Origin: Halobacillus sp. Marseille-P3879
Lineage (GTDB): Bacteria > Bacillota > Bacilli > Bacillales > Halobacillaceae
Length of the DNA: 64,000 nucleotides
NCBI RefSeq assembly: GCF_900240285.1
Contig: NZ_OESS01000001.1
Location: 868,001-932,000, forward strand
Direction: 5' to 3'
Below, piece by piece: positions 1 through 64,000 of the stretch. Numbering within the stretch: the stretch's first letter is position 1; each line of letters opens with the position of its first letter. Both the position numbers and the translations under genes were made by a program. A model generated the notes under the pieces. The model had not been told where the DNA came from, searched no databases, and worked only from the letters and a program-made list of their open reading frames with translations.

Positions 1-108
1 GAATGTATGGAAGAGAAAATGACCTACGTAAACGCGCACACTGAACAAAATCCTGACGGAGAAATACGAGGGCAGATTATTCCTCTTCATCAAGAATACG
101 ATTGTTAG
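1..108 (+). CDS. C-terminal end of a CHRD-domain protein (partial)
   Basis: Frame 1 is open from the window edge to a TAG stop and encodes 35 residues. The stretch with HTEQNPDGEIRGQI matches the end of the CHRD (chordin/SOD-like) domain, whose hallmark is an HTxxxPxGEIRGQ motif. Bacterial CHRD proteins are usually exported and of poorly known function. Only the end of the domain is visible, so the signal peptide, total length and operon cannot be judged. The gene points toward the oppositely oriented dctM gene. Confidence 0.6.
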   Translation, partial: ECMEEKMTYVNAHTEQNPDGEIRGQIIPLHQEYDC

Positions 109-159
109 GTTTACCTACTACTCACTATCAATGCTAACTTTAATTGGAGGTCGTTTCCA

Positions 160-290
160 GCCTATGGTGACGGGCTCCCTAAGAATAAACACCCCATAAG
201 TATGTAATTAACAAAGGGAAAAACTAAATGCTGCAAAGGTAGCCTATAGAATTATAGGCTGGAGCCATGGTTGCTCGTCTGGAATGAAAT
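160..290. other. Possible structured RNA element, class not identified
   Basis: Bases about 168-282 can fold with an outer helix GACGGGC/GCTCGTC, an inner TCCCT/AGGGA pairing, a GCTGC-AAAG-GTAGC hairpin, and the strong hairpin GCCTATAG/TTATAGGC. Nested helices over 115 bases with no open frame suggest a structured RNA or a remnant of one. I could not match it to a riboswitch class. The only downstream gene on the plus strand is far away and the next gene is antisense. Confidence 0.3.
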
Positions 291-353
291 GCAACTAAAA
301 GATATTACTCTCAATTGTGTGTCAAAACTCCAAAACAGCTTGTTTAAATAATT

Positions 354-389
354 AAAGCCTTGAAAAGTCAAAATCCTTTTCAAGGCTTT
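354..389. terminator. Bidirectional intrinsic terminator
   Basis: A perfect 14-bp stem AAAGCCTTGAAAAG / CTTTTCAAGGCTTT with an 8-base loop. The A and T ends give a U-run in both directions. It lies 35 bases past the stop of the minus-strand dctM gene and would also end plus-strand transcripts from the left. Confidence 0.8.
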
Positions 390-424
390 AATTGAGTTTT
401 AATCGATGAATTCTTAACTTAGAG

Positions 425-1696
425 CTAAAGAATATCAGTAAGGTATAGTGAGATATCAGGGAAGATAACAATTAGAATCAGCACTACAACAAATATGGCA
501 AAGAAAGGAATAACCCCTCGTATGACCTTTTCGACTTTTTCTTCAGTTATCCCGCTAACTACAAATAAATTTAAACCAACAGGTGGTGTGATCATTCCCA
601 ACTCCATGTTTACTACCATAATGATTGCAAAGTGAATGACATCTATATCCAGCGTCGCAATGATAGGTAAAAAGATTGGGAGCGTGATCAAAATGATCGC
701 AGTTGGCTCAAGGAACATTCCAAGGATAAAAAACAATATACTGACTATAAGTAAGAATGTCCATTTGTTGAATCCACTGTCGCTTACCCATGAAGCAAAA
801 TCCTGAGGTACTTGCTCTGTAGTTAAAAACATTCCAAACACAAGCGCAGCGGCAATAATCAAGAAAATCATCGCAGTTGTATTAATAGATTCTAGTAAGA
901 TTGAATTGAATTTTTTAATGGACAGCTCCTTGTAGACTACTACGGAAACAATAAGGGAATATAACACAGCGATAAATGACGCTTCTGTTGGTGTGACTAT
1001 TCCTGTATAGATGGAACCTAGAATTAAAACAGGCATGATCAATCCCCATGTAGCCTTTAGTGTAGGCATCCACCTATCTTTTAGTGGAACCTTCTCCAAC
1101 CCGCCGTACCCTTTTCTATATGCGACAAATACAGCATAAGCTATCAATGTTAATCCTAGTAGGATCCCAGGTAAAATTCCTGCAGAGAAAAGTCTGCCCG
1201 TCGATTGTTCTGAGACTGATCCATAAAGTATGAGAGGGATGGAAGGGGGGAGTAATATACCAAGTGTGCCGGCAGCAGCTACTAACCCCATAGAATATCT
1301 TTTATCATACCCTGCTTTTACCATCATGGGAATCATGATAGCCCCAATTGCAGCAGCTGTTGCCGGGCTTGATCCGGAAATTGCAGCAAATATCATACAA
1401 GTTATGACGGTAACAACGGATAAGCCGCCTCTTGTATGACCAATCCAGGCTTGTATGCAACTGATTAAATACTTGGAAATCCCTCCGTTCGCCATGATTA
1501 ACCCTGCAAATACAAATCCCGGGATAGCCATTAACGTAGTACTGTTGACACCGGTGAACATTTTCTGAATCACGGTATCAATTGAAAAGTCAACCAACCA
1601 TAGCCCGATTACGCTTGATAAAGCAAGACTAATTGCAATTGGTACACGAAGAAAAGCGAAAAAGAACAATAGCAGTAATACTATACCTGCCTCCAT
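425..1696 (-). CDS. dctM: TRAP transporter large permease, DctM family
   Basis: Encodes 423 residues, the usual length of a DctM subunit, with about 12 hydrophobic segments. This subunit forms the Na+-coupled channel of a tripartite ATP-independent periplasmic transporter for C4-dicarboxylate-like acids. The hallmark glycine/proline-rich loops are present: AAISGSSPATAAAIGA near residue 105 and MITPPVGLNLFV near residue 370. The start has a GGAGGAGG site 6 bases upstream. It follows the dctQ gene by 50 bases on the same strand. The binding protein is encoded divergently on the plus strand. Substrate is not predictable from sequence, but the surrounding CoA-transferase, lyase and dehydratase genes point to a di- or tricarboxylic acid. 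Confidence 0.92.
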   Translation of the reverse strand: MEAGIVLLLLFFFAFLRVPIAISLALSSVIGLWLVDFSIDTVIQKMFTGVNSTTLMAIPGFVFAGLIMANGGISKYLISCIQAWIGHTRGGLSVVTVITCMIFAAISGSSPATAAAIGAIMIPMMVKAGYDKRYSMGLVAAAGTLGILLPPSIPLILYGSVSEQSTGRLFSAGILPGILLGLTLIAYAVFVAYRKGYGGLEKVPLKDRWMPTLKATWGLIMPVLILGSIYTGIVTPTEASFIAVLYSLIVSVVVYKELSIKKFNSILLESINTTAMIFLIIAAALVFGMFLTTEQVPQDFASWVSDSGFNKWTFLLIVSILFFILGMFLEPTAIILITLPIFLPIIATLDIDVIHFAIIMVVNMELGMITPPVGLNLFVVSGITEEKVEKVIRGVIPFFAIFVVVLILIVIFPDISLYLTDIL

Positions 1697-1746
1697 TTAC
1701 ATCCTCCTCCTGGTATTTTAAGTTTTTCATTGACAGTTGAGTTTTG

Positions 1747-2259
1747 TTACTCAACTTTTCTTACGGGTGTAGATTCATTTTGTTGCTCCTTTGTATAGAT
1801 CTCTTTCTTAATAAAGAATCTAAAGGCTTTCTCACAAAAACGTATGAACAATAATGTGCCAGCTATCGGCATGATTAAATAATTTATCCATATTGGGAAA
1901 CCGACGTCTATCGTTTTAATTCCTTGAGCGTAGGCGGTTAATACCATATCGACTCCTGTCTGGATGATAAAAATACTAAAGGCTATCCCAAGCGCTAAGG
2001 TCATTACTTCACAAATTTTTCTAAATAAGGGCCCGGCACGATCGTATAAGAGATCAATAGCAATATGCTTGTTATCCCTCAGCGCCGTAGAAAATCCTAT
2101 GAAGATCGCCCAAACAAGCAACATAGTGTAAATTTCTGTTGCCCAACTCTGTGATTCTCCTACTATGTATCTCATGAATACGGAGTAGAGGCTTACAGAA
2201 ATACCTACAAGAAAAAATAATCCTGAGAAAGCGTTTTCAATAATGGATAAAACTTTCAA
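1747..2259 (-). CDS. dctQ: TRAP transporter small permease, DctQ family
   Basis: Encodes 170 residues with four predicted membrane helices, as in DctQ subunits, which dock onto DctM. It contains the typical W-A-x-E-I-Y and F-x-G-x-x-x-A-x-R-x-x-x-H-I-A-I-D patterns (ALRDNKHIAIDLL around residues 60-72). I chose the TTG start at 2259 because AAAGGAGG lies 5-6 bases upstream and no better start is in frame. The tail past residue 150 is charged and cytoplasmic. It is the first gene of the minus-strand dctQM unit and lies downstream of a TTGTATCCAAAA element at 2287-2298. Confidence 0.9.
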   Translation of the reverse strand: MKVLSIIENAFSGLFFLVGISVSLYSVFMRYIVGESQSWATEIYTMLLVWAIFIGFSTALRDNKHIAIDLLYDRAGPLFRKICEVMTLALGIAFSIFIIQTGVDMVLTAYAQGIKTIDVGFPIWINYLIMPIAGTLLFIRFCEKAFRFFIKKEIYTKEQQNESTPVRKVE

Positions 2260-2286
2260 GACAATATCCTCCTTTTAAAGATTGAA

Positions 2287-2298
2287 TTTTGGATACAA
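2287..2298 (-). promoter_or_regulatory. Candidate operator TTGTATCCAAAA, dctQM side
   Basis: Reads TTTTGGATACAA on the plus strand, which is the exact reverse complement of the element at 2413-2424. It lies 28 bases upstream of the dctQ start. The two copies face outward toward the two divergent TRAP genes. The size fits a GntR/FCD-type operator, and a GntR/FCD gene lies at 11227, but the pairing is inferred. Confidence 0.5.
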
Positions 2299-2412
2299 TT
2301 TTCTGAAATCATCATAATACATATAAAACTCCAAAACAACCCCAATATTCACAATAAACAAAAAATTTTGAGTATTCTTTACATTCGGATAGATATTGTG
2401 TTAATTTATATA

Positions 2413-2424
2413 TTGTATCCAAAA
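2413..2424 (+). promoter_or_regulatory. Candidate operator TTGTATCCAAAA, dctP side
   Basis: An exact inverted copy of the element at 2287-2298, placed 150 bases before dctP. Related sequences occur at 6495-6505 and 16237-16248 in front of other catabolic genes of the island, so this may be the shared site of a regulator encoded here. Confidence 0.5.
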
Positions 2425-2574
2425 TCCACTGAAGTTTAGGTTGAATCGTTCTATTAGTTTAAATGTTGTTTATAAAGGCTTAATTTTTTTGTTGAAAAAT
2501 GTAAGCCTTTTCACAGAGAGGAGGATAGGTGAAAAAATTAATTTAGATTAAATCATTAAGGAGGAATCTTACTT

Positions 2575-3591
2575 ATGAAAAAGATTATTGTTTTTGGTTT
2601 GTTTTTGGCTGCAGCAATTAGTTTAATAGCTTGTGGTCAGGGAGCATCTGGGACGGATGAAGGTGGAGTAGAGGAAATGAAGATTAAGTTTTCTCACGTA
2701 GTTTCCGAGAACACTCCTAAACACCAGGGCGCTTTGGCAATGAAGGAATACATCGAAGAAGAGTCTGATGGAAAAATAGAAATGGAAATTTATCCAAATA
2801 GCTCCCTTTTCGGGGATCAAGATGAATATCAAAATCTAGCTTCTAATAACGTACAATTTATTGCGCCAGATTTAACGAAATTTGTGGGTAACAATCCACA
2901 GTTTAATATTCCTGCACTGCCATTTTTGTTTCCGGATGATGAATCTGCAATCAAATTCTGGGATGGAGAAAAAGGTGAAGAAGTACTTAGCAGTCTAACG
3001 GATGATGGAGTTCTTGGATTATCTATGTGGCCTAATGGAGGAAAACATATCACAAATGCCGAAAGAGAAATTACTTCCCCTGATGACTTTGAAGGACTCA
3101 AATTTAGAACCCAGGGTGGACAAGTTTTAGAGTCATTGTATTCAACGATGGGAGCGGGATCTGAGTCAATTCCATTTGGAGAATTATATACTGCCCTTGA
3201 TCAGGGGGTAGTAGAAGGTCAGGAGAATACCTTTAGTAACATAGAATCCAAAAAGTTTGACGAAGTACAAAGCTATATGACAGTTATGAATCATACACGC
3301 GTTGACTATGCAATCTTTACCAACACCGAGTTCTGGGACGGTATGAATGACGAGACGAAAAAGATTGTTGAAGGCGGTGTAGAAAAAGGTACAGAAGTAG
3401 CAAGAGCCGAAGCACAAAGTTTAAATGAAGAAGCATATGAAACAATCAAAGAACGTGGACAAGTGGAAATAAAAGAATTATCAGAGGAAGAGATTCAAGA
3501 GTTCCAGGAAACGTTGGAGCCGGTATATGAAGAATATGAAGAGGACATTGGTACAGATGTGATTGAAGCAGCTCGTGAAGCAAGCGAATAA
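2575..3591 (+). CDS. dctP: TRAP transporter substrate-binding lipoprotein, DctP family
   Basis: Encodes 338 residues. The N-terminus is a lipoprotein signal peptide with lipobox L-I-A-C at Cys20, so the protein should be anchored outside the membrane, as expected in a Gram-positive. The mature part has the DctP pattern: residues such as FRTQGGQVLES with the conserved Arg that binds the carboxylate, and GVVEGQENTFSNI near the hinge. AGGAGG sits 9 bases before the ATG. It is divergent from dctQM and followed 81 bases later by a MmgE/PrpD gene, which suggests that the imported acid is the substrate of that enzyme or its neighbours. The C-terminal 60 residues are very acidic. Confidence 0.9.
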   Translation: MKKIIVFGLFLAAAISLIACGQGASGTDEGGVEEMKIKFSHVVSENTPKHQGALAMKEYIEEESDGKIEMEIYPNSSLFGDQDEYQNLASNNVQFIAPDLTKFVGNNPQFNIPALPFLFPDDESAIKFWDGEKGEEVLSSLTDDGVLGLSMWPNGGKHITNAEREITSPDDFEGLKFRTQGGQVLESLYSTMGAGSESIPFGELYTALDQGVVEGQENTFSNIESKKFDEVQSYMTVMNHTRVDYAIFTNTEFWDGMNDETKKIVEGGVEKGTEVARAEAQSLNEEAYETIKERGQVEIKELSEEEIQEFQETLEPVYEEYEEDIGTDVIEAAREASE

Positions 3592-3672
3592 ATACTTCTT
3601 GTTTACTAGATGAAGAGTTAACTGCTCCCAGTCGACTCTTCATCTTCACTAGAATGTGGAGTTGAATCAATA

Positions 3673-5019
3673 ATGGTGACAAAAAAATTAATTGCTAATT
3701 GTTTATCAACAACATTTAACCAAATTCCTGAGGAGGTTCAAGTTCACGGTAAAAGGAGCTTGTTAAATTGGCTGGGCGCAGCTATAGGCGCTGCTGAACA
3801 TTCCTCAATTGACATGCTTGTCGAATTATCCAACGACCTTTCATCCAGCGGTGAAGCCACTATTTTCGGCAGAAGAGAAAAAAGTGATATTTCAACGGCA
3901 GCGCTGGTCATGGGAACGGCTTCCCACATCTTTGATTATGACGATACCCATTTAGACACTATCCATCACCCGAGCGGACCAGTTGCTCCAGTAGTTGTTG
4001 CACTAGGAGAGCATTTAGAGGCCAGCGGGGAAGAAGCTTTAAAAGCATTTATTCTTGGCTGCGAAGCTGAATTAAGAATAAGTAACGCTGTGTATCCTTC
4101 GCATTATAAATTAGGCTGGCACATTACAAGTTCGACCGGGGTTTTTGGAGCTGCCATTGCAGCAGGGGTATTACTGGGACTCGATGATGACGAGCTAAGC
4201 AATGCCATGGGGATTGCCGGTACGCAGGCCTTTGGTTTGCGAGCATCATTCGGCACGATGGCGAAGCCGCTTCATCCAGGTAAAGCTGCACAAACTGGGC
4301 TGTTATCTGCTTTATTAGCACAAAAGGGATTCACTGGATCACAAGAAATACTTGAAGCTAAAAGAGGATTTGCTAATGTCTTAGCTCCTGAGCACGAGTT
4401 AGAAAAGGTGAACTTCAATTGGGGAGAAGATTGGGAACTATTGAAGAACACTTTTAAACCTTACGCATGTGGTATTGTACTCCATCCGTCTATTGATGCC
4501 TGCATCTATTTTAAAGAGAGAATATCTTTTGAAGAATTAAAATCTATTCAACTTACTGTAAATCCTTATGTTTTAGAACTTACGGGAAACAGAAATCCAA
4601 AGACGGGCCTTGAAGGAAAGTTCAGTATTTATTTTGCAGCAGCAGCGGCATTCATCTATGGTGAAGCAGGGTTCAAACAATTCACGGATGATATAGTATG
4701 CCAGCAAAACATTCAGCAGGTGCAAAGAAAAATACAGGTGAAGGTGGATGAGACAATAAAAGAAGAGCAAGTAGTTGCCAGAGCTGAACTTTTTAATGGT
4801 GAAACTATGGAGTACAAAGTCGACCATACCACGGGAAGCCTGTTAAATCCAATGAAAGAATCAGATTTAACCAATAAATTCAATGAATTAGCGGGTGAAT
4901 GGATGGAGCAAAGCCAAATTCGAGATATCGTTTCTAAGCTGTTAGATTTGGAGAATCTCCCTTCTATTAACGAACTGACCGAACTTAATAATTTCACTGT
5001 TGCTAAAAGATTTCATTAA
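3673..5019 (+). CDS. MmgE/PrpD family protein (first of two)
   Basis: Encodes 448 residues, full length for the MmgE/PrpD family, which includes 2-methylcitrate dehydratase, cis-aconitate decarboxylase and iminodisuccinate epimerase. The family signature is present: FDYDDTH at residues 87-93 followed by HHPSG at 98-102, then SSTGVFGAA and the KPLHPGKAAQTG motif with the conserved Lys and His near residue 205. These make it a probable acid dehydratase, decarboxylase or epimerase; the exact reaction cannot be told. It sits between dctP and a carboxymuconolactone-decarboxylase-like gene, 15 bases apart, in an apparent operon. It is clearly diverged from the second copy at 8329. Confidence 0.85.
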   Translation: MVTKKLIANCLSTTFNQIPEEVQVHGKRSLLNWLGAAIGAAEHSSIDMLVELSNDLSSSGEATIFGRREKSDISTAALVMGTASHIFDYDDTHLDTIHHPSGPVAPVVVALGEHLEASGEEALKAFILGCEAELRISNAVYPSHYKLGWHITSSTGVFGAAIAAGVLLGLDDDELSNAMGIAGTQAFGLRASFGTMAKPLHPGKAAQTGLLSALLAQKGFTGSQEILEAKRGFANVLAPEHELEKVNFNWGEDWELLKNTFKPYACGIVLHPSIDACIYFKERISFEELKSIQLTVNPYVLELTGNRNPKTGLEGKFSIYFAAAAAFIYGEAGFKQFTDDIVCQQNIQQVQRKIQVKVDETIKEEQVVARAELFNGETMEYKVDHTTGSLLNPMKESDLTNKFNELAGEWMEQSQIRDIVSKLLDLENLPSINELTELNNFTVAKRFH

Positions 5020-5034
5020 TAAAGGAGCTTGTTT

Positions 5035-5415
5035 ATGAATAAAGAGTTATTTGAAAAAGGATTAGAAAACAGAAAAAGTGTACTAGGAGCTGAATATGTG
5101 GAAGCATCAATAAATAATGCTACTGATTTTAATATGCCTATGCAAGAGCTTGTTACAGAGTACTGCTGGGGTGAGGTTTGGGGGAGAGAAGGACTTTCTA
5201 AACAGACGAGAAGTATGCTGAACCTGGCGATGATCACTGCACTGAACCGTCCTCATGAATTAAAGCTTCATGTGAGAGGCGCGATTAATAATGGATTGAC
5301 AAAAGAGGATATCCAGGAAGTATTTTTACAAGCGGCGATTTATTGTGGAGTACCCGCAGCCATAGATAGTTTTAGAACTGCTCAGCAAGTATTTGATGAA
5401 ATGGAACAGGAATGA
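5035..5415 (+). CDS. Carboxymuconolactone decarboxylase family protein
   Basis: Encodes 126 residues, the length of 4-carboxymuconolactone decarboxylase (PcaC). The core SMLNLAMITALNRPHELKLH (about residues 60-79) and IYCGVPAA match the PcaC-like branch rather than the CxxC peroxidase AhpD branch, because no CxxC is present. The ATG at 5035 has AGGAG 7 bases upstream. No other protocatechuate-pathway gene is visible, so it may act on another lactone or beta-keto acid in this island. It is the last gene of the dctP unit and is followed by a terminator. Confidence 0.8.
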   Translation: MNKELFEKGLENRKSVLGAEYVEASINNATDFNMPMQELVTEYCWGEVWGREGLSKQTRSMLNLAMITALNRPHELKLHVRGAINNGLTKEDIQEVFLQAAIYCGVPAAIDSFRTAQQVFDEMEQE

Positions 5416-5439
5416 ATAATACCCAATTATTAATCAAAG

Positions 5440-5477
5440 CAGTATGAATCAGCACTAGACTGATTGCATACTGTTTT
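5440..5477. terminator. Intrinsic terminator
   Basis: Stem CAGTATGaATCAG / CTGATtgCATACTG followed by TTTT. It lies between the converging dctP unit and the minus-strand permease gene and could serve both. Confidence 0.7.
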
Positions 5478-5512
5478 GGTTATTCTCAGGTTTTGCTAAG
5501 CTTCACTGCCAT

Positions 5513-6436
5513 TTATTTAAATAGTATGCCTGATAAGTAAATGACAAGAGTTACTGTGATCACACTGAATATGGTTGAAAATAGCACAGCCTGAGAGGCA
5601 AAAGAAGGTTCGTTCTCGTATTCCTGAGCTATAATTGCACTATTGACTGAACTTGGTGCGGCGGAAGCTATAAACATAGCCTGGGCCGTCATGGTATTAA
5701 CATCCAAAAAGAGAATAATAATATAAGCTGCCAGTGGAGCTACCATGAGTCTTACGCTAATACTCAAAAAGACGTTCCACATGTTTTTAGAAAAATTCAA
5801 TTGAACCACTTGTGCCCCTAGTGTTAATAACGCTATGCCTATCAAGGCATCAGCAATATAGGAACCAGGTGTGTAAATGAAATCTGGCAGTCTAATATCA
5901 AATACATTCAATCCAATTCCAAGCAGCATAGCATATGTAATAGGCATCTTAAAGTAAGGAATCAGTGATTTGAAGAAGCCTTGACTGCCTGCTTGGAGCG
6001 TAATAATTCCATATGAATAAACTAATAGATTTTGAAAAGTTAAAATCAGGACCTGTATCGCCATGGCAAAAGGATCTTGTTTAAAGGCAAGGTCGTTTAC
6101 AGGAACCCCATAGTTTCCAGAGTTAAAAAACATGGTACTATGCGAAAATGCCAGCTGCATTCCACGATGAAAACGAAAAATTTTACTGATTATCTTGGAT
6201 ACAAAATACAAAACTGCACTTAAAGCCAGAAAGAAAATAAGAACATCAGCAAACATATTCCAAGCTAAATCGGTTTCATAAAGTCTTGTAAAGATGAGAC
6301 CTGGGATTAAATAATAAATGTTGATTTTAGCCAGCGTACTCAAATCAAACTGAAATTGTCGATGTAGAAAGGCTCCAATACTTATTAAGATGAGAATGGG
6401 TAATAACACATTTAAAAATATATTTAAGATTTCCAA
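5513..6436 (-). CDS. AEC family (auxin efflux carrier/malonate-type) permease
   Basis: Encodes 307 residues with about ten hydrophobic segments arranged in two halves, typical of AEC permeases, which in bacteria move malonate, malate or lactate-like anions. Features include the NxGNxGxP motif FNSGNYGVPV near residue 113 and the C-terminal A-P-S-S-V-N-S-A stretch near residue 262. The TTG at 6436 is preferred over an upstream ATG because AAAGGAG stands 6 bases before it. It is divergent from the HMG-CoA-lyase-like gene, with a TTTTGGATAAA element in between. A second import route for an organic acid is the likely role. Confidence 0.8.
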   Translation of the reverse strand: MEILNIFLNVLLPILILISIGAFLHRQFQFDLSTLAKINIYYLIPGLIFTRLYETDLAWNMFADVLIFFLALSAVLYFVSKIISKIFRFHRGMQLAFSHSTMFFNSGNYGVPVNDLAFKQDPFAMAIQVLILTFQNLLVYSYGIITLQAGSQGFFKSLIPYFKMPITYAMLLGIGLNVFDIRLPDFIYTPGSYIADALIGIALLTLGAQVVQLNFSKNMWNVFLSISVRLMVAPLAAYIIILFLDVNTMTAQAMFIASAAPSSVNSAIIAQEYENEPSFASQAVLFSTIFSVITVTLVIYLSGILFK

Positions 6437-6494
6437 TTGTTTCTCCTTTCTTACAAAAAATAAAGAATAATCAGAATATAACACAATTCTTGGA

Positions 6495-6505
6495 TTTTGG
6501 ATAAA
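6495..6505 (-). promoter_or_regulatory. Degenerate copy of the TTGTATCCAA-type element
   Basis: TTTTGGATAAA differs by one base over its first eleven positions from TTTTGGATACA at 2287. It lies between the divergent AEC permease and HMG-CoA-lyase-like genes, the same arrangement as at the TRAP promoter. Confidence 0.35.
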
Positions 6506-6552
6506 CGTTTTGATTGATCTGCAAGTTTACTCTATATACGGGAGGTTTTAAC

Positions 6553-7482
6553 ATGAAGCTGCCGGAAAGTGTTTGTATTAATGAGGTCGTGTTAAGGGAT
6601 GGGCTGCAGCTGGAGAATCAAGTAGTCGGTGTAGAAAGTAAAAAGAAATTATTTGATCACTTGCTGGAGGCTAATGTAAAAAGCTTTGAGTTCGGCTCCT
6701 TTGTTCATCCTAAATTAGTTCCTCAAATGGCTAATAGTGGCGAGTTGTATACCGCAATAAGTGGTCAAAATAAACATATCGATTTAATCGGCCTCGTACC
6801 TAATTTAAAAGGAGCTGAAGCTGCCAATCGTGTAGACGTAAAGAAAGTGAATTTTGTTTTCTCAGCCAGTGATACTCATAATCAGCAAAATGTTCGTAAG
6901 CGAACGGAACAATCGTTGGAGGAATTGAAATCACTTCAGCATTATTGTGAAAGGAATGATATGGAGGTCGGTGTAGCATTAGCCACTTCCTTCGGTTGTC
7001 CTTTTGAAGGAGTTATACCAGCAGAGCGGATTGAATCTATCGTGGATGTTATATCTGATTTAGATATAGCTAATATTACCTTAGCTGATACAACAGGGAT
7101 GGCTAATCCAAAGCAAGTCTATGAATTACTCGATCGTTTAGTAGATCAATTTCCAAACCAAACGTTTAACTTGCATTTTCATAATACGCGAGGCATGGGT
7201 CTCTCCAATATAATGGGCGGCCTGCAGGCAGGTGTTCGAAGGTTCGACACAGCATTAGGTGGGTTAGGGGGCTGCCCGTTTGCACCAGGAGCCACAGGTA
7301 ATGTGTGCACCGAAGATGTGGTACACATGCTGCACGAGATGGGGATAGAGACGAATATCGACCTTGACCAATTGATCTCTGCTTCCGAGCTTTTAAGTGA
7401 AATCCTTAACCACGACACCCCAAGCTACATACGAAAAGCTGGCAAGTCGACTCGCAAATACCCTGTGCCCAATCAAATTTGA
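6553..7482 (+). CDS. Hydroxymethylglutaryl-CoA lyase-like enzyme (first of two)
   Basis: Encodes 309 residues of a DRE-TIM metallolyase. Visible catalytic elements are the metal-binding RDG in EVVLRDGLQ near residue 13, DTTGMANP near 184, the metal-binding H-x-H in LHFHNTRGMG near 208, and the catalytic Cys loop GGLGGCPFAPGA near 240. These are the residues of HMG-CoA lyase, which splits a 3-hydroxy-3-methyl acyl-CoA into acetyl-CoA and a keto acid; citramalyl-CoA-type substrates are also possible. The ATG at 6553 has GGAGG 7 bases upstream, which an upstream ATG lacks. It is followed within 14 bases by an enoyl-CoA hydratase, the usual enzyme one step earlier. Confidence 0.88.
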   Translation: MKLPESVCINEVVLRDGLQLENQVVGVESKKKLFDHLLEANVKSFEFGSFVHPKLVPQMANSGELYTAISGQNKHIDLIGLVPNLKGAEAANRVDVKKVNFVFSASDTHNQQNVRKRTEQSLEELKSLQHYCERNDMEVGVALATSFGCPFEGVIPAERIESIVDVISDLDIANITLADTTGMANPKQVYELLDRLVDQFPNQTFNLHFHNTRGMGLSNIMGGLQAGVRRFDTALGGLGGCPFAPGATGNVCTEDVVHMLHEMGIETNIDLDQLISASELLSEILNHDTPSYIRKAGKSTRKYPVPNQI

Positions 7483-7496
7483 TGGAGGTTATCATG

Positions 7497-8291
7497 ATGA
7501 AATCCTATGAAACAATCAATGTGATAGAAGAACATAAGAGTGACAGTATCGTTGTAATTGAACTGAATCGTCCGGGAGCCATGAATTCCTTAAATACTAA
7601 AATGAGTGAAGAGCTTATTGATTGCTTAAAATCTTTAAAAAACAGGAATGATACCTGCGTTCTGATCTTGACTGGTTCGGGTGAAAAAAGTTTTTGTGCA
7701 GGAGCTGATTTAAAAGAACGGAAAGGAATGACCAACCAACAGTGGAAGGAGCAGCATGATTGTTTTGAGGAGGCCTATAACCAATTAAGGAATTTTCCGT
7801 TTCCGACCATAGCAATGGTGAATGGGTTCGCATTAGGCGGGGGAATGGAAATGGTGCTTAGCTGTGACCTTCGCTATGTTTCTGAAAATGCAAAGATGGG
7901 ATTGCCGGAAGTGACCCTGGGGATCATTCCTGGAGTGGGAGGTACTCAGTTGCTGCCAAGAACGATATCTGTAAACAAAGCTAAGGAGTTTTTATTTAGA
8001 GGGAATCACATATCTTCTCAGCAGGCATTAGAGACAGGGATTGCCAATGGCGTATTTAAAAGTGAAGAACTATACACCCACACCTTAGAAGTTGCTAACG
8101 AAATTGCCCGTAATGCTCCATTATCTCTGAAAGCGCTTAAAAAATCTGTTAACTTGGGGACAGAAACAGATTTAACAACGGCATTATCGATAGAACTTGA
8201 TCAATATTATACATGCGCAAATTCTAAAGACAGACAGGAAGGCATTAAGGCGTTTAACGAAAAACGCGATCCAATCTGGCAAGGAGAATAG
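7497..8291 (+). CDS. Enoyl-CoA hydratase/isomerase family protein
   Basis: Encodes 264 residues, normal for the crotonase family. The oxyanion-hole segments SFCAGADLKE (near 66) and GFALGGGMEM (near 108) are intact, and both catalytic glutamates expected of a true hydratase are present, in GGGMEM and in LPEVTLG near residue 138. GGAGG lies 8 bases before this ATG; the ATG three bases earlier is also possible. Between an HMG-CoA-lyase-like gene and a MmgE/PrpD gene, a 3-methylglutaconyl-CoA, itaconyl-CoA or mesaconyl-CoA hydratase role is plausible but not proven. Confidence 0.87.
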   Translation: MKSYETINVIEEHKSDSIVVIELNRPGAMNSLNTKMSEELIDCLKSLKNRNDTCVLILTGSGEKSFCAGADLKERKGMTNQQWKEQHDCFEEAYNQLRNFPFPTIAMVNGFALGGGMEMVLSCDLRYVSENAKMGLPEVTLGIIPGVGGTQLLPRTISVNKAKEFLFRGNHISSQQALETGIANGVFKSEELYTHTLEVANEIARNAPLSLKALKKSVNLGTETDLTTALSIELDQYYTCANSKDRQEGIKAFNEKRDPIWQGE

Positions 8292-8328
8292 TTTTATAAG
8301 GATCAATCACTTATCGAGGAGGATGGTT

Positions 8329-9681
8329 ATGGACTTAAGTAAGGAGATGGCCAAATACTGCGTCAACTTGAGTTATGAAGATATTCCAGAAGAGGTTCGT
8401 CAATATACAAAGCTTTGTATATTGGATTATTTTAGTTCAGCTATTGCAGGTTCCGATAAAGAACCGATTCGAATCATCAATGAAATGATGCAGGAAATGG
8501 GGGGACAGGATCACTCTACGCTTTTTACGGGTGGTCAATCCAGTGTAATAAATGCAGCACTGATAAATGGAGCTTCCAGTCATATCGTAGAGTTGGATGA
8601 TATCCATAAAGCTTCTATTATACATGCTGCTACCGTTGTTATACCAGCCGCTTTAGCCGTAAGTGAGTGGAGAGAGATGTCTGGGAAAGACCTCATTACT
8701 TCGGTCGTTATTGGATATGAAGTTTGTTACAGGATAGGGGAAGCGGTGTCTCCATCTCACTATTACTATTGGCATAACACGGCGACATGCGGAACATTTG
8801 GGGCTGCTATAGCGACTGCGAAACTAATTGGCTTAAATGAGAAGCAAATAGTTGCTGCTTTAGGGAATGCAGGAACCCAGGCTGCTGGCTTATGGGAATT
8901 TATTGAAGACGGAGCTATGACGAAGCAGCTGCATCCAGGTAAAGCTGCTATGAATGGAACGATGGCTTCTCTGCTTGCGCATAAAGGTTTTACTGGCGCG
9001 CAAAAGATTCTTGAGGGAAATAGAGGGTTTTTTAAATCAATGAGCACGGATCCTAAGGCACATAAAATAACCGAGAACCTGGGGGACGAATTCAAGATCT
9101 TGGAGAACTCATTCAAAGTTCATGCTTCCTGCCGCCATACCCATCATGCGATTGATATTCTTATGAAGATGTCTGATTCAAATCCTATTCCTATTGAAAA
9201 AATTGAAGCTGTAGATGTGCGTACGTATCAAACAGCAATTGATATTACAGATAATCCGTCCCCGGACACCATTTACGCATCTAAATTCAGCCTGCAGTAC
9301 TGCACCGCTTTAGCTCTATCAAAAAAACAGGCCGGGATTCATGATTTTAATGAAACAAGTTTGTGGGATGAGGAAATACGTGAGCTTATGAAAACCGTAA
9401 CACTTCACTCTGATCCATTAATTACGGGTGAGTATCCAGAAAAATGGGGAGCTGAGGTAACAATCACCTTCACAGATGGTCGTTCTATTCAAAGCGGAAC
9501 AGATTTTCCGAAGGGAGATCCTGAAAACCCGGTCTCCACGGAAGAATTAATAGAGAAGTTTCATTCTTTGTCTTATCAATTACCTTTAGAAACTAGAGAA
9601 CATCTAACTGACAAAATTATGAATGTAGAACAAGAAGAGAACGTAGCAGACGTGATGCAAATATTGAAGCAGCCCGTTTAA
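8329..9681 (+). CDS. MmgE/PrpD family protein (second of two)
   Basis: Encodes 450 residues. I place the start at the ATG at 8329, which has GAGGAGG 6 bases upstream, rather than at an upstream ATG that would overlap the hydratase gene. The signature VELDDIHKASIIHAA (about residues 84-98) and MTKQLHPGKAAMNG (near 200) identify the family. The conserved Asp-Asp-x-His is kept, although the following His-His-Pro of the first copy is replaced here. Two diverged MmgE/PrpD genes in one island suggest two consecutive or alternative acids (dehydratase, decarboxylase or epimerase). The gene is 37 bases after the hydratase. Confidence 0.85.
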   Translation: MDLSKEMAKYCVNLSYEDIPEEVRQYTKLCILDYFSSAIAGSDKEPIRIINEMMQEMGGQDHSTLFTGGQSSVINAALINGASSHIVELDDIHKASIIHAATVVIPAALAVSEWREMSGKDLITSVVIGYEVCYRIGEAVSPSHYYYWHNTATCGTFGAAIATAKLIGLNEKQIVAALGNAGTQAAGLWEFIEDGAMTKQLHPGKAAMNGTMASLLAHKGFTGAQKILEGNRGFFKSMSTDPKAHKITENLGDEFKILENSFKVHASCRHTHHAIDILMKMSDSNPIPIEKIEAVDVRTYQTAIDITDNPSPDTIYASKFSLQYCTALALSKKQAGIHDFNETSLWDEEIRELMKTVTLHSDPLITGEYPEKWGAEVTITFTDGRSIQSGTDFPKGDPENPVSTEELIEKFHSLSYQLPLETREHLTDKIMNVEQEENVADVMQILKQPV

Positions 9682-9708
9682 AAATATTTTAATGAGGGGG
9701 GAAGGCTA

Positions 9709-10260
9709 TTGGCTATTCACGTTCAACTGCCCATTGAAGAAAAGGAGCTCGCTTCACTAAAGGCTGGCGATCGAGTGCTATTATCGGGAGTTGTTTTTAC
9801 AGCTCGTGACGCAGCTCATAAACGAATGGTAGAAGAAGAAAAGAAGGGAGTCCCATTACCAGTCGATTTGAACAATCAAGTCATTTATTATGTTGGACCT
9901 ACTCCTACGAAACCTGGAGAAGTGATCGGTTCAGCAGGACCTACAACAAGTGGTCGAATGGATGCCTTTACACCACTGTTACTGGAAAAGGGCTTAAAAG
10001 GAATGATTGGAAAAGGTTACCGCAGTGAAGAAGTTAAAGAATCAATAAAAAAGAACAAAGCCATATACTTCGGAGCAGTTGGAGGGGCTGCTGCATTAAT
10101 CGCACGTTCTATTAAATCCTCCGAGGTCATAGCGTATGAAGATTTAGGAACAGAAGCTATTCGAAAGCTGGAAATCGAGGAGTTTCCGGCAGTTGTCATT
10201 AATGACGCTTACGGGGGCGATTTATATGCTGATGGGGTGGCTCAATATAAGAAGGATTAA
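9709..10260 (+). CDS. Class I fumarase / L-tartrate dehydratase beta subunit
   Basis: Encodes 183 residues, the length of a stand-alone TtdB-type beta subunit of an iron-sulfur hydro-lyase. Key elements are AGPTTSGRMDAF near residue 75, the GKGYRS loop, and YFGAVGGAAALIA near 120, then EDLGTEAIRKLEIEEFPAVV near 147. It must pair with an alpha subunit carrying the [4Fe-4S] cluster; the only one in view is 6 kb downstream at 16295. The start is TTG with a G-rich ribosome site. Likely substrates are fumarate, tartrate, or mesaconate/citramalate. Confidence 0.88.
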   Translation: MAIHVQLPIEEKELASLKAGDRVLLSGVVFTARDAAHKRMVEEEKKGVPLPVDLNNQVIYYVGPTPTKPGEVIGSAGPTTSGRMDAFTPLLLEKGLKGMIGKGYRSEEVKESIKKNKAIYFGAVGGAAALIARSIKSSEVIAYEDLGTEAIRKLEIEEFPAVVINDAYGGDLYADGVAQYKKD

Positions 10261-10319
10261 GTCATAAGCTTTCATTTCTGACACAGGAATGGAAAATACA
10301 TTCAGAGAGGAAATAAACT

Positions 10320-11207
10320 ATGAGAGTCGGTATCATTGGGTTAGGAAACATGGGAGGGAGAATCGCTAAAAGGTTATTAACAGAAGGTTTTGAAGTGGGG
10401 TTATTTGATGTAAATGAAACAGCTGTAAGCCAACTCGTGGAGATGGGGGGAAAGTCTTTTTCTACTCCCGGCGAATTAGCCGAAGAATTCCAATATATCA
10501 TTACGATTCTCCCGAATGTTTCTATTGTAAAGGAAACCCTATTAGGGGAAAGTGGCTTACTTAATCGTCTAACGGAAAAAAGTCTTCTCATCGAAATGAC
10601 TTCTTCTGAACCTTCTGTAACAAAAGAGTTGAATGATATAATGACAGCTAATCACCTGAGGATGATAGATGCGCCGGTGAGTGGAGGGATTCAAAAAGCA
10701 GAAAACGGTTCTCTGGCAATCATGGTAGGTGGCAAGGCAGAAGACGTTCAGGAGGTCTATCCCTTATTACAAAGTATAGGAGAAAATATTACCCACGTTG
10801 GAGAAGTAGGCAGCGGTCATACGATGAAGGCATTAAATAATTTAATATCCGCTACTACACTTGCAGCAACGGGGGAAGCCTTAGCTCTTGGGGTTAAATT
10901 AGGGCTGGATCCTAACCGGATGTTGGATGTTGTTAATTCGAGTACCGGAAGAAGCTTTTCAAGTGAATACAAATTACCGAAACAAGTTTTAACACGTGAG
11001 TTTGAAGTAGGATTCACCTTAGATTTGATGGTGAAAGATTTGAAAATTGCATTAGGTATGGCTGAAGAACAGAAGGTACCGATGATGATAACAGGGGCCA
11101 GTTATCAGCTCTGGAAACAAGCGTGGTCTAAAGGCAGAGGGCCCAGGGACCACACTGAAATTATTCAGCATATAGAAGAAATGATCGATATTGAAATCAA
11201 AGGATAG
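10320..11207 (+). CDS. NAD(P)-dependent beta-hydroxyacid dehydrogenase (3-hydroxyisobutyrate dehydrogenase family)
   Basis: Encodes 295 residues. The Rossmann motif GIIGLGNMGG begins at residue 4, the family substrate motif DAPVSGGIQKAENG is near 118, and the catalytic Lys lies in GHTMKALNN near residue 171. Members reduce or oxidise 3-hydroxyisobutyrate, tartronate semialdehyde or related short beta-hydroxyacids. It is 59 bases after the fumarase beta gene and overlaps the leader of the GntR gene, so it belongs to the same transcription unit. The specific substrate is not predictable. Confidence 0.87.
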   Translation: MRVGIIGLGNMGGRIAKRLLTEGFEVGLFDVNETAVSQLVEMGGKSFSTPGELAEEFQYIITILPNVSIVKETLLGESGLLNRLTEKSLLIEMTSSEPSVTKELNDIMTANHLRMIDAPVSGGIQKAENGSLAIMVGGKAEDVQEVYPLLQSIGENITHVGEVGSGHTMKALNNLISATTLAATGEALALGVKLGLDPNRMLDVVNSSTGRSFSSEYKLPKQVLTREFEVGFTLDLMVKDLKIALGMAEEQKVPMMITGASYQLWKQAWSKGRGPRDHTEIIQHIEEMIDIEIKG

Positions 11208-11226
11208 TTTTAAGGAGATGAAAGCC

Positions 11227-11907
11227 TTGGCAGATTACAAAATAGAGAATTTCGACCGGACGACTTTACAGTTTAAAGTGACGACCAAATTGAGAGAATT
11301 GATTTTAAAAGGTGAATTTAAAATGGGGGAACGCCTCATGCAGGAAGAGTGGGCTGAAAAGCTTGGGGTGAGCAGGATGCCGGTTCGAGATGCTTTAAGA
11401 CAATTAGAGTTGGAAGGTCTCGTAAGAATAGAACCGAGGAAAGGAGCCATTGTCACCCCTATTTCTGAGGAAGATATTAAGGAGATCTATCAACTTCGTG
11501 CGCTCTTAGAAGGGGAAGCGATCGTTAAGTCCTTACCTTATTTAGAAAAACATGACTTGGAAAAACTGGATTCCCTGTACAATCAAATGATTGAATTAAA
11601 TGCAGATAGCAAGGACGTTAAAGAGTACTTAAGCCTGAATGCGGAGTTTCATAAAGTTTTGCGAAGCGGCTGTCCCTGGAGGAGAACGCAAGGGTTCATT
11701 GACACGTTGTGGAAAGGGATACCATCTTATACGCCAAGTGTACTGCCTAATCACCTGGAGGAAGCTCACAAGGAGCACCGTTTGATGGTCGAATATGCTA
11801 TTGCGAGAGATGCGGACAAGCTTAAAGAAGTGACCGTAAATCATATCCTAAGAACAAGGGACGAATTGATTAAAATGGTTACGAATAATGAGGAAGTAAA
11901 TAACTAG
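11227..11907 (+). CDS. GntR family (FCD/FadR-type) transcriptional regulator
   Basis: Encodes 226 residues. The N-terminal winged helix-turn-helix spans about residues 15-75 (EWAEKLGVSRMPVRDALRQL is the recognition region), and the rest is an all-helical FCD ligand domain, which in relatives binds carboxylic acids through a metal. The TTG at 11227 is preferred because AAGGAG lies 9 bases upstream. The gene is embedded in the catabolic operon, 19 bases from both neighbours' coding ends, so it probably regulates this island. The TTGTATCCAA-type elements at 2287, 2413, 6495 and 16237 are candidate sites. Confidence 0.88.
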   Translation: MADYKIENFDRTTLQFKVTTKLRELILKGEFKMGERLMQEEWAEKLGVSRMPVRDALRQLELEGLVRIEPRKGAIVTPISEEDIKEIYQLRALLEGEAIVKSLPYLEKHDLEKLDSLYNQMIELNADSKDVKEYLSLNAEFHKVLRSGCPWRRTQGFIDTLWKGIPSYTPSVLPNHLEEAHKEHRLMVEYAIARDADKLKEVTVNHILRTRDELIKMVTNNEEVNN

Positions 11908-11926
11908 TCAGTTAGGAGAGGATGAG

Positions 11927-12991
11927 ATGAAGAAGTACGAGATATCCGTCATACCTGGAGATGGAATTGGAAAGGAAGTAGTACCTGAAGCGATTCGTGT
12001 GTTAAATAAGCTTAGTGAAATCCATGGAGGTTTTCAGCTGTCCTACAAGGAGTTTCCTTGGGGATCCGACTATTATATGCAGCATGGAAGAATGATACCG
12101 GAGGATGGGATGGCACAGCTTGAACAAAGTGATGCCATATTTTTAGGAGCGGTAGGAGACCCGGCTCTTGTACCAGATCATATCTCTTTAAATGGATTAC
12201 TGCTTAAAATTCGCAGGGAATTCGAACAAGTCGTAAACATTAGACCTGCTAAACAATTGGAAGGGGTAGCATCTCCACTCTCTCATCCGAAGGATTTTGA
12301 TTTTATAGTTGTTAGAGAAAACAGCGAAGGAGAATACAGCAGTTCGGGAGGAAGAGTACATTCAGGCGAGGATGAGGTAGTCGTACAAAATGCAGTCTTT
12401 ACTAAAAAAGCAGTTTCGCGTGTGATGAAGTATGCTTATCAGTTAGCTGAAACGCGAGACTCCAGGCTGACAAGTGCGACAAAATCAAATGGAATTGTCC
12501 ATTCTATGCCATTTTGGGATGAGGTATTAAAAGAACTATCTAGTGATTATCCTTCAGTAGAAGTTGAAAACTTCCATATTGACGCACTTTCTGCCTTCAT
12601 GGTTACGAAGCCGCATAGTTTTGACGTGATTGTAGGCAGTAATTTATTTGGTGACATATTAACAGACTTAGGGTCGGCTATTATGGGAAGCATAGGGATC
12701 GCGCCTTCTGGCAATCTTAATCTCAACCACAAGCATCCTTCTATGTTTGAACCCGTGCATGGCTCTGCCCCTGATATAGTTGGCCAGAATCTAGCAAACC
12801 CGATTGGTCAAATTTGGACGGCTAAGATGATGCTGGATCACCTTGGAGAAAATGAAGCGGGAGCTGAACTACTAAAAGCTATGGAGTATGTGTTGAAAAA
12901 TGGTGTGAAAACCCCTGATATAGGCGGCACAAATTCAACGGAAGAAGTTTCAAATGCGATAATCGATCGATTTTCTGCTGTTTTACAATAA
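11927..12991 (+). CDS. Isocitrate/isopropylmalate dehydrogenase family, tartrate/D-malate-type
   Basis: Encodes 354 residues. It has the conserved GDGIGKEVVPEA at residues 9-20, the substrate loop VVRENSEGEYSSSGGR near 130, FDVIVGSNLFGDILTDLG near 228 and the adenine-binding EPVHGSAPDI near 273. The RENSEGEYS form is typical of tartrate dehydrogenase/decarboxylase and D-malate dehydrogenase rather than LeuB, and no leucine genes are nearby. The likely reaction is NAD-dependent oxidative decarboxylation of a 2-hydroxy dicarboxylate to a keto acid. It follows the GntR gene by 19 bases. Confidence 0.85.
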   Translation: MKKYEISVIPGDGIGKEVVPEAIRVLNKLSEIHGGFQLSYKEFPWGSDYYMQHGRMIPEDGMAQLEQSDAIFLGAVGDPALVPDHISLNGLLLKIRREFEQVVNIRPAKQLEGVASPLSHPKDFDFIVVRENSEGEYSSSGGRVHSGEDEVVVQNAVFTKKAVSRVMKYAYQLAETRDSRLTSATKSNGIVHSMPFWDEVLKELSSDYPSVEVENFHIDALSAFMVTKPHSFDVIVGSNLFGDILTDLGSAIMGSIGIAPSGNLNLNHKHPSMFEPVHGSAPDIVGQNLANPIGQIWTAKMMLDHLGENEAGAELLKAMEYVLKNGVKTPDIGGTNSTEEVSNAIIDRFSAVLQ

Positions 12992-13123
12992 GTATCTATG
13001 AGATTAATACATGAAATGGATGCAATTTTTGCTTTGTTCGTTCCTATGGTCTCCCTTTATAATTAAAAGTGCAAATATAATTTTTTGAATTTTTAAAAAT
13101 ATAAAAGCTAGGAGAGTGCTAAA

Positions 13124-14317
13124 ATGGAAAAATTAAAAGAACAGGGGTTTCAGTCGCTGACGGAAAAAGAAAGAGATGAGCTTAGACAAGATGTCCGAGA
13201 GTTATGCAGTAAGTTTCCAAATACATACTGGCAGAAGTTAGATAAAGAACGGCAGTATCCCTATGAATTTGTAGAAGAATTAACGAAATCCGGCTATCTA
13301 TCCATCCTGATTCCAAAAGAATATGGAGGCAAAGGATATGGGATGACAGAGGCCACCATTGTGCTGGAAGAAATTAACCGATCTGGAGGCCATGCTGCAG
13401 GCTGTCATGCGCAAATGTATACGATGGGAGCGTTACTAAAGCATGGAAGTGAAGAACAGAAAAGAACTTATTTACCTGGCATTGCTGATGGTTCGATTAA
13501 ATTTCAAGCTTTTTCAGTAACAGAACCTAACGCTGGGTCCAACACGACAGCCATTGAGACATTTGCTGAGAAAACGTCAGATGGATATGTGATCAATGGA
13601 CACAAAAACTGGACGAGCAGGGTATTACAATCTGATCTTGTCATGCTGCTGGCTCGAACGAAAGAAGTTAACCCTGATAAACGTACCGAAGGACTGAGCC
13701 TGTTTTTAATTGATCTCCGGGAGATTAGAGAGAATCAGCCTGAATCCTTTGTAGTGGAACCGGTTCGAACCATGTTTAATTATGCGACCAATAAAGTGTG
13801 GTATAACGACATGAAAGTACCTCTCAACAGCTTAATAGGTGAAGAGGGTAAAGGATTCCGTTACGTTTTGGATGGAATGAATGCAGAAAGAATCCTCCTC
13901 TCTGCTGAAGCCATTGGGGACGGCTATTTCTTTATTGACAGAGCGACAGATTATGCTAAAGAACGAAAAGTATTTGAAAAACAAATTGGAGAAAATCAAG
14001 GCATCCAATTTCCATTGTCACGCGCTTATATGGCTGTTAAAGCGGCTGATACCGTGAGATATGAAGCTGCAAGAAAGTTCGATAATAACGAGAAATGCGG
14101 GGAGCAAGCGAACATGGCCAAGTTCTTATCAAGTGAAGCCAGCTGGCAGGCTGCTAACACTTGTCTCGATACCCATGGCGGCAACGGATTTGTCGATGAG
14201 TATGATGTAGAACGAAAATTTAGAGAAACGAGAATGTACCAGGTAGCTCCTGTCAGCAACAACATGATTATGGCTTATATTGGCCAGCATGTGTTAGGAC
14301 TGCCAAGGTCTTATTGA
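13124..14317 (+). CDS. Acyl-CoA dehydrogenase family protein
   Basis: Encodes 397 residues. FAD-binding and substrate segments are clear: AFSVTEPNAGSN near 128, INGHKNWTS near 155, QFPLSRAYMAVKAAD near 290, and DTHGGNGFVDEYDVER near 345. The usual catalytic Glu of the C-terminal YEGT motif is replaced: the aligned stretch reads MYQVAPVSNN. A Glu is present instead in GMNAERILL near residue 246, where isovaleryl-CoA dehydrogenase-type enzymes keep theirs. This suggests a branched acyl-CoA substrate. The gene lies 132 bases after the previous one with its own AGGAG, and ends 5 bases from the converging lysR gene. Confidence 0.85.
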   Translation: MEKLKEQGFQSLTEKERDELRQDVRELCSKFPNTYWQKLDKERQYPYEFVEELTKSGYLSILIPKEYGGKGYGMTEATIVLEEINRSGGHAAGCHAQMYTMGALLKHGSEEQKRTYLPGIADGSIKFQAFSVTEPNAGSNTTAIETFAEKTSDGYVINGHKNWTSRVLQSDLVMLLARTKEVNPDKRTEGLSLFLIDLREIRENQPESFVVEPVRTMFNYATNKVWYNDMKVPLNSLIGEEGKGFRYVLDGMNAERILLSAEAIGDGYFFIDRATDYAKERKVFEKQIGENQGIQFPLSRAYMAVKAADTVRYEAARKFDNNEKCGEQANMAKFLSSEASWQAANTCLDTHGGNGFVDEYDVERKFRETRMYQVAPVSNNMIMAYIGQHVLGLPRSY

Positions 14318-14322
14318 ATCCT

Positions 14323-15207
14323 TTACTTCCTATTAAATGTGAAATCGAAAGTAAAGTTTTTGAATGATTTAGCGGCATTTGAGATATAATCTTTCTTTTT
14401 ATGAATAAGGTAGATTGTTCTTTCTAAATCAAATGACGGAATCGAAGAAACGTGGATGTTCTGAAGGTTCCTTACAGTTGATTCAGGCACAAAGGCAATC
14501 CCCATATTGGCGGAAACTAATCCAATGACACTATTAATTTCCAATCCTTCATAAATCACATTGGGATAGATGTTATATTGAAATAAGGTAGAATCAATAA
14601 CATTCCGTAACTCCGTATTTTTATTGTAATGGATAAAAGGTTCATCCATGATTTCTTCAAGAGGAACAACTTCAATTTCAGCAAAACGATGGCTCTTAGA
14701 AGTGATCAATATAATTTTTTCTTTGAAAATAGGGTAATACATTAAATCAGCTAAAGGTTTATAATGAGTAGCAAATCCTAAATCTATTTCATCGGTAAGC
14801 AGGTTTTTGATGATAAGTTCTGCATTGTCTTCGTGCAGGGACAGTGTATGATTCGTATTTTTCTTTTGAAAAGCATTTAATAAGGAAGGGATGTAATTCA
14901 GTCCAAGACTATGAACATAAGATATTGTCACATTCCGGTTTGTAGAATTCGTGAGGTTGATGAGTTTTTCTTTCGAAACTTCCACCTTATTAACGATTTC
15001 CTTCGCATCCTTTAGAAAAGCTTTTCCTTGATTGTTCAAAAATATTTGTCGGTTCTTTCGATTAAATAAAGAAACCCCTAATTCTTTTTCTAATGACGTG
15101 ATGGATCGGCTCAAGGCAGACTGCGAAAGTGCCAGTGTTTCAGAAGCTTTCGTCATATGTTCTTGTTCTGCTGTAACGATGAAATAATATAATTGTGAAA
15201 TATCCAT
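14323..15207 (-). CDS. LysR family transcriptional regulator
   Basis: Encodes 294 residues. The N-terminal helix-turn-helix (residues 18-40, EHMTKASETLALSQSALSRS region) and a periplasmic-binding-like effector domain from about 90 to 290 are normal for LysR proteins. The ATG at 15207 has AAAGGAG 7 bases upstream. It is transcribed divergently from the CitE-like gene, with 67 bases between the starts, the classic arrangement for a LysR activator and its target. It converges on the acyl-CoA dehydrogenase with only 5 bases between stops. Confidence 0.92.
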   Translation of the reverse strand: MDISQLYYFIVTAEQEHMTKASETLALSQSALSRSITSLEKELGVSLFNRKNRQIFLNNQGKAFLKDAKEIVNKVEVSKEKLINLTNSTNRNVTISYVHSLGLNYIPSLLNAFQKKNTNHTLSLHEDNAELIIKNLLTDEIDLGFATHYKPLADLMYYPIFKEKIILITSKSHRFAEIEVVPLEEIMDEPFIHYNKNTELRNVIDSTLFQYNIYPNVIYEGLEINSVIGLVSANMGIAFVPESTVRNLQNIHVSSIPSFDLERTIYLIHKKKDYISNAAKSFKNFTFDFTFNRK

Positions 15208-15274
15208 TAGGAAACTCCTTTATTTTGTTATAAAGTGAAGGAAAACAATAAGTAGAAGGAGGTCTCTGACTCCT

Positions 15275-16126
15275 ATGTTTAACCGCCGTTCCTACCTTTT
15301 TGTACCTGCATCCAGTGGGAAAATGGTTGAAAAAGCTATACGATCTGAAGCAGATAGTGTAATCATAGACTTAGAGGATGCCGTGGCACTTACCGAGAAA
15401 AAGAGAGCTAGAGAAGTTATCAAAAGCTCTGTTGATAATTTAGAGTACAATAAACAAATCTTCGTCCGAATTAATAACCTAAATACCCCTTTCTGGGAAG
15501 AGGATGTTGTCTGCGCTATTCGGATAAAAGCTGATGGGATTATGCTCCCTAAAGCAGAGTGCGCGCAGGACATCGAAAGATTATGTGAAAAAATACAGCA
15601 AGAAATTGAAAGCGATACCAATCCTGGGTTTAGAATAATCCCTTTAATCGAAACGGCAAAAGGGATTCAGCAGGCATATGAAATTGCCAGTTCAAGTAAT
15701 TTTATTGATCGATTGGCTTTTGGATCTATTGACTATTCTTTGGATATTGACTGCCAATTATCACCTGAAGGCTTTGAGTTGTTATTTGCACGATCTCAAA
15801 TTGTAAATGCATCAAGAGCAGCTGGGATACACTCTCCAATTGATGCCGTTTATCCTGATTTGAATGATGACGATGGTTTAATAAAGGAAGCATCATTTGC
15901 CCGGCAGCTGGGTTTTAAAGGAAAAATGATTATCCATCCAAAACAAATTGAGAGCGTTCATAAATTATTCTCTCCCTCTAAAGCAGAAATGATTTATTGC
16001 CAGGAGGTTGTAGAAAAATTTGAAGAAGCGGAAAAACAAGGTATAGCATCTATAAGATATAAAAATAAGCTGATAGATTACCCCGTTTATTTAAAAGCCA
16101 AGCAAGTGCTGGATAAACTAGGATAA
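15275..16126 (+). CDS. HpcH/HpaI aldolase/CitE family lyase, probable citramalyl-CoA or malyl-CoA lyase
   Basis: Encodes 283 residues. The CitE pattern is complete: RSYLFVPASSGKMVEKA at 5-21, DLEDAV at 37-42, the substrate Arg in FVRINN near 70, the metal Glu in LIETAKG near 127, and the metal Asp in FGSIDYSLD near 150. Stand-alone CitE-like proteins outside citrate lyase operons cleave malyl-CoA or citramalyl-CoA into acetyl-CoA plus glyoxylate or pyruvate. The adjacent fumarase-type alpha subunit and class III CoA-transferase match mesaconate or citramalate breakdown. The start has GGAGG, at a rather long 12-base spacing. Confidence 0.85.
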   Translation: MFNRRSYLFVPASSGKMVEKAIRSEADSVIIDLEDAVALTEKKRAREVIKSSVDNLEYNKQIFVRINNLNTPFWEEDVVCAIRIKADGIMLPKAECAQDIERLCEKIQQEIESDTNPGFRIIPLIETAKGIQQAYEIASSSNFIDRLAFGSIDYSLDIDCQLSPEGFELLFARSQIVNASRAAGIHSPIDAVYPDLNDDDGLIKEASFARQLGFKGKMIIHPKQIESVHKLFSPSKAEMIYCQEVVEKFEEAEKQGIASIRYKNKLIDYPVYLKAKQVLDKLG

Positions 16127-16191
16127 TATAAAAAGAATAAAAGAAAAACAGTTTTTTGTCTATGAGGCAGGGAACCGCATATTTAATCTAA

Positions 16192-16220
16192 GTTGAATCC
16201 CCTAATAAAGGGAGTTCAAC
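16192..16220 (+). terminator. Stem-loop after the CitE-like gene
   Basis: GTTGAATCCCCT and AGGGAGTTCAAC form a 12-position stem with one mismatch, followed by ATTTTATTAT. It lies in the 160-base gap before the fumarase alpha gene and may be a weak terminator or processing site. Confidence 0.4.
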
Positions 16221-16236
16221 ATTTTATTATCATTTC

Positions 16237-16248
16237 TTGTGTATCCAA
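16237..16248 (+). promoter_or_regulatory. Candidate TTGTGTATCCAA element
   Basis: TTGTGTATCCAA shares GTATCCAA with the paired sites at 2287 and 2413, and stands 47 bases before the fumarase alpha start. It may link this gene to the same regulator as the TRAP genes. Confidence 0.35.
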
Positions 16249-16294
16249 TATCCGATGCAGTAGAATTCAAACTTATTGAAAGAAGGTGGAAGAA

Positions 16295-17140
16295 GTGAAA
16301 ACCATCCCCTATGAAAAAATTGTTGAGGAAGTTGCCGGGATGTGTCAGGAAGCTAACTATGATTTAGGAGAAGATGTGGTTAATGCGTTTAAGACTGCGG
16401 TGAAAGAAGAGGAATCGGAAACAGGCAAGGATGTATTAAATCAGTTAATTACGAACGCCAATATAGCGACTAGTGAACGTGTTCCTATGTGCCAGGATAC
16501 AGGGGTGTCAGTATTCTTTGTCGAGCTCGGGCAAGATTGTCACATCATCGGTGGGAATTTAAATGATGCTATTAATGAAGGGGTGATGAAAGGCTACGAG
16601 GAAGGATATCTCCGTCACTCCATTGTAGATCACCCGATCACTAGAAACAAAAGCTCAGAATACAATTCTCCTTCAGTCATTCATATAGATGTGGTTCAAG
16701 GAGATACGTTATCCATTCATATGACAGCTAAAGGAGGTGGGGCTGAAAATATGAGCACCTTAAAGATGCTGAAACCTTCAGATGGCTTGGAGGGGGTCAA
16801 AGAATATATTATTGATACGGTTAAAGTAGCCGGCCCCAATGCTTGTCCGCCTTTAGTAGTAGGAATTGGTATTGGCGGCAATTTTGAGAAATGTGCACTA
16901 TTAGCGAAGAAATCTTTATTCCGACCGGTAGGGGAAAGAAGTGATCGTGAAGATATTGCACAGCTAGAAGAAGAATTGATGGAGGAGATCAATCGTTTAG
17001 GTATTGGCCCTCAAGGGTTAGGAGGAAGTACGACTGCCCTAGATGTGAAAATCGAAATTGCTCCTTGTCATATTGCTGCCTTACCAGTAGCTGTAAACCT
17101 GAATTGTCATGCCAGCCGCCACAAAAAAGCAGTTATCTAG
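16295..17140 (+). CDS. Class I fumarase / L-tartrate dehydratase alpha subunit
   Basis: Encodes 281 residues, matching TtdA-type alpha subunits that hold the [4Fe-4S] cluster. The three cluster cysteines are recognisable in VPMCQDTG (near 64), NACPPLVVG (near 180) and APCHIAALP (near 258), and the glycine-rich KGGGAENMS loop is intact. It needs the beta subunit encoded at 9709. I prefer the GTG at 16295, 5 bases after AAGGTGG, over one overlapping that site. Between a CitE-like lyase and a class III CoA-transferase, mesaconase (mesaconate to citramalate) is a reasonable guess; fumarase or tartrate dehydratase are alternatives. Confidence 0.87.
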   Translation: MKTIPYEKIVEEVAGMCQEANYDLGEDVVNAFKTAVKEEESETGKDVLNQLITNANIATSERVPMCQDTGVSVFFVELGQDCHIIGGNLNDAINEGVMKGYEEGYLRHSIVDHPITRNKSSEYNSPSVIHIDVVQGDTLSIHMTAKGGGAENMSTLKMLKPSDGLEGVKEYIIDTVKVAGPNACPPLVVGIGIGGNFEKCALLAKKSLFRPVGERSDREDIAQLEEELMEEINRLGIGPQGLGGSTTALDVKIEIAPCHIAALPVAVNLNCHASRHKKAVI

Positions 17141-17165
17141 ATATTAATTATATAGGAGGACTTAC

Positions 17166-18320
17166 ATGTTACCGTTAGAAGGAATTACTGTAGTATCGTT
17201 AGAGCAGGCAGTAGCAGCCCCATTCGCCACCAGGCAATTAGCCGATTTAGGGGCACGTGTCATTAAAGTCGAGAGGGACGAAGGAGACTTTGCTAGAGGA
17301 TATGATCAGACGGTGAAAGGAATGTCGAGCCACTTTGTGTGGTTAAATCGTTCTAAGGAATCCATCACATTAAATTTAAAATCAGAAAATGGAAAAGAAG
17401 CTTTAGATAAAATTTTATCGCAAGCCGATGTGTTTCTCCATAACTTAGCCCCCGGTGCCGTCGATCGACTTGGTTTTGCAGCTGAAGATTTAAGAAAGAG
17501 ATACCCACAGCTCATTATATGTGGTATTTCCGGTTACGGTACAAATGGATCTTACACCCAAAAGAAGGCGTATGACCTCCTGATCCAATGTGAAGCAGGG
17601 CTCGTTTCTATCACAGGGACTGAAGAAGAACCTTCGAAAAGCGGAATATCTGTAGCTGATATTGCTGCAGGGATGTATGCTTATACCGGAGTATTGACAG
17701 CGATTATTGCAAGATATAAAACGAACCAAGGTACCGTTATGGAAGTATCCATGTTGGAAGCATTATGCGAATGGATGGGGTACCCTATGTATTTCTCCGA
17801 ATACGGGGGACGAGATCCGAAAAGAACAGGAGCAAGGCATGCAGCCATTTATCCATATGGTCCCTTCCAAGCAAAAGATAAAAAGATGGTTTTTCTAGCG
17901 ATACAAAATGAAAGAGAATGGAAACAATTCACCGAAAAAATATTGAGACAGCCCCATTTAGCAGATGATGAACGTTTTAATAACAACTCCAAGCGAGTTG
18001 AAAATAGTGAAGAGTTAAAGGAAATCATTGATGAAGCACTGGAGAAACTAAATTCAGAGCAAGTGATCGATATTTTAGAAGAAGCCAAAATTGCTAATGC
18101 ACACTTGAATACTGTCCAGGATGTTATAAACCATCCCCAGTTAAAAGATAGAAAACGTTGGGGAGAAGTAGACTCTCCTGTTGGGAAATTAAAAGCACTA
18201 ATTCCTCCGGTAACATTTGAAGATTTTGATACAGTTATGAACCCTATCCCTGAAATTGGTGAGCATACTGAGCATATCTTGAAGGAGTTCAATGTTAATA
18301 ATAAACAGTGGACAACATGA
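17166..18320 (+). CDS. Class III (CaiB/BaiF) CoA-transferase
   Basis: Encodes 384 residues with the family features: the N-terminal VVSLEQAVAAPFATRQLADLGA, the VIKVER motif, and the catalytic Asp in KKAYDLLIQCEAG near residue 140. The KAYDLL-Q-EAG context resembles itaconate, citramalate and mesaconyl-CoA transferases more than formyl-CoA transferase. It lies 25 bases after the fumarase alpha gene and probably activates the hydroxy acid made there before CitE-type cleavage. A terminator follows. The ATG has AGGAGG-like sequence 6 bases upstream. Confidence 0.85.
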   Translation: MLPLEGITVVSLEQAVAAPFATRQLADLGARVIKVERDEGDFARGYDQTVKGMSSHFVWLNRSKESITLNLKSENGKEALDKILSQADVFLHNLAPGAVDRLGFAAEDLRKRYPQLIICGISGYGTNGSYTQKKAYDLLIQCEAGLVSITGTEEEPSKSGISVADIAAGMYAYTGVLTAIIARYKTNQGTVMEVSMLEALCEWMGYPMYFSEYGGRDPKRTGARHAAIYPYGPFQAKDKKMVFLAIQNEREWKQFTEKILRQPHLADDERFNNNSKRVENSEELKEIIDEALEKLNSEQVIDILEEAKIANAHLNTVQDVINHPQLKDRKRWGEVDSPVGKLKALIPPVTFEDFDTVMNPIPEIGEHTEHILKEFNVNNKQWTT

Positions 18321-18403
18321 TAGTTAGGAACGGTGCTCTACGATAGGATTACCATAAAGCGAACAGGTTTTATATAAAAATGAGTGAGTTGACCTCATGA
18401 ATG

Positions 18404-18437
18404 AAAAAAAGGAGATGGCCTGGCTGTCTCCTTTTTT
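18404..18437 (+). terminator. Intrinsic terminator
   Basis: AAAAAAAGGAGA / TCTCCTTTTTT stem with an 11-base loop and a T-run. It ends the CitE/fumarase alpha/CoA-transferase unit. Confidence 0.75.
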
Positions 18438-18550
18438 GTACGGTTAATGAGTATATAAAATGAAGACCTCATTTTATATAATTGAAATTTTCTAAAAACT
18501 AAAGCTTCAGGGGTTGAATAATGAAACAATTATGTTTAAGATGAAGGTAG

Positions 18551-18586
18551 TTCCATTAAATAAAACCAAATTCCGTTAGATGGAAC
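18551..18586 (+). promoter_or_regulatory. Candidate IclR operator
   Basis: TTCCATTAAA and TTCCGTTAGA repeat directly with a 20-base period, and the second pairs with ATGGAA as an imperfect palindrome TTCCGT-TAG-ATGGAA. IclR-family proteins bind TTCC/GGAA-type sites. It lies just before the iclR-like gene, which suggests autoregulation. Confidence 0.4.
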
Positions 18587-18607
18587 AAAAGAAGGTTGAG
18601 TAAAGAT

Positions 18608-19351
18608 ATGACGAATGCAAAAAGTGAGCAAGGTCTGCGAACGGTTCAAAGAGCGATTGATATTCTCAATTGTTTTAGCGAAGAACAATCTGAGCTTAGT
18701 CTAACCGAGATTGCTTCAGAGATAGGATTAGCTAAATCGACTACGAGTAGACTACTAAGCACATTAGAGCAAAACAGCATCATAGAAAAAGATCAGCAAA
18801 CGCTGAAATATAAGCTTGGAATGAAAGTTTATTATTTAGGATACTTAGCGGGGAAATCAATAGAAACCAGATTAATTGCGAAACCGATCATGAATGAGGT
18901 TAGAGATCATACAAGGGAAACGGTGAACCTTTATAGTATCGATGATATCTATCGGGTTTGTCTGGAACAGGCAGAGGGGCTCAGGTCTGTGCGTCACTCT
19001 GTAAAAATCGGGCAAAAGCTTCCATTATGGGCTGGAGCAGGAGGGAAAGCGTTGTTAGCTTTTCAAGAGCAGAAATTTATCAATGAGCTGCTTACAATTG
19101 TCGATAAACCTGAGCTTGAAGAAGAATTAAGAACCATCAGGGTGGACAGAGTTTGCTGCAGTATTGATGAGCGGGGAGAGGGTACGTCTGCTGTTGCTGC
19201 TCCTATATTCGATATAAATGGAAAGGTAAAGGCGTGTCTCTCCATTTCAGGTCCTGCCATGAGGTTCTCTCAGGATAAGATTGCTGAATATCAGCAGTTG
19301 GTCAAAGAGTCGGCCTCAGTGATCTCATCTAAATTAGGCTACAGGAATTGA
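18608..19351 (+). CDS. IclR family transcriptional regulator
   Basis: Encodes 247 residues. The N-terminal winged helix (about 10-70, with LTEIASEIGLAKSTTSRLLSTL) and the C-terminal effector domain (GAGGKALLAF near 143, CCSIDERGEGTSAVAAPIFD near 180, LSISGPAMRF near 213) are textbook IclR. The ATG at 18608 is preferred to a TTG that would overlap the ribosome site. It is followed 16 bases later by the aroD-like gene. IclR proteins usually sense aromatic or small organic acids, so it may control the aroD gene or the following block. Confidence 0.9.
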   Translation: MTNAKSEQGLRTVQRAIDILNCFSEEQSELSLTEIASEIGLAKSTTSRLLSTLEQNSIIEKDQQTLKYKLGMKVYYLGYLAGKSIETRLIAKPIMNEVRDHTRETVNLYSIDDIYRVCLEQAEGLRSVRHSVKIGQKLPLWAGAGGKALLAFQEQKFINELLTIVDKPELEEELRTIRVDRVCCSIDERGEGTSAVAAPIFDINGKVKACLSISGPAMRFSQDKIAEYQQLVKESASVISSKLGYRN

Positions 19352-19367
19352 GAAGGGGGAGAAGACG

Positions 19368-20108
19368 ATGAAGGAAATGGAACCAAATGTCTGTACACCG
19401 TTAGTAGGTGAAACCGTAGAAGAAATTATCGATGAAGTACATGCGATAGTTCCTCAGGAGCCTGACATTATAGAATGGCGTGCTGATTATTTTAAAGAGG
19501 TCCACAATATCGGACAAGTAGAAACGGTGCTTGAACAGACCGCTGATCTCTTAGCTGATATCCCTCTGTTGTTTACGATTCGCAGTGAGAAAGAGGGAGG
19601 GCAGCCGCTTTCTTTACGTGAGGATGAGAAAATAGAGATTCTAAAGGAAGTCAGCCGAAATCCCTATATAGAATTCATTGATTACGAGGTAGCTAATTCT
19701 GAGCAGTATATCCAGCAGTTAAGATCAGCAACACAGCAGAACGGGACAAAGTTGATTTTGTCGTACCACAATTTTAATCACACTCCCGAAGATTCTGTTT
19801 TATTAAAAGCCCTTCATCAGGCTGAATTTTATAAAGCGGATTATGCTAAGCTCGCTGTAATGCCTCAAAGCAACAGTGATGTTCTACAATTGCTCATGGT
19901 CACAGAGAAAGCCAGCAGTTCGATGAATATCCCTTTAATTACTATTTCTATGGGTGGTTTAGGGATCATAACGAGAATGTTCGGCTGGGTTTTTGGCTCG
20001 AGTATCACTTTTGCAGTAGGAGAAAAAAGCTCGGCTCCCGGGCAAATCCCTTTAAAGGAATTAAAAGACGTCATCGAGCTTACGAAGAAATATAAAGGCG
20101 ATTCATAG
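19368..20108 (+). CDS. aroD: Type I 3-dehydroquinate dehydratase
   Basis: Encodes 246 residues, standard for type I dehydroquinase, which makes 3-dehydroshikimate through a Schiff base. Catalytic residues are visible: IIEWRADYF (34-42), FTIRSEKEGG (about 72-81), His in LSYHNFNHT (near 140), the Schiff-base Lys in YAKLAVMP (near 165), and the closing SAPGQIPL loop. It is co-directional with the iclR gene and followed by the CoA-transferase/TRAP block, so a catabolic role (quinate-like compounds) is as plausible as aromatic amino acid synthesis. Confidence 0.9.
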   Translation: MKEMEPNVCTPLVGETVEEIIDEVHAIVPQEPDIIEWRADYFKEVHNIGQVETVLEQTADLLADIPLLFTIRSEKEGGQPLSLREDEKIEILKEVSRNPYIEFIDYEVANSEQYIQQLRSATQQNGTKLILSYHNFNHTPEDSVLLKALHQAEFYKADYAKLAVMPQSNSDVLQLLMVTEKASSSMNIPLITISMGGLGIITRMFGWVFGSSITFAVGEKSSAPGQIPLKELKDVIELTKKYKGDS

Positions 20109-20111
20109 AGC

Positions 20112-20160
20112 TGCTTTGTAGGAGACACCGCTGCCAGTCATGCTGGCGGTGGTGCAAAGC
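20112..20160 (+). terminator. Stem-loop after aroD
   Basis: CACCGCTGCCAG and CTGGCGGTGGTG form the core, extended by GCTTTG/CAAAGC. A T-rich stretch follows after a few bases. It is a probable terminator before the LacI-type operator at 20183. Confidence 0.5.
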
Positions 20161-20182
20161 TTACATTATTTTTTTATTCAAA

Positions 20183-20198
20183 ATTAGATCGATCTAAT
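20183..20198. promoter_or_regulatory. LacI-type operator ATTAGATCGATCTAAT (site 1)
   Basis: A perfect 16-bp palindrome centred 24 bases before the CoA-transferase ATG and touching its AAGGAGG site. Identical or near-identical copies occur at 22483, 22513, 29334 and 29390, all upstream of genes. The even-length palindrome with a central GATCGATC fits the LacI-family repressor encoded at 25580. Confidence 0.75.
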
Positions 20199-20213
20199 CA
20201 AAGGAGGATAACC

Positions 20214-21422
20214 ATGACTACACCTAAATTTGGTCCATTAACTGGAGTGAAAATCTTAGATATATCAACAATGATTGCTGCCCCGTTTGGAGCTACCCTC
20301 TTAGCTGACTTTGGAGCAGATGTAACAAAAATCGAGTTACCCGGTAAAGGAGACACGTTAAGAACAGTAGGTCCGTGGAAAGGAGAAGAAGGCTTAAGAT
20401 GGCCAGGGCTGGCACGTAACAAGAAATCGATCACCTTAGATATCCGCACAGAGGAAGGCAAAAAGCTCTTTAAAAAGCTAATTGCACAACACGACGTATT
20501 AGTAGAAAATTTCCGCCCTGGAACAATGGAGAAATGGGGACTGAGCTATGAAGAATTAAAAAAGGTGAATCCTGATTTGATCATGTCGAGAGTTTCAGGC
20601 TATGGACAGACCGGACCTTACAGAGAAAAAGCAGGTTTTGGAACGCCTGGGACAGCATTCAGCGGACACACCTCCATCCAGGGCTACCCGGACCGTCCCC
20701 CTGTCAGTCCGTCGTATTCTTTATTGGATTATATAACCGGAGTCTATGTTGCATTAGCTACAGTAAGCGCTTTATATAATCGTGATGTAAATGAAGAGGG
20801 AGAAGGGCAGATCGTAGAGATGGGGCTTTATGAATCGATTTTCCGTATGCTTGAGTTCCTAGTAGCGGAATACGACCAGAACGGAAAAGTACGGGATCGC
20901 AGTCCTGGACTCTCAGGACATTCAAGCCCCGCAGGTACGTACGCAACCAAAGACGGCAAGTTTGTCGTTCTCGTCACAAGTACCGATTCAACTTTCAACC
21001 GATTGGCTGAGGCGATGGATCGAATGGATATGTTAGAGGATGAGCGGTATTATACCAATTCTGAACGGTTGAAGCATGATGATGAAGTCCAGGAGATTGT
21101 ATCCAACTGGATTAGAAAGCATACCCAGAAAGAATTATCCGAGCTGCTCGACTCTTACGGGGTGCCGGTAAGCCCGATTTACACTATTGAAGATATCTTC
21201 GAGGACCCTCATTATAAAGCTCGTGAAAATATCGTTGAAGTGGAGCATCCTCGTTTAGGAAAAGTAAAAGTGCCGGGCATAGTGCCTAAATTTTCAAAAA
21301 CTCCAGGCGCTATTCGCCACCGTGCTCCTGATCTTGGAGAGCACAATGAGGAAATCTATAGTGAAACCTTAGGGCTGTCTAAAGAAGAGGTCACTCAATT
21401 ACAAGAAAAGGGGATTATCTAA
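20214..21422 (+). CDS. Class III (CaiB/BaiF) CoA-transferase
   Basis: Encodes 402 residues of the formyl-CoA-transferase-like family. It shows ILDISTMIAAPFGATLLADFGA at the N-terminus, LVENFRPGTMEKWGLSYEEL near 100 and SRVSGYGQTGPYREKAGFGT near 126; the catalytic Asp position of the family is occupied by the Gly/Phe of AGFGTPG, so the usual nucleophile needs checking by alignment. It is only distantly similar to the CoA-transferase at 17166. AAGGAGG precedes the ATG. The stop overlaps the start of the lyase gene by one base, so the two are translationally coupled. Confidence 0.83.
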   Translation: MTTPKFGPLTGVKILDISTMIAAPFGATLLADFGADVTKIELPGKGDTLRTVGPWKGEEGLRWPGLARNKKSITLDIRTEEGKKLFKKLIAQHDVLVENFRPGTMEKWGLSYEELKKVNPDLIMSRVSGYGQTGPYREKAGFGTPGTAFSGHTSIQGYPDRPPVSPSYSLLDYITGVYVALATVSALYNRDVNEEGEGQIVEMGLYESIFRMLEFLVAEYDQNGKVRDRSPGLSGHSSPAGTYATKDGKFVVLVTSTDSTFNRLAEAMDRMDMLEDERYYTNSERLKHDDEVQEIVSNWIRKHTQKELSELLDSYGVPVSPIYTIEDIFEDPHYKARENIVEVEHPRLGKVKVPGIVPKFSKTPGAIRHRAPDLGEHNEEIYSETLGLSKEEVTQLQEKGII

Positions 21423-22384
21423 TGATGAATGCTCAGAATCTAGTATTGCCTTCGAAAGCGGTTGTGTGTGAAGTAGCACCTCGTGATGGCTTCCAGGCTG
21501 AAAGAGAATGGATTCCGACAGAAGCTAAAGTGAACATCATTCGGGAGCTTGCGAAAACAGGGGTTCAATCCATGGAAGTTACGTCTTTTGTCCATCCCCA
21601 GGCGATACCCCAGTTAAAGGACGCGGAGAAAGTTGTACACCAGGTCCAGGACTTAGAAGGTCTGAAATTTCGTGCGCTCGTTCCTAATGAAAAAGGGGCT
21701 CAAAGAGCAATTGATTCAGGAATTAAGAAATTAAAACTGATGCTTTCAGCTACCGATTCCCATAGTCTGTCTAATGCCAATGCCAAAGTCGTAGATGCTC
21801 AAAATAAGCTGGAACCGATTATTGAGACCGCCCATAAACAGGATGTAAAGGTGGGAGGCTCCTTATCTGTCGCTTTCGGCTGTCCTTATGAAGGAAAAGT
21901 ACACGTTGAACAACTGATTCCGATCATAACAAGGTATGAAACTATGGGAATAACTGAGATATCACTTGCTGATACGACAGGCATGGCTAACCCTAAACAA
22001 GTGTACGACACGTTAGGAGTACTCAAGCAGGAATTCCCCGCGATTACTTTTTCGATGCATTTTCATAATACACGGGGGATGGCGCTTGCGAATACTTTTA
22101 GCGCCCTGCAGCAAGGAGTGATCCATTTTGATAGTTCCATCGCTGGGCTGGGAGGCTGTCCGTATGCTCCAGGTGCCTCAGGGAATGTAGCTTCAGAAGA
22201 TCTTGTTCACTACTTACATGAAATGGGGATCGAGACAGGGATTGACCTTCAGTCCTTAATTCACACCGCCGACTATACAAAACAAGTGATCGGGCATGAT
22301 GGGGGAAGCTATATGTTACAAGCCGGACCTTGTTCACTGCTTTCTAGTAAGCCTGAAAGTCAGGAGAAAGTTTTAAATAAATAA
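21422..22384 (+). CDS. Hydroxymethylglutaryl-CoA lyase-like enzyme (second of two)
   Basis: Encodes 320 residues. All lyase elements are present: EVAPRDGFQAE near 18, VTSFVHPQAIPQL near 52, DTTGMANPKQV near 185, HFHNTRGMALAN near 210, and the catalytic Cys loop GLGGCPYAPGASGN near 241. Compared with the copy at 6553, the RDG context is closer to true HMG-CoA lyase. It is coupled to the preceding CoA-transferase, giving a minimal activate-then-cleave pair: acid to acyl-CoA, then acetyl-CoA (or similar) plus keto acid. Acetoacetate, pyruvate or glyoxylate products cannot be told apart from sequence. Confidence 0.88.
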   Translation: MMNAQNLVLPSKAVVCEVAPRDGFQAEREWIPTEAKVNIIRELAKTGVQSMEVTSFVHPQAIPQLKDAEKVVHQVQDLEGLKFRALVPNEKGAQRAIDSGIKKLKLMLSATDSHSLSNANAKVVDAQNKLEPIIETAHKQDVKVGGSLSVAFGCPYEGKVHVEQLIPIITRYETMGITEISLADTTGMANPKQVYDTLGVLKQEFPAITFSMHFHNTRGMALANTFSALQQGVIHFDSSIAGLGGCPYAPGASGNVASEDLVHYLHEMGIETGIDLQSLIHTADYTKQVIGHDGGSYMLQAGPCSLLSSKPESQEKVLNK

Positions 22385-22482
22385 CGTGTTACTTTATTTT
22401 AATAGAAGGATTCAAAGAATTTTCTGAAAACACATTGATTAATAGAATGAGCTCATTTAAAATGTAGTAAATGTTCCAATCA

Positions 22483-22498
22483 ATTAGATCGATCTAAT
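22483..22498. promoter_or_regulatory. LacI-type operator (site 2)
   Basis: ATTAGATCGATCTAAT, extended by one matching base on each side. It lies 48 bases before the dctP start. Its centre is exactly 30 bp, about three helical turns, from site 3, which suits cooperative binding by two dimers. Confidence 0.7.
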
Positions 22499-22512
22499 TA
22501 AGATGCCCTCTT

Positions 22513-22528
22513 ATTAGATCGATCTACT
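22513..22528. promoter_or_regulatory. LacI-type operator (site 3, one mismatch)
   Basis: ATTAGATCGATCTACT, a copy with one mismatched base, ending 2 bases before the AGAGGAG ribosome site region of dctP. It pairs with site 2 thirty base pairs upstream. Confidence 0.6.
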
Positions 22529-22545
22529 AAAGAGGAGTGGATTTC

Positions 22546-23580
22546 ATGAAGAAAATAACGCTCATTGGATTATTGGTCGTTGTTGCGATCTGGGGTGCTG
22601 GCTATTATCTTAATACCTTACAAGCCGCTGGTAAAGAAACGAAAACGATGAGACTGGCTGTAGTAACTTCAGAAGACCGGTCTTTAACAAAAGGACTCTA
22701 TAAGTTTCAGGAAATCGTGGAAGAGAAGACAAATGGAGAAATTAATGTAGAAGTCTACGCTAATGGAGTACTAGGCGGGGACAGAGAAGTGCTGGAAGGG
22801 TTACAGCTTAACACCATTCAAGGGACAACGATGTCTACCGGCCCTATCGCTCAATTTGCTGAACGATATCAGATTTTCGATCTGCCTTTTTTATTTCCTG
22901 ATCGAGAAAGCGCTTACGATGTTCTGGATGGACCTGTCGGCGATCAGCTGTTGGACGATTTAGATGAACAAAATTTAAAAGGATTGGCTTACATGGAGAA
23001 CGGGTTTAGGCAGCTTACGAATAACAAGAAAGAAATCAGTAATCTGGAGGATATTCAAAGGTTAGATATACGAACGCTTGAAAATGAACTTCATATGTCC
23101 ATATGGAATCAACTAGGCGCAAACCCCACTCCTATTAGTTATACGGAATTATATTTAGCGCTTGAACAAGGAACGGTAGACGGACAGGAGAATCCTGTTG
23201 GTAATGTGACGACAGCTAACTTCTATGAAGTTCAGGAGTATTTAACGAAAACAAATCACGTTTATAATGCAAGCGCCTTCATGGTTAGTAAGCCGTTTTG
23301 GGATTCTCTGACGGAAGATCAAAAGGATGTTATGTCAGAGGCTGCGATTGAATCTAGAGACTATCAGCGAGAACTCAACCAAGAAGAAAGTGAAGAAGGC
23401 TATGACTTAATAGAGGAAGAAGGAATGACGGTTACGGAATTATCTAAGGAAGAAAGACAGGAAATGGTAGAGGCTGTTAGACCTGTTTATGAAAAATACA
23501 AATCCATTGTCGGAGAGGATTTATTAAACCAGGTTTTTGAGGATGCGAATGGATTTCCATTGGAAGAGTTAGAAAACTAG
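22546..23580 (+). CDS. TRAP transporter substrate-binding protein, DctP family
   Basis: Encodes 344 residues. The DctP fold is shown by DLPFLFPDRESAYDVLDG near 107, the carboxylate-binding Arg in RLDIRTLENE near 180, and TVDGQENPVGNV near 217. Unlike the first DctP, it has no cysteine anywhere, so no lipobox. The first 20 hydrophobic residues (ITLIGLLVVVAIWGAGYY) must therefore act as an uncleaved anchor or a secretion signal. The ATG at 22546 has GAGGAGTGG upstream. It is followed 42 bases later by dctQ and dctM, a complete TRAP set. Confidence 0.9.
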   Translation: MKKITLIGLLVVVAIWGAGYYLNTLQAAGKETKTMRLAVVTSEDRSLTKGLYKFQEIVEEKTNGEINVEVYANGVLGGDREVLEGLQLNTIQGTTMSTGPIAQFAERYQIFDLPFLFPDRESAYDVLDGPVGDQLLDDLDEQNLKGLAYMENGFRQLTNNKKEISNLEDIQRLDIRTLENELHMSIWNQLGANPTPISYTELYLALEQGTVDGQENPVGNVTTANFYEVQEYLTKTNHVYNASAFMVSKPFWDSLTEDQKDVMSEAAIESRDYQRELNQEESEEGYDLIEEEGMTVTELSKEERQEMVEAVRPVYEKYKSIVGEDLLNQVFEDANGFPLEELEN

Positions 23581-23622
23581 GGAGACATCGATCAGGGAGT
23601 TCGAATAAAAGGAGATGAACGG

Positions 23623-24189
23623 ATGAAAGCCATCAAATGGTTAGACAGACACTTTGAAGAATCGCTTCTCGTGTTCTTTTCAGTGATTATGGTTACTTCT
23701 ATCACTTTACAAATTTTCATGAGATTATTTGGGGAGTCCTTAGGGTGGTCGGAAGAGTTAGGAAGATATTGTTTCATTTGGCTGGTGTATATAGGGATTA
23801 GTTATGGAGTTAAAAAACAGAGACATATAAAAGTGGATGTGCTGCTGTTATTGCTTAAGGAAAGAGGCAAAGTGATTCTAACTATGATTTCAAATGTCAT
23901 TTTCCTAATCTTTGCTGTGTTCGTAGTCTTTTATGGATTAGAGATTGCCTACAAAATTCTGGAGTGGGGCCAGACGTCTCCGGGTTTGCATCTTCCTATG
24001 GGGCTTGTTTACCTGGCAACACCAGTAGGCATGGGGATTACGGCTGTTCGAATTATTCAACAGATCATTAACCAGTATGCTTCTTTAAAAGGGAAAGAAG
24101 GTCAGGATGAAGAAAAAGTGGACAATCTTAATACGAGAACCCATGTGCTCGTCCATGAACAAGAAATGACAGGAGGAGGAAGATCATGA
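23623..24189 (+). CDS. TRAP transporter small permease, DctQ family
   Basis: Encodes 188 residues with four membrane segments (about 15-35, 50-68, 88-112, 130-150). The WSEELGRYCFIWLVYIG and KKQRHIKVDVLL stretches are characteristic of DctQ. The C-terminal 35 residues are polar and cytoplasmic, longer than average. GGAGATGA-type ribosome site precedes the ATG, and the gene overlaps dctM by four bases (ATGA). Confidence 0.9.
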   Translation: MKAIKWLDRHFEESLLVFFSVIMVTSITLQIFMRLFGESLGWSEELGRYCFIWLVYIGISYGVKKQRHIKVDVLLLLLKERGKVILTMISNVIFLIFAVFVVFYGLEIAYKILEWGQTSPGLHLPMGLVYLATPVGMGITAVRIIQQIINQYASLKGKEGQDEEKVDNLNTRTHVLVHEQEMTGGGRS

Positions 24190-25457
24190 CAGCTACACTT
24201 TTGTTTGGCGGTTTAGCGGCTTTGTTACTCATAAGTGTTCCCATCGGGATTGCACTTGGGGTAGCTTCTCTGCTTGTACTGCTTTATAGTAATGCGCTGC
24301 CTGTTGAATATATCACTCAAACGTTAATTACGGCTGTGGATTCCTTCCCGATCATGGCCGTTCCTTTCTTCATCCTAGCTGCTGAAATTATGGGTAAGGG
24401 AGGGATCTCTAACCGCCTGTTTAACTTAGCTAATACACTGGTAGGCCACAGAACAGGTGGTTTTGCGATGGCTACCATTGTCACGTGTATGTTCTTTGCA
24501 GCCATATCCGGGTCGGGCCCAGCCACTGTGGCCGCGATCGGGGGAATTATGATCCCACCCATGGTAAAAATGGGGTATGACAAAAGGTTTGCCACTGGTC
24601 TGGTCGTTGCGGCCGGCTCGATCGGCGTTCTTATCCCGCCAAGTATTCCAATGGTGATCTATGGAATTGTCGGAAGCGCATCTGTCGGCGAGTTGTTCAT
24701 CGCAGGTATTTTGCCTGGCAGTTTAGTAGCTGTTGGGTTAATGGTTTATGCCTATTTCTACTCGAAAAAGATGGGCTATAAAGGTACAGGTGAAAAGTTC
24801 ACGCCTCAGCGCTTTCTGAAATCCTTAGGTGAGGCTAAATGGGCACTGCTGATACCGATTATTATCATAGGGGGAATTTATGGAGGAATATTTACCCCCA
24901 CTGAAGCAGCGGCAGTTGCCGTCATCTATGCATTGGTAGTAGGATTTTTCTTATATAAGGAACTTAAACTAACAGACCTCCCCCAAATATTTGCTGATTC
25001 CGCTTTGACCACGGCTACCGTGTTGATCATTATTGGGGCAGCTACTGTATTTGGACGAATCCTGACCATTGAACAAATTCCTTCTCAAGTCGCCAATTAT
25101 CTGCTGTCCATTTCGGAGAATCCGATTGTCATCGTTATGCTGATCAGTTTGCTTCTGCTAATTGTCGGCTGTTTTATGGACACACTTGCAGCCATTATTA
25201 TTCTAACTCCTATCCTGCTTCCTATTGTGGCAGACATTGGATATGATCCTGTTCACTTTGGTGTGATTATGGTGGCTAATCTTGCAATTGGGTTTATCAC
25301 GCCTCCGCTGGGAGTTAATTTATTTGTCGGCTCAGGCATCTCAGGATTATCTATTGAATCTCTTTCGAAGGCTGTGATTCCATTCTTTATCGTCATGATT
25401 TTTACATTGATGCTTATCATATTCATCCCGCAGTTTTCTCTCATGTTTTTAGAGTAA
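24186..25457 (+). CDS. TRAP transporter large permease, DctM family
   Basis: Encodes 423 residues, the same length as the DctM at 425. It has AAISGSGPATVAAIGGIMIP near 106, GVLIPPSIPMVIYG near 146, and GFITPPLGVNLFVGSGISG near 368. Twelve hydrophobic segments are expected. It is coupled to dctQ by overlap and ends the CoA-transferase/lyase/TRAP unit. The substrate is presumably the acid activated by the CoA-transferase at 20214. Confidence 0.92.
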   Translation: MTATLLFGGLAALLLISVPIGIALGVASLLVLLYSNALPVEYITQTLITAVDSFPIMAVPFFILAAEIMGKGGISNRLFNLANTLVGHRTGGFAMATIVTCMFFAAISGSGPATVAAIGGIMIPPMVKMGYDKRFATGLVVAAGSIGVLIPPSIPMVIYGIVGSASVGELFIAGILPGSLVAVGLMVYAYFYSKKMGYKGTGEKFTPQRFLKSLGEAKWALLIPIIIIGGIYGGIFTPTEAAAVAVIYALVVGFFLYKELKLTDLPQIFADSALTTATVLIIIGAATVFGRILTIEQIPSQVANYLLSISENPIVIVMLISLLLLIVGCFMDTLAAIIILTPILLPIVADIGYDPVHFGVIMVANLAIGFITPPLGVNLFVGSGISGLSIESLSKAVIPFFIVMIFTLMLIIFIPQFSLMFLE

Positions 25458-25500
25458 AAAGCGACGAATTTTAAAATTGAATCCATGATTCTCTCGTAAA

Positions 25501-25529
25501 TTGACAGTATAAACCAATGCCAATATACT
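25501..25529 (+). promoter_or_regulatory. Sigma-A promoter of the lacI-like gene
   Basis: TTGACA, a 17-base spacer, then TATACT: a near-perfect vegetative promoter. It overlaps an in-frame ATG at 25517, which shows that this ATG cannot be the real start and supports the TTG at 25580. Confidence 0.85.
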
Positions 25530-25579
25530 TAGTAATAATTGAAGGATTTAATCTAATTCGTTTGTTTGAGGTGAACAAT

Positions 25580-26596
25580 TTGAGCAAAAAAAAGGCTCGC
25601 GTGACTTTAAGCCAGGTTGCAGAACACGCTGGAGTGTCTCGAGCGACCGCATCCCTTATCGTACGCAACAGTCCAAACATTAAAGATTCGACTCGGGATA
25701 AAGTATTAGCCTCTATGGAGGAATTAGGGTATGTTTACGATCGTGTAGCGGCGAACTTAAGAGGACAGAGTTCTACGACAGTAGGCTTAATTATCACAGA
25801 TATTGCCAACCCATTTTTTGCCGAACTTCTAGTGGGTGTCCATAGCAGACTTGAAGAAGAAGGATATACGGTTATTCTTGGTACCACGTTCGATTCAGAG
25901 GATAAGCAGAAGAAACTAATCTCAACCATGATGGAGCATCGGGTCGGAGGAATTATTTTATGTCCGGTGTCTGACAGCTCATCGATCAATATGGAGAAAT
26001 TGAAAAACTGGAATTTATCTATCGTAACAGCTGTTAGAGAAATAGAAGGACTGCCTTGTGATTACGTAGGGATCAATTATCTTGAAGGGGCCAAGATGGC
26101 CGCCCGGCACCTTATTGATAAAGGACATAAGCGTATTGCTTTTGTCGGAGGGAACTCCGAATCTTCCGCCTGGAAAAACCGGAAAAAAGGATTTGAGCAG
26201 GCCCACAAGGAAGCGGGGATAGAAGTAATTGAGTCCCTGATCGTAGAGAGCTCCGCTGAAAGAGTAGGCGGTGTGGAGGCGATCGAGCGTGTGATGGCAG
26301 AGCCTGATCCACCTAGTGCAGTCTTCTGTTTCAATGACCTGGTTGCCTTTGGAGCGATAGAAGCTTTGCGCAATGCAGGGTATGAACCTGGAAAAGATAT
26401 AGCAGTGGTCGGATTTGACAATGTGGAAGCATCAGCCACTTTATCTTATCCGCCCCTGACTACGATTTCTTCCCACGCTAAAGAAATCGGAAGTAAAGCT
26501 GCAGATTTACTGCATCACCGTATCCAAAACAAAGGGGAAGAAGAAAACCAGCGCATTATCCTGCCGCCAGACCTTGTCATAAGAGCGTCAACTTAA
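25580..26596 (+). CDS. LacI family transcriptional regulator
   Basis: Encodes 338 residues from a TTG with GAGGTGA 6 bases upstream. The N-terminal helix-turn-helix (VTLSQVAEHAGVSRATASLI, residues 8-27) and the hinge LRGQSSTTVGLI lead into a sugar-binding-protein-like effector domain with AAMARHLIDKGHKRIAFVGG-type and CFNDLVAFGAIEAL motifs. It has its own sigma-A promoter and no operator copy in front, so it is likely constitutive. The palindromes at 20183, 22483, 22513, 29334 and 29390 are its probable targets. Relatives respond to sugars or sugar acids. Confidence 0.92.
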   Translation: MSKKKARVTLSQVAEHAGVSRATASLIVRNSPNIKDSTRDKVLASMEELGYVYDRVAANLRGQSSTTVGLIITDIANPFFAELLVGVHSRLEEEGYTVILGTTFDSEDKQKKLISTMMEHRVGGIILCPVSDSSSINMEKLKNWNLSIVTAVREIEGLPCDYVGINYLEGAKMAARHLIDKGHKRIAFVGGNSESSAWKNRKKGFEQAHKEAGIEVIESLIVESSAERVGGVEAIERVMAEPDPPSAVFCFNDLVAFGAIEALRNAGYEPGKDIAVVGFDNVEASATLSYPPLTTISSHAKEIGSKAADLLHHRIQNKGEEENQRIILPPDLVIRAST

Positions 26597-26629
26597 TGAA
26601 CATTAAAAGGCTGAGACAAAACTGAATAA

Positions 26630-26682
26630 AGCATAAAATAATCCGAACGATTCTATGAAATCAGTTCGGATTATTTATGTTA
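26630..26682 (+). terminator. Stem-loop terminator after the lacI-like gene
   Basis: CATAAAATAATCCGAAC and GTTCGGATTATTTATG pair across a 15-base loop. It is AT-rich at the base, so it can work in both directions. The preceding AGGCTGAGACAAAAC is a sequence seen in many Firmicute intergenic regions. Confidence 0.6.
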
Positions 26683-26693
26683 AATCGCGCGCG

Positions 26694-26761
26694 GGGTACC
26701 AGGTACCGAAATACACACCTGGCACTTCGCTCTTTGTCAGCTTTTAGGTACCTGGAACCCT
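26694..26761. repeat. Intergenic inverted repeat with GGTACC ends
   Basis: GGGTACCAGGTACC at one end and GGTACCTGGAACCC at the other match as inverted repeats at 13 of 14 positions over 68 bp, with an inner CACCTGGCAC. It resembles the small GGTACCTGG/GTGCCTGG-type dispersed repeats of Bacillaceae. No open frame is present. Confidence 0.5.
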
Positions 26762-26839
26762 TATGTTCCCTGGCTGCAATAGAGCTGCTCCACTGTTGCA
26801 GTCGTTTTTTGCCATTATTGCTTAAAACCTCTTTTGAAT

Positions 26840-27394
26840 TCAGTCATACAGACTCCATGCCATTTTTAAGGAATCTGTAATATAATCAGCCGCCTCTTCT
26901 TCATTAAAGTCATCGGTAACGAGTATAGAATTATGATCAGAATACGTGTTTTTTCTTTCATAAAACAACGCTTCGATTTCCTCCACTGTTTTTCCCTGCA
27001 GCACGGGCCGGCTGTCTACTAAAATACTGAGCCTCTCTTTCCAGGAATCCCAGGAAATATCTAAATAGAAAACAATACAATTCGAAAGACACGCATTACG
27101 TATTTCCTCTTGCAGAAAAGCTCCTCCTCCAAGAGAAATAACTTTCAATTTTTGCTGACAAGTAGTCATAACCATATCTTTCTCTTCTTCACGAAAGGCC
27201 TTTTCCCCAATGGCTTTAAAAATTTCCGGAATCGGTTTTTGATGCTTTTCTTCAATTTCTTTATCTATATCGATAAAGCTCCTGTGAAGCTTCTGGGCCA
27301 CCAATTTCCCGACCGTGGTTTTCCCTACTCCCATGAATCCAATGAATACAATACTTTTCTCACGCAGAGGGATTTCCTGCTCCAGTTTTACCAT
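26840..27394 (-). CDS. Shikimate kinase-like protein
   Basis: Encodes 184 residues. Walker A is GFMGVGKTT near residue 20, the shikimate-binding Asp lies in DIDKEIEEKH near 43, the Arg in KAFREEEKDM near 67, the Gly triad in SLGGGAF near 86, and the lid Arg in DSRPVLQG near 126. These are the residues of AroK. The start at 27394 has AAGGTGA 6 bases upstream. It stands alone on the minus strand and is a little longer than most AroK proteins. With the aroD gene 7 kb away, it may support a dedicated shikimate branch or a carbohydrate kinase role. Confidence 0.8.
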   Translation of the reverse strand: MVKLEQEIPLREKSIVFIGFMGVGKTTVGKLVAQKLHRSFIDIDKEIEEKHQKPIPEIFKAIGEKAFREEEKDMVMTTCQQKLKVISLGGGAFLQEEIRNACLSNCIVFYLDISWDSWKERLSILVDSRPVLQGKTVEEIEALFYERKNTYSDHNSILVTDDFNEEEAADYITDSLKMAWSLYD

Positions 27395-27602
27395 GCACAT
27401 CACCTTTTCTGCCGTTCATAAAATTATAAAGATTGCAACGATTATATTATATTTGGTGGTATTTGTACAATTCCCATGCATAGTTTTTCTTAAGTGTTCG
27501 CTTTAAGAGTTCATGGTTATGACTTAATGGAATTTTAAGTAAATTTATAGTGGATATTCTTTTTACCATTGTCACTAATCTGCAAAGAAACGAGGGGGTT
27601 CC

Positions 27603-28655
27603 ATGTCTGCAAAACAAAACAAACGAGATATTGAAGCCCAATTGGAAGATTTATCAAAAAGCTACGATGATTTTTATGAGAAGCTCCGAACAGCTCGAAC
27701 CACTTCAAAAGGGACCTATTCCTTTTCCCAGCACATAAAAGTGATTGGGTCCTTGCTGATGGATTTTCACAATAACTTGTGGCCGCTTATCACTAGCGGT
27801 TTTGGCGGAATTGCTTTAATCTGGGGTACCTTTGGTTTTGACAGCTTATCTTTAGAATATAAATTATTGAGCTGGATTTTATTTGTACTCATTCTCGTTT
27901 GGTATTATGACCGGAAAGCAATACTCCTTTCTACCAATGCGTCGGATGAGAAATTTAACTTAGATGCTTACCGTAAATATAGAAAAGATGATTTTATTCG
28001 TCACTATGATTACTTTTATGATCAGTTATTCTCGTTTAAAGAGTTGTTGGATGACTTTAATGCAGTTATGGGAGACAATGACATCGTGGAGCGGGAATTT
28101 TTTATCAACACTCTTAAAGAAAAAGATGAAGAAATTGAAGAACTCTCTAAGTCTCTTGTTATCACTACGGAATCCATGGAAATGCATGAATACCGAAGCA
28201 AAATTTCTTTGAACACTTTAAGAATATTTGATTTCTTAGCTCAGGGACGATTAGATTATAAGGACCTGCATTTTGGGGTGGATTTTGCCATATATAAAGT
28301 AGAGGAAGATCATCTATCTTTGCAGGAAAAAGATGCCGTCGATTACATTTTTGAGAAAAGGGTGCCATTAAATACGGATCACCATTTAACGAACGTACTA
28401 AATAAGAAACCAAAAGAATATGTAGTTGAACGGGAGAGACATATAACGTGGTACCTGGAACCTACATCGACCGAGAAATACGTCGTGACACTTCCTTTGA
28501 ACGAGAGAGACAACGACAAGTTGAACCCTTATTCGGAACTTGGTAAGATGAACATAAGAACCGTCGTTACGTTAATGAGTAACTTCATCGTTTTGATCGG
28601 GATGCTCAACGATTTAGCTGGTAACGGAGAGGATGATAATGATCAAGAGAGCTAA
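27603..28655 (+). CDS. Membrane protein with coiled-coil region, unrecognised
   Basis: Encodes 350 residues. I do not recognise the family. The first 35 residues are a charged helix, followed by two membrane segments (about 60-80 and 87-104), then a long helical region with a likely coiled coil (about 125-195, rich in KEKDEEIEELSKS), and a mixed alpha/beta C-terminal domain from about 200 that could be a sensor domain, ending in a third hydrophobic stretch near 325-340. GAGGGGG precedes the ATG. It overlaps the next small gene by 17 bases, so the two form one unit. Confidence 0.7.
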   Translation: MSAKQNKRDIEAQLEDLSKSYDDFYEKLRTARTTSKGTYSFSQHIKVIGSLLMDFHNNLWPLITSGFGGIALIWGTFGFDSLSLEYKLLSWILFVLILVWYYDRKAILLSTNASDEKFNLDAYRKYRKDDFIRHYDYFYDQLFSFKELLDDFNAVMGDNDIVEREFFINTLKEKDEEIEELSKSLVITTESMEMHEYRSKISLNTLRIFDFLAQGRLDYKDLHFGVDFAIYKVEEDHLSLQEKDAVDYIFEKRVPLNTDHHLTNVLNKKPKEYVVERERHITWYLEPTSTEKYVVTLPLNERDNDKLNPYSELGKMNIRTVVTLMSNFIVLIGMLNDLAGNGEDDNDQES

Positions 28656-28962
28656 ATATGTAAGAAATGCTAAGATCACTGACCAGTCCCTGGGAAGCAT
28701 TAAACTCATCCGTTCTACTACGAGCAAAGCAGCTCGCGTTGTAAGCAGCAATGAGTTAAGCGTTCATAATCTTAAGCATTTAAATACGATTAACTTATCT
28801 CCCTTAGATGAAAAACAGCTTGAAGAACTATCTCGATCTACACATCAACTTGCGGAAGACAATTATAAATTGATTAACAATGTCAATCGTTCACGGAACA
28901 GAGACTATATAAAAGAATTAGAAGAATATAAGAAACAACGGAATGTATATGCTAAACCATAA
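28639..28962 (+). CDS. Small basic protein of unknown function
   Basis: Encodes 107 residues, rich in Lys, Arg, Ser and Asn, with no membrane segment and mostly helical character. The ATG at 28639 is preferred over the one six bases earlier because GGAGAGG is then 6 bases away. It overlaps the end of the membrane protein gene, which suggests coupled translation and a joint role. No family was recognised. A strong terminator directly follows the stop. Confidence 0.65.
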   Translation: MIKRAKYVRNAKITDQSLGSIKLIRSTTSKAARVVSSNELSVHNLKHLNTINLSPLDEKQLEELSRSTHQLAEDNYKLINNVNRSRNRDYIKELEEYKKQRNVYAKP

Positions 28963-28989
28963 GTTCAGGTCTCAGGCCTGAACTTTTTT
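28961..28989. terminator. Terminator overlapping the end of the antisense small gene
   Basis: AAGTTCAGG / CCTGAACTT stem with a 7-base loop and TTTTTT. It ends the two-gene unit and lies inside the last codons of the convergent small gene at 28965. Confidence 0.8.
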
Positions 28990-29123
28990 AATATTTCTTT
29001 GGCTTCGCGCGAATTTTTTTCGATCTTTCCAATTAACTTCTGGTTATGTTCTTTGATGGCCTCTGTGTGCTTCTTATTCATTTCGATGAGCTCCTGGTAG
29101 CTGTCGTTAAAACTTTTTTCCAC
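28965..29123 (-). CDS. Small charged helical protein
   Basis: Encodes 52 residues from a GTG with TAGGAGG 6-8 bases upstream. The sequence is a continuous amphipathic helix rich in Glu, Lys and Asn (ELIEMNKKHTEAIKEHNQ), with no Cys or Trp. It converges on the unknown small basic gene; its last codons lie within the shared terminator. Good ribosome site, full open frame and codon use support expression, but the function is unknown. Confidence 0.55.
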   Translation of the reverse strand: MEKSFNDSYQELIEMNKKHTEAIKEHNQKLIGKIEKNSREAKEILKKFRPET

Positions 29124-29333
29124 CTGACTATGCCTCCTAATGGTTTAACTCCCTAAATGATTCTATGTAAGTCTAGATTCCCTTGTGATTGGTGGACTGG
29201 CTCTTTTATAGTATGTGCTTCACTTAAACTATTAACCTTATCGCTACGCATCTATTCTATCTTAATAAAGAATCACCGAAAGTTAGCTATTGATTTTTTT
29301 AAATGTTTATCGTAGGATGATGATAACGGTTAC

Positions 29334-29349
29334 ATTAGATCGATCTAAT
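29334..29349. promoter_or_regulatory. LacI-type operator (site 4)
   Basis: A perfect ATTAGATCGATCTAAT palindrome, 79 bases before the aldehyde dehydrogenase start. It is identical to site 1, 9 kb upstream, and ties this block to the LacI-type gene at 25580. Confidence 0.75.
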
Positions 29350-29389
29350 TTTGGCGGTTTCAATGAATACTCTCTTTTTTTAAGCTTTT

Positions 29390-29405
29390 ATTAGATCGAT
29401 CTAAT
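29390..29405. promoter_or_regulatory. LacI-type operator (site 5, longest palindrome)
   Basis: The 16-bp core is perfect, and the symmetry extends to a 24-bp perfect palindrome from 29386 to 29409. It is centred 56 bp from site 4 and lies just ahead of the ribosome site. A further TAGATCGATCTA core occurs inside the gene at 29729-29740 and might allow looping. Confidence 0.78.
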
Positions 29406-29427
29406 AAAATTCAAAGAGGTGATAGCA

Positions 29428-30855
29428 ATGCATAAATCACAACCCTTTATCGGAGGAGAATGGATCTCAGCCGACAGAGAAAAACTTGAGATAAGAAGCC
29501 CTTTTACTCAAGAAGTCATTGGAGAACAATATTTAGCTACAGCAGAAGATGTAGAGCAGGCACTCAACCAAGCTTATACAAGTAAAAAGGAAATCAGAAA
29601 CATTCCTACGTTTAAGAGAGCTCAAATTTTGAAAAAGGCATCGGAGTTATTAGAAGAAAATAAACAGAAATTTGCTGAGATTATTTCCAGTGAATTAGGC
29701 AAGCCTTTGAAGAACACTTTAGGTGAAGTAGATCGATCTATTGAAACAATGGAATTATCTGCGGAAGAAGCAAAACGGCTTCATGGAGAAACTTTGCCAG
29801 GAGATGCTTCAGAAAGAGGAGTAAACACTGTGGCCTCCACTCACCGCGTACCTGCGGGTGTAGTAGCCGCCATTACGCCATTTAATGCCCCGTTAAATCT
29901 AGTTTGTCACAAAGTAGGTCCTGCATTTGCAGGAGGGAACGTCACCATCTTAAAGCCTGCCCCGCAAACGACTTTGGTGGCAGCTGAATTTATTAAACTA
30001 TTATTAGAAGCCGGCTTTCCTAAACAAGCCATTCATATGGTACTTGGCGGTGTAGAAACAGGTCAGCAAATCGTTCGCGATGATCGAGTGAATGTGATTT
30101 CGTTTACGGGAGGCACGGTCGCTAGTAAAAATATTTGTGAAACAGCCGGGATTAAGAAAGTGCTATTGGAATTAGGCGGCAATGCAGCAACCATCGTTCA
30201 TGAAGATGCAAACATAGCCGATGCAGCCACTCAATGTGCGAAAACAGGATACAGTAACTCAGGTCAAAGCTGCATCTCTGTTCAACGAATTTATGTTCAC
30301 AAATCGATCGTCGACGATTTTGTTCCTCTTTTAAAACAAGAGGTTTCAAATCTGAAAACGGGTGATCCGTTACTTCCGAATACGGATGTTGGCACGCTTG
30401 TTGATGAAAACGCTGCGGACCGAGTGATGGAATGGGTTAACGAAGCTGTTCGTTTAGGAGCTGAAGTAGTAACCGGAGGAGAGAAAAAAGGAGCTTCTGT
30501 TGAACCGACTGTTCTAATTAACCCGCCTAAGCAAAGTAAAGTCGTTTGTCAGGAGGTTTTCGGTCCTGTCGTCAGTGTCATTCCCTACGACAACTTAGAA
30601 GAAGCTGTGGCAGAAGCCAATGACTCTTCGTTTGGCCTGCAAACAGGAATATTCACCAACCAAATTGACCTGGCTTATCAAGTAGCTGATGAACTGGAAG
30701 CAGGCGGTGTCGTGATCAACGGCACTTCGAATTTTCGATTAGATCATTGGCCATATGGAGGAGTGAAACAAAGCGGGATTGGAAGAGAGGGTCCTCGCTA
30801 TGCCATCCAGGAAATGACCGAACCCAAATTGATCGTACTTAAACTACCTAAATAA
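29428..30855 (+). CDS. NAD(P)-dependent aldehyde dehydrogenase
   Basis: Encodes 475 residues. The active-site Cys lies in SGQSCISVQRIYVH near 280, the Glu in LLELGGNAA near 247, and the nucleotide-binding SFTGGTVAS near 225. TPFNAPLNLVCHKVGPA near 152 resembles the lactaldehyde/glyceraldehyde-type branch. The ATG at 29428 has AGAGGTGA 5 bases upstream. It is the first gene of the second LacI-type block and is followed by a zinc dehydrogenase. Oxidation of a sugar-derived or C3/C4 aldehyde is likely. Confidence 0.9.
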   Translation: MHKSQPFIGGEWISADREKLEIRSPFTQEVIGEQYLATAEDVEQALNQAYTSKKEIRNIPTFKRAQILKKASELLEENKQKFAEIISSELGKPLKNTLGEVDRSIETMELSAEEAKRLHGETLPGDASERGVNTVASTHRVPAGVVAAITPFNAPLNLVCHKVGPAFAGGNVTILKPAPQTTLVAAEFIKLLLEAGFPKQAIHMVLGGVETGQQIVRDDRVNVISFTGGTVASKNICETAGIKKVLLELGGNAATIVHEDANIADAATQCAKTGYSNSGQSCISVQRIYVHKSIVDDFVPLLKQEVSNLKTGDPLLPNTDVGTLVDENAADRVMEWVNEAVRLGAEVVTGGEKKGASVEPTVLINPPKQSKVVCQEVFGPVVSVIPYDNLEEAVAEANDSSFGLQTGIFTNQIDLAYQVADELEAGGVVINGTSNFRLDHWPYGGVKQSGIGREGPRYAIQEMTEPKLIVLKLPK

Positions 30856-30902
30856 GAATCTGCCATACAAGGGATCAGCAGAAAAGGATTGGGGTGATAA
30901 AC

Positions 30903-31910
30903 ATGATGGGATTATATTTGAAAAATCCGAGTGATCTAGAATTAAAAGAATTCGAGTCTATACCAACGCTTCAAAATGATGAAGTGAAAATCAAGTTAAT
31001 TTACGGAGGAATTTGCGGATCAGACGTCAATGTTTACAAAGGAATGATCGAGCATGCCAGCTATCCTGTTTTACCTGGGCATGAATTAGTCGGTGAGATT
31101 GTGCAGAAGGGGCAGCACGTCAAAGAAGAAATCGGACAGCGGGTCGTTATACAGCCGAATTCATTTTGCGGAGAGTGTGACTACTGCAAAGAGGGCCGCA
31201 CCAATATTTGTCCTGAAAAGAAATCTTTAGGGGTGAATGAGAACGGAGGATTTGTGCAGGAGTTTGTCATTTCCTCGAAATACATCTTACCGATTCCAGA
31301 AGACGTATCCAATGAAAAAGCAGTGTTAATCGAACCCCTTGCCGTCATTGTTCACGGATTTAAAAAAGTGACGATCACTCCAGACACTACACTTGCCATT
31401 ATCGGCTGCGGGGCCGAAGGGATGCTGGCCATCGCTCTTGCTTATTATTTAGGCGCCAATATAACCGCCGTGGATATTAATGGAGAGAAATTAGAGAAAG
31501 CCAAACATCATTACAGTGGGATAACGACCTGTTACCCGGAAGAAATAAACGATGGAACAATTGATGTTGTGATTGAAGCTGCAGGTGCAAAGCAATCGTT
31601 TGAGCAAGGTGTTGATATCTTAAAGCCAGGAGGGGCCATGGTAGTAGTGGGGATGGCTTCGAAAGCTGAAATACCAGTCATTCGAATGGTACGTAAAGAA
31701 TTAACGCTGTTTGGATCGATCATTTATAACTTTCCGGAGGACTTTTTAACAAGTATTGAATACTTACAGGAAGAGGAGTTTAGTGTACAACCTGTGATTT
31801 CAGAAATACTTCCTTTGAAGGAATATAAAAAGGCTTATCAATATGCGGCGTCAGGTGAACACGGAAAAGTAATCCTAAACTTTCAGGAGGGTGACACATG
31901 GAGAAGTTAG
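30903..31910 (+). CDS. Zinc-dependent alcohol/polyol dehydrogenase
   Basis: Encodes 335 residues of the medium-chain dehydrogenase family. Catalytic zinc ligands are in GGICGSDVN near 38 and GHELVGEI near 61; the four structural-zinc cysteines are in SFCGECDYCKEGRTNIC near 88-104. The Rossmann motif GCGAEG is near 167. Relatives are threonine, sorbitol and galactitol dehydrogenases. GGGGTGA precedes the ATG. It overlaps the start of the next gene by 13 bases, so it is coupled with the thiamine-diphosphate enzyme. Confidence 0.88.
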   Translation: MMGLYLKNPSDLELKEFESIPTLQNDEVKIKLIYGGICGSDVNVYKGMIEHASYPVLPGHELVGEIVQKGQHVKEEIGQRVVIQPNSFCGECDYCKEGRTNICPEKKSLGVNENGGFVQEFVISSKYILPIPEDVSNEKAVLIEPLAVIVHGFKKVTITPDTTLAIIGCGAEGMLAIALAYYLGANITAVDINGEKLEKAKHHYSGITTCYPEEINDGTIDVVIEAAGAKQSFEQGVDILKPGGAMVVVGMASKAEIPVIRMVRKELTLFGSIIYNFPEDFLTSIEYLQEEEFSVQPVISEILPLKEYKKAYQYAASGEHGKVILNFQEGDTWRS

Positions 31911-33658
31911 TTTCGAATTTGCTGGTTAATTACCTTGAAGATCGAGGAGTCGAGCACGTCTTTGGATTATGCGGCCATACCAATATTGCTGTACTGTCCG
32001 AACTTGAGAAGAGTTCAGTGAATTTCGTTAATGTAAGACACGAACAGATCGCAGCACACATGGCCGATGGTTACGCAAGAGCAAAAAAACAGACATCTGT
32101 AGTTCTGAGTCACTTAGGGCCAGGATTAACCAATGCCGCGACAGGAGTAGCGAATGCAGCATTAGATTCGATTCCGATGGTGGTGATTGCAGGTGATGTG
32201 CCAAGTCATTACTACGGTAAACATCCACACCAGGAAGTAAATTTACATGCCGACGCTTCGCAGTATGAAATCTATCGCCCATTCGTCAAACGATCCTGGC
32301 GGGTAGACCGTCCGGATCTTTTTCCAGAAATTATCGAAAAAGCCTTTCAGCTTGCGGAAACCGGCAACCCCGGCCCAGTCCTGGTGTCCGTTCCGATGGA
32401 TATCTTCTCTAAGAAGATTGATGAAGCCTTATTCGAAAAAAACAAGCACCACACGAAAGCCATCTCCAAGCCTTCCATTGATGATAAAAAGGCAAAAGAA
32501 ATTATCCAGACCCTTATTGATGCAAAAAACCCGCTGTTTTACGTCGGAGGAGGAATCATGCTGGCTGATGCAGCTGAAGAGTTAAGAGAACTAGTCAACC
32601 ATCTGGATATACCTGTCGCTCATTCCTTAATGGGCAAAGGTGCTGTCTCTGATGAGATCGATCTAACGCTTGGCATGACTGGATTCTGGGGAACTAAGTT
32701 TATTAATGATAAATGTAAAGAAGCCGACTATATATTCGCCATGGGCACCCGGTTTGCAGAAGCGGACAGCAGTTCATGGGAATCAGAATATACCTTTAAC
32801 ATTCCGGATACTAAACTAATTCAAATCGATATCGACCCGAATGAAATAGGCAGGAACTATCCAGTTGAATTAGGAGTCGTAGCGGATTTGAAGCAAGCGC
32901 TTACTGTCTTAAATCGCATTGCCAAAGAAATGATTCCTGAAGGATTAAATAATGAGCAAATCAGGAAGGAAATTGCGAATAATAGACTAGCCTTTAATGA
33001 AAGCAATCGAGAGCTAAAAGAAGATAACAGCTTTCCTATGATGCCTCAACGAATTTTAGCCGATGTACGTGAGGTACTCCCAAGAGACGCTTATATTACA
33101 ACAGATGTAGGCTGGAACAAAAATGGAGTCGGTCAGCAATTTCCTGTCTATGAAGCGGGAACCATTTTCACCCCGGGTGGATATGCCACTATGGGCTTCG
33201 GTGCCCCGGCTGCTATGGGAGCTAAAATCGCCTCCCCTGAGAAAGTTGTGGTCTCCCTTGTCGGAGATGGAGGATTTGGCCAGAACCCAGCCTTATTAGC
33301 CACCGCTGTTGAAGAAAATATCCCTGTTATATGGGTGGTTATGAATAATTCCGCTTACGGAACAATCGCCGGACTTGAAAAAGCTCATTTCGATACCACT
33401 CACGGAACGGTGTTTGAAAGAAATGGAGAATCATACAGTCCTGATTATGCAAGCATTGCAAAAGCATACGGAGTCGATGGGGTGAAAATCAAGTCAGCGG
33501 ATGAATTTAAACCTGCTTTACAGCAGGCGATTAAAGCCAATAAGCCTTTTGTTATAGATGCACCGATGATTAATAACCCTGTTCCTACGGATGGACATTG
33601 GAACATTATGGACATTTATTCCCCTGATAAAAAAGTTCATCACGCGAGTGTCAATTAG
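31898..33658 (+). CDS. Thiamine-diphosphate enzyme, acetolactate synthase-like
   Basis: Encodes 586 residues with the three-domain layout of the family: N-terminal pyrimidine-binding domain with the cofactor-activating Glu in VRHEQIAAHMADGYAR near 50, a central domain, and a C-terminal diphosphate-binding domain with GDGGFGQNPALLA to VMNN near 455-485. AGGAGGGTGA precedes the ATG. No regulatory subunit or branched-chain genes are near, so biosynthetic acetolactate synthase is unlikely; a catabolic carboligase, decarboxylase or hydrolase acting on a keto acid made by its neighbours is more likely. Confidence 0.85.
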   Translation: MEKLVSNLLVNYLEDRGVEHVFGLCGHTNIAVLSELEKSSVNFVNVRHEQIAAHMADGYARAKKQTSVVLSHLGPGLTNAATGVANAALDSIPMVVIAGDVPSHYYGKHPHQEVNLHADASQYEIYRPFVKRSWRVDRPDLFPEIIEKAFQLAETGNPGPVLVSVPMDIFSKKIDEALFEKNKHHTKAISKPSIDDKKAKEIIQTLIDAKNPLFYVGGGIMLADAAEELRELVNHLDIPVAHSLMGKGAVSDEIDLTLGMTGFWGTKFINDKCKEADYIFAMGTRFAEADSSSWESEYTFNIPDTKLIQIDIDPNEIGRNYPVELGVVADLKQALTVLNRIAKEMIPEGLNNEQIRKEIANNRLAFNESNRELKEDNSFPMMPQRILADVREVLPRDAYITTDVGWNKNGVGQQFPVYEAGTIFTPGGYATMGFGAPAAMGAKIASPEKVVVSLVGDGGFGQNPALLATAVEENIPVIWVVMNNSAYGTIAGLEKAHFDTTHGTVFERNGESYSPDYASIAKAYGVDGVKIKSADEFKPALQQAIKANKPFVIDAPMINNPVPTDGHWNIMDIYSPDKKVHHASVN

Positions 33659-33679
33659 AGAAGAAAGGAGGAGTCGGCC

Positions 33680-33916
33680 ATGCGTCTAGCTCACCTGAAT
33701 GAAATGTTTAGTTCGTTTGGATACGATGCGCTTAATGACATTTTTGCTATTCAACAAGAGAACTTATTAGAAACAGAACGAAGAAGATTAATCAGGCTGG
33801 CCATGGAGCAGGAGTCAGATGAACACTTAAAAGAGCAAGTGAGCCAAATTAAAGAAACAACCGAAGACGAACAAGTGAGAGCCCGACAGCTTTTAGATTT
33901 AGTGAAGGATCATTAG
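33680..33916 (+). CDS. Small helical protein of unknown function
   Basis: Encodes 78 residues, entirely charged and helical, with no Cys and no membrane segment. AAAGGAGGAG precedes the ATG, and it sits 21 bases after the thiamine-diphosphate gene and 42 bases before the isomerase gene, so it is translated as part of the LacI-controlled operon. I do not recognise it. A small partner subunit or scaffold for one of the adjacent enzymes is possible. Confidence 0.65.
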   Translation: MRLAHLNEMFSSFGYDALNDIFAIQQENLLETERRRLIRLAMEQESDEHLKEQVSQIKETTEDEQVRARQLLDLVKDH

Positions 33917-33958
33917 CCATGAGTCATTTATTCGGATCAGTTATAAGGAGGAATTGAA

Positions 33959-34816
33959 ATGACCAAGAAGTTCTCCCTGGCTCATCTAACCGCCCTCGGC
34001 TGTTCACCGCCCGAGCTGACGTATATAGCTTCTCGGGCGGGCTATGATTACGTAAGCTTGCGTCCAATTTATATGGGGCTTCCTGACGAACCTAATTATG
34101 AATTAGCCACAAATAAACAAATGTTCCGGGAAACCAAATCAGCTCTTTTAGATACCGGGATTCAATTACTAGATATTGAATTGGCCCGCGTATATGACGG
34201 AGTCGACCCCAAAAGTTATGTACCTGCGATGGAGGTAGCTGCAGAGCTGGGCGGAAGTCATATCCTCAGTAGTATCTGGACGGATGATCGTAACTATGCG
34301 ATCGAGCAATTTGCTGAAATATGTGAGTTAGCGAAACCATTTGGACTGACAGTGGAATTAGAATTTGTTCCTATCGCAAGTGTGGATAATCTATCGGGGG
34401 CGATCGACGTTCTTAGGCAGGCAAACCAGGAAAACGCCGGCTTAATGATCGATATCAATCATTTCTATCGCTCAGGAGATAAAGTAGAAGATTTAGATGC
34501 TGTCCCGCAGGATTGGTTTCGATATCTTCATTTATGTGACGCGTCGACCAAACCTCTTAACTCTAAAGAAGAAATGACGAGAATCCTTCGGGAAGAACGT
34601 CTGTATTTAGGAGAAGGGGGAATTGATGTAAAGAGTATAGTAGATCGCATTCCGGAAATCCCTTATTCTATTGAAATGCCACATGCTAAGCGTGTGCAAG
34701 AATTAGGATATGAAGAGTTTGCCCGTCGTTGTTTACAAACGGCCAAAGATTATTTCAACGAGCTTCTCCGCTCGAACGATCCGCCATATAGTCGTGCGTA
34801 TGGGAATGGAGGCTGA
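33959..34816 (+). CDS. TIM-barrel sugar-phosphate isomerase/epimerase family protein
   Basis: Encodes 285 residues of the AP endonuclease family 2 fold. Metal-binding residues are indicated by LTVELEFVPIASVDN near 122, GLMIDINHFYRSG near 160, LHLCDAS near 190 and YSIEMPHAKR near 239. Relatives include sugar isomerases, epimerases and 3-dehydroshikimate dehydratases, so the nearby aroD gene keeps the last option open. AAGGAGG precedes the ATG. It is the last gene of the block and is followed by a strong terminator. Confidence 0.83.
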   Translation: MTKKFSLAHLTALGCSPPELTYIASRAGYDYVSLRPIYMGLPDEPNYELATNKQMFRETKSALLDTGIQLLDIELARVYDGVDPKSYVPAMEVAAELGGSHILSSIWTDDRNYAIEQFAEICELAKPFGLTVELEFVPIASVDNLSGAIDVLRQANQENAGLMIDINHFYRSGDKVEDLDAVPQDWFRYLHLCDASTKPLNSKEEMTRILREERLYLGEGGIDVKSIVDRIPEIPYSIEMPHAKRVQELGYEEFARRCLQTAKDYFNELLRSNDPPYSRAYGNGG

Positions 34817-34824
34817 AGCTAAAT

Positions 34825-34863
34825 AAGCGTTATCGAAGGAACAACCTCGATAACGCTTTTTTT
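34825..34863 (+). terminator. Intrinsic terminator of the LacI-controlled block
   Basis: A perfect 12-bp stem AAGCGTTATCGA / TCGATAACGCTT with a 10-base loop and a T-run. Confidence 0.9.
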
Positions 34864-34993
34864 AATTCTTCTAACAATGTTTAACTCAGTTATAATGAAA
34901 CCTACTCACAATTTGTATCGTTATAAGATAAAAATAGGAATATATGGGAAATCATAGTTGCGATTTATAAAATTAAGTAACGGGAGGGGCAAC

Positions 34994-35236
34994 ATGCATT
35001 TACAAGATAGTAATAAGCTGATTACAGGTGCACTCTTTATCTTAACTTCGGCCATTTTACTTTCAGCCCAGTTTATAACGGCAGCGATTCTTTCTGTTAA
35101 CCGTAACAGCTGGTCGTCTGAGGCCATCTTTAGTGTATTGGGTAGTGCAGGGTATGTGTTGATTTCGTTGAGTATTGGTTCATTGGCGGCAGGGATTTTT
35201 TTCATGGTTTCAGGACTGCGTGGGCAGTCTGAGTAA
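34994..35236 (+). CDS. Small two-helix membrane protein
   Basis: Encodes 80 residues with two hydrophobic segments (about 10-33 and 48-73). The ATG at 34994 has GGGAGGGG 6 bases upstream; an earlier ATG has no ribosome site. The family is unknown to me. It is followed 36 bases later by another exported or membrane protein in the same direction. Confidence 0.65.
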   Translation: MHLQDSNKLITGALFILTSAILLSAQFITAAILSVNRNSWSSEAIFSVLGSAGYVLISLSIGSLAAGIFFMVSGLRGQSE

Positions 35237-35272
35237 TACGCCCGTTTTCTATTCATAAGGAGGCTTGTTCTT

Positions 35273-35701
35273 ATGAAAAAAATAGCTTCATTATTTATAG
35301 CTTTTTTCCTTTTTTCGTCTATCTCTGTGCATGCGCTAGACTGGGCTCCCTTCGTTGTATGGGAGGGAAAAGTTTACAATGTAACAGAAGAAATAATACC
35401 TGAAGAAGAAATAGGAGAGGTCATCGGAGAAGTGAACACAAAACCGAATGAGAGAACAGGGAGTTATTACGGAAATGCTTCCAATGTATATCCAAAAGGT
35501 ACCAATTACTATGAAATAGAAGGCACTTCCACCGATGCTGAAATAGCAGTAAAAAAAAGCAATAGCAATGGGGTAAAAGCGGAGTACGCACAAGACGCTC
35601 CTTTTCACTTGATGAATTTAGCCGTCAATCCTTTCGTGATGATGCTACTAGGAGTGACGCTGGTGATTCTGGTTATCGTCTCTTACAGAAGGTTCAAATA
35701 G
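35273..35701 (+). CDS. Exported protein with C-terminal membrane anchor
   Basis: Encodes 142 residues: a signal peptide (residues 1-22, ending VHALD), an exposed domain of about 85 residues rich in Glu and Asn with WAPFVVWEGKVYNV, and a single C-terminal membrane helix (about 117-137) with a basic tail. This type I topology suggests a surface-exposed domain. AGGAGG precedes the ATG. No family was recognised. Confidence 0.7.
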   Translation: MKKIASLFIAFFLFSSISVHALDWAPFVVWEGKVYNVTEEIIPEEEIGEVIGEVNTKPNERTGSYYGNASNVYPKGTNYYEIEGTSTDAEIAVKKSNSNGVKAEYAQDAPFHLMNLAVNPFVMMLLGVTLVILVIVSYRRFK

Positions 35702-35743
35702 AATCGGTTTAATAGATAAAGATTTGTTGGATAGGAGGAAATT

Positions 35744-35895
35744 GTGAGAAAACACTTTAATAATAAAGTGTTACTATATACGTTTTATTGTTTTCTGGAT
35801 TTTCTATTATAGTTGGAATTATTACGGAATCTATTAAAAAGAATAAGAAAAGTTACACCCATTAAAATTTCAAAAAATATAATGTACAGCTCTCA
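35744..35895 (+). pseudogene. Possible frameshifted small membrane protein
   Basis: A GTG with AGGAGG upstream starts a short frame (MRKHFNNKV...) that ends at 35812. Shifting frame near 35768 gives a continuous reading SVTIYVLLFSGFSIIVGII followed by a Lys-rich tail, ending at a TAA near 35866. That is a typical small membrane protein. The shift suggests either a decayed gene or two unrelated frames. Confidence 0.3.
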
Positions 35896-35939
35896 TGATG
35901 GAATCATTAATCGAAGGCCAGCCTACATAAAAAATAAGT

Positions 35940-36128
35940 TTGCACCTAGATCTCATAAAGCTGCGAAAAAAATTATTCAAGAAAGGAAGAGGTTTTATTT
36001 ATATTGGGGACATAGTAATCCAAGTATTTTTCCTCGTTCTAATTGTTGCCATTATTGGAGGAGGTGTATGGTTATTAACTTCTAAAAAGAATAAATGGAG
36101 ATGCAATTACTTGTGTATGAGCAGTTAA
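35940..36128 (+). CDS. Possible small single-helix membrane protein
   Basis: The frame has 62 codons; the C-terminal half carries one clear membrane helix (VFFLVLIVAIIGGGVWLL). A GGAAGAGG sequence near 35980-35990 suggests that translation starts inside the frame, but no ATG, GTG or TTG is well placed, so the start given is only the frame limit. It lies in a cluster of small membrane proteins. Confidence 0.35.
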   Translation: MHLDLIKLRKKLFKKGRGFIYIGDIVIQVFFLVLIVAIIGGGVWLLTSKKNKWRCNYLCMSS

Positions 36129-36150
36129 TAATAATTTGAGGAGGATAATT

Positions 36151-36261
36151 ATGGGGTTTTGGTCCGTCGTAATCGTTGGAGTGCTTTCCATAGCAGGCTG
36201 GATTTCCATTTCTTATTTTCAATCAACATCGGAAGAATATGACAGTAGGAAGAAAAGTTAA
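36151..36261 (+). CDS. 36-residue single-helix membrane peptide
   Basis: An ATG 5 bases after GAGGAGG opens a 36-codon frame: a membrane helix at residues 2-22 (GFWSVVIVGVLSIAGWISIS) then a polar, charged tail. The strong ribosome site and clear topology support a real small protein. Function unknown; it is the last of the small membrane proteins before the antiporter leader. Confidence 0.5.
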   Translation: MGFWSVVIVGVLSIAGWISISYFQSTSEEYDSRKKS

Positions 36262-36513
36262 AAGGCTTTTCTTCAACAAGAATCACATAGTCGATGGTAT
36301 TGCCAACCACTATTTCTCATTAAAAATGAATTTCTTGGTAATAAGGCCGCTTCCTTAAACTCGGATGGTAAATAAAAACTTTCCCGAATGGTGGAAGTTT
36401 CAGTCCTCAGGAAATCGGATAATCAACCACTATAACTGAAATTAGTCCTTATCAAGAATTTTGCCTCCACAGGACCCGGAGGTTTTCATATTTTAATGAG
36501 AGGTGGGTTCATC
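36262..36513 (+). promoter_or_regulatory. Structured leader of the Na+/H+ antiporter gene
   Basis: This 250-base stretch has no gene. It contains TTTCAGT and ACTGAAA as inverted arms (near 36388 and 36435), two direct copies of CAACCACTAT (near 36309 and 36424), and a CCTCC/GGAGG hairpin at 36464-36482 followed by TTTT. The last could be a terminator or a sequestering stem ahead of the start. The layout suggests a riboswitch-like leader; known sodium and lithium riboswitch classes precede such genes, but I could not match a consensus. Confidence 0.35.
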
Positions 36514-37704
36514 TTGCAGACTACGCACTATATTTTACTGATTTTCATTGGGTATATTATCTTCACCATCGATAAAAAACAGAAAAACTTCCCTGTTCCG
36601 ACGATCCTGGTCCTGCTAGGGATCGGCCTTTCGCTGATTCCTTATTTCGCATCAATCGAAGTGACCAAGAACATGATTTATCATATTTTTCTGCCGCCTC
36701 TGTTATTTTCCTCTGCCTATCGGTTTCCTGCCAAAGGGTATAAGGAAAATGCGGGGATCATCAGTGTACTTGCTTCAATCGGGATCATGCTCACCGTTAC
36801 ATTGCTTGGGGCAGCGATATTTGCGCTTAGTGGACCGTTTGTCTCGTTATCATTTGTCGGCGCTTTAATGATCGCTTCAATCTTGACGCCGACAGACCCG
36901 GTATCTGTGACTTCAATCCTGAAAAATTCGACCGGGAATGAAAAAATGGCAGACATAGTGGAAGGGGAATCCTTGATCAATGATGGGACAAGTATCGTCA
37001 TCTTCACCGTTCTCGCGGGGATTCTCACAGAAGAAAAATCATTTGGGTTTTTCTCGTTTTTAGGTGAATTTCTGTTCGTGTCCCTGGGCGGTGCTTTGAT
37101 TGGTTTATTATTTGGATGGCTTGTCAGTAAGGCTGTACATTTTACGCATAATCGAGAGTATCAGGTGATGCTTTCCATTGTATTAGCGTTTGGGGTATTC
37201 AACCTGGCCGAACATTTTCATTTTTCCGGGGTTCTGGCGACGGTTTTTGCCGGAATCATGCTTTCCTTTGAATTTGGACGAGCGATCAAGGAAGACGACC
37301 TGCGTGACAAGCTGGATGGTTTCTGGAATATCATTGAGCTGACAGTATTAGCTTTGATCTTTCTTTTAATCGGCATTCAATCGGCACAGCATCTTTTATT
37401 TGGTGCCTGGGGATTTGCTATCATCATCTTCGTACTCTCCTTGATCATACGTTTCCTGATCATATTCAGCACAACCCAGCTATTTCCGCACTGGAGACAA
37501 AAGATCAGCGCTCGAGAGTCGATTATGCTTACCTGGTCAGGGCTAAAGGGAACAATGTCCATTTATCTTATCCTAAATCTCCAATCGAGGGGCGGGGAAG
37601 AAGTCGGTTTGATTCTATCGCTTGGATTTGCCGCCGTGTTGGTTTCATTAGTCGTCCAGAGTCTGGGGGTTTATCCGCTCTCCAAAAAATTGATGAAACA
37701 ATAA
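36514..37704 (+). CDS. CPA1 family Na+/H+ antiporter (NhaP-type)
   Basis: Encodes 396 residues with about 12 membrane segments. The ion-binding core is visible: ILTPTDPVSVTSIL near 126-139 and the ND-type motif EGESLINDGTSIVIF near 152. These carry the conserved Asp residues of CPA1 exchangers. The TTG at 36514 is chosen because GAGGTGGG lies 7 bases upstream and would otherwise fall inside the coding sequence. It expels Na+ in exchange for H+, which suits a halotolerant host. It is monocistronic: a long leader precedes it and a terminator follows. Confidence 0.9.
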   Translation: MQTTHYILLIFIGYIIFTIDKKQKNFPVPTILVLLGIGLSLIPYFASIEVTKNMIYHIFLPPLLFSSAYRFPAKGYKENAGIISVLASIGIMLTVTLLGAAIFALSGPFVSLSFVGALMIASILTPTDPVSVTSILKNSTGNEKMADIVEGESLINDGTSIVIFTVLAGILTEEKSFGFFSFLGEFLFVSLGGALIGLLFGWLVSKAVHFTHNREYQVMLSIVLAFGVFNLAEHFHFSGVLATVFAGIMLSFEFGRAIKEDDLRDKLDGFWNIIELTVLALIFLLIGIQSAQHLLFGAWGFAIIIFVLSLIIRFLIIFSTTQLFPHWRQKISARESIMLTWSGLKGTMSIYLILNLQSRGGEEVGLILSLGFAAVLVSLVVQSLGVYPLSKKLMKQ

Positions 37705-37729
37705 ATATAGGGAAGAGGATCCTGATCGG

Positions 37730-37755
37730 AAAAGCCCCCAGTTGTTGGGGCTTTT
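37730..37755 (+). terminator. Intrinsic terminator of the antiporter gene
   Basis: AAAAGCCCC / GGGGCTTTT with a short loop and a T-rich tail, 26 bases after the stop. Confidence 0.85.
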
Positions 37756-37831
37756 CTTATTGGATACGTTTAAAAGAAACTAAACGTAGGTAATGTAATA
37801 CAGAGAATAACAATAGAAAGGGGAAAGGAGA

Positions 37832-38119
37832 ATGCCTAAATTAGCAGAGGATAAAAATTATTTAGATTTAAAAGCTGGCCGGTTTCGTGTGTTTTTCTGG
37901 AAAAGATATAAGTTCATCTCTCTCTTTAACGATGTATTAGTCGGAGTGTTCTTTATTACGGGCAGCAGTTTAAACTTCTTTTCGATCACGGCATTGTGGG
38001 GAAATCTTTGTTATCTTCTGGGGAGTTTATTCCTGGGGACACGTCCAGTCCTCAAATTTATACATGATACAACGTTAAAAAATGAAGCGAAAAAAGCTTA
38101 TTCACGGGAAGGCTATTAG
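37832..38119 (+). CDS. YrhK-like small membrane protein
   Basis: Encodes 95 residues. A polar N-terminus leads to two membrane segments (about 32-50 and 58-75) with the pattern F-x-x-x-N-D-x-L-V-G-V-F-F-I-T-G-S-S followed by N-L-C-Y-L-L-G-S, which resembles the YrhK domain of Bacillus. GGGAAAGGAG precedes the ATG. Function in the family is unknown; it appears to be transcribed alone. Confidence 0.6.
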   Translation: MPKLAEDKNYLDLKAGRFRVFFWKRYKFISLFNDVLVGVFFITGSSLNFFSITALWGNLCYLLGSLFLGTRPVLKFIHDTTLKNEAKKAYSREGY

Positions 38120-38297
38120 CCACAAGGCATGTGCGTTGCATTAAACTTTCTGGTGTGAGTTATAGAGACAAAAAGATCTCCTATGCGTTATGTTAGTAAT
38201 AAGAAAATGTCAACAGGCCATAAGCGGCATTTGTTATTAAAAAACAATTACCAATATTTCAATCATTTTACAAGTCGAATTAGCGGGAACTTTTATG

Positions 38298-38323
38298 GTT
38301 TAACTCTACTGGAAAACGAGAAT
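38298..38323 (+). promoter_or_regulatory. Sigma-B-like promoter
   Basis: GTTTAA, 14 bases, GAGAAT. The -35 matches the sigma-B consensus GTTTAA exactly and the -10 matches GGGWAT at five of six positions. It lies 50 bases before the gsiB-like ATG, a gene that is controlled by sigma-B in Bacillus. Confidence 0.55.
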
Positions 38324-38373
38324 GTACCTTAATGTAAGATAATAAAACTGAAACTTGAAGGAGGCTAGATACC

Positions 38374-38715
38374 ATGGCTAAGAATAATAACAACAATAGA
38401 AACACGATGAGTGTGGAAGAAGCAGGAAAGAAAGGCGGAGAGAAAGTAAGTCAGAAATACGACCAGGAACATTTTGAGAATATCGGTCAAAAAGGTGGAG
38501 AAACCACTTCTCAAGAACACGGTCAGGACTTCTATGAAGAGATAGGCCAAAAAGGCGGCGAAACAACCAGCCAGGAATATGACCAGAAACACTTTGAGAA
38601 CATCGGCCAAAAAGGTGGGGAAACCACCAGTGAAAAATACGGTGAAGAACATTATGAAAAAATTGGACAAAAAGGCGGCCGTAACTCAAGCAGCGGATCC
38701 AACCGAAGCTCATAA
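38374..38715 (+). CDS. gsiB: GsiB-like general stress protein (group 1 LEA repeats)
   Basis: Encodes 113 very hydrophilic residues. After a short Asn-rich start, a 20-residue unit with core GQKGGETTSQ-x-x-x-x-x-F/Y-E-x-I is repeated about five times (residues 15-105). This is the glycine-rich hydrophilic repeat of GsiB and plant group 1 LEA proteins, which protect against drying, heat and osmotic stress. GAAGGAGG precedes the ATG, and a sigma-B-like promoter is upstream. Repeat number varies between species; the tail SSSGSNRSS is unstructured. Confidence 0.88.
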   Translation: MAKNNNNNRNTMSVEEAGKKGGEKVSQKYDQEHFENIGQKGGETTSQEHGQDFYEEIGQKGGETTSQEYDQKHFENIGQKGGETTSEKYGEEHYEKIGQKGGRNSSSGSNRSS

Positions 38716-38808
38716 TTACAGCCGCAGTGACTCAAATGTAAAGGTCTTAAGAAATTGGTTACTGGCATAAACAATTTCTTACCCAAATTATAACGGAGGT
38801 GCTTAATC

Positions 38809-38991
38809 ATGGCAAATAACAAACAGTATAAAACAGGTGAAAAAGCTCCAGAAAGCGGTAAGTATAAAGTAGACAAGCTGCAGAACGGCAATTCCGCACA
38901 GGATAATACAGAAATCAATCTTAATGAAGGAGATCAGTTCCCGCCTTCTCCTTCAGAGAATGAGGCGGCATATTGGGTAAAATCTTCATAA
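38809..38991 (+). CDS. YjzC-like small protein
   Basis: Encodes 60 residues. The arrangement Y-K-T-G-E-K-A-P-E-S-G-K-Y near the N-terminus and L-N-E-G-D-Q-F-P-P near residue 42 resembles the YjzC family of Bacillus (xTGxKAPxxGxY ... GDxFP). No membrane segment or Cys. GGAGG precedes the ATG. The role is unknown, but its position behind the gsiB-like gene suggests a stress link. Confidence 0.65.
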   Translation: MANNKQYKTGEKAPESGKYKVDKLQNGNSAQDNTEINLNEGDQFPPSPSENEAAYWVKSS

Positions 38992-38998
38992 AACTCTC

Positions 38999-39038
38999 AA
39001 AGTAATCCCCTTTTGTATACTTAGGGGATTACTTTTTT
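38999..39038 (+). terminator. Intrinsic terminator
   Basis: AAAGTAATCCCC / GGGGATTACTTT stem with a 13-base loop and TTTTTT, ending the yjzC-like transcript. Confidence 0.85.
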
Positions 39039-39127
39039 GCATTGTAATAAGATGTAGGAATAGGTGATCACCTTGAGGTCCTTAGAAAGCGGAAATATAA
39101 ACATAAGTTCCAATTGCTTTTAATAAT

Positions 39128-39172
39128 GAAAAGCTGTTTTAACGCCGACCCCTTTGATTAAAACAGCTTTTC
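39128..39172. terminator. Bidirectional terminator next to rpsN
   Basis: A 15-bp perfect stem GAAAAGCTGTTTTAA / TTAAAACAGCTTTTC. It lies 6 bases past the stop of the minus-strand rpsN gene. Confidence 0.8.
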
Positions 39173-39177
39173 TATAA

Positions 39178-39357
39178 TTACCAGCTAGCCTTTTTAACTC
39201 CTGGGATTTGCCCTTTGTGGGCGAGTTCTCTAAAGCAGATTCTACATAGTCTGAATTTACGAAGTACTCCACGAGGACGTCCGCATCTTTGGCATCTTCT
39301 ATAGTATTGAATTGATTTCTTGTTCTTTTGTTTTTCTGTCAAAGCTTTTTTAGCCAT
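39178..39357 (-). CDS. rpsN: 30S ribosomal protein S14, zinc-binding type (orphan copy)
   Basis: Encodes 59 residues. The zinc ribbon CQRC (22-25) and CRIC (38-41) and the end [11 protein letters not shown] are those of type Z S14. GGGAGGTG lies 5 bases before the ATG. Normally this protein is encoded in the spc ribosomal operon; here it stands alone, without any ribosomal neighbour. Its N-terminus ([19 protein letters not shown]) differs from the usual MAKKSMIAK form, so it is probably a second paralogue. Isolated S14 genes in Bacilli are often the zinc-free form under Zur control, but this one keeps all four cysteines. Confidence 0.92.
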
Positions 39358-39428
39358 TAAGCAACACCTCCCTTTAAATAAACAGATCTCTGCAAGTGAT
39401 TATCTTCCTTAATAAGAACTCCCCAAGA

Positions 39429-40127
39429 TTACTGAGTCATTTCATCATCTTTTCTGTCGATATATAATGTCCCGTTCGGGAGAACCTCTGCGTAAAAAAT
39501 TTGCTCAAGGTTTGATTGGTTCAGGCTTTCCAGCTGCCGATACAGCCAGTTTTCGTCCTTCCCTAACCTTTGTAAATTTTGGGGAATTATTTTCCCGTCA
39601 CTAATTACTTCGGTGGCAAGAGGGTAAATATTATCTGTAGGAAAGATGTTTAAGTCTTTCTTCGTTGCAGGCTGATTGCTTTCATACTTCATCACAGAAA
39701 GCTTGCCGCTGGTCTCAAATATAGCAAATTGTACCTCTTGCAGAGTGAAAATATTTTTTTGTCTTAGTAAGGTGCGGAGAGCGTCAATATCAAACCGAGT
39801 GGATCGAAGGGCGTCTTCCATAACCCGTCCTTCTTTAATCACAATAATGGGTTCACCTGTTGTTATTTTACGAGCTCTTTTCGATTTTATATCGATAATG
39901 CCCATAACTAGAGTAAAGGCCGTCCATAAAATTAGTGCGGTGACGCCGTTTGTTTTACTTAGATTGGCATTCACTGCTAAGTTCGCAGTAATCGATCCTA
40001 TAGCTATGGCTGACACAAAGTTGAAAAAAGTCATTTGGCTTATTTCTTTTCTTCCCATAATTCTAGTAAGAATAAAAAGCACAAGGAAAGATAATAAAAC
40101 TCTCAATATAAGCTCAGATGTATTCAC
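39429..40127 (-). CDS. DUF421 membrane protein (YetF/YkjA-like)
   Basis: Encodes 232 residues from a GTG with AAGGGG 9 bases upstream; a longer reading to 40277 has no ribosome site. Three N-terminal membrane helices with the family hallmark LTRIMGRKEISQMTFFNFVSAIAIGS (residues about 18-43; quoted here in outline) precede a cytoplasmic domain with GEPIIVIKEGRV near 95 and LRQKNIF near 120. Several paralogues occur in Bacilli; members such as YetF have roles around spores, but the biochemical role is unknown. Confidence 0.82.
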   Translation of the reverse strand: MNTSELILRVLLSFLVLFILTRIMGRKEISQMTFFNFVSAIAIGSITANLAVNANLSKTNGVTALILWTAFTLVMGIIDIKSKRARKITTGEPIIVIKEGRVMEDALRSTRFDIDALRTLLRQKNIFTLQEVQFAIFETSGKLSVMKYESNQPATKKDLNIFPTDNIYPLATEVISDGKIIPQNLQRLGKDENWLYRQLESLNQSNLEQIFYAEVLPNGTLYIDRKDDEMTQ

Positions 40128-40435
40128 TTTATCAAACCCCTTATTATTATTTTGCGAAAATAGGTTCCGCGTATTATAGCTGGAAAGGAAACTGATGGAT
40201 GTAGATCTCAAATATATTTCCTGTGTTATAGACGGCTCACATATTAAGCTTGGGTTAATAAGGGTCTGGTTATGCATACAGAAGGAATGTATAAGCAGGG
40301 CGTCTTATTGAGAGAGTAAGAAATCAAGACTGTCCGTAAGAAGTTTAACCGTTAATACAGAACAAAATGATACGTTAACTCGATAAAAACTTCGGGTAAA
40401 CTACCTAAGATACTTACTTATAGGAGGGGGTTACA

Positions 40436-41485
40436 GTGAAAGCAGCTGTATGGCATGGCCAAAAAGATCTTCGAGTCGAAGAAACTGAATTAAGAGAGCT
40501 TAAAGATTCGGAAGTCAAAGTGAAAGTTGCCTGGGCTGGAATTTGTGGCAGTGATCTCCATGAGTACGAAGAGGGACCTGTATTTGTCCCTACGGAAAAA
40601 CCTGATCCTTTAACGGGAGAGACCACTCCATTGACTATGGGCCATGAATTCGCAGGAGTTGTAGAAGAAGTAGGGTCAGAGGTGAAGGATTATAAGCCTG
40701 GTGATCGTGTCACGATTAATCCGACACTGACGTTTGGGAAGAAATCAGAAGACCTGGATCCCTACTTTGGCTTCGCTTTTATCGGTTTAAGCGGGGATGG
40801 CGGGTTTGCCAAATTTGCCAATGTACCGGAGAAGAATGTGTATCACTTACCGGACCCGCTTTCTTTGCAGGATGGTGCTTTAGTCGAACCGACGGCAGTA
40901 GCGGTACAGGCTGTCAAAGAGGCTGAACTTCTTTTCGGCGATACAGTGGCCGTATTCGGGGCAGGACCAATCGGTTTATTAACGATTGATGCGGCCAAAG
41001 CAGCTGGTGCCAGCCGGATTATTGCTCTGGATCTATCGAAGGAACGATTAGAAAAGGCAAAGCAAATGGGAGCTACAAACGTTATTAATTCTGGAGAAGT
41101 AAACGCAGTGGAAGCCATTAAGGAATTGGAACCAGAAGGCGTGGACGTTTCTTTTGAAGTGGCTGGTGTAGGAGCGACTTTTGAGCAGGCTGTTGAAGTG
41201 ACTACACCTCGAGGAACTATGGTCGTGGTATCCATCTTCGCCAGTCCTATTGAATGGAACCCATTTCAACTGACAGCGAAAGGCATTACGATTAAGTCTT
41301 CACTTGCCTATACACCAACAAGTTTTCGTCAGACGATTGATTTAATGGCAAGAGGGCAGTTAAAACCACAAGAAGTTATTACTGATCATATTGGGCTTAA
41401 TGATATCGTCGAGAAAGGCTTTGAGGAATTGTCTAACAATAAATCCCAGGCAAAAATCTTAGTAGAATTGAGCGGCGAAAACTAA
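40436..41485 (+). CDS. bdhA: 2,3-butanediol dehydrogenase-like zinc dehydrogenase
   Basis: Encodes 349 residues. The catalytic-zinc motifs GICGSDLHEYEEGP (about 36-49) and TMGHEFAGVV near 69 and the Rossmann motif GAGPIGLL near 180 closely follow Bacillus BdhA, which interconverts acetoin and 2,3-butanediol. The four-cysteine structural zinc lobe found in many relatives is absent, as in BdhA. GTG at 40436 has TAGGAGGGGG upstream. It is followed by a strong terminator and then by the first 301-bp repeat. Confidence 0.82.
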   Translation: MKAAVWHGQKDLRVEETELRELKDSEVKVKVAWAGICGSDLHEYEEGPVFVPTEKPDPLTGETTPLTMGHEFAGVVEEVGSEVKDYKPGDRVTINPTLTFGKKSEDLDPYFGFAFIGLSGDGGFAKFANVPEKNVYHLPDPLSLQDGALVEPTAVAVQAVKEAELLFGDTVAVFGAGPIGLLTIDAAKAAGASRIIALDLSKERLEKAKQMGATNVINSGEVNAVEAIKELEPEGVDVSFEVAGVGATFEQAVEVTTPRGTMVVVSIFASPIEWNPFQLTAKGITIKSSLAYTPTSFRQTIDLMARGQLKPQEVITDHIGLNDIVEKGFEELSNNKSQAKILVELSGEN

Positions 41486-41498
41486 CTCGTAAAGACAT

Positions 41499-41528
41499 AA
41501 GGAACTTCCTGCAGAAGGAAGTTCCTTT
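41499..41528 (+). terminator. Intrinsic terminator
   Basis: AAGGAACTTCCT / AGGAAGTTCCTT with a short loop and a T-run, 14 bases after the bdhA-like gene. Confidence 0.85.
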
Positions 41529-41829
41529 CAGCTTGTGGAGAAACCCCTGTTTTTCCGCAAGCTTTTTTCTTGCCGCCAGGAGCGAAGGCGCCTTCCCTTT
41601 TTAGCGGACGAGCGCACGAGCTTCCTCGCGAAACCCACGCTCGGCGATCTCGGCTCACTCGTTCTTCCGCAGGAGTGGAAGGGGCCCCGCTCCTTAGAAT
41701 TTTTTTAAATCCAGAAAAAGACTCTCCTCCACCTGGCTCATCTTGGATAGTTTATGGACAATCTTCTTTATGTTCTGGCAGGCAGCTGTCATCAGCACAT
41801 GTGCGAATATATTTTCCTATTCGGGCGAG
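41529..41829. repeat. 301-bp direct repeat, copy 1
   Basis: Highly similar over its whole length, with no net length change, to 56245-56545, in the same orientation. It starts with a hairpin (GCTTGTGGAGAAAC / GTTTTTCCGCAAGC), continues through a GC-rich non-coding part, and ends in a sequence whose minus strand reads like a transposase tail. The two copies flank the 14.4-kb block with the hut genes. Confidence 0.85.
41694..41829 (-). pseudogene. Transposase-like C-terminal remnant, copy 1
   Basis: On the minus strand the frame reads VLMTAACQNIKKIVHKLSKM and on to a DLKKF end at a TAA. It is closely similar to the frame in the second copy. It looks like the last 35 residues of a transposase, with a stop upstream in this copy. 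The IS family could not be decided. Confidence 0.4.
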
Positions 41830-41900
41830 TAGCTGGAAGTTCCTTTATTCATTTATAGGCTGCTTTACACCGATGATTCAGTGTTGGTGCTGCTGTCTAG

Positions 41901-42854
41901 TTAACTCTCATTGGTTAAGACATGAAGCACATTGGTGACAAATATATCCTGGTTTATGCTTAACGCAATACGCGCGCATTTCGGTCCAAAACAATTACTA
42001 GTTCCCGGCCTGAAGTCAGCAATACTTTCACCGTAAGCATAGGTGCCTTCATGTTCAACAGTAACCTCTCGTTTGCTGTACTCATACAGACCGCTGATAT
42101 CAAGCGCGGCCATTAAAGCGGCCAGATCATGTTGAGGAGTTCCAGAAATCCCCGGCTCCAGTTGTTGATAGACCTCATAATAGAAATCTAAGATCGGTTT
42201 AATTAACTTTTCTAAAGGTGAATCGGAACGAGCATCAATAAGATTGACCTCTCTTGGGGTCAACAGGGCATTCCTCGTGGCATTTAAAGGTACGATGGTC
42301 AGGTTGGCAGCATTTTGACAAATGTAATGAGCAGCAATTGGATCACCGAAAAAGTTTGCTTCCGCTACTTCGGTCGCGTTTCCGGGTTCGTTGAAAGCTC
42401 CTCCCATGACATAAGTTTCTTTAACATCTGCCATCACTTCAGGGCTCAAATAATGGGCAATGGCTAAAGAAGTGCACCGTCCCACATTGACGATCGTGAC
42501 CTCATTACGATGGTCCTTAATTAAGCTGAACAACTTACTGAAATTCGTACGATTAGCATAACGTTCTTCCGGAATGGGAGGGTCAATCGGCCCCAGACCT
42601 TCTATGCCGTGAATTTCCGGAAAAAAGTCTGGGTCTTCTCCACTCAGGGGACGTGTCGCCCCAGCGATGACAGGAATATCTGTACGCCCTGCGAGTTCCA
42701 ATAAGTACTCGACATTCCTAAACGCTTTTTCCCGCTCAATGTTCCCGTAGCCGCTCACCACCCCAATCAGATTGACTTCCGGGCTTTTCAACGCGTAAAC
42801 GAGCGCAATCGCATCATCTATCCCTGTATCGGCAAATAAGATTATGTTTTTCAT
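41901..42854 (-). CDS. Inosine/uridine-preferring nucleoside hydrolase family protein
   Basis: Encodes 317 residues. The calcium and ribose site is kept: ADTGIDDAIA at residues 8-17 (Asp9, Asp13, Asp14) and the C-terminal HDLAALMAAL near 243. The family motif normally reads DTDPGxDDA; here the first Asp is Phe7 and the Pro is Thr10, a variant. It splits nucleosides into base and ribose in the cytoplasm. AGGTGA lies upstream of the ATG. It is monocistronic, and a 14-bp palindrome lies upstream at 42887. Confidence 0.85.
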   Translation of the reverse strand: MKNIILFADTGIDDAIALVYALKSPEVNLIGVVSGYGNIEREKAFRNVEYLLELAGRTDIPVIAGATRPLSGEDPDFFPEIHGIEGLGPIDPPIPEERYANRTNFSKLFSLIKDHRNEVTIVNVGRCTSLAIAHYLSPEVMADVKETYVMGGAFNEPGNATEVAEANFFGDPIAAHYICQNAANLTIVPLNATRNALLTPREVNLIDARSDSPLEKLIKPILDFYYEVYQQLEPGISGTPQHDLAALMAALDISGLYEYSKREVTVEHEGTYAYGESIADFRPGTSNCFGPKCARIALSINQDIFVTNVLHVLTNES

Positions 42855-42886
42855 TTTTTCACCTCAACCTACATTATGAAAAAAAG

Positions 42887-42900
42887 ACAAGTTTGCTTGT
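42887..42900. promoter_or_regulatory. Palindrome upstream of the nucleoside hydrolase gene
   Basis: ACAAGTTTGCTTGT has symmetrical ACAAG/CTTGT arms 33 bases before the start. It may be an operator; no regulator can be assigned. Confidence 0.3.
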
Positions 42901-43104
42901 ATGTTTGTCCAATTGGTATTTCTTTGTTGTTTTTCTGGGTCTATTAACCTATAAAAGCTGATCGACCTTTCCTGTATATTAGAAGTAATACAGCGCTTAT
43001 TATGAAGGCGAAAGAATTCGGAGATGATGGTAGAAGAACATTTTACAACCGTTCGAAGCAGTAAGTCAGGAAAAATATAAAAAATGAAAAGGAGTGCTTA
43101 TATA

Positions 43105-43695
43105 ATGGTAAACAGCAGTAGGAATCCTGAGGTTGATGAATATATAAGGAAAGCTGAAAAGTGGCAGGCTGAATTTAAGAAAATGAGAGAGATCGCACTT
43201 GCCTGTCAATTGACCGAAGAAATGAAGTGGAATCACCCTTGCTACACCCTCGATGGGAAAAATATCGTTCTTATCCATGGTTTTAAAGATTACTGTGCTT
43301 TTCTTTTTCATAAAGGCGCCCTGCTTAAGGATTCACATGGGATTCTTATTCAGCAAACGGAGAATGTCCAGTCGGCCCGCCAAATACGGTTTACGAATGT
43401 GGAAGATATCGTTGAATTGGACTCGATCCTGAAAGCTTATATTGAAGAAGCTGTGGAAGTTGAAAAAGCCGGCTTGAAAGTGGAAAAGAACACCGAAATC
43501 GAAATTCCTGAAGAGCTTCAAAATAAATTTGATGAAATTCCTGCTTTACAAACGGCTTTTGAAGAATTGACGCCGGGACGGCAGAGAGCCTACGTTCTAT
43601 ATTTTTCTAAAGCCAAAAGGGCACAAACCCGGGAGTCAAGGGTGGAAAAATGGATTCCGCAGATTCTTGATGGGAAAGGCTTAAATGATAAATAG
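43105..43695 (+). CDS. YdeI/OmpD-associated family protein (DUF1801-containing)
   Basis: Encodes 196 residues. The N-terminal DUF1801-type domain (about 20-115) has EEMKWNHPCYTLDGKNI and DYCAFLFHKGALL, and the C-terminal part has the LTPGRQRAYVLYFSKAKRA motif near 155, as in Bacillus YdeI. The ATG at 43105 is chosen because AAAAGGAG lies about 10 bases upstream. The family is cytoplasmic and of unknown function. A terminator follows. Confidence 0.85.
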   Translation: MVNSSRNPEVDEYIRKAEKWQAEFKKMREIALACQLTEEMKWNHPCYTLDGKNIVLIHGFKDYCAFLFHKGALLKDSHGILIQQTENVQSARQIRFTNVEDIVELDSILKAYIEEAVEVEKAGLKVEKNTEIEIPEELQNKFDEIPALQTAFEELTPGRQRAYVLYFSKAKRAQTRESRVEKWIPQILDGKGLNDK

Positions 43696-43710
43696 ATAGA
43701 TTCATCTATA

Positions 43711-43746
43711 GGAGCGGTTATTCATTAAAAAGTAACCGCCCTTTTT
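43711..43746 (+). terminator. Intrinsic terminator
   Basis: GCGGTTA / TAACCGC stem, extended by neighbouring pairs, and a TTTTT run, after the YdeI-like gene. Confidence 0.75.
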
Positions 43747-43765
43747 AATGACTGGGGCAGCTTTG

Positions 43766-43794
43766 TTGACGCGTCTGTAAGAAGATGCTACTAT
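43766..43794 (+). promoter_or_regulatory. Sigma-A promoter of the Rrf2 gene
   Basis: TTGACG, 17 bases, TACTAT. It is followed by GATAAAAAGAGTCTCTGATATC, where GATA/TATC and AGAG/CTCT are symmetrical; this could be an Rrf2 operator just after the -10. Confidence 0.65.
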
Positions 43795-43844
43795 TAAATT
43801 ATAGATAAAAAGAGTCTCTGATATCTTTATTAAAGGAGCGAATT

Positions 43845-44264
43845 ATGAAATATTCCAAAGCCACCAACTATGCATTACACACGATGGTGTATCTACTGAC
43901 CTTGCCAAAAGGAAGGACGGTAGGGGTTCAAAGCTTGGCAGAAATGCAGAATCTTTCTTCAACCTACCTGTCAAAAATATTAACCAAACTTGCTAAAGGC
44001 GGGTTAATTGAATCCACTCCAGGAGTGAAAGGAGGGTATAAGGTTTCAAAACCGAAAGCTGAAATTTCATTCTTAGACGTCATCCAAACCGTCGAAGGAG
44101 AGTCCAATTTATTTAACTGTTCTCTGGATCATAATGAAGACTGCCTGATTGAAAGTGTAATGATAGAGGCTGAGCAAAACATGAAAGACGACCTCGCTGG
44201 CAAATTTCTCATCGATATAGCTGAGAAAATGGAGCAAGATTGTGATCACAAGGTCGAAGACTGA
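43845..44264 (+). CDS. Rrf2 family transcriptional regulator
   Basis: Encodes 139 residues. The winged helix covers about 1-75 (KATNYALHTMVYLL, LAEMQNLSSTYLSKILTKL, GVKGGYKVSKP), and two Cys (in LFNCSLDHNEDC) sit where Rrf2 proteins often keep redox- or cluster-sensing Cys; a third lies near the end. The usual three-Cys spacing of iron-sulfur members is not exact, so a thiol-based switch is more likely. The next gene, a methyltransferase 67 bases on, is the probable target. Confidence 0.9.
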   Translation: MKYSKATNYALHTMVYLLTLPKGRTVGVQSLAEMQNLSSTYLSKILTKLAKGGLIESTPGVKGGYKVSKPKAEISFLDVIQTVEGESNLFNCSLDHNEDCLIESVMIEAEQNMKDDLAGKFLIDIAEKMEQDCDHKVED

Positions 44265-44331
44265 GCCAGCTAAGAGATGTTGTGCCGAACTGACTGACTG
44301 AAAACTATTAAACGAAAAAAAGGAGAATTAT

Positions 44332-44919
44332 ATGAAAAAGTGTAGTAAATCCGATCCTAGGCACCAATTAACCAAAAAGGTAGAGTATTTAGACAGCAGG
44401 AAACGAAGAGACCAATTCTCTCCAGAAAGCCTGTTCGAACTGCTCCCTATTCATAAAAACGATACGATTTTAGATATTGGAGCGGGCACAGGATTTTTAA
44501 CGATACCGGCGGCCAAAGCCACCAACGGCATCGTCTACGCACTGGATATCGATCCCAATATTCTACAAATTGCTGAATCTAAAGCGGAGCAGGAGGAACT
44601 TAAAAATATTCGGTTTCTTCAAGGAGAGTTGAGGGATGCCTCTTTATCCAATTATTCACTGGATATCGTACTGGCTTCGTTAGTCCTCCATGAAATCCAG
44701 CCTTTGCCTGAAACCTTACAGCGGATCAACCAGGTTCTTAAAGTAAATGGTTACCTGGCCTGTGTTGAATTAGAAGAAGAGGAGACTCCAGATAAAAACC
44801 ACCCAAGAATCAGCTCCGCCAAAATGGAGCAGGAATTAAACAAAGCGGGATTTAAAGTCAGTAAGAAAGTGTATCCTGCAGCGTCCATCTATGTTTTAAT
44901 CGCCCAGAAACAACAGTAA
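44332..44919 (+). CDS. Class I SAM-dependent methyltransferase
   Basis: Encodes 195 residues. Motif I is ILDIGAGTGFL near 44-54, followed by an acidic loop ALDIDPN near 66, DIVLASLVLHEI near 105 and the post-motif LKVNGYLACVELE near 133. This is a small UbiE/Methyltransf_11-type enzyme with no added domain, and the substrate cannot be predicted. AAGGAG precedes the ATG. It likely shares a transcript with the Rrf2 gene and ends at a terminator. Confidence 0.85.
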   Translation: MKKCSKSDPRHQLTKKVEYLDSRKRRDQFSPESLFELLPIHKNDTILDIGAGTGFLTIPAAKATNGIVYALDIDPNILQIAESKAEQEELKNIRFLQGELRDASLSNYSLDIVLASLVLHEIQPLPETLQRINQVLKVNGYLACVELEEEETPDKNHPRISSAKMEQELNKAGFKVSKKVYPAASIYVLIAQKQQ

Positions 44920-44992
44920 AAAATATATTTTTTGTTCTAATTATAGATATTATGAGTATGTAATATATTTAATTGCGCGAGTGCATAGAATC

Positions 44993-45028
44993 AGAGCGGC
45001 TGCCCAACAACAGGGAGCCGCTCTTTTC
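44993..45028 (+). terminator. Intrinsic terminator
   Basis: AGAGCGGCT / AGCCGCTCT stem, loop of 14 bases, then TTTTCTT. It separates the methyltransferase from the AraC-type regulator. Confidence 0.8.
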
Positions 45029-45109
45029 TTGCTTTTGAGTCAGCGGGGATTGGTGTATAGTTGGGGTATTCAAAGGTTGCTCTAAAAGAAAACAAAGGTG
45101 GTGACAGCT

Positions 45110-46594
45110 TTGAAAATCGTAATAGCCGAAAGGGATAAAAATGAAAGTATTGCCATTGAATGGCTGATTGCTACCTATTCGATTCCAGTGGACGAGGTCT
45201 TCATCGCCCACACAGTTAAGGAAACAGTCACGTTACTTGAAAAAGAAATGCCGGATCTCCTGTATCTTGAGCTGGATATGATTTCAAATGAAAACTTGCC
45301 CCTGGTGAGAAGGAATGTAAACAAGTATTCCCCCAAAACCATTGCTGTTACGGCAGAAGCTACATTTGAGCGTGCCAAGCAGGCAATTGGATTAGGGTGT
45401 GTAGATTTACTCGTTAAACCGCTCGATCCAGTCAATATTAATCAAAGCATCAGGATGGCCCTGTCACTGGCCTCTAAACGAGACAGCATTCCGTCTTCTT
45501 CGGCAGCTAACGATGAAGAGGAGTACTCTTATCGGTCGCTGTTTATAGACCGGGATTTAAACCACGGGGACATCGGCTTAATGCTGCTGCATCCAGAAAA
45601 TAATAAAAAACTCGCAGACTTATATAAGTTTTCGAAATACTTTTCGTTTCGCGAAACCCCGATACTGCTTCCTTTATCAGATATGGTGGTTTGTTTGTTT
45701 AGAGAACCAACCCACCATTTAAGAGAAGAAGCCTGGAAAGTTTTAAAAGACTGGGAAGCCACTCATATGGATCCGCTTGCTGCCGTTATCATTCCGCCGA
45801 ATCATGTCCACAAAACGATCCATGATATGTATTTATCAGCCAGGAGGCTGCTGGATATTACGTTCTTTATCGGCTACAGCCAGGTAATCCTGCCGAATGA
45901 AGCTTATGATTCGTGGCATGAGATCGACCCATTTCTCACGTCAGTAGAGCAGCGCGAATGGGTAGAAATGTTAAACAATTTTGATAAACAAAAAATTAAA
46001 CATACGATGCATCAAGAGTTTTTGCAAATGGAAACTCCATTTCCCAATCCAGAGAAGCTGAGAATCAGACTGACAAGCATTCTGGCCCAGGTGAGGCGAT
46101 TCATGAAAATCTACCAGCTTGATCAGGGAGAAATGGAAGAGCATTATATGAGAATTTTTTCTGAAATTCTATTTAACCGGGTGTTGTATCGAATTGTGCA
46201 GGAAATGCTGCTGTTTCTTTATGAGCTGCTTGACCGTTCGAATACGGGGGAAGTGTTTTCGAAGAAGGACGTGATCGAGAGAGGGATTCTCTATATTGAA
46301 AACCACTACGCTGACCCTGATTTAACCTTGCAGAAAGTGGCAGATGCGGTTGGGAGAAGTCCGGCATATTTCAGCCATTTGTTAATGAAAAAGCAAGGAG
46401 TCTCTTTCCGGCAGCAATTGGCGAATAAGCGTGTGGAGGAAGCGAAACAGTTGTTAACGGGGACTGAGCTTTCTATTAAAGAAGTTGCTGAACAAGCAGG
46501 TTTCCGTCATCCCAGTTATTTTACAAAGTTGTTTAAAGAAATCACTACGATGGCTCCTCGTGAATATCGGGAGCATATGAGGAACAAAACCTAA
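45110..46594 (+). CDS. Receiver-domain AraC-type regulator (YesN-like) with altered phosphorylation site
   Basis: Encodes 494 residues from a TTG with AAAGGTGGTGA upstream. Residues 1-115 look like a receiver domain (IVIAERDKNE start; conserved Lys in LVKPLDP near 101), but the phosphorylated Asp position in PDLLYLELDM reads Glu, so normal phosphotransfer is doubtful. A middle region of unknown type follows, and two AraC helix-turn-helix motifs occupy about 395-490 (LTLQKVADAVGRSPAYFSHL and IKEVAEQAGFRHPSYFTKLF). No sensor kinase is adjacent. It probably activates the BCCT-hut genes next to it. Confidence 0.82.
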   Translation: MKIVIAERDKNESIAIEWLIATYSIPVDEVFIAHTVKETVTLLEKEMPDLLYLELDMISNENLPLVRRNVNKYSPKTIAVTAEATFERAKQAIGLGCVDLLVKPLDPVNINQSIRMALSLASKRDSIPSSSAANDEEEYSYRSLFIDRDLNHGDIGLMLLHPENNKKLADLYKFSKYFSFRETPILLPLSDMVVCLFREPTHHLREEAWKVLKDWEATHMDPLAAVIIPPNHVHKTIHDMYLSARRLLDITFFIGYSQVILPNEAYDSWHEIDPFLTSVEQREWVEMLNNFDKQKIKHTMHQEFLQMETPFPNPEKLRIRLTSILAQVRRFMKIYQLDQGEMEEHYMRIFSEILFNRVLYRIVQEMLLFLYELLDRSNTGEVFSKKDVIERGILYIENHYADPDLTLQKVADAVGRSPAYFSHLLMKKQGVSFRQQLANKRVEEAKQLLTGTELSIKEVAEQAGFRHPSYFTKLFKEITTMAPREYREHMRNKT

Positions 46595-46657
46595 AGAAAA
46601 TATAAAAAGACAAAATAATTTATACTATTAAATCAAATTAAAGGAATATTATTGGTA

Positions 46658-46687
46658 TTTTCGAAAGAATTTTATGAATTTCGAAAA
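46658..46687. promoter_or_regulatory. Inverted repeat upstream of the BCCT-hut operon
   Basis: TTTTCGAAA and TTTCGAAAA are perfect inverted arms with a 12-base spacer, about 175 bases before the BCCT gene. It may be the binding site of the adjacent AraC-type regulator. A short frame MNHFMKALS with a ribosome site at about 46759 follows. Confidence 0.4.
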
Positions 46688-46861
46688 TTTATCATCTATT
46701 TTTTGAAAAATCAATCTTTTATAATTTTTAATAGATTAATATAAAGAAGGATAGGATTATGAATCATTTTATGAAAGCGTTGTCTTAAATCTACTTCTTT
46801 ATCTTTTTTGATGAGAGGTATAGGTGGGTTTTTCAATTAAACAGAGAAGGGGGATATAAAC

Positions 46862-48442
46862 ATGTCACTGGCTGCCAATAAGGAACAGAATACGGAGCCC
46901 TCGCTGGAGAAAAAAAATAAAACGAGAAAATCTGTATTTGTTCCGTCATTTTTAATTGTTGGAGGAGGAGCAGTTCTAGGAATTGTAAACAACGAATTGT
47001 TAACTGAAATATCTATGAATGGGTTTACCGGATCACTAAAGGGGCTCGGATGGCTTTATCAAATCATCTCGCTTGTGGCCCTGATTATTGTAGGGATCGT
47101 AACGTTTTCTAAAATAGGGAATGTCCGCCTGGGCGGAGAAGAGGCTAAACCGAAATTTCCGTTTCGGGCCTGGTTTGCGATGGCCCTGACGGGAGGGATC
47201 GCAACCGGAGTCATAACCTATGGGGTTAATGAACCGATTATCTACTTCGGGAACATTTATGGAGAAATGGCCAATACGGGGGTCGAGCCGGGGACTTCGA
47301 CGGCAGCTTTTTTCGCCATGGGCCGTTCTTTATACAATTGGACCTTTATTCCTTATGCGATGTACTCCCTCAGTGGTTTAGTAGTCGCTTATATGTATTT
47401 TAACCGCAAGCAGGAGTTGTCCGTTTCAGGAACGCTGACGCCTTTGTTTGGAAATAAAGTCACAAAAGGAGTGTGGCCGGGCATCATTGACACGCTCGCC
47501 GTCTTAGCGATCGCTCTTGGTCTCGCTTCTTCCCTTGGAGCAGGGCTGGCATTAGTAGGCTCTGGCATTGCGACGACATACGGAGTATCTCAGGGACCGG
47601 TCGTCTGGTTTATACTGGCGGTGGTTACGACTGGTTTGTTTACCATTTCTGCTTTAAAAGGATTGAATAAAGGAATTCGCCGGATGTCCAGTTTGAATGC
47701 GACGGTCTTTTATATCCTTCTCGCTGTCCTCATCGTTATTGGTCCGACCTTATACATCTTAAATTCGACTACAGCTGGGTTTTCCTATTGGCTTGAGAAT
47801 TTCTGGGGATGGGGACTGGATCCCGGCGTAAGAGGAGGAGAAGCTCTTGTCATGTGGTGGACATTGTATGACTGGGCGATCTGGATTGCTTATGCTCCGC
47901 TGATGGGGATCTTTCTCGCGATTATTTCCTACGGGCGGACGATTCGTCAGTTTATGTTCATCAACTGGATATTGCCGGCGGTCTTCAGCATTCTCTGGTT
48001 TGGAGTCTTTGGCGGCACAGCCTTGCATTGGCAGGAGAACGGTACCGTCGACCTCATCTCAACGATCGAAGAAAGTGGAGCTGTGGCAGGCTTATGGACA
48101 TTCTTAGCTAATCTGCCCCTGGCGGCCATCATTATCCCTGTGGTGATGATCGTCCTCATTCTTTCTTTTGCCACGGCAGCTGACTCTATGGTCCGGGCGA
48201 TATCGACGGTATGTACCGTCAACATTCGCTATGATGAAGAACCGGCAAAATGGAAAATGCTCCTTTGGGCGATTTCCATTGCGACAGTTGCTTTCTTAAT
48301 GGTTACCTTTGCCGGAGGCGCACAGGGCGTGGACGGTGTGAAATATTTAGCTGCCTTAGGTGGATCAGCTGTGCTGTTTGTTTTTGTCCTTCAGGTTTGT
48401 TCTGCCATAAAAATGTTCTTTGTCGATAAAATTGAAAGATAG
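46862..48442 (+). CDS. BCCT family betaine/carnitine/choline-type transporter
   Basis: Encodes 526 residues with 12 expected membrane helices. The BCCT signature is recognisable as WTLYDWAIWIAYAP near 333 and SYGRTIRQF near 362. The aromatic box differs from glycine-betaine carriers, which read F-Y-W-A-W-W-I-S-W-S-P followed by SRGRTIREF: here one Trp is Ile and the Arg of the second motif is Tyr. That argues for a different substrate. BCCT carriers move compounds with quaternary ammonium groups, driven by Na+ or H+. It lies 16 bases before the hutH-like gene in one operon. Confidence 0.87.
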   Translation: MSLAANKEQNTEPSLEKKNKTRKSVFVPSFLIVGGGAVLGIVNNELLTEISMNGFTGSLKGLGWLYQIISLVALIIVGIVTFSKIGNVRLGGEEAKPKFPFRAWFAMALTGGIATGVITYGVNEPIIYFGNIYGEMANTGVEPGTSTAAFFAMGRSLYNWTFIPYAMYSLSGLVVAYMYFNRKQELSVSGTLTPLFGNKVTKGVWPGIIDTLAVLAIALGLASSLGAGLALVGSGIATTYGVSQGPVVWFILAVVTTGLFTISALKGLNKGIRRMSSLNATVFYILLAVLIVIGPTLYILNSTTAGFSYWLENFWGWGLDPGVRGGEALVMWWTLYDWAIWIAYAPLMGIFLAIISYGRTIRQFMFINWILPAVFSILWFGVFGGTALHWQENGTVDLISTIEESGAVAGLWTFLANLPLAAIIIPVVMIVLILSFATAADSMVRAISTVCTVNIRYDEEPAKWKMLLWAISIATVAFLMVTFAGGAQGVDGVKYLAALGGSAVLFVFVLQVCSAIKMFFVDKIER

Positions 48443-48458
48443 AAAAGAGGGAGGCTGC

Positions 48459-49997
48459 ATGACAAGTCAACAACTAAAAGGGGTGACTCTTGGGTCTACG
48501 ATGACTTTAGAAGAGTTTGTCTCTGTAGCACGTGATGGTACGTATGTAGAGTTTTCCGATACTTACCGGCAACGCGTGGAACACTCCCGTTCTCTGCTGA
48601 ACAAGCGGATGAAACAAGGAAGGGTAATGTATGGAGTCAATACAGGATTTGGCGCTCTATCTACGCAGGTCATATCTACTGATCAAACGAAGCAGTTACA
48701 AAGAAATATTCTTCTGTCGCATGCTGCATCCGTTGGAGAGCCTCTTGAAGAAGAATGCGTAAGAGCGATTATGCTTATGGTGCTGCAAAATTTAGGGCAG
48801 GGGTATTCAGGAGTTCAACTACGTACCCTTGAAATGTATCGAGAGCTGTTAAACCGCGGGGTTACCCCTTTTGTTCCTCGTGAAGGCTCGGTAGGTTACT
48901 TAAATGTAGAAGCCCATATCGCTTTAGTGCTGCTCGGTGAAGGAAAAGCCTGCATAGAAGGAGAGGTCATGCCTGCGAAGGATGCCCTCGCTAAAGCCGG
49001 GTTAGAGCCGGTTGAATTGGCTGCTAAAGAAGGACTGGCCTTAATAAACGGAACAACGAGCCCGACTGCAATTGGGGCCCTTGCCTTATACGATATGGTA
49101 AAGGCGGCCAAGTCGGCTGATATCATCGCAGCGATGACTTTAGAAGTGTTAAGAGGAACGACTCGTGCTTTAGACGATCGTCTGATGAGTGTGCGCCCGC
49201 ATGAGCAGCAAAGAAACACAGCTTCCAACATAAGACGGATGCTGGAGGATTCCATGATTGCCAGGCAATCGATCGATCATCGGCTCCAGGATGCCCTGTC
49301 CATAAGGGCGATTCCTCAGTTGCATGGAGCGGCGAAGAAAACGCTTTATGATGCCTTATCTACTTTCGAAATAGAAATGAATGCATGCTGTGATAATCCG
49401 ATTTTATGGCCGGATGAAGAGGACGGGGGTGCGATGTCAGGGAGCAACTGCGACTCCTCCTATATCGGAATTGAGCTGGACTCCGCATGTATCGGGGTAA
49501 CGTCCATCGCCAAGATGTCTGAAAGAAGAAACAATCGGCTGATCAACACTCATCTTTCAGGCTACCCGCCTTTTCTTATCCAGGGTTCCGGCTTGAATTC
49601 AGGCTTGATGATCCCGCAGTACTCCCAGGCTGGATTACTAAATGATATGAGAATGTTATCTCACCCGGCCACTGTGGACAGTATTCCAACCTGTGCGGAT
49701 CAGGAGGACTATGTAGCCATGGGATACAATTCAGCGAAAAAAGCGCGGGAAGTTGTGAAAAAGCTTGAATATATTTTAGCCATTGAACTGTTGTCTGCCT
49801 ATCATGCATATCCATTTATTGAAAGCAGCCTCACGCCAGGTTCTGCTTCAAAAGCCGTACTGGAACGTATCGCCCCATCCGTCTCAAGAATGACGGAAGA
49901 TAAATATTTATATCCTGATATAGAAGCAATAAAAGACTTGATTCATTCAGGAGACATTCTTGCTGTCGTAGAAGAAACAATTGGTGCACTTCACTAA
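48459..49997 (+). CDS. HutH-family (aromatic amino acid lyase) protein lacking the MIO triad
   Basis: Encodes 512 residues, the length of histidine ammonia-lyase. The family is clear: MYGVNTGFGAL near 60 (with the conserved Tyr), SERRNNRLINTHLSG near 350, and HPATVDSIPTCADQEDYV near 397. However, the segment that should read GSVGASGDLAP has GSVGYLNVEAH instead (DNA checked near 48885-48915), so the Ala-Ser-Gly that forms the MIO electrophile is absent. Ordinary ammonia release from histidine should not work. Ergothionase, a relative that eliminates trimethylamine, is believed to work without MIO. With a BCCT carrier in front and hutUIG behind, trimethylamine elimination from histidine betaine is the favoured idea. 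GGGAGG precedes the ATG. Confidence 0.85.
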   Translation: MTSQQLKGVTLGSTMTLEEFVSVARDGTYVEFSDTYRQRVEHSRSLLNKRMKQGRVMYGVNTGFGALSTQVISTDQTKQLQRNILLSHAASVGEPLEEECVRAIMLMVLQNLGQGYSGVQLRTLEMYRELLNRGVTPFVPREGSVGYLNVEAHIALVLLGEGKACIEGEVMPAKDALAKAGLEPVELAAKEGLALINGTTSPTAIGALALYDMVKAAKSADIIAAMTLEVLRGTTRALDDRLMSVRPHEQQRNTASNIRRMLEDSMIARQSIDHRLQDALSIRAIPQLHGAAKKTLYDALSTFEIEMNACCDNPILWPDEEDGGAMSGSNCDSSYIGIELDSACIGVTSIAKMSERRNNRLINTHLSGYPPFLIQGSGLNSGLMIPQYSQAGLLNDMRMLSHPATVDSIPTCADQEDYVAMGYNSAKKAREVVKKLEYILAIELLSAYHAYPFIESSLTPGSASKAVLERIAPSVSRMTEDKYLYPDIEAIKDLIHSGDILAVVEETIGALH

Positions 49998-50026
49998 ATG
50001 ACTAAAGTTAAAGGGAGGCCATTTTC

Positions 50027-51706
50027 ATGGTACAGGTAAATAATGATAAAGTGGTTCGTTATCGTGGAACGGAGTTAAATACAAAAGGCTGGCTGCAGGA
50101 AGCGGCACTACGCATGTTAATGAATAATTTAGACCCGGAAGTGGCAGAAAAGCCGGAAGAACTCGTCGTGTACGGCGGGATTGGAAAAGCGGCGAGAAAC
50201 TGGGAGTGCTTCGATGCCATTGTTCACTCATTAAAGGAGCTTGAAGATGATGAGACACTCCTTGTTCAATCAGGAAAGCCCGTCGCTGTATTTAAATCGC
50301 ACAAAGATGCACCCAAAGTTCTCCTCGCCAATTCAAATATTGTACCTGCGTATGCCAACTGGGATACCTTTCATGAATTAGATAAGAAAGGTCTCATGAT
50401 GTATGGTCAAATGACTGCGGGAAGCTGGATCTACATCGGTTCACAGGGCATTGTCCAGGGAACGTATGAAACCTTTGCGGAAGTTGGCAAGCAACATTTC
50501 AATAACACACTCAAAAATACGATTACAGTAACTGCCGGCCTTGGCGGAATGGGAGGGGCTCAACCGCTCGCGGTCACGATGAACGGTGGTGTTTGCATTG
50601 CCATTGAAGTGGATGAGTGGCGGATCGACCGTCGAATTGAAACCCGTTATACCGATATCAAAACCGATTCATTAGATGAGGCCATCCGTATAGCGGAAGA
50701 GGCCAAAAGGGAAGGAAAACCATTATCGATTGGTCTTCTGGGCAATGCAGCAGATCTTCTTCCAGACATGATCGCTAAAGGATTTATTCCCGACGTATTA
50801 ACGGACCAGACCTCTGCTCATGATCCTTTAAATGGCTATGTCCCTTCCGGATTATCACTGGATGAAGCTGACCATCTGAGAGAACATGATGCAAAAAAAT
50901 ACGTCACGTTGTCAAAGGCATCCATGGCAGAGCATGTAAAAGCTATGCTTGAAATGATGGAAAAAGGAGCCGTTACCTTTGATTATGGAAACAACATCCG
51001 CCAAGTGGCAGAAGATGAAGGTGTAGAGAATGCCTTTGACTTTCCAGGATTTGTTCCCGCCTACATTCGTCCGCAATTTTGTGAAGGCAAAGGCCCTTTC
51101 CGCTGGGCAGCACTTTCCGGGGATCCAGAAGACATTTATAAAACCGACGAAGTGATTCTAAGGGAGTTCAGTGATAATGAACATCTGTGCAATTGGATCC
51201 GGATGGCTCGTGAAAAAATCAGCTTTCAAGGACTCCCTTCCCGAATTTGCTGGTTAGGTTACGGGGAGCGAGCCAGGTTCGGGAAAATTATTAACGATAT
51301 GGTAGCGAACGGAGAATTGAAAGCCCCGATCGTTATTGGCCGCGATCACTTGGACTCAGGCTCTGTGGCCTCTCCTAACCGTGAAACGGAAGGTATGAAG
51401 GATGGCAGTGATGCTGTCGCAGACTGGCCGATCTTAAATGCATTGATTAACAGTGTAGGAGGAGCAAGCTGGGTCAGTGTTCATCATGGAGGCGGGGTAG
51501 GAATGGGCTACTCGCTTCATGCAGGCATGGTTATTGTGGCAGATGGAACGAAGGACGCAGAAGCCCGTCTTGAGCGGGTATTAACTTCAGATCCCGGGAT
51601 GGGGATTGCCCGCCATGTGGATGCAGGGTATGAGCTGGCAGAAAATACGGCACGTGAAAAAGGCGTCAATATTCCAATGCTGAACCAACAGGGAGGTGGG
51701 AAATAA
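50027..51706 (+). CDS. hutU: Urocanate hydratase
   Basis: Encodes 559 residues, standard for urocanase, which hydrates urocanate to imidazolonepropionate using bound NAD+. NAD-binding is at [16 protein letters not shown] near 172, and the active-site region has [14 protein letters not shown] near 404 and [12 protein letters not shown] near 485. The sequence looks like ordinary HutU with no thiourocanate-type divergence visible. GGGAGG precedes the ATG. It overlaps hutI by one base. Confidence 0.95.
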
Positions 51707-52980
51707 TGACCCAGTCCATTTATATAAGCAACGCTGCTCAATTAATTACGCTTGCCGGTCACTCGCAGAAGCCGGCTGTAAAAGAAGCGATGTCGGATTT
51801 GCAGATTATCGAGAACGGAAGTGTATTGATTGAGGACGGAAAAATAACCGCCGTCGGTCCTGATTCTGAACTTCAAAAAAAATACACTGACCGCATCAAA
51901 GCTGTGAAAGAAATCGACGCCGCAGGTAAAGTGGTGAGCCCGGGTCTGATTGATCCGCACACTCATCTCGTTCACGCCGGAACAAGGGAAAATGAATACG
52001 CCATGCGCCTAAAAGGCAAATCCTATATGGATATTATGGAAGCCGGGGGCGGCATCCATGCTACGACTCGTGCGACACAGAAGGCAAGCCACGAACAGCT
52101 TTTCGAGGAATCGATTAGCCGCTTAAATAAATTTTTCCTCCATGGTGTGACCACGGTGGAGGCTAAAAGCGGCTACGGACTGACGCTTGAACATGAGCTC
52201 AAACAATTGGAGGTGGCGAAACAGCTCCATGAAAGCCATAACATCGATATTGTTTCCACATTCATGGGGGCCCACGCCGTGCCAATGGATGAGAAAAACA
52301 ATCCAGATGCGTTTGTGGACCGCGTGATTGAAGAGATGATTCCGGAAGTCGCCAGGCAGGGATTGGCGAAGTTTAATGACGTCTTTTGTGAACGCGGCGT
52401 CTTCACTCCAGAGCAATCCCGCCGAATTCTTGAAGCTGGTAAAAAACACGGACTCATTCCAAAAATCCATGCCGATGAAATTGAACCATATGCTGGAGCT
52501 GAGCTAGCTGCCGAAGTCGGGGCAATTTCTGCCGACCACCTGCTGCGTGCCTCTGATAAAGGAATTCAAGCAATGGCTGACCAAGGAGTCGTCGGCGTGC
52601 TGCTTCCAGGGACCGCGTTTTTCCTGATGGCAGAATTCGCCCGCGGCCGTAACATGATTGATGCAGGCGTACCCGTATCCCTCTCTACAGACGCGAACCC
52701 TGGGTCTTCACCGACGATTTCCCTGCCATTCATTATGAACTTAGGATGCCTGATGATGGGAATGACGCCTGAAGAGGTGTTAACAGCATCAACGATCAAC
52801 GCAGCTCATGCTATTGGAGTAGCAACAGAAGCGGGCAGCCTGGAAGAAGGCAAAAAAGGTGATGTTACCATTTTTGACGTGCCGAACTACATGGTCTTAT
52901 CCTACCAATATGGGATGAACCATGTCGATACAGTAATCAAAGCTGGAAAACCTGTCGTTGTTGGGGGGCAGCTGCAATGA
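51706..52980 (+). CDS. hutI: Imidazolonepropionase
   Basis: Encodes 424 residues of the amidohydrolase superfamily. The metal-binding DPHTHLVHAGTRENEY near 84 and the family motif KSGYGLTLEHELKQLE near 158 are typical of HutI, which opens imidazolone-propionate to N-formimino-glutamate. The third hut step immediately follows HutU, with translation coupled at both ends (1-base overlap with hutU, 4-base overlap with hutG). Confidence 0.95.
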   Translation: MTQSIYISNAAQLITLAGHSQKPAVKEAMSDLQIIENGSVLIEDGKITAVGPDSELQKKYTDRIKAVKEIDAAGKVVSPGLIDPHTHLVHAGTRENEYAMRLKGKSYMDIMEAGGGIHATTRATQKASHEQLFEESISRLNKFFLHGVTTVEAKSGYGLTLEHELKQLEVAKQLHESHNIDIVSTFMGAHAVPMDEKNNPDAFVDRVIEEMIPEVARQGLAKFNDVFCERGVFTPEQSRRILEAGKKHGLIPKIHADEIEPYAGAELAAEVGAISADHLLRASDKGIQAMADQGVVGVLLPGTAFFLMAEFARGRNMIDAGVPVSLSTDANPGSSPTISLPFIMNLGCLMMGMTPEEVLTASTINAAHAIGVATEAGSLEEGKKGDVTIFDVPNYMVLSYQYGMNHVDTVIKAGKPVVVGGQLQ

Positions 52981-53969
52981 GCAGCTATCCATACCCTCAA
53001 CTAGACCGTCCGAAGTTCGTTTGGAATACCCGGACTGAAGCAAAGTCAGATGTGAAGGTCCATGAATGGATTGAGACGTTGACAGAAGAAGAGCCAAATT
53101 GGGCAGAGTATGATGTCACAATACTTGGCGTACCGCTTTCCAAGTCGTCCATTAGCTCTTCTTCCGCCAGTGAAAATCCAGATGCCCTGCGCCAAGCATG
53201 GAAGGGATTTGGTACGTATAATCTGGACGAAGACATTGACCTGGCCCAACTGCGTATCGTTGACCTTGGAGATGTCGAGCAGCACGTTACAGATATCGCC
53301 TATACCCACGAGCGGATTACCGAAGCTATGACCGCGATGCGCTCCCATCATCCTCATACGCTTCCCCTCGTTATGGGAGGAGATCACTCGATTACGGCTC
53401 AGCTGGTCAAAGGGTGGAAGCAGTCGCATCAGGAGGAGAAAATCGGCATCCTTCAACTGGATACCCACTTTGATTTGCGGGATCCCTCCACGCTCGGACC
53501 GGCAAACGGCACCCCGATCCGACAGCTGCTCGAGGGAGGAGTAGTCAAAGGAGAGCATGTCCACAACATCGGATTGCATGGATTTTTCAATGCCCGCGAA
53601 TTGAAGGATTTAGCCGATGAAAAAGGCGTTCATTATACTACGATGAAGCAAGCGCGGAGAAAAGGAATCGAAACGACGATCCAGCAAGCTTTAGAAACAT
53701 TAAATGGAGAAGTAGACACCATTTATTTGACAGTGGATATGGATGTGCTGGACATCACAAATGGACCAGGTGCTCCAGCAGCCACACCGGGTGGCATGTA
53801 CACCGCTGAGCTATTCGATGCCGTTCAGCTGGCCGGGCAGCATCCAAAAGTGAAGGCCATGGACATTGTCTGTCTTGATCCGCGCAAGGATATCGGCGAA
53901 ATGCATGTAAAAGCTGCCGTCCATACAATGCTTTCATTTTTAACAGGGTACTGTCAGCGTGAAAAATAA
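52977..53969 (+). CDS. hutG: Formimidoylglutamase
   Basis: Encodes 330 residues of the arginase family. Manganese ligands are in GGDHSITAQL near 129, LDTHFDLRD near 161 and TVDMDVLDI near 253. The enzyme splits formiminoglutamate to glutamate and formamide, completing the path from urocanate. It overlaps hutI by four bases and is the last of the coupled genes; a stem-loop follows. Confidence 0.94.
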   Translation: MSSYPYPQLDRPKFVWNTRTEAKSDVKVHEWIETLTEEEPNWAEYDVTILGVPLSKSSISSSSASENPDALRQAWKGFGTYNLDEDIDLAQLRIVDLGDVEQHVTDIAYTHERITEAMTAMRSHHPHTLPLVMGGDHSITAQLVKGWKQSHQEEKIGILQLDTHFDLRDPSTLGPANGTPIRQLLEGGVVKGEHVHNIGLHGFFNARELKDLADEKGVHYTTMKQARRKGIETTIQQALETLNGEVDTIYLTVDMDVLDITNGPGAPAATPGGMYTAELFDAVQLAGQHPKVKAMDIVCLDPRKDIGEMHVKAAVHTMLSFLTGYCQREK

Positions 53970-53975
53970 CAACAA

Positions 53976-54012
53976 ACCTCAGGTCCTCTGCATGGGCTTG
54001 AGGTACATTTTT
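53976..54012 (+). terminator. Probable terminator after hutG
   Basis: ACCTCAGGTCC and GGGCTTGAGGT form an 11-bp stem with two wobble pairs, followed by ATTTTT. The next gene may be transcribed by read-through. Confidence 0.55.
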
Positions 54013-54053
54013 AAGTTGAATTTTCCTAATATTGTGAAATTGGAGGTTTTATT

Positions 54054-55382
54054 ATGGAGCAAAGAAAAGCAACTGTTTCACAAGATCAGCACTTAAAGCA
54101 CAGAGGAAACATCAGTAAATTCTTTATCATGAGTTTGATCGGTATCTTTACCTTTTTTATGCCTATAACAATTGACGGCAACTCGTCCATCCCGCTTGAT
54201 CATATGGTCACTTTTCTCCAAACGACTTTTCCTGAACTTATCCCTTACTATGCCTTGATTGTCATAATTCTTGGTGCGATTTATCCTTTTATCAACAAAT
54301 CCTGGAACAAAGATGGAGTAAACGTGACACTATCCCTCTTTAAAATTCTCGGTGTGGTCGCAGCAGTCATGCTTGTCGTCGATGCAGGTCCTGCCTGGCT
54401 GTTTGATCCGAATATGGGCCCCTTTCTGTTTGAAAATCTCGTCATTCCCGTCGGACTATTAGTCCCAATCGGCGCTATATTCTTGGCGTTGCTGGTTGGA
54501 TACGGGCTGTTAGAGTTTATTGGTGTTCTCCTGCAGCCCGTCATGCGGCCGATTTGGAAAACGCCGGGGCGCTCTGCGATCGATGCCGTAGCCTCTTTCG
54601 TAGGAAGTTATTCGATAGGACTATTGATTACGAACCGTGTGTTCAAAGAAGGAAAATATACGATCAAGGAAGCGACGATCATCGCCACAGGTTTTTCAAC
54701 GGTATCGGCCACCTTCATGATTGTCGTAGCAAAAACTCTCGGCCTTATGGAAATCTGGAATACCTACTTTTGGGTCACCCTCTTTGTAACCTTTCTTGTA
54801 ACCGCGATTACCGTACGTATCTGGCCTTTAAATAAAATCAGCGACGACTATTACACCGAGGAAGGACATCCGGAAGAAGTGATCAAAGAAAACCGTATCA
54901 AGGCAGCCTGGCAGCAAGCGATGGAAGCATCCAGGCAGGCCCCTTCTCTTGGCAGGAACATTGGGCTCAATTTAAAAGACGGCTTTATTATGACCATGGC
55001 TATTCTTCCCTCGATCATGTCCGTCGGTTTGCTCGGACTGGTCCTAGCGGAATATACCCCTGTATTTGATATTGTAGGTTATATTTTCTATCCATTTACA
55101 TGGGCCCTGCAGATCCCTGAGCCATTACTGGCTGCTAAAGCTTCAGCGATCGAAATTGCAGAGATGTTCCTGCCTGCTCTGTTAGTTGCGGAAGCTCCGC
55201 TCATTACAAAGTTTGTGATCGGAACCTTGTCCGTATCAGCTGTCTTGTTCTTCTCCGCTTTGATTCCGTGTATCCTGTCCACGGATATTCCCATCAGCAT
55301 TCCAAAGTTAATCATCATCTGGATCGAGCGCACGATCTTAACGTTGATCATCGTCACGCCAATTGCCTATCTGCTCCTTTAG
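54054..55382 (+). CDS. YjiH family membrane protein (nucleoside-recognition/Gate domain)
   Basis: Encodes 442 residues with about 10 membrane helices, including FFMPITIDGNSSIPLDHMVTF near 36 and the Gate-type sequence DAVASFVGSYSIGLLITNRV near 180. Families of this kind act as transporters or their partners; the exact role is unsettled. Position right after hutG suggests a permease or exporter for a substrate or product of the pathway. TGGAGG precedes the ATG. Confidence 0.8.
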   Translation: MEQRKATVSQDQHLKHRGNISKFFIMSLIGIFTFFMPITIDGNSSIPLDHMVTFLQTTFPELIPYYALIVIILGAIYPFINKSWNKDGVNVTLSLFKILGVVAAVMLVVDAGPAWLFDPNMGPFLFENLVIPVGLLVPIGAIFLALLVGYGLLEFIGVLLQPVMRPIWKTPGRSAIDAVASFVGSYSIGLLITNRVFKEGKYTIKEATIIATGFSTVSATFMIVVAKTLGLMEIWNTYFWVTLFVTFLVTAITVRIWPLNKISDDYYTEEGHPEEVIKENRIKAAWQQAMEASRQAPSLGRNIGLNLKDGFIMTMAILPSIMSVGLLGLVLAEYTPVFDIVGYIFYPFTWALQIPEPLLAAKASAIEIAEMFLPALLVAEAPLITKFVIGTLSVSAVLFFSALIPCILSTDIPISIPKLIIIWIERTILTLIIVTPIAYLLL

Positions 55383-55558
55383 ATGAATGACAACATATTA
55401 CCGTGCTCATCCTTAACTTTTTACCAAATATCCAGTAAAATAAATATGTCTGAATATTCAAAAATAAACTCGCGAGGGGATGATCATATGAAAAATTCAA
55501 ATAAGGTGGTACCCAGGTAACTTGTCCTTAAGTCTAAAACTATTGAGGGGTTGACGAG

Positions 55559-56119
55559 TTGAAAGCATTATTCTTCTTATATGAAGGGTATGTGGATTGG
55601 GAGATCAGCCCTCTGTCCTACATGCTCAACATTTCCGACGTCGATATTCACACGACGGCATTAAGTGATGAAGTTACACACCAGGGGAATTTCACAGTTA
55701 AACCTGATCTGAAAATGGAAGCATGCGAACCTGCTGACTACGATATTTTGATCATTCCCGGCGGTGAGCCTGCCCCCTTTGATCAGGATGAACGAGGGTT
55801 GAACCTCATCAAGAGTTTTGATAAGCAGGGGAGAAAGATCGCAGCCATTTGCGGAGGGCCGGCCTTCCTTGCAGCAGCAGGCGTCCTTCGAGAAAGGAAA
55901 TTTTCAACATCCATTGATGATAATCCTCAGTATGCACACTATTTTAATGAAGACTTCATGAGTGAAAAAGATGTGACGGTAAGCGAAAACTTAATTACCG
56001 CTGAAGGAAATGCCTATATCGAATTTTCTATTGCTGTTGGAAAAGCATTGGAGATCTTTGAAGACAGAGAAGATGAGTTAGAAACGGTATTGTTCTTTAA
56101 AAATCAATTAAGAGGATAA
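55559..56119 (+). CDS. DJ-1/PfpI family protein
   Basis: Encodes 186 residues. The nucleophilic Cys lies in AAICGGPAFLAAAGVL near 98, preceded by ILIIPGGEPAP near 65. Members include amidases, glyoxalase-like enzymes and redox chaperones. The start is TTG with GAGGGG about 8 bases upstream. The gene seems to stand alone and ends at a terminator. Confidence 0.87.
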   Translation: MKALFFLYEGYVDWEISPLSYMLNISDVDIHTTALSDEVTHQGNFTVKPDLKMEACEPADYDILIIPGGEPAPFDQDERGLNLIKSFDKQGRKIAAICGGPAFLAAAGVLRERKFSTSIDDNPQYAHYFNEDFMSEKDVTVSENLITAEGNAYIEFSIAVGKALEIFEDREDELETVLFFKNQLRG

Positions 56120-56130
56120 CACTGCTGTTT

Positions 56131-56159
56131 GGTCAACCTTTTGGGTTGGCCATCTTTTT
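56131..56159 (+). terminator. Intrinsic terminator
   Basis: GGTCAACC / GGTTGGCC stem with one wobble pair and TTTTT, after the DJ-1/PfpI-like gene. Confidence 0.75.
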
Positions 56160-56244
56160 ATGGAGAAGTTCCGGGCACTATCACAGTATATGAGCCTCAG
56201 CAGTAATATCAAAAACGGACTCCCGAGTTGTCAGGACTCCGTTA

Positions 56245-56545
56245 CAGCTTGTGGAGAAACCCCTGTTTCTCCACAAGCTTTTTTCTTGCCGCCAGGAGCG
56301 AAAGCCCCTTCCCTTTTTAGCGGACGAGCGCCCGAGCTTCCTCGCGAAACCCACGCTTGGCGATCTCGGCTCACTCGTTCTTCCGCAGGAGTGGAAGGGG
56401 GCCGCTCCTTAGAATTTCTTTTCATAGAGAAAAAGACTCTCCTTCATATGGGTCATCTTGGATAGTTTATGGACAATCTCCTTCATGTTCGGGTAGGCAG
56501 CTGTCATCAGCACTTGTTTCGAAAACATTTTCCTATCCGGACGAG
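56245..56545. repeat. 301-bp direct repeat, copy 2
   Basis: Same orientation and layout as 41529-41829. It starts with a perfect hairpin CTTGTGGAGAAAC / GTTTCTCCACAAG and ends with the transposase-like frame, which is more intact here. Confidence 0.85.
56409..56545 (-). pseudogene. Transposase-like C-terminal remnant, copy 2
   Basis: The minus-strand frame includes KMFSKQVLMTAAYPNMKEIV then HKLSKMTHMKESLFLYEKKF and a stop. It is open for about 45 codons and is similar to the frame in copy 1. It has the look of a transposase end; the family is not identified and no terminal inverted repeats were found. Confidence 0.4.
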
Positions 56546-56619
56546 CGACAATAAATCAGCCTATCCCGTTCTTTAGTGTACGGAAAGATCAAACTTAAGT
56601 AAAAATGCCAAAAATTAAA

Positions 56620-56653
56620 GCTGTCGAGAACTTTCTCGACAGCCTTGTTTTTT
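56620..56653. terminator. Bidirectional terminator of ggt
   Basis: A perfect stem GCTGTCGAGAA / TTCTCGACAGC with T-rich tracts on both strands, 11 bases beyond the minus-strand ggt stop. Confidence 0.85.
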
Positions 56654-56663
56654 TGCAGAGGTG

Positions 56664-58427
56664 TTATTTATTTTTTCCTGCTGTTTTGTCTAGCCCAATG
56701 GCTGTACCGGCCCTTGATGAATCGGCTGCACCTTCGTAACTGCCGTCTTCAAGAACTCTTACAGCCTGTACGTTCCCAATTTCTCCTGGGCTGCTCTGCC
56801 ATTGGTGTCCCCAGTCTTCCATTGTAGCTCTCGCATTATCCGGAATGCCCTCTTCCCACCTAATTTGAGGATAAGAGGCACTGTATATTCTCGGTTCCTC
56901 TATCGCATCCTTCAACGGCATATCATAATCGATTACATTAACAAGCGTTTGAAAGACAGAAGTGATGATCGTAGGGCCGCCAGGGGAACCCAGCGACAGA
57001 TAAGGTTCACCGTCTTTAAACACCATGGTAGGCGTCATGCTGCTCATCGGTCGTTTGTCAGGCTCCACCTGGTTAGGTCCTCCCGGGATTGCATTGAAAT
57101 CCGTTAACTCATTATTCAGCATAAAACCGTATTCCGGCACCATAATCCCAGTCCCGAATACCTGCTCAATCGTTGTCGTATAGGACACGTGATTCCCCCA
57201 TTTATCCGCTACACTAAAATGGGTGGTCTCCCCAATTTCACGGTCGTCCTCACTACTGGCTGCAGGCTCTGAATCCCCGCCTTGATAATCCCATGGGTCA
57301 CCTGGTTCGATATTATCATTAGCCTGACCCAGTTCGATAAGGGAAGCTCGTTCTGCTAAGTATTCTTCATTTAACATTCCTTCCATCGGTACATCCACAA
57401 ACTGCGTATCTCCAATATAAGCATTTCGATCAGCATAAGCGAGGTGCATCGCTTCTGCCATTAAATGATATTTTTCAGGTGATCTTACATCATATTCACT
57501 TATATCAAATCCTTCAAGCATTTTGAGCATTTGAAGAACAGTCAGGCCTCCAGAGCTTGGCGGCGGCATTGAAGCAATTTCGTAGCCCCGGTAAGTCCCC
57601 GTTACAGGCTCATCTATTGTAAGTTGATAGTTCTCAAGATCATCAGATGTCATAGTGCCGCCAAAATCCTGAACCGTATCTGCAAGAGCCTGTCCAATTT
57701 CACCTCCGTAAAAAGCATCTAAGCCGTCTTTACGAATGAGTTTAAATGTATCGGCCAGGTCTTTTTGGACAAGCTTTTCTCCTTCCTGTAAAGGCTCACC
57801 CCCAGGTAAAAAGACATCTTTTGCTGCGCTTCTTGATAATTCATATTGATTATCATCAATGGCTTCAGCCAGAACACTATTTACTTCTACCCCATTTTGT
57901 GCAAGTTTAATGGCGGGATTGATTAATTGATTGAAAGGCCGGGTCCCCCATTCGTCATAGGCTGTCATTAAGCCTTTTAACGTCCCGGGAACCCCGACAG
58001 CATCCCCGGTAATATGTCGTTCGGAAAAGGGAATAACATTACCGTTCTCATCAAGGAACATATCCGGCTCCGCGCCAGCGGGAGCACGCTCACGGCTGTC
58101 AATGATCGAGACATCGTCCTTCTCAGCATCATACACCATCATAAAACCTCCACCGCCAATGCCTGACATCATCGGTTCGGCCACGTTTAGCGCAAGCTGT
58201 ATAGCAATTGCTGCATCCATGGCCGTTCCCCCTTTACGGAGAACCTCTGCACCAATTTCCGAGGCAGCCGGGTGAGCAGTGGCTACCATTCCTTCCCCTC
58301 CATAAGCTACTTCATCGTCAGAATGATGAGGAGGACCCTTAGCAAAAGCCCCGGCCGGCAGTGCTGTAGTGAACAAAAGGACAACCAACACGATAAATGA
58401 CCAGATTCGTACTCGTTTTACATTCAA
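56664..58427 (-). CDS. ggt: Gamma-glutamyltransferase
   Basis: Encodes 587 residues with a signal peptide (about 1-29, ending AFAKG). The autocatalytic cleavage Thr is in GETTHFSVADKWGNHV near residue 400, and the oxyanion motif SLGSPGGPTIIT is near 480. Both are intact, so a normal two-subunit secreted enzyme is expected; it transfers or hydrolyses gamma-glutamyl groups, for example of glutathione or poly-gamma-glutamate. The TTG start at 58427 has GGAGGAG 7 bases upstream, and the ATG nearby is out of frame. Confidence 0.92.
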   Translation of the reverse strand: MNVKRVRIWSFIVLVVLLFTTALPAGAFAKGPPHHSDDEVAYGGEGMVATAHPAASEIGAEVLRKGGTAMDAAIAIQLALNVAEPMMSGIGGGGFMMVYDAEKDDVSIIDSRERAPAGAEPDMFLDENGNVIPFSERHITGDAVGVPGTLKGLMTAYDEWGTRPFNQLINPAIKLAQNGVEVNSVLAEAIDDNQYELSRSAAKDVFLPGGEPLQEGEKLVQKDLADTFKLIRKDGLDAFYGGEIGQALADTVQDFGGTMTSDDLENYQLTIDEPVTGTYRGYEIASMPPPSSGGLTVLQMLKMLEGFDISEYDVRSPEKYHLMAEAMHLAYADRNAYIGDTQFVDVPMEGMLNEEYLAERASLIELGQANDNIEPGDPWDYQGGDSEPAASSEDDREIGETTHFSVADKWGNHVSYTTTIEQVFGTGIMVPEYGFMLNNELTDFNAIPGGPNQVEPDKRPMSSMTPTMVFKDGEPYLSLGSPGGPTIITSVFQTLVNVIDYDMPLKDAIEEPRIYSASYPQIRWEEGIPDNARATMEDWGHQWQSSPGEIGNVQAVRVLEDGSYEGAADSSRAGTAIGLDKTAGKNK

Positions 58428-58766
58428 TAAAATTCTCCTCCTTTCTATATTATTCTACATTTTACAGAAGATTCTGAATGCTATATATAGACGATACCTC
58501 TCAATTATTTCAATTTAATGCGGCAACTTCATTCGCTTTTCTCAAACTTACAGTAAGAATAACTCAATAAATCGACACTATTTTTCTTTCTCTCTTATAA
58601 AAATTCACACATCGACAGCTGTTTTCTAGGTAAAAGGAAATGGAGTGTTTATGTAAAATCTTAATAGAATGCTATGATACATCAATACTCTTAAAGAAGA
58701 ATTGCACAATTTGACAGATATTGTAACAATGAAGAAGAAAGGAAATCTCATGAGGGGGGATTAGTC
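58428..58766. other. Non-coding AT-rich gap between ggt and a small membrane gene
   Basis: These 339 bases separate two divergent genes and contain no credible frame. TATGAT near 58672 may be a -10 element for the plus strand, but no good -35 accompanies it. No repeat or RNA structure stands out. Confidence 0.4.
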
Positions 58767-59015
58767 ATGAACAAATATGGAGGTTTTTCCATTCTAATGG
58801 TTGCGCTTAGTATTCTTGCATTTTTTGTATTAAGGGGGCCAAACGCAAACTTATACTTAATTATTGTCATTCTTAGTGTTTTTTCTGTTTTAGGAATTGT
58901 CTTAGCAGTTTTATCGAAGAAGTTAGTTGCAGTAACCCTCGGTATCTTTCTTAATGGAGGATTATTAGTGTTTACATATCTGCTTCTATTAACACTTGGA
59001 ATGAGTGAACCATGA
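58767..59015 (+). CDS. Small three-helix membrane protein
   Basis: Encodes 82 residues, nearly all hydrophobic, with three membrane helices (about 5-21, 27-47, 53-78). GAGGGGGG lies about 8 bases before the ATG. The family is unknown. It is the first of a series of small membrane proteins on this strand. Confidence 0.65.
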   Translation: MNKYGGFSILMVALSILAFFVLRGPNANLYLIIVILSVFSVLGIVLAVLSKKLVAVTLGIFLNGGLLVFTYLLLLTLGMSEP

Positions 59016-59150
59016 GTTTAGAAAAACATTACGTCAAGGCTTCATATATACGGGAGAGATAGCTGCACAGTGGCTGTCGCTTATTGTGTTAACAGAGCAG
59101 GGTTGTTGGAGAGCAAAAGCTAGTAAAATGATCAATGGGGGAGGTAAATG

Positions 59151-59327
59151 ATGAGCAAAAATAAAAAAACAACACGAGACACTTATCTAGCATTTGGACT
59201 TGGTATAGGGTTACCTTTAGGAGCAGTACTTGGATTAATTATATTTGATAACCTGGCAATTGGAGCTGGTATAGGTTTGGTTTTCGGAATAGCAATAGGC
59301 ACAGCAATTGACTCTAATAAAAATTAA
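59151..59327 (+). CDS. 58-residue glycine-rich membrane protein
   Basis: Starts MSKNKKTTRDTYLAFGLGIG and continues with two helices built on glycine zippers (GAGIGLVFGIAIGTAI). The ATG at 59151 follows GGGGGAGG at 6 bases. The basic N-terminus points inward. It is unassigned, but similar small glycine-rich membrane proteins are common in Bacilli. Confidence 0.6.
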   Translation: MSKNKKTTRDTYLAFGLGIGLPLGAVLGLIIFDNLAIGAGIGLVFGIAIGTAIDSNKN

Positions 59328-59448
59328 AAATACTTATCCATTCTTCCGTTAACGGGAGCTAATCTTAAAGAGGTGTTTAATTCGACCTTGTTCAAGAAAA
59401 GGTCGGGATATTACAGGAATTAATTTTATTTTTAGAGGGGGAGTACTG

Positions 59449-59670
59449 GTGAAAATACTTAGAATAATTTTAGCAATTATTATAGTTGCTATTTCCAGTT
59501 ATGGGTTGATAACTGGAACTATTGGAATAGTATTACCTTATGTTTTGCTGTTAGTGGGTGGAATGCTTCTTATTATGGGGGTTAATGAATTTCAGAAACG
59601 AAAACCAATTGCTTTCACATCATTTCTTGCCGCTGGATTTAGTTTTTTTGTTGGGTTTTATACTTTATAA
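59449..59670 (+). CDS. Small membrane protein, DUF3953-like
   Basis: Encodes 73 residues from a GTG with GAGGGGGAG upstream. Two to three helices with the pattern L-I-T-G ... PYVLLLVGGMLLIMGVNEFQKRK resemble the DUF3953 family of Bacillus small membrane proteins, whose role is unknown. Confidence 0.6.
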   Translation: MKILRIILAIIIVAISSYGLITGTIGIVLPYVLLLVGGMLLIMGVNEFQKRKPIAFTSFLAAGFSFFVGFYTL

Positions 59671-59734
59671 AGTAGTCGGGCGCAATAATTTTTAACTTAC
59701 AGAACAGTTTTATTGAAAAAAGTATAATAAGGGA

Positions 59735-60106
59735 GTGGTTATCATTGGATTTTCAATAATATTTTTAATGATCTTAGCCATGATTGCAATTTTAACGTCA
59801 ATAATTACTGCATTTTTAGCTGTTAGAAAAAATAAGGAAGGAAATCCCCCTCGAAAAATTTCTTATGGAATATTAGGGCTGTTGGTTTTTCATTGGTTAT
59901 TTTTCTTAACTAGTGGTTACTCATTATTACCAACGAACTTTGCAGACGTCGTATTTATGCCTGTATGGCTGGTGTTGTGTGTTGCAGGGTTGTTTACAGC
60001 TATATATGAATGTAAAAATAACATAGGTTTTGCTATCCCGGTTGCTGGCTTAACAACTATTAGTTTATTATTTAGTATTTTCATTAACGGGATATCGAAA
60101 ATGTAA
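59735..60106 (+). CDS. Small multi-helix membrane protein
   Basis: Encodes up to 123 residues with four hydrophobic segments and a polar loop near residues 32-45 (RKNKEGNPPRKI). The GTG given as start is close to its own ribosome site (AAGGGAG), so translation may begin a few codons later. Family unknown; part of the local run of small membrane proteins. Confidence 0.55.
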   Translation: MVIIGFSIIFLMILAMIAILTSIITAFLAVRKNKEGNPPRKISYGILGLLVFHWLFFLTSGYSLLPTNFADVVFMPVWLVLCVAGLFTAIYECKNNIGFAIPVAGLTTISLLFSIFINGISKM

Positions 60107-60229
60107 ATCTTGCATTATACTCAATTATCCCAGGTGCGAAAGTAAATAATTCCCTGAGATATATCTCTGTATACAAGTCTAAAGTAGTTTCAAAAATAAC
60201 TGATCTTTTGAAATGGATAGGAATAGAGA

Positions 60230-60538
60230 TTGGAGAGAATCTTCATTAGACAAACAACAATTCATGTTATAAACATTATATTAATTCTTCTTCTGTTAGT
60301 GGTAGGAGCTGTCATGTGGTTTGGGCTTCATTTTGTACCGCAGCCTGATCCTTATACAGCTGAATACATAGCTATTAGTATAATTTACATGTTGTGGGCT
60401 GTAAGCTACTGGTTTCAGTTTAAGATAAGCACTACTAAAAAAATTATCTTATTTAATTTTGCAGTAATTATATTGGTTGTATTGTATATATTTTTTATTT
60501 ACTATCCAATATCGTTTTTGGAGTATTTTCTAGAATAA
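60230..60538 (+). CDS. Small membrane protein
   Basis: Encodes up to 102 residues with three hydrophobic segments (about 12-33, 43-62, 70-95). The start is TTG with a weak AGGA upstream, so the N-terminus is uncertain. No family recognised. Confidence 0.5.
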   Translation: MERIFIRQTTIHVINIILILLLLVVGAVMWFGLHFVPQPDPYTAEYIAISIIYMLWAVSYWFQFKISTTKKIILFNFAVIILVVLYIFFIYYPISFLEYFLE

Positions 60539-60684
60539 AGTCTTCAGAAGTTATTTTGAGGAGCATTGTGGAAGATTTGAATCCGAGTAGATACCACTTT
60601 TGAAACTAAATTGTATTAGTTTCGTATTGTGTTATGAGAGATATCATATAGAGGAGAAAAAGATGGCTAAAAGGAGAGATTCTT

Positions 60685-60966
60685 ATGATGCTTTATGGAC
60701 CTTTATTAGTATCTTTAATACCTGGAATCATTGCATTGACGCTTACGTGGTGGTTCAGTAAAAAGGGCTTTTCCCTATTTATCAAGATGGTACCTGGATG
60801 CTTTTTAACTATTGCTGCTGCCATTCTCTTTTATAACGGTTTTGTTAACATCAGAGGCTTTGAAGGTGCAGCTTATGGTATTCTTAGTTTCTTTTTAATC
60901 ATTTTCTCCATTATATCTTTTGCGATGGGAGTAAAGGTGAAAGAGGGCTTATCTTCAACAAGATAA
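60685..60966 (+). CDS. Small three-helix membrane protein
   Basis: Encodes 93 residues with three helices (about 4-22, 31-50, 62-82). AAGGAGAG precedes the ATG by 6 bases. No family recognised. The composition is like that of its upstream neighbours. Confidence 0.6.
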   Translation: MMLYGPLLVSLIPGIIALTLTWWFSKKGFSLFIKMVPGCFLTIAAAILFYNGFVNIRGFEGAAYGILSFFLIIFSIISFAMGVKVKEGLSSTR

Positions 60967-61058
60967 GCCTTCTAATTTTTGTGAATAAGGATTGATAAGT
61001 TTCGGTTATCAATAAGAAGGATCTTACATGCAGTTAGTTTATTAGAAGGGGAGTTTAT

Positions 61059-61346
61059 ATGCGTATTTTTTCAGTTCTTATACTTCTTTTGTGGCCAATC
61101 GTGGCAGGATGCAGTGATGAGCAAACTCAAACCAAAGATAAGGAAAGTTTTCCAACTGAAGAAGCAGCATTAACCCATTTTATTGAGAATGAAAGTCCAA
61201 GAGATGATATTGAAAGAGTACAAACTTCACAGGGAAGTGAATTATTTATAGTCCGTTCCGGGAATCATCAATATAGTGTATATGATAGGGCAAATGAAAA
61301 TGATGAGCATTCTGTAGAGAAATTAACCGCAACCTTGTCTCCATAA
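61059..61346 (+). CDS. Small lipoprotein, probably truncated by a frameshift
   Basis: Encodes 95 residues with a lipobox I-V-A-G-C at Cys18 and a polar mature part with EEAALTHFIENE, resembling small lipoproteins that sense or bind at the cell surface. AAGGGGAG precedes the ATG. The frame ends at a TAA in CCATAATACG, and an open, protein-like frame continues directly behind it in another phase, so this looks like the first half of a longer gene. Confidence 0.6.
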   Translation: MRIFSVLILLLWPIVAGCSDEQTQTKDKESFPTEEAALTHFIENESPRDDIERVQTSQGSELFIVRSGNHQYSVYDRANENDEHSVEKLTATLSP

Positions 61347-61587
61347 TACGAACTCAGGCGGTGCTGAATTTACTTCCTCTAGAGGAGAGGAATACACTTT
61401 TCTGGTAGCAAAGAAGCAGGAAGGTTTGGCCAATACCACTAAACCGCAAAATGAGTTTCATCCCATTTTTTCTGATGATGCTTTCCTGGCATTAAGTAGC
61501 GGGCACAACCTTGATAAAGCTCAGAGTGGAGAAGCTGCAAATGTTATCCAAGCTACTGAGACATTACAAGATGACTCTTCCAGATAG
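61347..61587 (+). pseudogene. Out-of-frame continuation of the lipoprotein
   Basis: The frame shifted by +1 is open from 61327 to a TAG at 61585-61587. It reads NSGGAEFTSSRGEEYTFLVA and continues with good codon use, but it has no start codon. Restoring a TA dinucleotide (CCATATAATACG) would join it to the lipoprotein and give about 175 residues. Confidence 0.45.
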
Positions 61588-61848
61588 ACCGGTTATCTCA
61601 TAACCTTCTGTCATTATTGAAGATTCATCTTGTTTTCAAGTAATTGAGATAAACAGGAAGGATAATACATAGTGCAACAATACGAGTTATTATAAATTCA
61701 GATGTACAAGTTATAATTATATTGAGGTTTCAATTCCTAAATAAACGTGTTCCTGAACAAGAAATAATTTGTAGTCATACACCAGGAAACAAATAGGGTT
61801 ATTACAAATACACCCTCAATTTTTTATACCAAAGTTAGGGGGAGAACG

Positions 61849-62538
61849 GTGAAGATATTAGTAGTGGAAGATGATAAAACCATTGCTTCAGGACTTGAAT
61901 ATACGTTCCAGAACGAAGGATACGAAACCGTCATGTGCCCAGACGTCGACACCGCTATGAAAATGATAGACGAGCATGTGAACGAACTGGATTTATTCTT
62001 GTTAGACTTATCGCTCCCTGATGGCAGTGGGTATGAGTTATGTGAGGCAGTGAAAAAACGTGCAGACAAGCCTGTTATTTTTTTGACTGCCTTTGATGAT
62101 GAAGTCAATGTAGTGATGGGATTGGATATGGGAGCAGATGACTACATTACGAAGCCATTTAGGATCCGGGAGCTGCTTTCGAGGATAAAGTCCGTGACGC
62201 GTCGATATCATAAACACTCCCAACCGTCATCCAGTAGTTATATAGATATTGGTCCTATTCGTGTCCATACTGCAGAAGGCAAAGTATACAAGAATGGTGA
62301 GGAAGTATTAATGACAGCGTTGGAGTATCGGCTTTTATTGATTTTTACGAATCATATTGGCCAGGTGCTAACAAGAACACAATTGCTTGAGTGGATTTGG
62401 GATGTAGCTGGCGATTTCGTTAATGACAATACGCTGACGGTCTACATTAAGCGGCTGAGAGAAAAACTTGAGGATGATCCTCATCATCCGAAAATTATTA
62501 AAACCGTTCGTGGAATGGGATACAAGGTCGGTGGTTAA
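61849..62538 (+). CDS. OmpR/PhoB-type response regulator (BceR-like)
   Basis: Encodes 229 residues. The receiver domain has the acidic pair VVEDD (5-9), the phosphorylation Asp in FLLDLSLPDG near 52 and the Lys in YITKPF near 100; the winged helix DNA-binding domain covers about 130-229. A GTG start has GGGGGAG upstream. It is coupled with the kinase gene that follows. It probably acts on the GTCA repeats in front of the ABC transporter. Confidence 0.92.
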   Translation: MKILVVEDDKTIASGLEYTFQNEGYETVMCPDVDTAMKMIDEHVNELDLFLLDLSLPDGSGYELCEAVKKRADKPVIFLTAFDDEVNVVMGLDMGADDYITKPFRIRELLSRIKSVTRRYHKHSQPSSSSYIDIGPIRVHTAEGKVYKNGEEVLMTALEYRLLLIFTNHIGQVLTRTQLLEWIWDVAGDFVNDNTLTVYIKRLREKLEDDPHHPKIIKTVRGMGYKVGG

Positions 62539-62539
62539 G

Positions 62540-63544
62540 GTGTTGAGAAATCGGGAGATCCAGGTTCTTATTGGCATTTTAAGTTTAGTGATTTTGCTGG
62601 GAACGGTGATAGCGGCATACTTTTTTTCGACTGCGGCTGCGGTATTTCTCTTTATTGTTTCTGCTTTACTTGTAATGATTACCTGCCTGTTCACCGCCTG
62701 GCGTTATCGTGAAATCGAAAAGTTATCCGATTATTTAAGAAAAATACAAAGCGGGGATTACAGTCTGGATCTTCGTGACAATCATGAAGGCGAGCTTAGT
62801 ATTTTAAAAAACGACATTTATAAAGTCACATTAATGCTTTCAGAACAGAGTGAGTATTTACAAAAGGATAAAATGAATTTAACAAATGCGATCTCAGATA
62901 TCTCCCATCAATTAAAGACCCCGCTTACATCAATGATGGTCATGTCCGACCTGCTGAGTGATGTCGAGCTTAGTGACATGAAGCGTATAGAGTTTACTAA
63001 AAATATCCGTATTCAATTAGAGAGAATTGAATGGCTTGTTTTGTCACTATTGAAGCTTTCAAAGATTGATGCTGGTACTCTTCCATTCCATAAGGAAAAG
63101 GTACAGGTAACGGACGTGATTAACAAAGCCATGGAGCCTGTTCTTATCCCAATTGATGTTAAACAATTATCCATAAATATAACAGGAGAAGAGCAGGTGT
63201 CATTTACAGGGGACTTCAACTGGACGGTTGAAGCTCTTCTCAATATTATGAAAAACGCCGTAGAGCATACAGAAGGAAAAGGCGAGATTAACATCACCTT
63301 TACTGAAAATGCCTTGTTCACAGAAATTACCATACAGGATTCGGGAAAAGGAATTTCTAAAGAAGACCTTCCTTACATATTCAAGCGTTTCTATAAAGGG
63401 AAAAATGCCGGAGAAGACAGTGTCGGCATCGGTCTTGCCATGGCATACAGCATCATCACCAACCAGAATGGAGATATCGAAGTCAGCAGCGAGGAAGGGG
63501 AAGGGACCCGGTTTCAAGTGAAATTTTATAAACAAGTGATTTAA
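62540..63544 (+). CDS. Intramembrane-sensing histidine kinase (BceS-like)
   Basis: Encodes 334 residues from a GTG one base after the regulator's stop. Two close membrane helices (about 8-28 and 32-52) with almost no external loop mark it as an intramembrane-sensing kinase. The H-box is SHQLKTPLTSMM near 140, and the ATP site has NIMKNAVEH near 240, DSGKGIS and GIGLAMAYSI near 305. Such kinases sense peptide antibiotics through an ABC transporter, and one follows here. Confidence 0.9.
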   Translation: MLRNREIQVLIGILSLVILLGTVIAAYFFSTAAAVFLFIVSALLVMITCLFTAWRYREIEKLSDYLRKIQSGDYSLDLRDNHEGELSILKNDIYKVTLMLSEQSEYLQKDKMNLTNAISDISHQLKTPLTSMMVMSDLLSDVELSDMKRIEFTKNIRIQLERIEWLVLSLLKLSKIDAGTLPFHKEKVQVTDVINKAMEPVLIPIDVKQLSINITGEEQVSFTGDFNWTVEALLNIMKNAVEHTEGKGEINITFTENALFTEITIQDSGKGISKEDLPYIFKRFYKGKNAGEDSVGIGLAMAYSIITNQNGDIEVSSEEGEGTRFQVKFYKQVI

Positions 63545-63555
63545 TGATCTCCAAG

Positions 63556-63592
63556 GTGACTAAATTGTCACTTAACAGTCACCGGAGAGTCA
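63556..63592 (+). promoter_or_regulatory. Response regulator binding region, GTCA repeats
   Basis: GTCA occurs at 63567, 63578 and 63589, an exact 11-bp period, and the first lies in the palindrome GTGAC-TAAATT-GTCAC (63556-63571). TATACT at 63604-63609 would be the -10, so the repeats cover the -35 region, as expected for OmpR-type activation of the ABC genes. Confidence 0.55.
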
Positions 63593-63641
63593 TTTTAGAC
63601 AGATATACTGAAAGCACCAAGGACAACATGGAGGTTAACGT

Positions 63642-64000
63642 ATGGAAATTTTAAAAATAGAAAATCTGTCTAAAGTGTATGGAAAAGGGGAAACCGCGGT
63701 CAAAGCCCTTGATGATGTTTCCTTTTCAGTCAATAAAGGAGAATTTGTTGTCATCATTGGCCCTTCTGGATCAGGGAAGTCTACTTTGCTGCATCTTCTG
63801 GGTGGTGTTGATAAGCCGACAAGCGGCAAAGTAAGCGTCGATCAAACAGATATGTATGGACTCGATGAAACACAGCTTGCTATTTTTAGAAGAAGACAAA
63901 TCGGATTAGTTTATCAATTTTATAATCTGATTCCGATATTGACGGTTAAAGAAAACATCACGCTGCCGATGCTATTGGATTCTAAAAAAGTAGATCAAAC
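63642..64000 (+). CDS. ABC transporter ATP-binding protein (BceA/LolD-like), partial
   Basis: The first 119 residues are visible before the window edge. Walker A is IGPSGSGKSTL near residue 38, and the Q-loop YQFYNLIPILTVKENI is near 90. The signature motif and Walker B lie beyond the window. The GGAGG site is 8 bases before the ATG. Directly behind a BceRS-type pair, it should power a permease that detects or removes peptide antibiotics such as bacitracin. Confidence 0.9.
   Translation, partial: MEILKIENLSKVYGKGETAVKALDDVSFSVNKGEFVVIIGPSGSGKSTLLHLLGGVDKPTSGKVSVDQTDMYGLDETQLAIFRRRQIGLVYQFYNLIPILTVKENITLPMLLDSKKVDQ

Follow-up and report, generated by a model that had tools for sequence, protein, structure and literature searches.

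Ergothionase, the ergothioneine trimethylamine-lyase, is to our knowledge the only characterised member of the histidine ammonia-lyase (HAL) relatives that lacks the MIO cofactor. BCCT carriers transport quaternary ammonium compounds, and hercynine is histidine betaine, produced by fungi and actinomycetes. One article describes hercynine as the precursor of ergothioneine, made by fungi and mycobacteria and present in human blood and saliva (PMC9103826). Our literature search, with the key ergothionase papers outside its reach, found no enzyme or route for hercynine breakdown. A 2026 paper concluded that ergothionase is rare, its BLASTP searches having returned ammonia-lyases alone (PMC13405746); MIO-less lyases filed as ammonia-lyases would escape such a survey. 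Here we describe, in a 64,000-nucleotide stretch of the genome of Halobacillus sp. Marseille-P3879 (the window), an operon that, judged from its sequence, is probably dedicated to the catabolism of histidine betaine (hercynine) through uptake, MIO-free elimination of trimethylamine and conversion of urocanate to glutamate.

The operon is one tight row of five genes, all on the plus strand: a BCCT carrier and putative hercynine importer (46862..48442), a MIO-less lyase of the HutH fold and putative hercynine trimethylamine-lyase (48459..49997), the urocanate hydratase HutU (50027..51706), the imidazolonepropionase HutI (51706..52980) and the formimidoylglutamase HutG (52977..53969). The BCCT and lyase genes are 16 bases apart and the lyase and hutU genes 29; hutU and hutI overlap by 1 base, and hutI and hutG by 4. 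Upstream on the same strand, an AraC-type gene with a weak receiver-like N-terminus (45098..46594) is the probable regulator of the operon, and counterparts 55–87% identical to it lie 5′ of the BCCT–lyase pair in 9 of 42 related loci (L034, L035, L037, L044, L045, L046, L051, L069 and L074, with L046 aligned as a piece only). A terminator-like hairpin 3′ of hutG (53976..54004, plus strand) is a consensus match only: the terminator scan of the region found 14 matches against 10.3 expected, and both promoter and terminator scans, with counts close to the shuffled mean, carry little weight. The next plus-strand gene encodes a YjiH-like membrane protein with a Gate domain (54054..55382), which also occurs 3′ of hutG in two related loci, L034 (92%) and L036 (74%).

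The lyase gene is a 512-codon reading frame without internal stop, and residues 12–500 of its product align with histidine ammonia-lyases (PF00221, 547 bits); a frameshift is therefore ruled out, in agreement with the original prediction. At the site of the GS[VL]G[AS]SGDL motif of MIO enzymes lies a GSVGYL loop (residues 143–148; 48885..48902, plus strand), in which PpHAL Ala142 has become Tyr and residues 143–145 are deleted, so the reported loss of the MIO-forming Ala-Ser-Gly triad holds. This loop is kept in 44/44 aligned rows of the window-lyase clade (41 distinct, three being second copies of the same gene), which argues against decay, and it recurs in two related clades, in 9 rows of one and 5 of the other; short rows L057, L071 and L073 were left out of the alignment and first tree. 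A further 14 lower-scoring matches had no locus and stayed outside the analysis. Alignment with HAL and ergothionase sequences, as the prediction had proposed, further places Leu280 (codon 49296..49298, plus strand) at the position of PpHAL Tyr280. Leu is found there in 44/44 window-clade rows, 9/9 and 5/5 rows of the related clades and both ergothionase rows, and Tyr in 13/13 and 29/29 of the ASG/SSG enzymes examined; L126, a GSVGYL lyase that still has Tyr280, is an exception. PpHAL Tyr53, Gln277, Arg283 and Glu414 are conserved in every aligned MIO-less row, and His83 in all except L063; we take His83 and Glu414 to be the imidazole side of the active site. Across Bacillaceae, Clostridia and Acinetobacter, the window-clade lyases are at least 55% identical and their catalytic residues invariant. 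The lyase lies below the cut-off of the HutH equivalog TIGR01225 (528.6 versus 539.15 bits) and above that of the broader NCBIfam model NF006871 (541.3 versus 524 bits), so annotation pipelines may label it a histidine ammonia-lyase. We hold with good confidence that it is likely to be a betaine lyase.

Our ergothionase reference was the Treponema denticola enzyme (6s7j); Burkholderia sp. HME13 ergothionase was outside the comparison. Like the window lyase, ergothionase has the HAL fold, no MIO, Leu at PpHAL position 280 and conserved PpHAL Tyr53, His83, Arg283 and Glu414, and trimethylamine elimination is expected of both. The loops differ, however, with one residue deleted in ergothionase (SIGEGDI) and three in the window lyase; the two proteins are about 26% identical in structural alignment, and a HAL is a much closer match to the window lyase (332 bits) than 6s7j is (164 bits). 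Two trees place it on a separate branch outside the ergothionase pair, so that, on sequence evidence, it resembles ergothionase yet forms a separate clade. It also lacks T. denticola ergothionase Lys383 (position by our own count), which we presume to have a role in that enzyme: the position is Lys in two ergothionase rows and Tyr in 44/44 window-clade rows. Of two other ergothionase-like sequences, Lys is present in L124 and absent from L125 (Sinorhizobium), making this residue a weak criterion for ergothionase. The closest solved fold is Pseudomonas putida HutH (1b8f/1gkj; TM 0.91), which shares the hut operon neighbours of the window locus; the window lyase differs from it in the missing MIO triad, in Tyr280→Leu, Phe329→Cys and His330→Asp, and in its BCCT neighbour. 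In a tree with diverse HALs, and within the limits set by long branches, the branch that divides enzymes with and without MIO is supported at 57/86. Support for the group that joins the window clade to clades B and C falls from 99/97 in the first tree to 83/58 in this one, long branches again limiting both values. Loss of MIO from the HAL fold may have happened more than once.

The carrier contains a BCCT domain (PF02028, 369.6 bits) and stays below the cut-off of the glycine betaine equivalog NF047988 (301 versus 650 bits). We take the aromatic box of BetP to be W189, W194, Y197 and W374, with W373 and W377 as further BetP positions; in the window protein W194 is replaced by Tyr, W189, Y197 and W374 are kept, and Ile and Tyr stand at W373 and W377, which agrees with the earlier description of the first gene as a BCCT with a changed box. 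It is 25–31% identical to the 11 other BCCTs of the genome and separate from them in a quick tree, in which 19 lyase-linked BCCTs (the window’s, 15 from 39 loci and three from a related clade) form one clade (SH-aLRT 99) with the BCCT beside the ergothionase-type gene of Clostridium symbiosum. Given that last member, ergothioneine may also be among the substrates of this family of carriers. A BCCT adjoins the lyase in 39 of the 42 related loci, compared with 1 of 22 canonical HutH loci. At L132, a canonical HutH locus, a BCCT that is 26% identical and outside the linked clade lies about 1.5 kb from HutH. A BCCT at least 77% identical is present in six of the seven lyase genomes checked, the best match in the seventh (G278) being 35%. 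Among 199 sampled genomes of the order, three have the BCCT at E 1e-120, and all three also have the lyase.

HutU is a canonical urocanate hydratase (TIGR01228, 985 bits). It does not reach the models for thiourocanate hydratase (698 bits, cut-off 930) or the hydratase of the S-methyl form (719.5 bits, cut-off 880), in a test made without a positive-control locus, and canonical HutU was likewise found in the Klebsiella and Acinetobacter loci examined. HutI exceeds its cut-off (TIGR01224, 493.6 versus 298.15 bits) and HutG falls just below (TIGR01227, 228.0 versus 229.15 bits; PF00491, 210 bits); all three are canonical, in keeping with the original prediction. A search of the genome for a canonical hutH returned two with ASG (L001 and L002). 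A canonical Bacillus-type hut operon in the same genome (L090) keeps the window’s order of HutU and HutI and differs in having HutP (PF09021), an ASG HutH, no BCCT and, at the hutG site, only a 116-amino-acid arginase-family piece. The window HutG-like gene is the only full-length one found beside hut genes in this genome; histidine breakdown may therefore lean on it, and separation of the two pathways may be incomplete.

Bacillaceae, to which the original prediction had confined the route, proved too narrow a scope: the window-lyase clade also occurs in Clostridia and Acinetobacter, and distant MIO-less relatives lie on Klebsiella and Rhizobium plasmids. Window-clade loci include those of Flintibacter, Pseudoflavonifractor, Blautia and C. 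symbiosum, which are gut dwellers. HutU lies inside the fetched flanks, linked with HutI, in 12 of the 42 window-clade loci, and in none of the other 30. Clostridial loci combine BCCT and lyase without linked HutU, so the product of their lyases is less certain. In C. symbiosum, a window-type lyase adjoins an ergothionase-type one and a BCCT accompanies each of them; no HutU was found near the ergothionase-type gene. Of 11 loci fetched for the two related clades, 8 carry an MFS carrier of PF00083 and 3 a BCCT, and 7 include HutU with HutI. The Klebsiella and Rhizobium plasmid relatives instead adjoin a ProV/OpuAC betaine-type ABC system, accompanied in Klebsiella by canonical HutU; one study speaks of the hut genes of Klebsiella as chromosomal (PMC12188710). 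The neighbours of the Rhizobium gene are CoA-transferase and beta-oxidation genes rather than hut genes, so urocanate need not be the product of all such lyases.

The substrate of the window lyase is probably hercynine. We favour this reading because the loss of MIO is shared with ergothionase while the base and imidazole-site residues are kept, because a BCCT subfamily is tied to such loci and HutU is canonical, and because the genome has, outside this operon, canonical HutH, HutU and HutI that would serve histidine. In the proposed pathway, the BCCT would import hercynine, and the lyase would grip its imidazole through His88 and Glu416 and its carboxylate through Arg283. Tyr58 or a neighbouring base would take the beta proton, and trimethylamine, as a leaving group far superior to ammonia, would depart without MIO. 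HutU, HutI and HutG would then turn the resulting urocanate into glutamate and formamide. This route, as originally predicted, appears to be the best fit to the residues, BCCT clade and canonical HutU considered here.

Ergothioneine is a doubtful alternative substrate. The lyase would then be an ergothionase yielding thiourocanate, to be desulfurised elsewhere to urocanate before HutU, as the sole characterised MIO-less relative and the BCCT clade shared with the C. symbiosum ergothionase-type gene would suggest. A thiourocanate desulfhydrase is reported from the gut (PMC13405746), and the genome holds a TudS-family gene (PF04463). That gene, however, is about 120 kb away and of a family also found in B. 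subtilis, and a TudS step was rejected because it is unlinked to the operon. The greater closeness to a HAL, the Tyr at the ergothionase Lys (absent from L125 too), a HutU of the canonical rather than the thiourocanate type and the adjacency of both lyase types in C. symbiosum weaken this alternative, which the original prediction had raised. It is improbable that the lyase acts on another aromatic betaine, such as that of tryptophan, tyrosine or phenylalanine, with hut neighbours by chance: the beta-oxidation surroundings in Rhizobium and the 30 loci without HutU in their flanks would fit, but the window protein and almost every aligned row retain the presumed imidazole-side residues, and linked HutU and HutI recur in the window clade, the two related clades and the Klebsiella cluster. 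The lyase might instead be a HutH paralogue that stayed behind in a histidine operon, either inactive, as suggested earlier, or regulatory. This would fit the lost cofactor site, the presence of other HutH copies and the genome’s only full-length HutG-like gene beside hut genes, but conservation across phyla with invariant catalytic residues and a near-constant BCCT partner make it very unlikely. A MIO-independent histidine (or N-methylhistidine) ammonia-lyase, to which the NF006871 score might point, is scarcely credible given the lost triad and Tyr280, the missed TIGR01225 cut-off, the canonical HutH copies and second HutU, and a carrier family that moves quaternary ammonium compounds.

Returning to hercynine, the window would hold an extra histidine-breakdown gene set whose first enzyme lacks a part needed for histidine, a food route that gut relatives may share. 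If so, a set of genes now named histidine ammonia-lyase would be betaine lyases, and Flintibacter, Pseudoflavonifractor, Blautia and C. symbiosum might have another route to trimethylamine. We lean, with some reserve, towards the view that hercynine trimethylamine-lyases working without MIO form a family that is widespread and undescribed, and that three unrelated kinds of histidine-betaine carrier are paired with them. Such a family would let Bacillaceae, gut Clostridia, Acinetobacter and plasmid-bearing Klebsiella convert hercynine to trimethylamine and glutamate; it would be an unrecognised microbial source of trimethylamine and a recycling route for fungal and actinobacterial histidine betaine.

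The HutH-fold lyase of the window (48459–49997 (+), 512 amino acids) belongs to a run of genes on a single strand (45098–55382) that encodes an AraC-type regulator, a BCCT carrier (46862–48442), the lyase itself, HutU, HutI, HutG and a YjiH-like Gate-domain membrane protein (54054–55382, 3′ of hutG). From the BCCT gene to hutG, the first two junctions are gaps of 16 and 29 bases and the other two are overlaps of 1 and 4. A tentative hairpin with a T-rich tail lies 3′ of hutG. Relatives of the YjiH-like protein also occur close to canonical hut genes, at the canonical locus of this genome (L090, 32% identity) and at L139 (61%).

At the place where canonical HutH carries the Ala-Ser-Gly (ASG) triad that forms the MIO cofactor, the window lyase reads GSVGYLNVEAH, as against GSLGASGDLAPLSH in a canonical HutH from the same genome; a three-residue deletion takes out the triad. 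The frame is open end to end and residues 12–500 align to histidine ammonia-lyase (HAL) structures, and thus the original prediction, which had read this loop in place of the MIO-forming motif and seen no frameshift, stands. The same loop is present in all 44 aligned rows of the window clade, the GSVGYL lyases closest to the window's (39 of 42 loci after three short rows were dropped, the window, and four further order-level loci, three of them repeating a gene already counted). Judged from these alignments, the MIO-less loop is neither chance nor decay.

The alignment with HAL and ergothionase proposed with the original prediction revealed that the catalytic residues are kept and the MIO triad is gone. 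In the numbering of Pseudomonas putida HAL (PpHAL), Tyr53, Gln277, Arg283 and Glu414 are retained in every MIO-less row aligned, and His83 in all except L063, being absent too from 2 of 13 canonical rows; in PpHAL, His83 and Glu414 face the imidazole and Arg283 holds the carboxylate. At the Tyr280 position every MIO-less row in the main alignment has Leu, as against Tyr in 13/13 canonical enzymes there and 29/29 further ASG or SSG enzymes. An exception is a GSVGYL lyase of the Smac51 plasmid (L126:6956–8530) that retains Tyr280; it adjoins an SSF symporter. Asn195 does not vary among the 42 canonical rows; of the 44 window-clade rows, 35 have Ser there, eight Asn (the window included) and one Asp. 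According to PDB titles, Tyr280, Phe329 and Asp145 of PpHAL have been mutated as sites of interest. Ergothionase resembles the window clade in lacking MIO and in the Leu at position 280, which both of its rows share, but these rows carry Lys at 383 (ergothionase count), where the window clade and 13 canonical HutH have Tyr and PpHAL has Val. Two plasmids, of Polaromonas (L124) and Sinorhizobium (L125), encode ergothionase-like MIO-less lyases, the former with this Lys and the latter without; LysR regulators lie nearby, as does a gene either of the ornithine cyclodeaminase family or with a dimethylsulfoniopropionate lyase annotation. An AlphaFold2 model of the window lyase (pLDDT 86.9, pTM 0.90; below 50 in the Tyr58 loop, residues 58–69) matched HAL best (1gkj, TM 0.91), with ergothionase at rank 18 (TM 0.88).

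A search of genome contigs returned 42 loci with relatives of the window lyase, and window-clade hosts include Bacillaceae, Thermoactinomycetaceae, Clostridia, Acidaminococcus, Fusobacterium and Acinetobacter. Its occurrence is patchy: 3 of 44 genomes at family level, and 5 of 397 at order level with a match of at least 72% identity. In a phylum sample (n = 398) the window genome was the sole scoring member (935 bits; next best 547), the 29 other matches inspected, which scored above 14 further ones, all having ASG or SSG. The nearest named relative is from Halobacillus sp. A5 (87%), and an 87% match is likewise seen in a genome from the same genus as the window; the host is thus probably a Halobacillus.

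The lyase is accompanied by a distinct carrier. A BCCT gene lies inside the fetched flanks of 39/42 window-clade loci (absent from L038, L057 and L062; at L058 and L064 just 33% identical to the window's); of 22 canonical HutH loci (20 controls and two from the window genome), a single one carries a BCCT (26% identical), although very distant BCCTs could escape a query with the window's protein. HutU and HutI are both linked in 12 of the 42. A quick tree of 32 BCCTs groups in one clade (SH-aLRT 99) the BCCT beside the ergothionase-type gene of [Clostridium] symbiosum and 19 lyase-linked carriers: that of the window, 15 from the 39 loci above and three from clade C, a related MIO-less clade. 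The control BCCT falls outside this clade, and so do 11 of the other 12 BCCTs encoded by the window genome (25–31% identical to the window's). That genome has thirteen BCCT genes (L150–L161), the window's included, a number that would not be surprising in a halophile. The residue before the TM8 Trp is Asp in 16 of the 19 linked BCCTs (YDWA or similar), Glu in one and Tyr in two, and Tyr in 9/11 other carriers; one might guess that it contacts the imidazole. This BCCT was found at 77% identity or more in six of seven lyase-bearing genomes checked (best in the seventh, G278, 35%), and at E 1e-120 in just three of 199 sampled order genomes, all with the lyase.

Other carriers adjoin related lyases. 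Of 11 loci fetched for clades B and C (51–53% and 42–44% identical to the window lyase), eight have an MFS carrier and three a BCCT, and seven have HutU and HutI (L079, L080, L081, L086, L087, L088 and L089). In two of these (L088, L089), HutUIG and a lyase of type C (42% identity) accompany a BCCT with 79% identity to the window's. This amounts to a swap of lyase in an operon of otherwise one kind, and a single kind of carrier thus seems to work with two lyase types. A Klebsiella plasmid (CP110561.1, 73210–84530; L127:2032–13352) encodes a GSVGYL lyase, annotated merely as an aromatic amino acid ammonia-lyase, together with betaine-type ABC genes (ProV-like and OpuAC), a canonical HutU (1016 bits), HutF and, by annotation, HutI, HutG and HutC. 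Among 72,556 plasmid records searched, 163 of 179 matching ones carry this lyase at 95% identity or more, and 163 contain no less than 80% of the 11.3-kb cluster at a single position. The Rhizobium plasmid pRspBT04f (L149:4462–13433) pairs the same lyase type with OpuAC ABC genes and, instead of hut, genes for a CoA-transferase and for β-oxidation (3-hydroxyacyl-CoA dehydrogenase and enoyl-CoA hydratase), perhaps because the substrate is a different aromatic betaine or the product is used differently. In Geosporobacter, a chemoreceptor with an OpuAC domain adjoins the lyase. Two of these unrelated carrier kinds are known for quaternary ammonium compounds. That unrelated carriers adjoin MIO-less lyases, often with urocanate genes, is the strongest argument for histidine betaine (hercynine) as the substrate.

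Ergothionase, without MIO, converts ergothioneine to trimethylamine and thiourocanate, as two sources describe (PMC13405746; PMC7653990). HutU is canonical, and below the thiourocanate cut-offs, in the window, in Klebsiella and at an Acinetobacter locus (L068). This agrees with the ordinary hutU originally predicted and points to urocanate as the most likely product and hercynine as the most likely substrate. In C. symbiosum, for which ergothionase activity is reported (PMC13405746), one cluster (L070:6283–14106) holds a window-clade lyase and an ergothionase-type lyase (448 bits to the Treponema denticola enzyme, 6s7j), each with its own BCCT, an arrangement suggesting that the two would act on different substrates; an ornithine cyclodeaminase-family gene lies between the pairs. 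Titles and abstract openings in the open literature yielded no described hercynine lyase; prior mention in subscription papers is possible. Across the loci compared, the window lyase is shown to be MIO-less, conserved and of HutH fold, with a link to carriers of betaine type and, at some loci, to urocanate enzymes. It very probably eliminates trimethylamine, and hercynine is its probable substrate.

The genome also has the second, canonical hutH that the original prediction had proposed looking for, and indeed two ASG HutH: one in a set of HutP, HutH, HutU and HutI about 148 kb from the window operon, and one with HutP upstream on another contig (L091, G000:C7:519000–536000), where hutU, hutI and hutG were not found in the 17 kb fetched. 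Among these three hut loci only the window operon has a full hutG adjoining, one of three full arginase-family genes in the genome. The window operon is a gene set of its own rather than the histidine operon with its first gene decayed. Because the canonical set holds just a 116-residue arginase-family piece in the place of hutG (L090:9899–10249, G000:C9), the window and canonical pathways may share the window's HutG.
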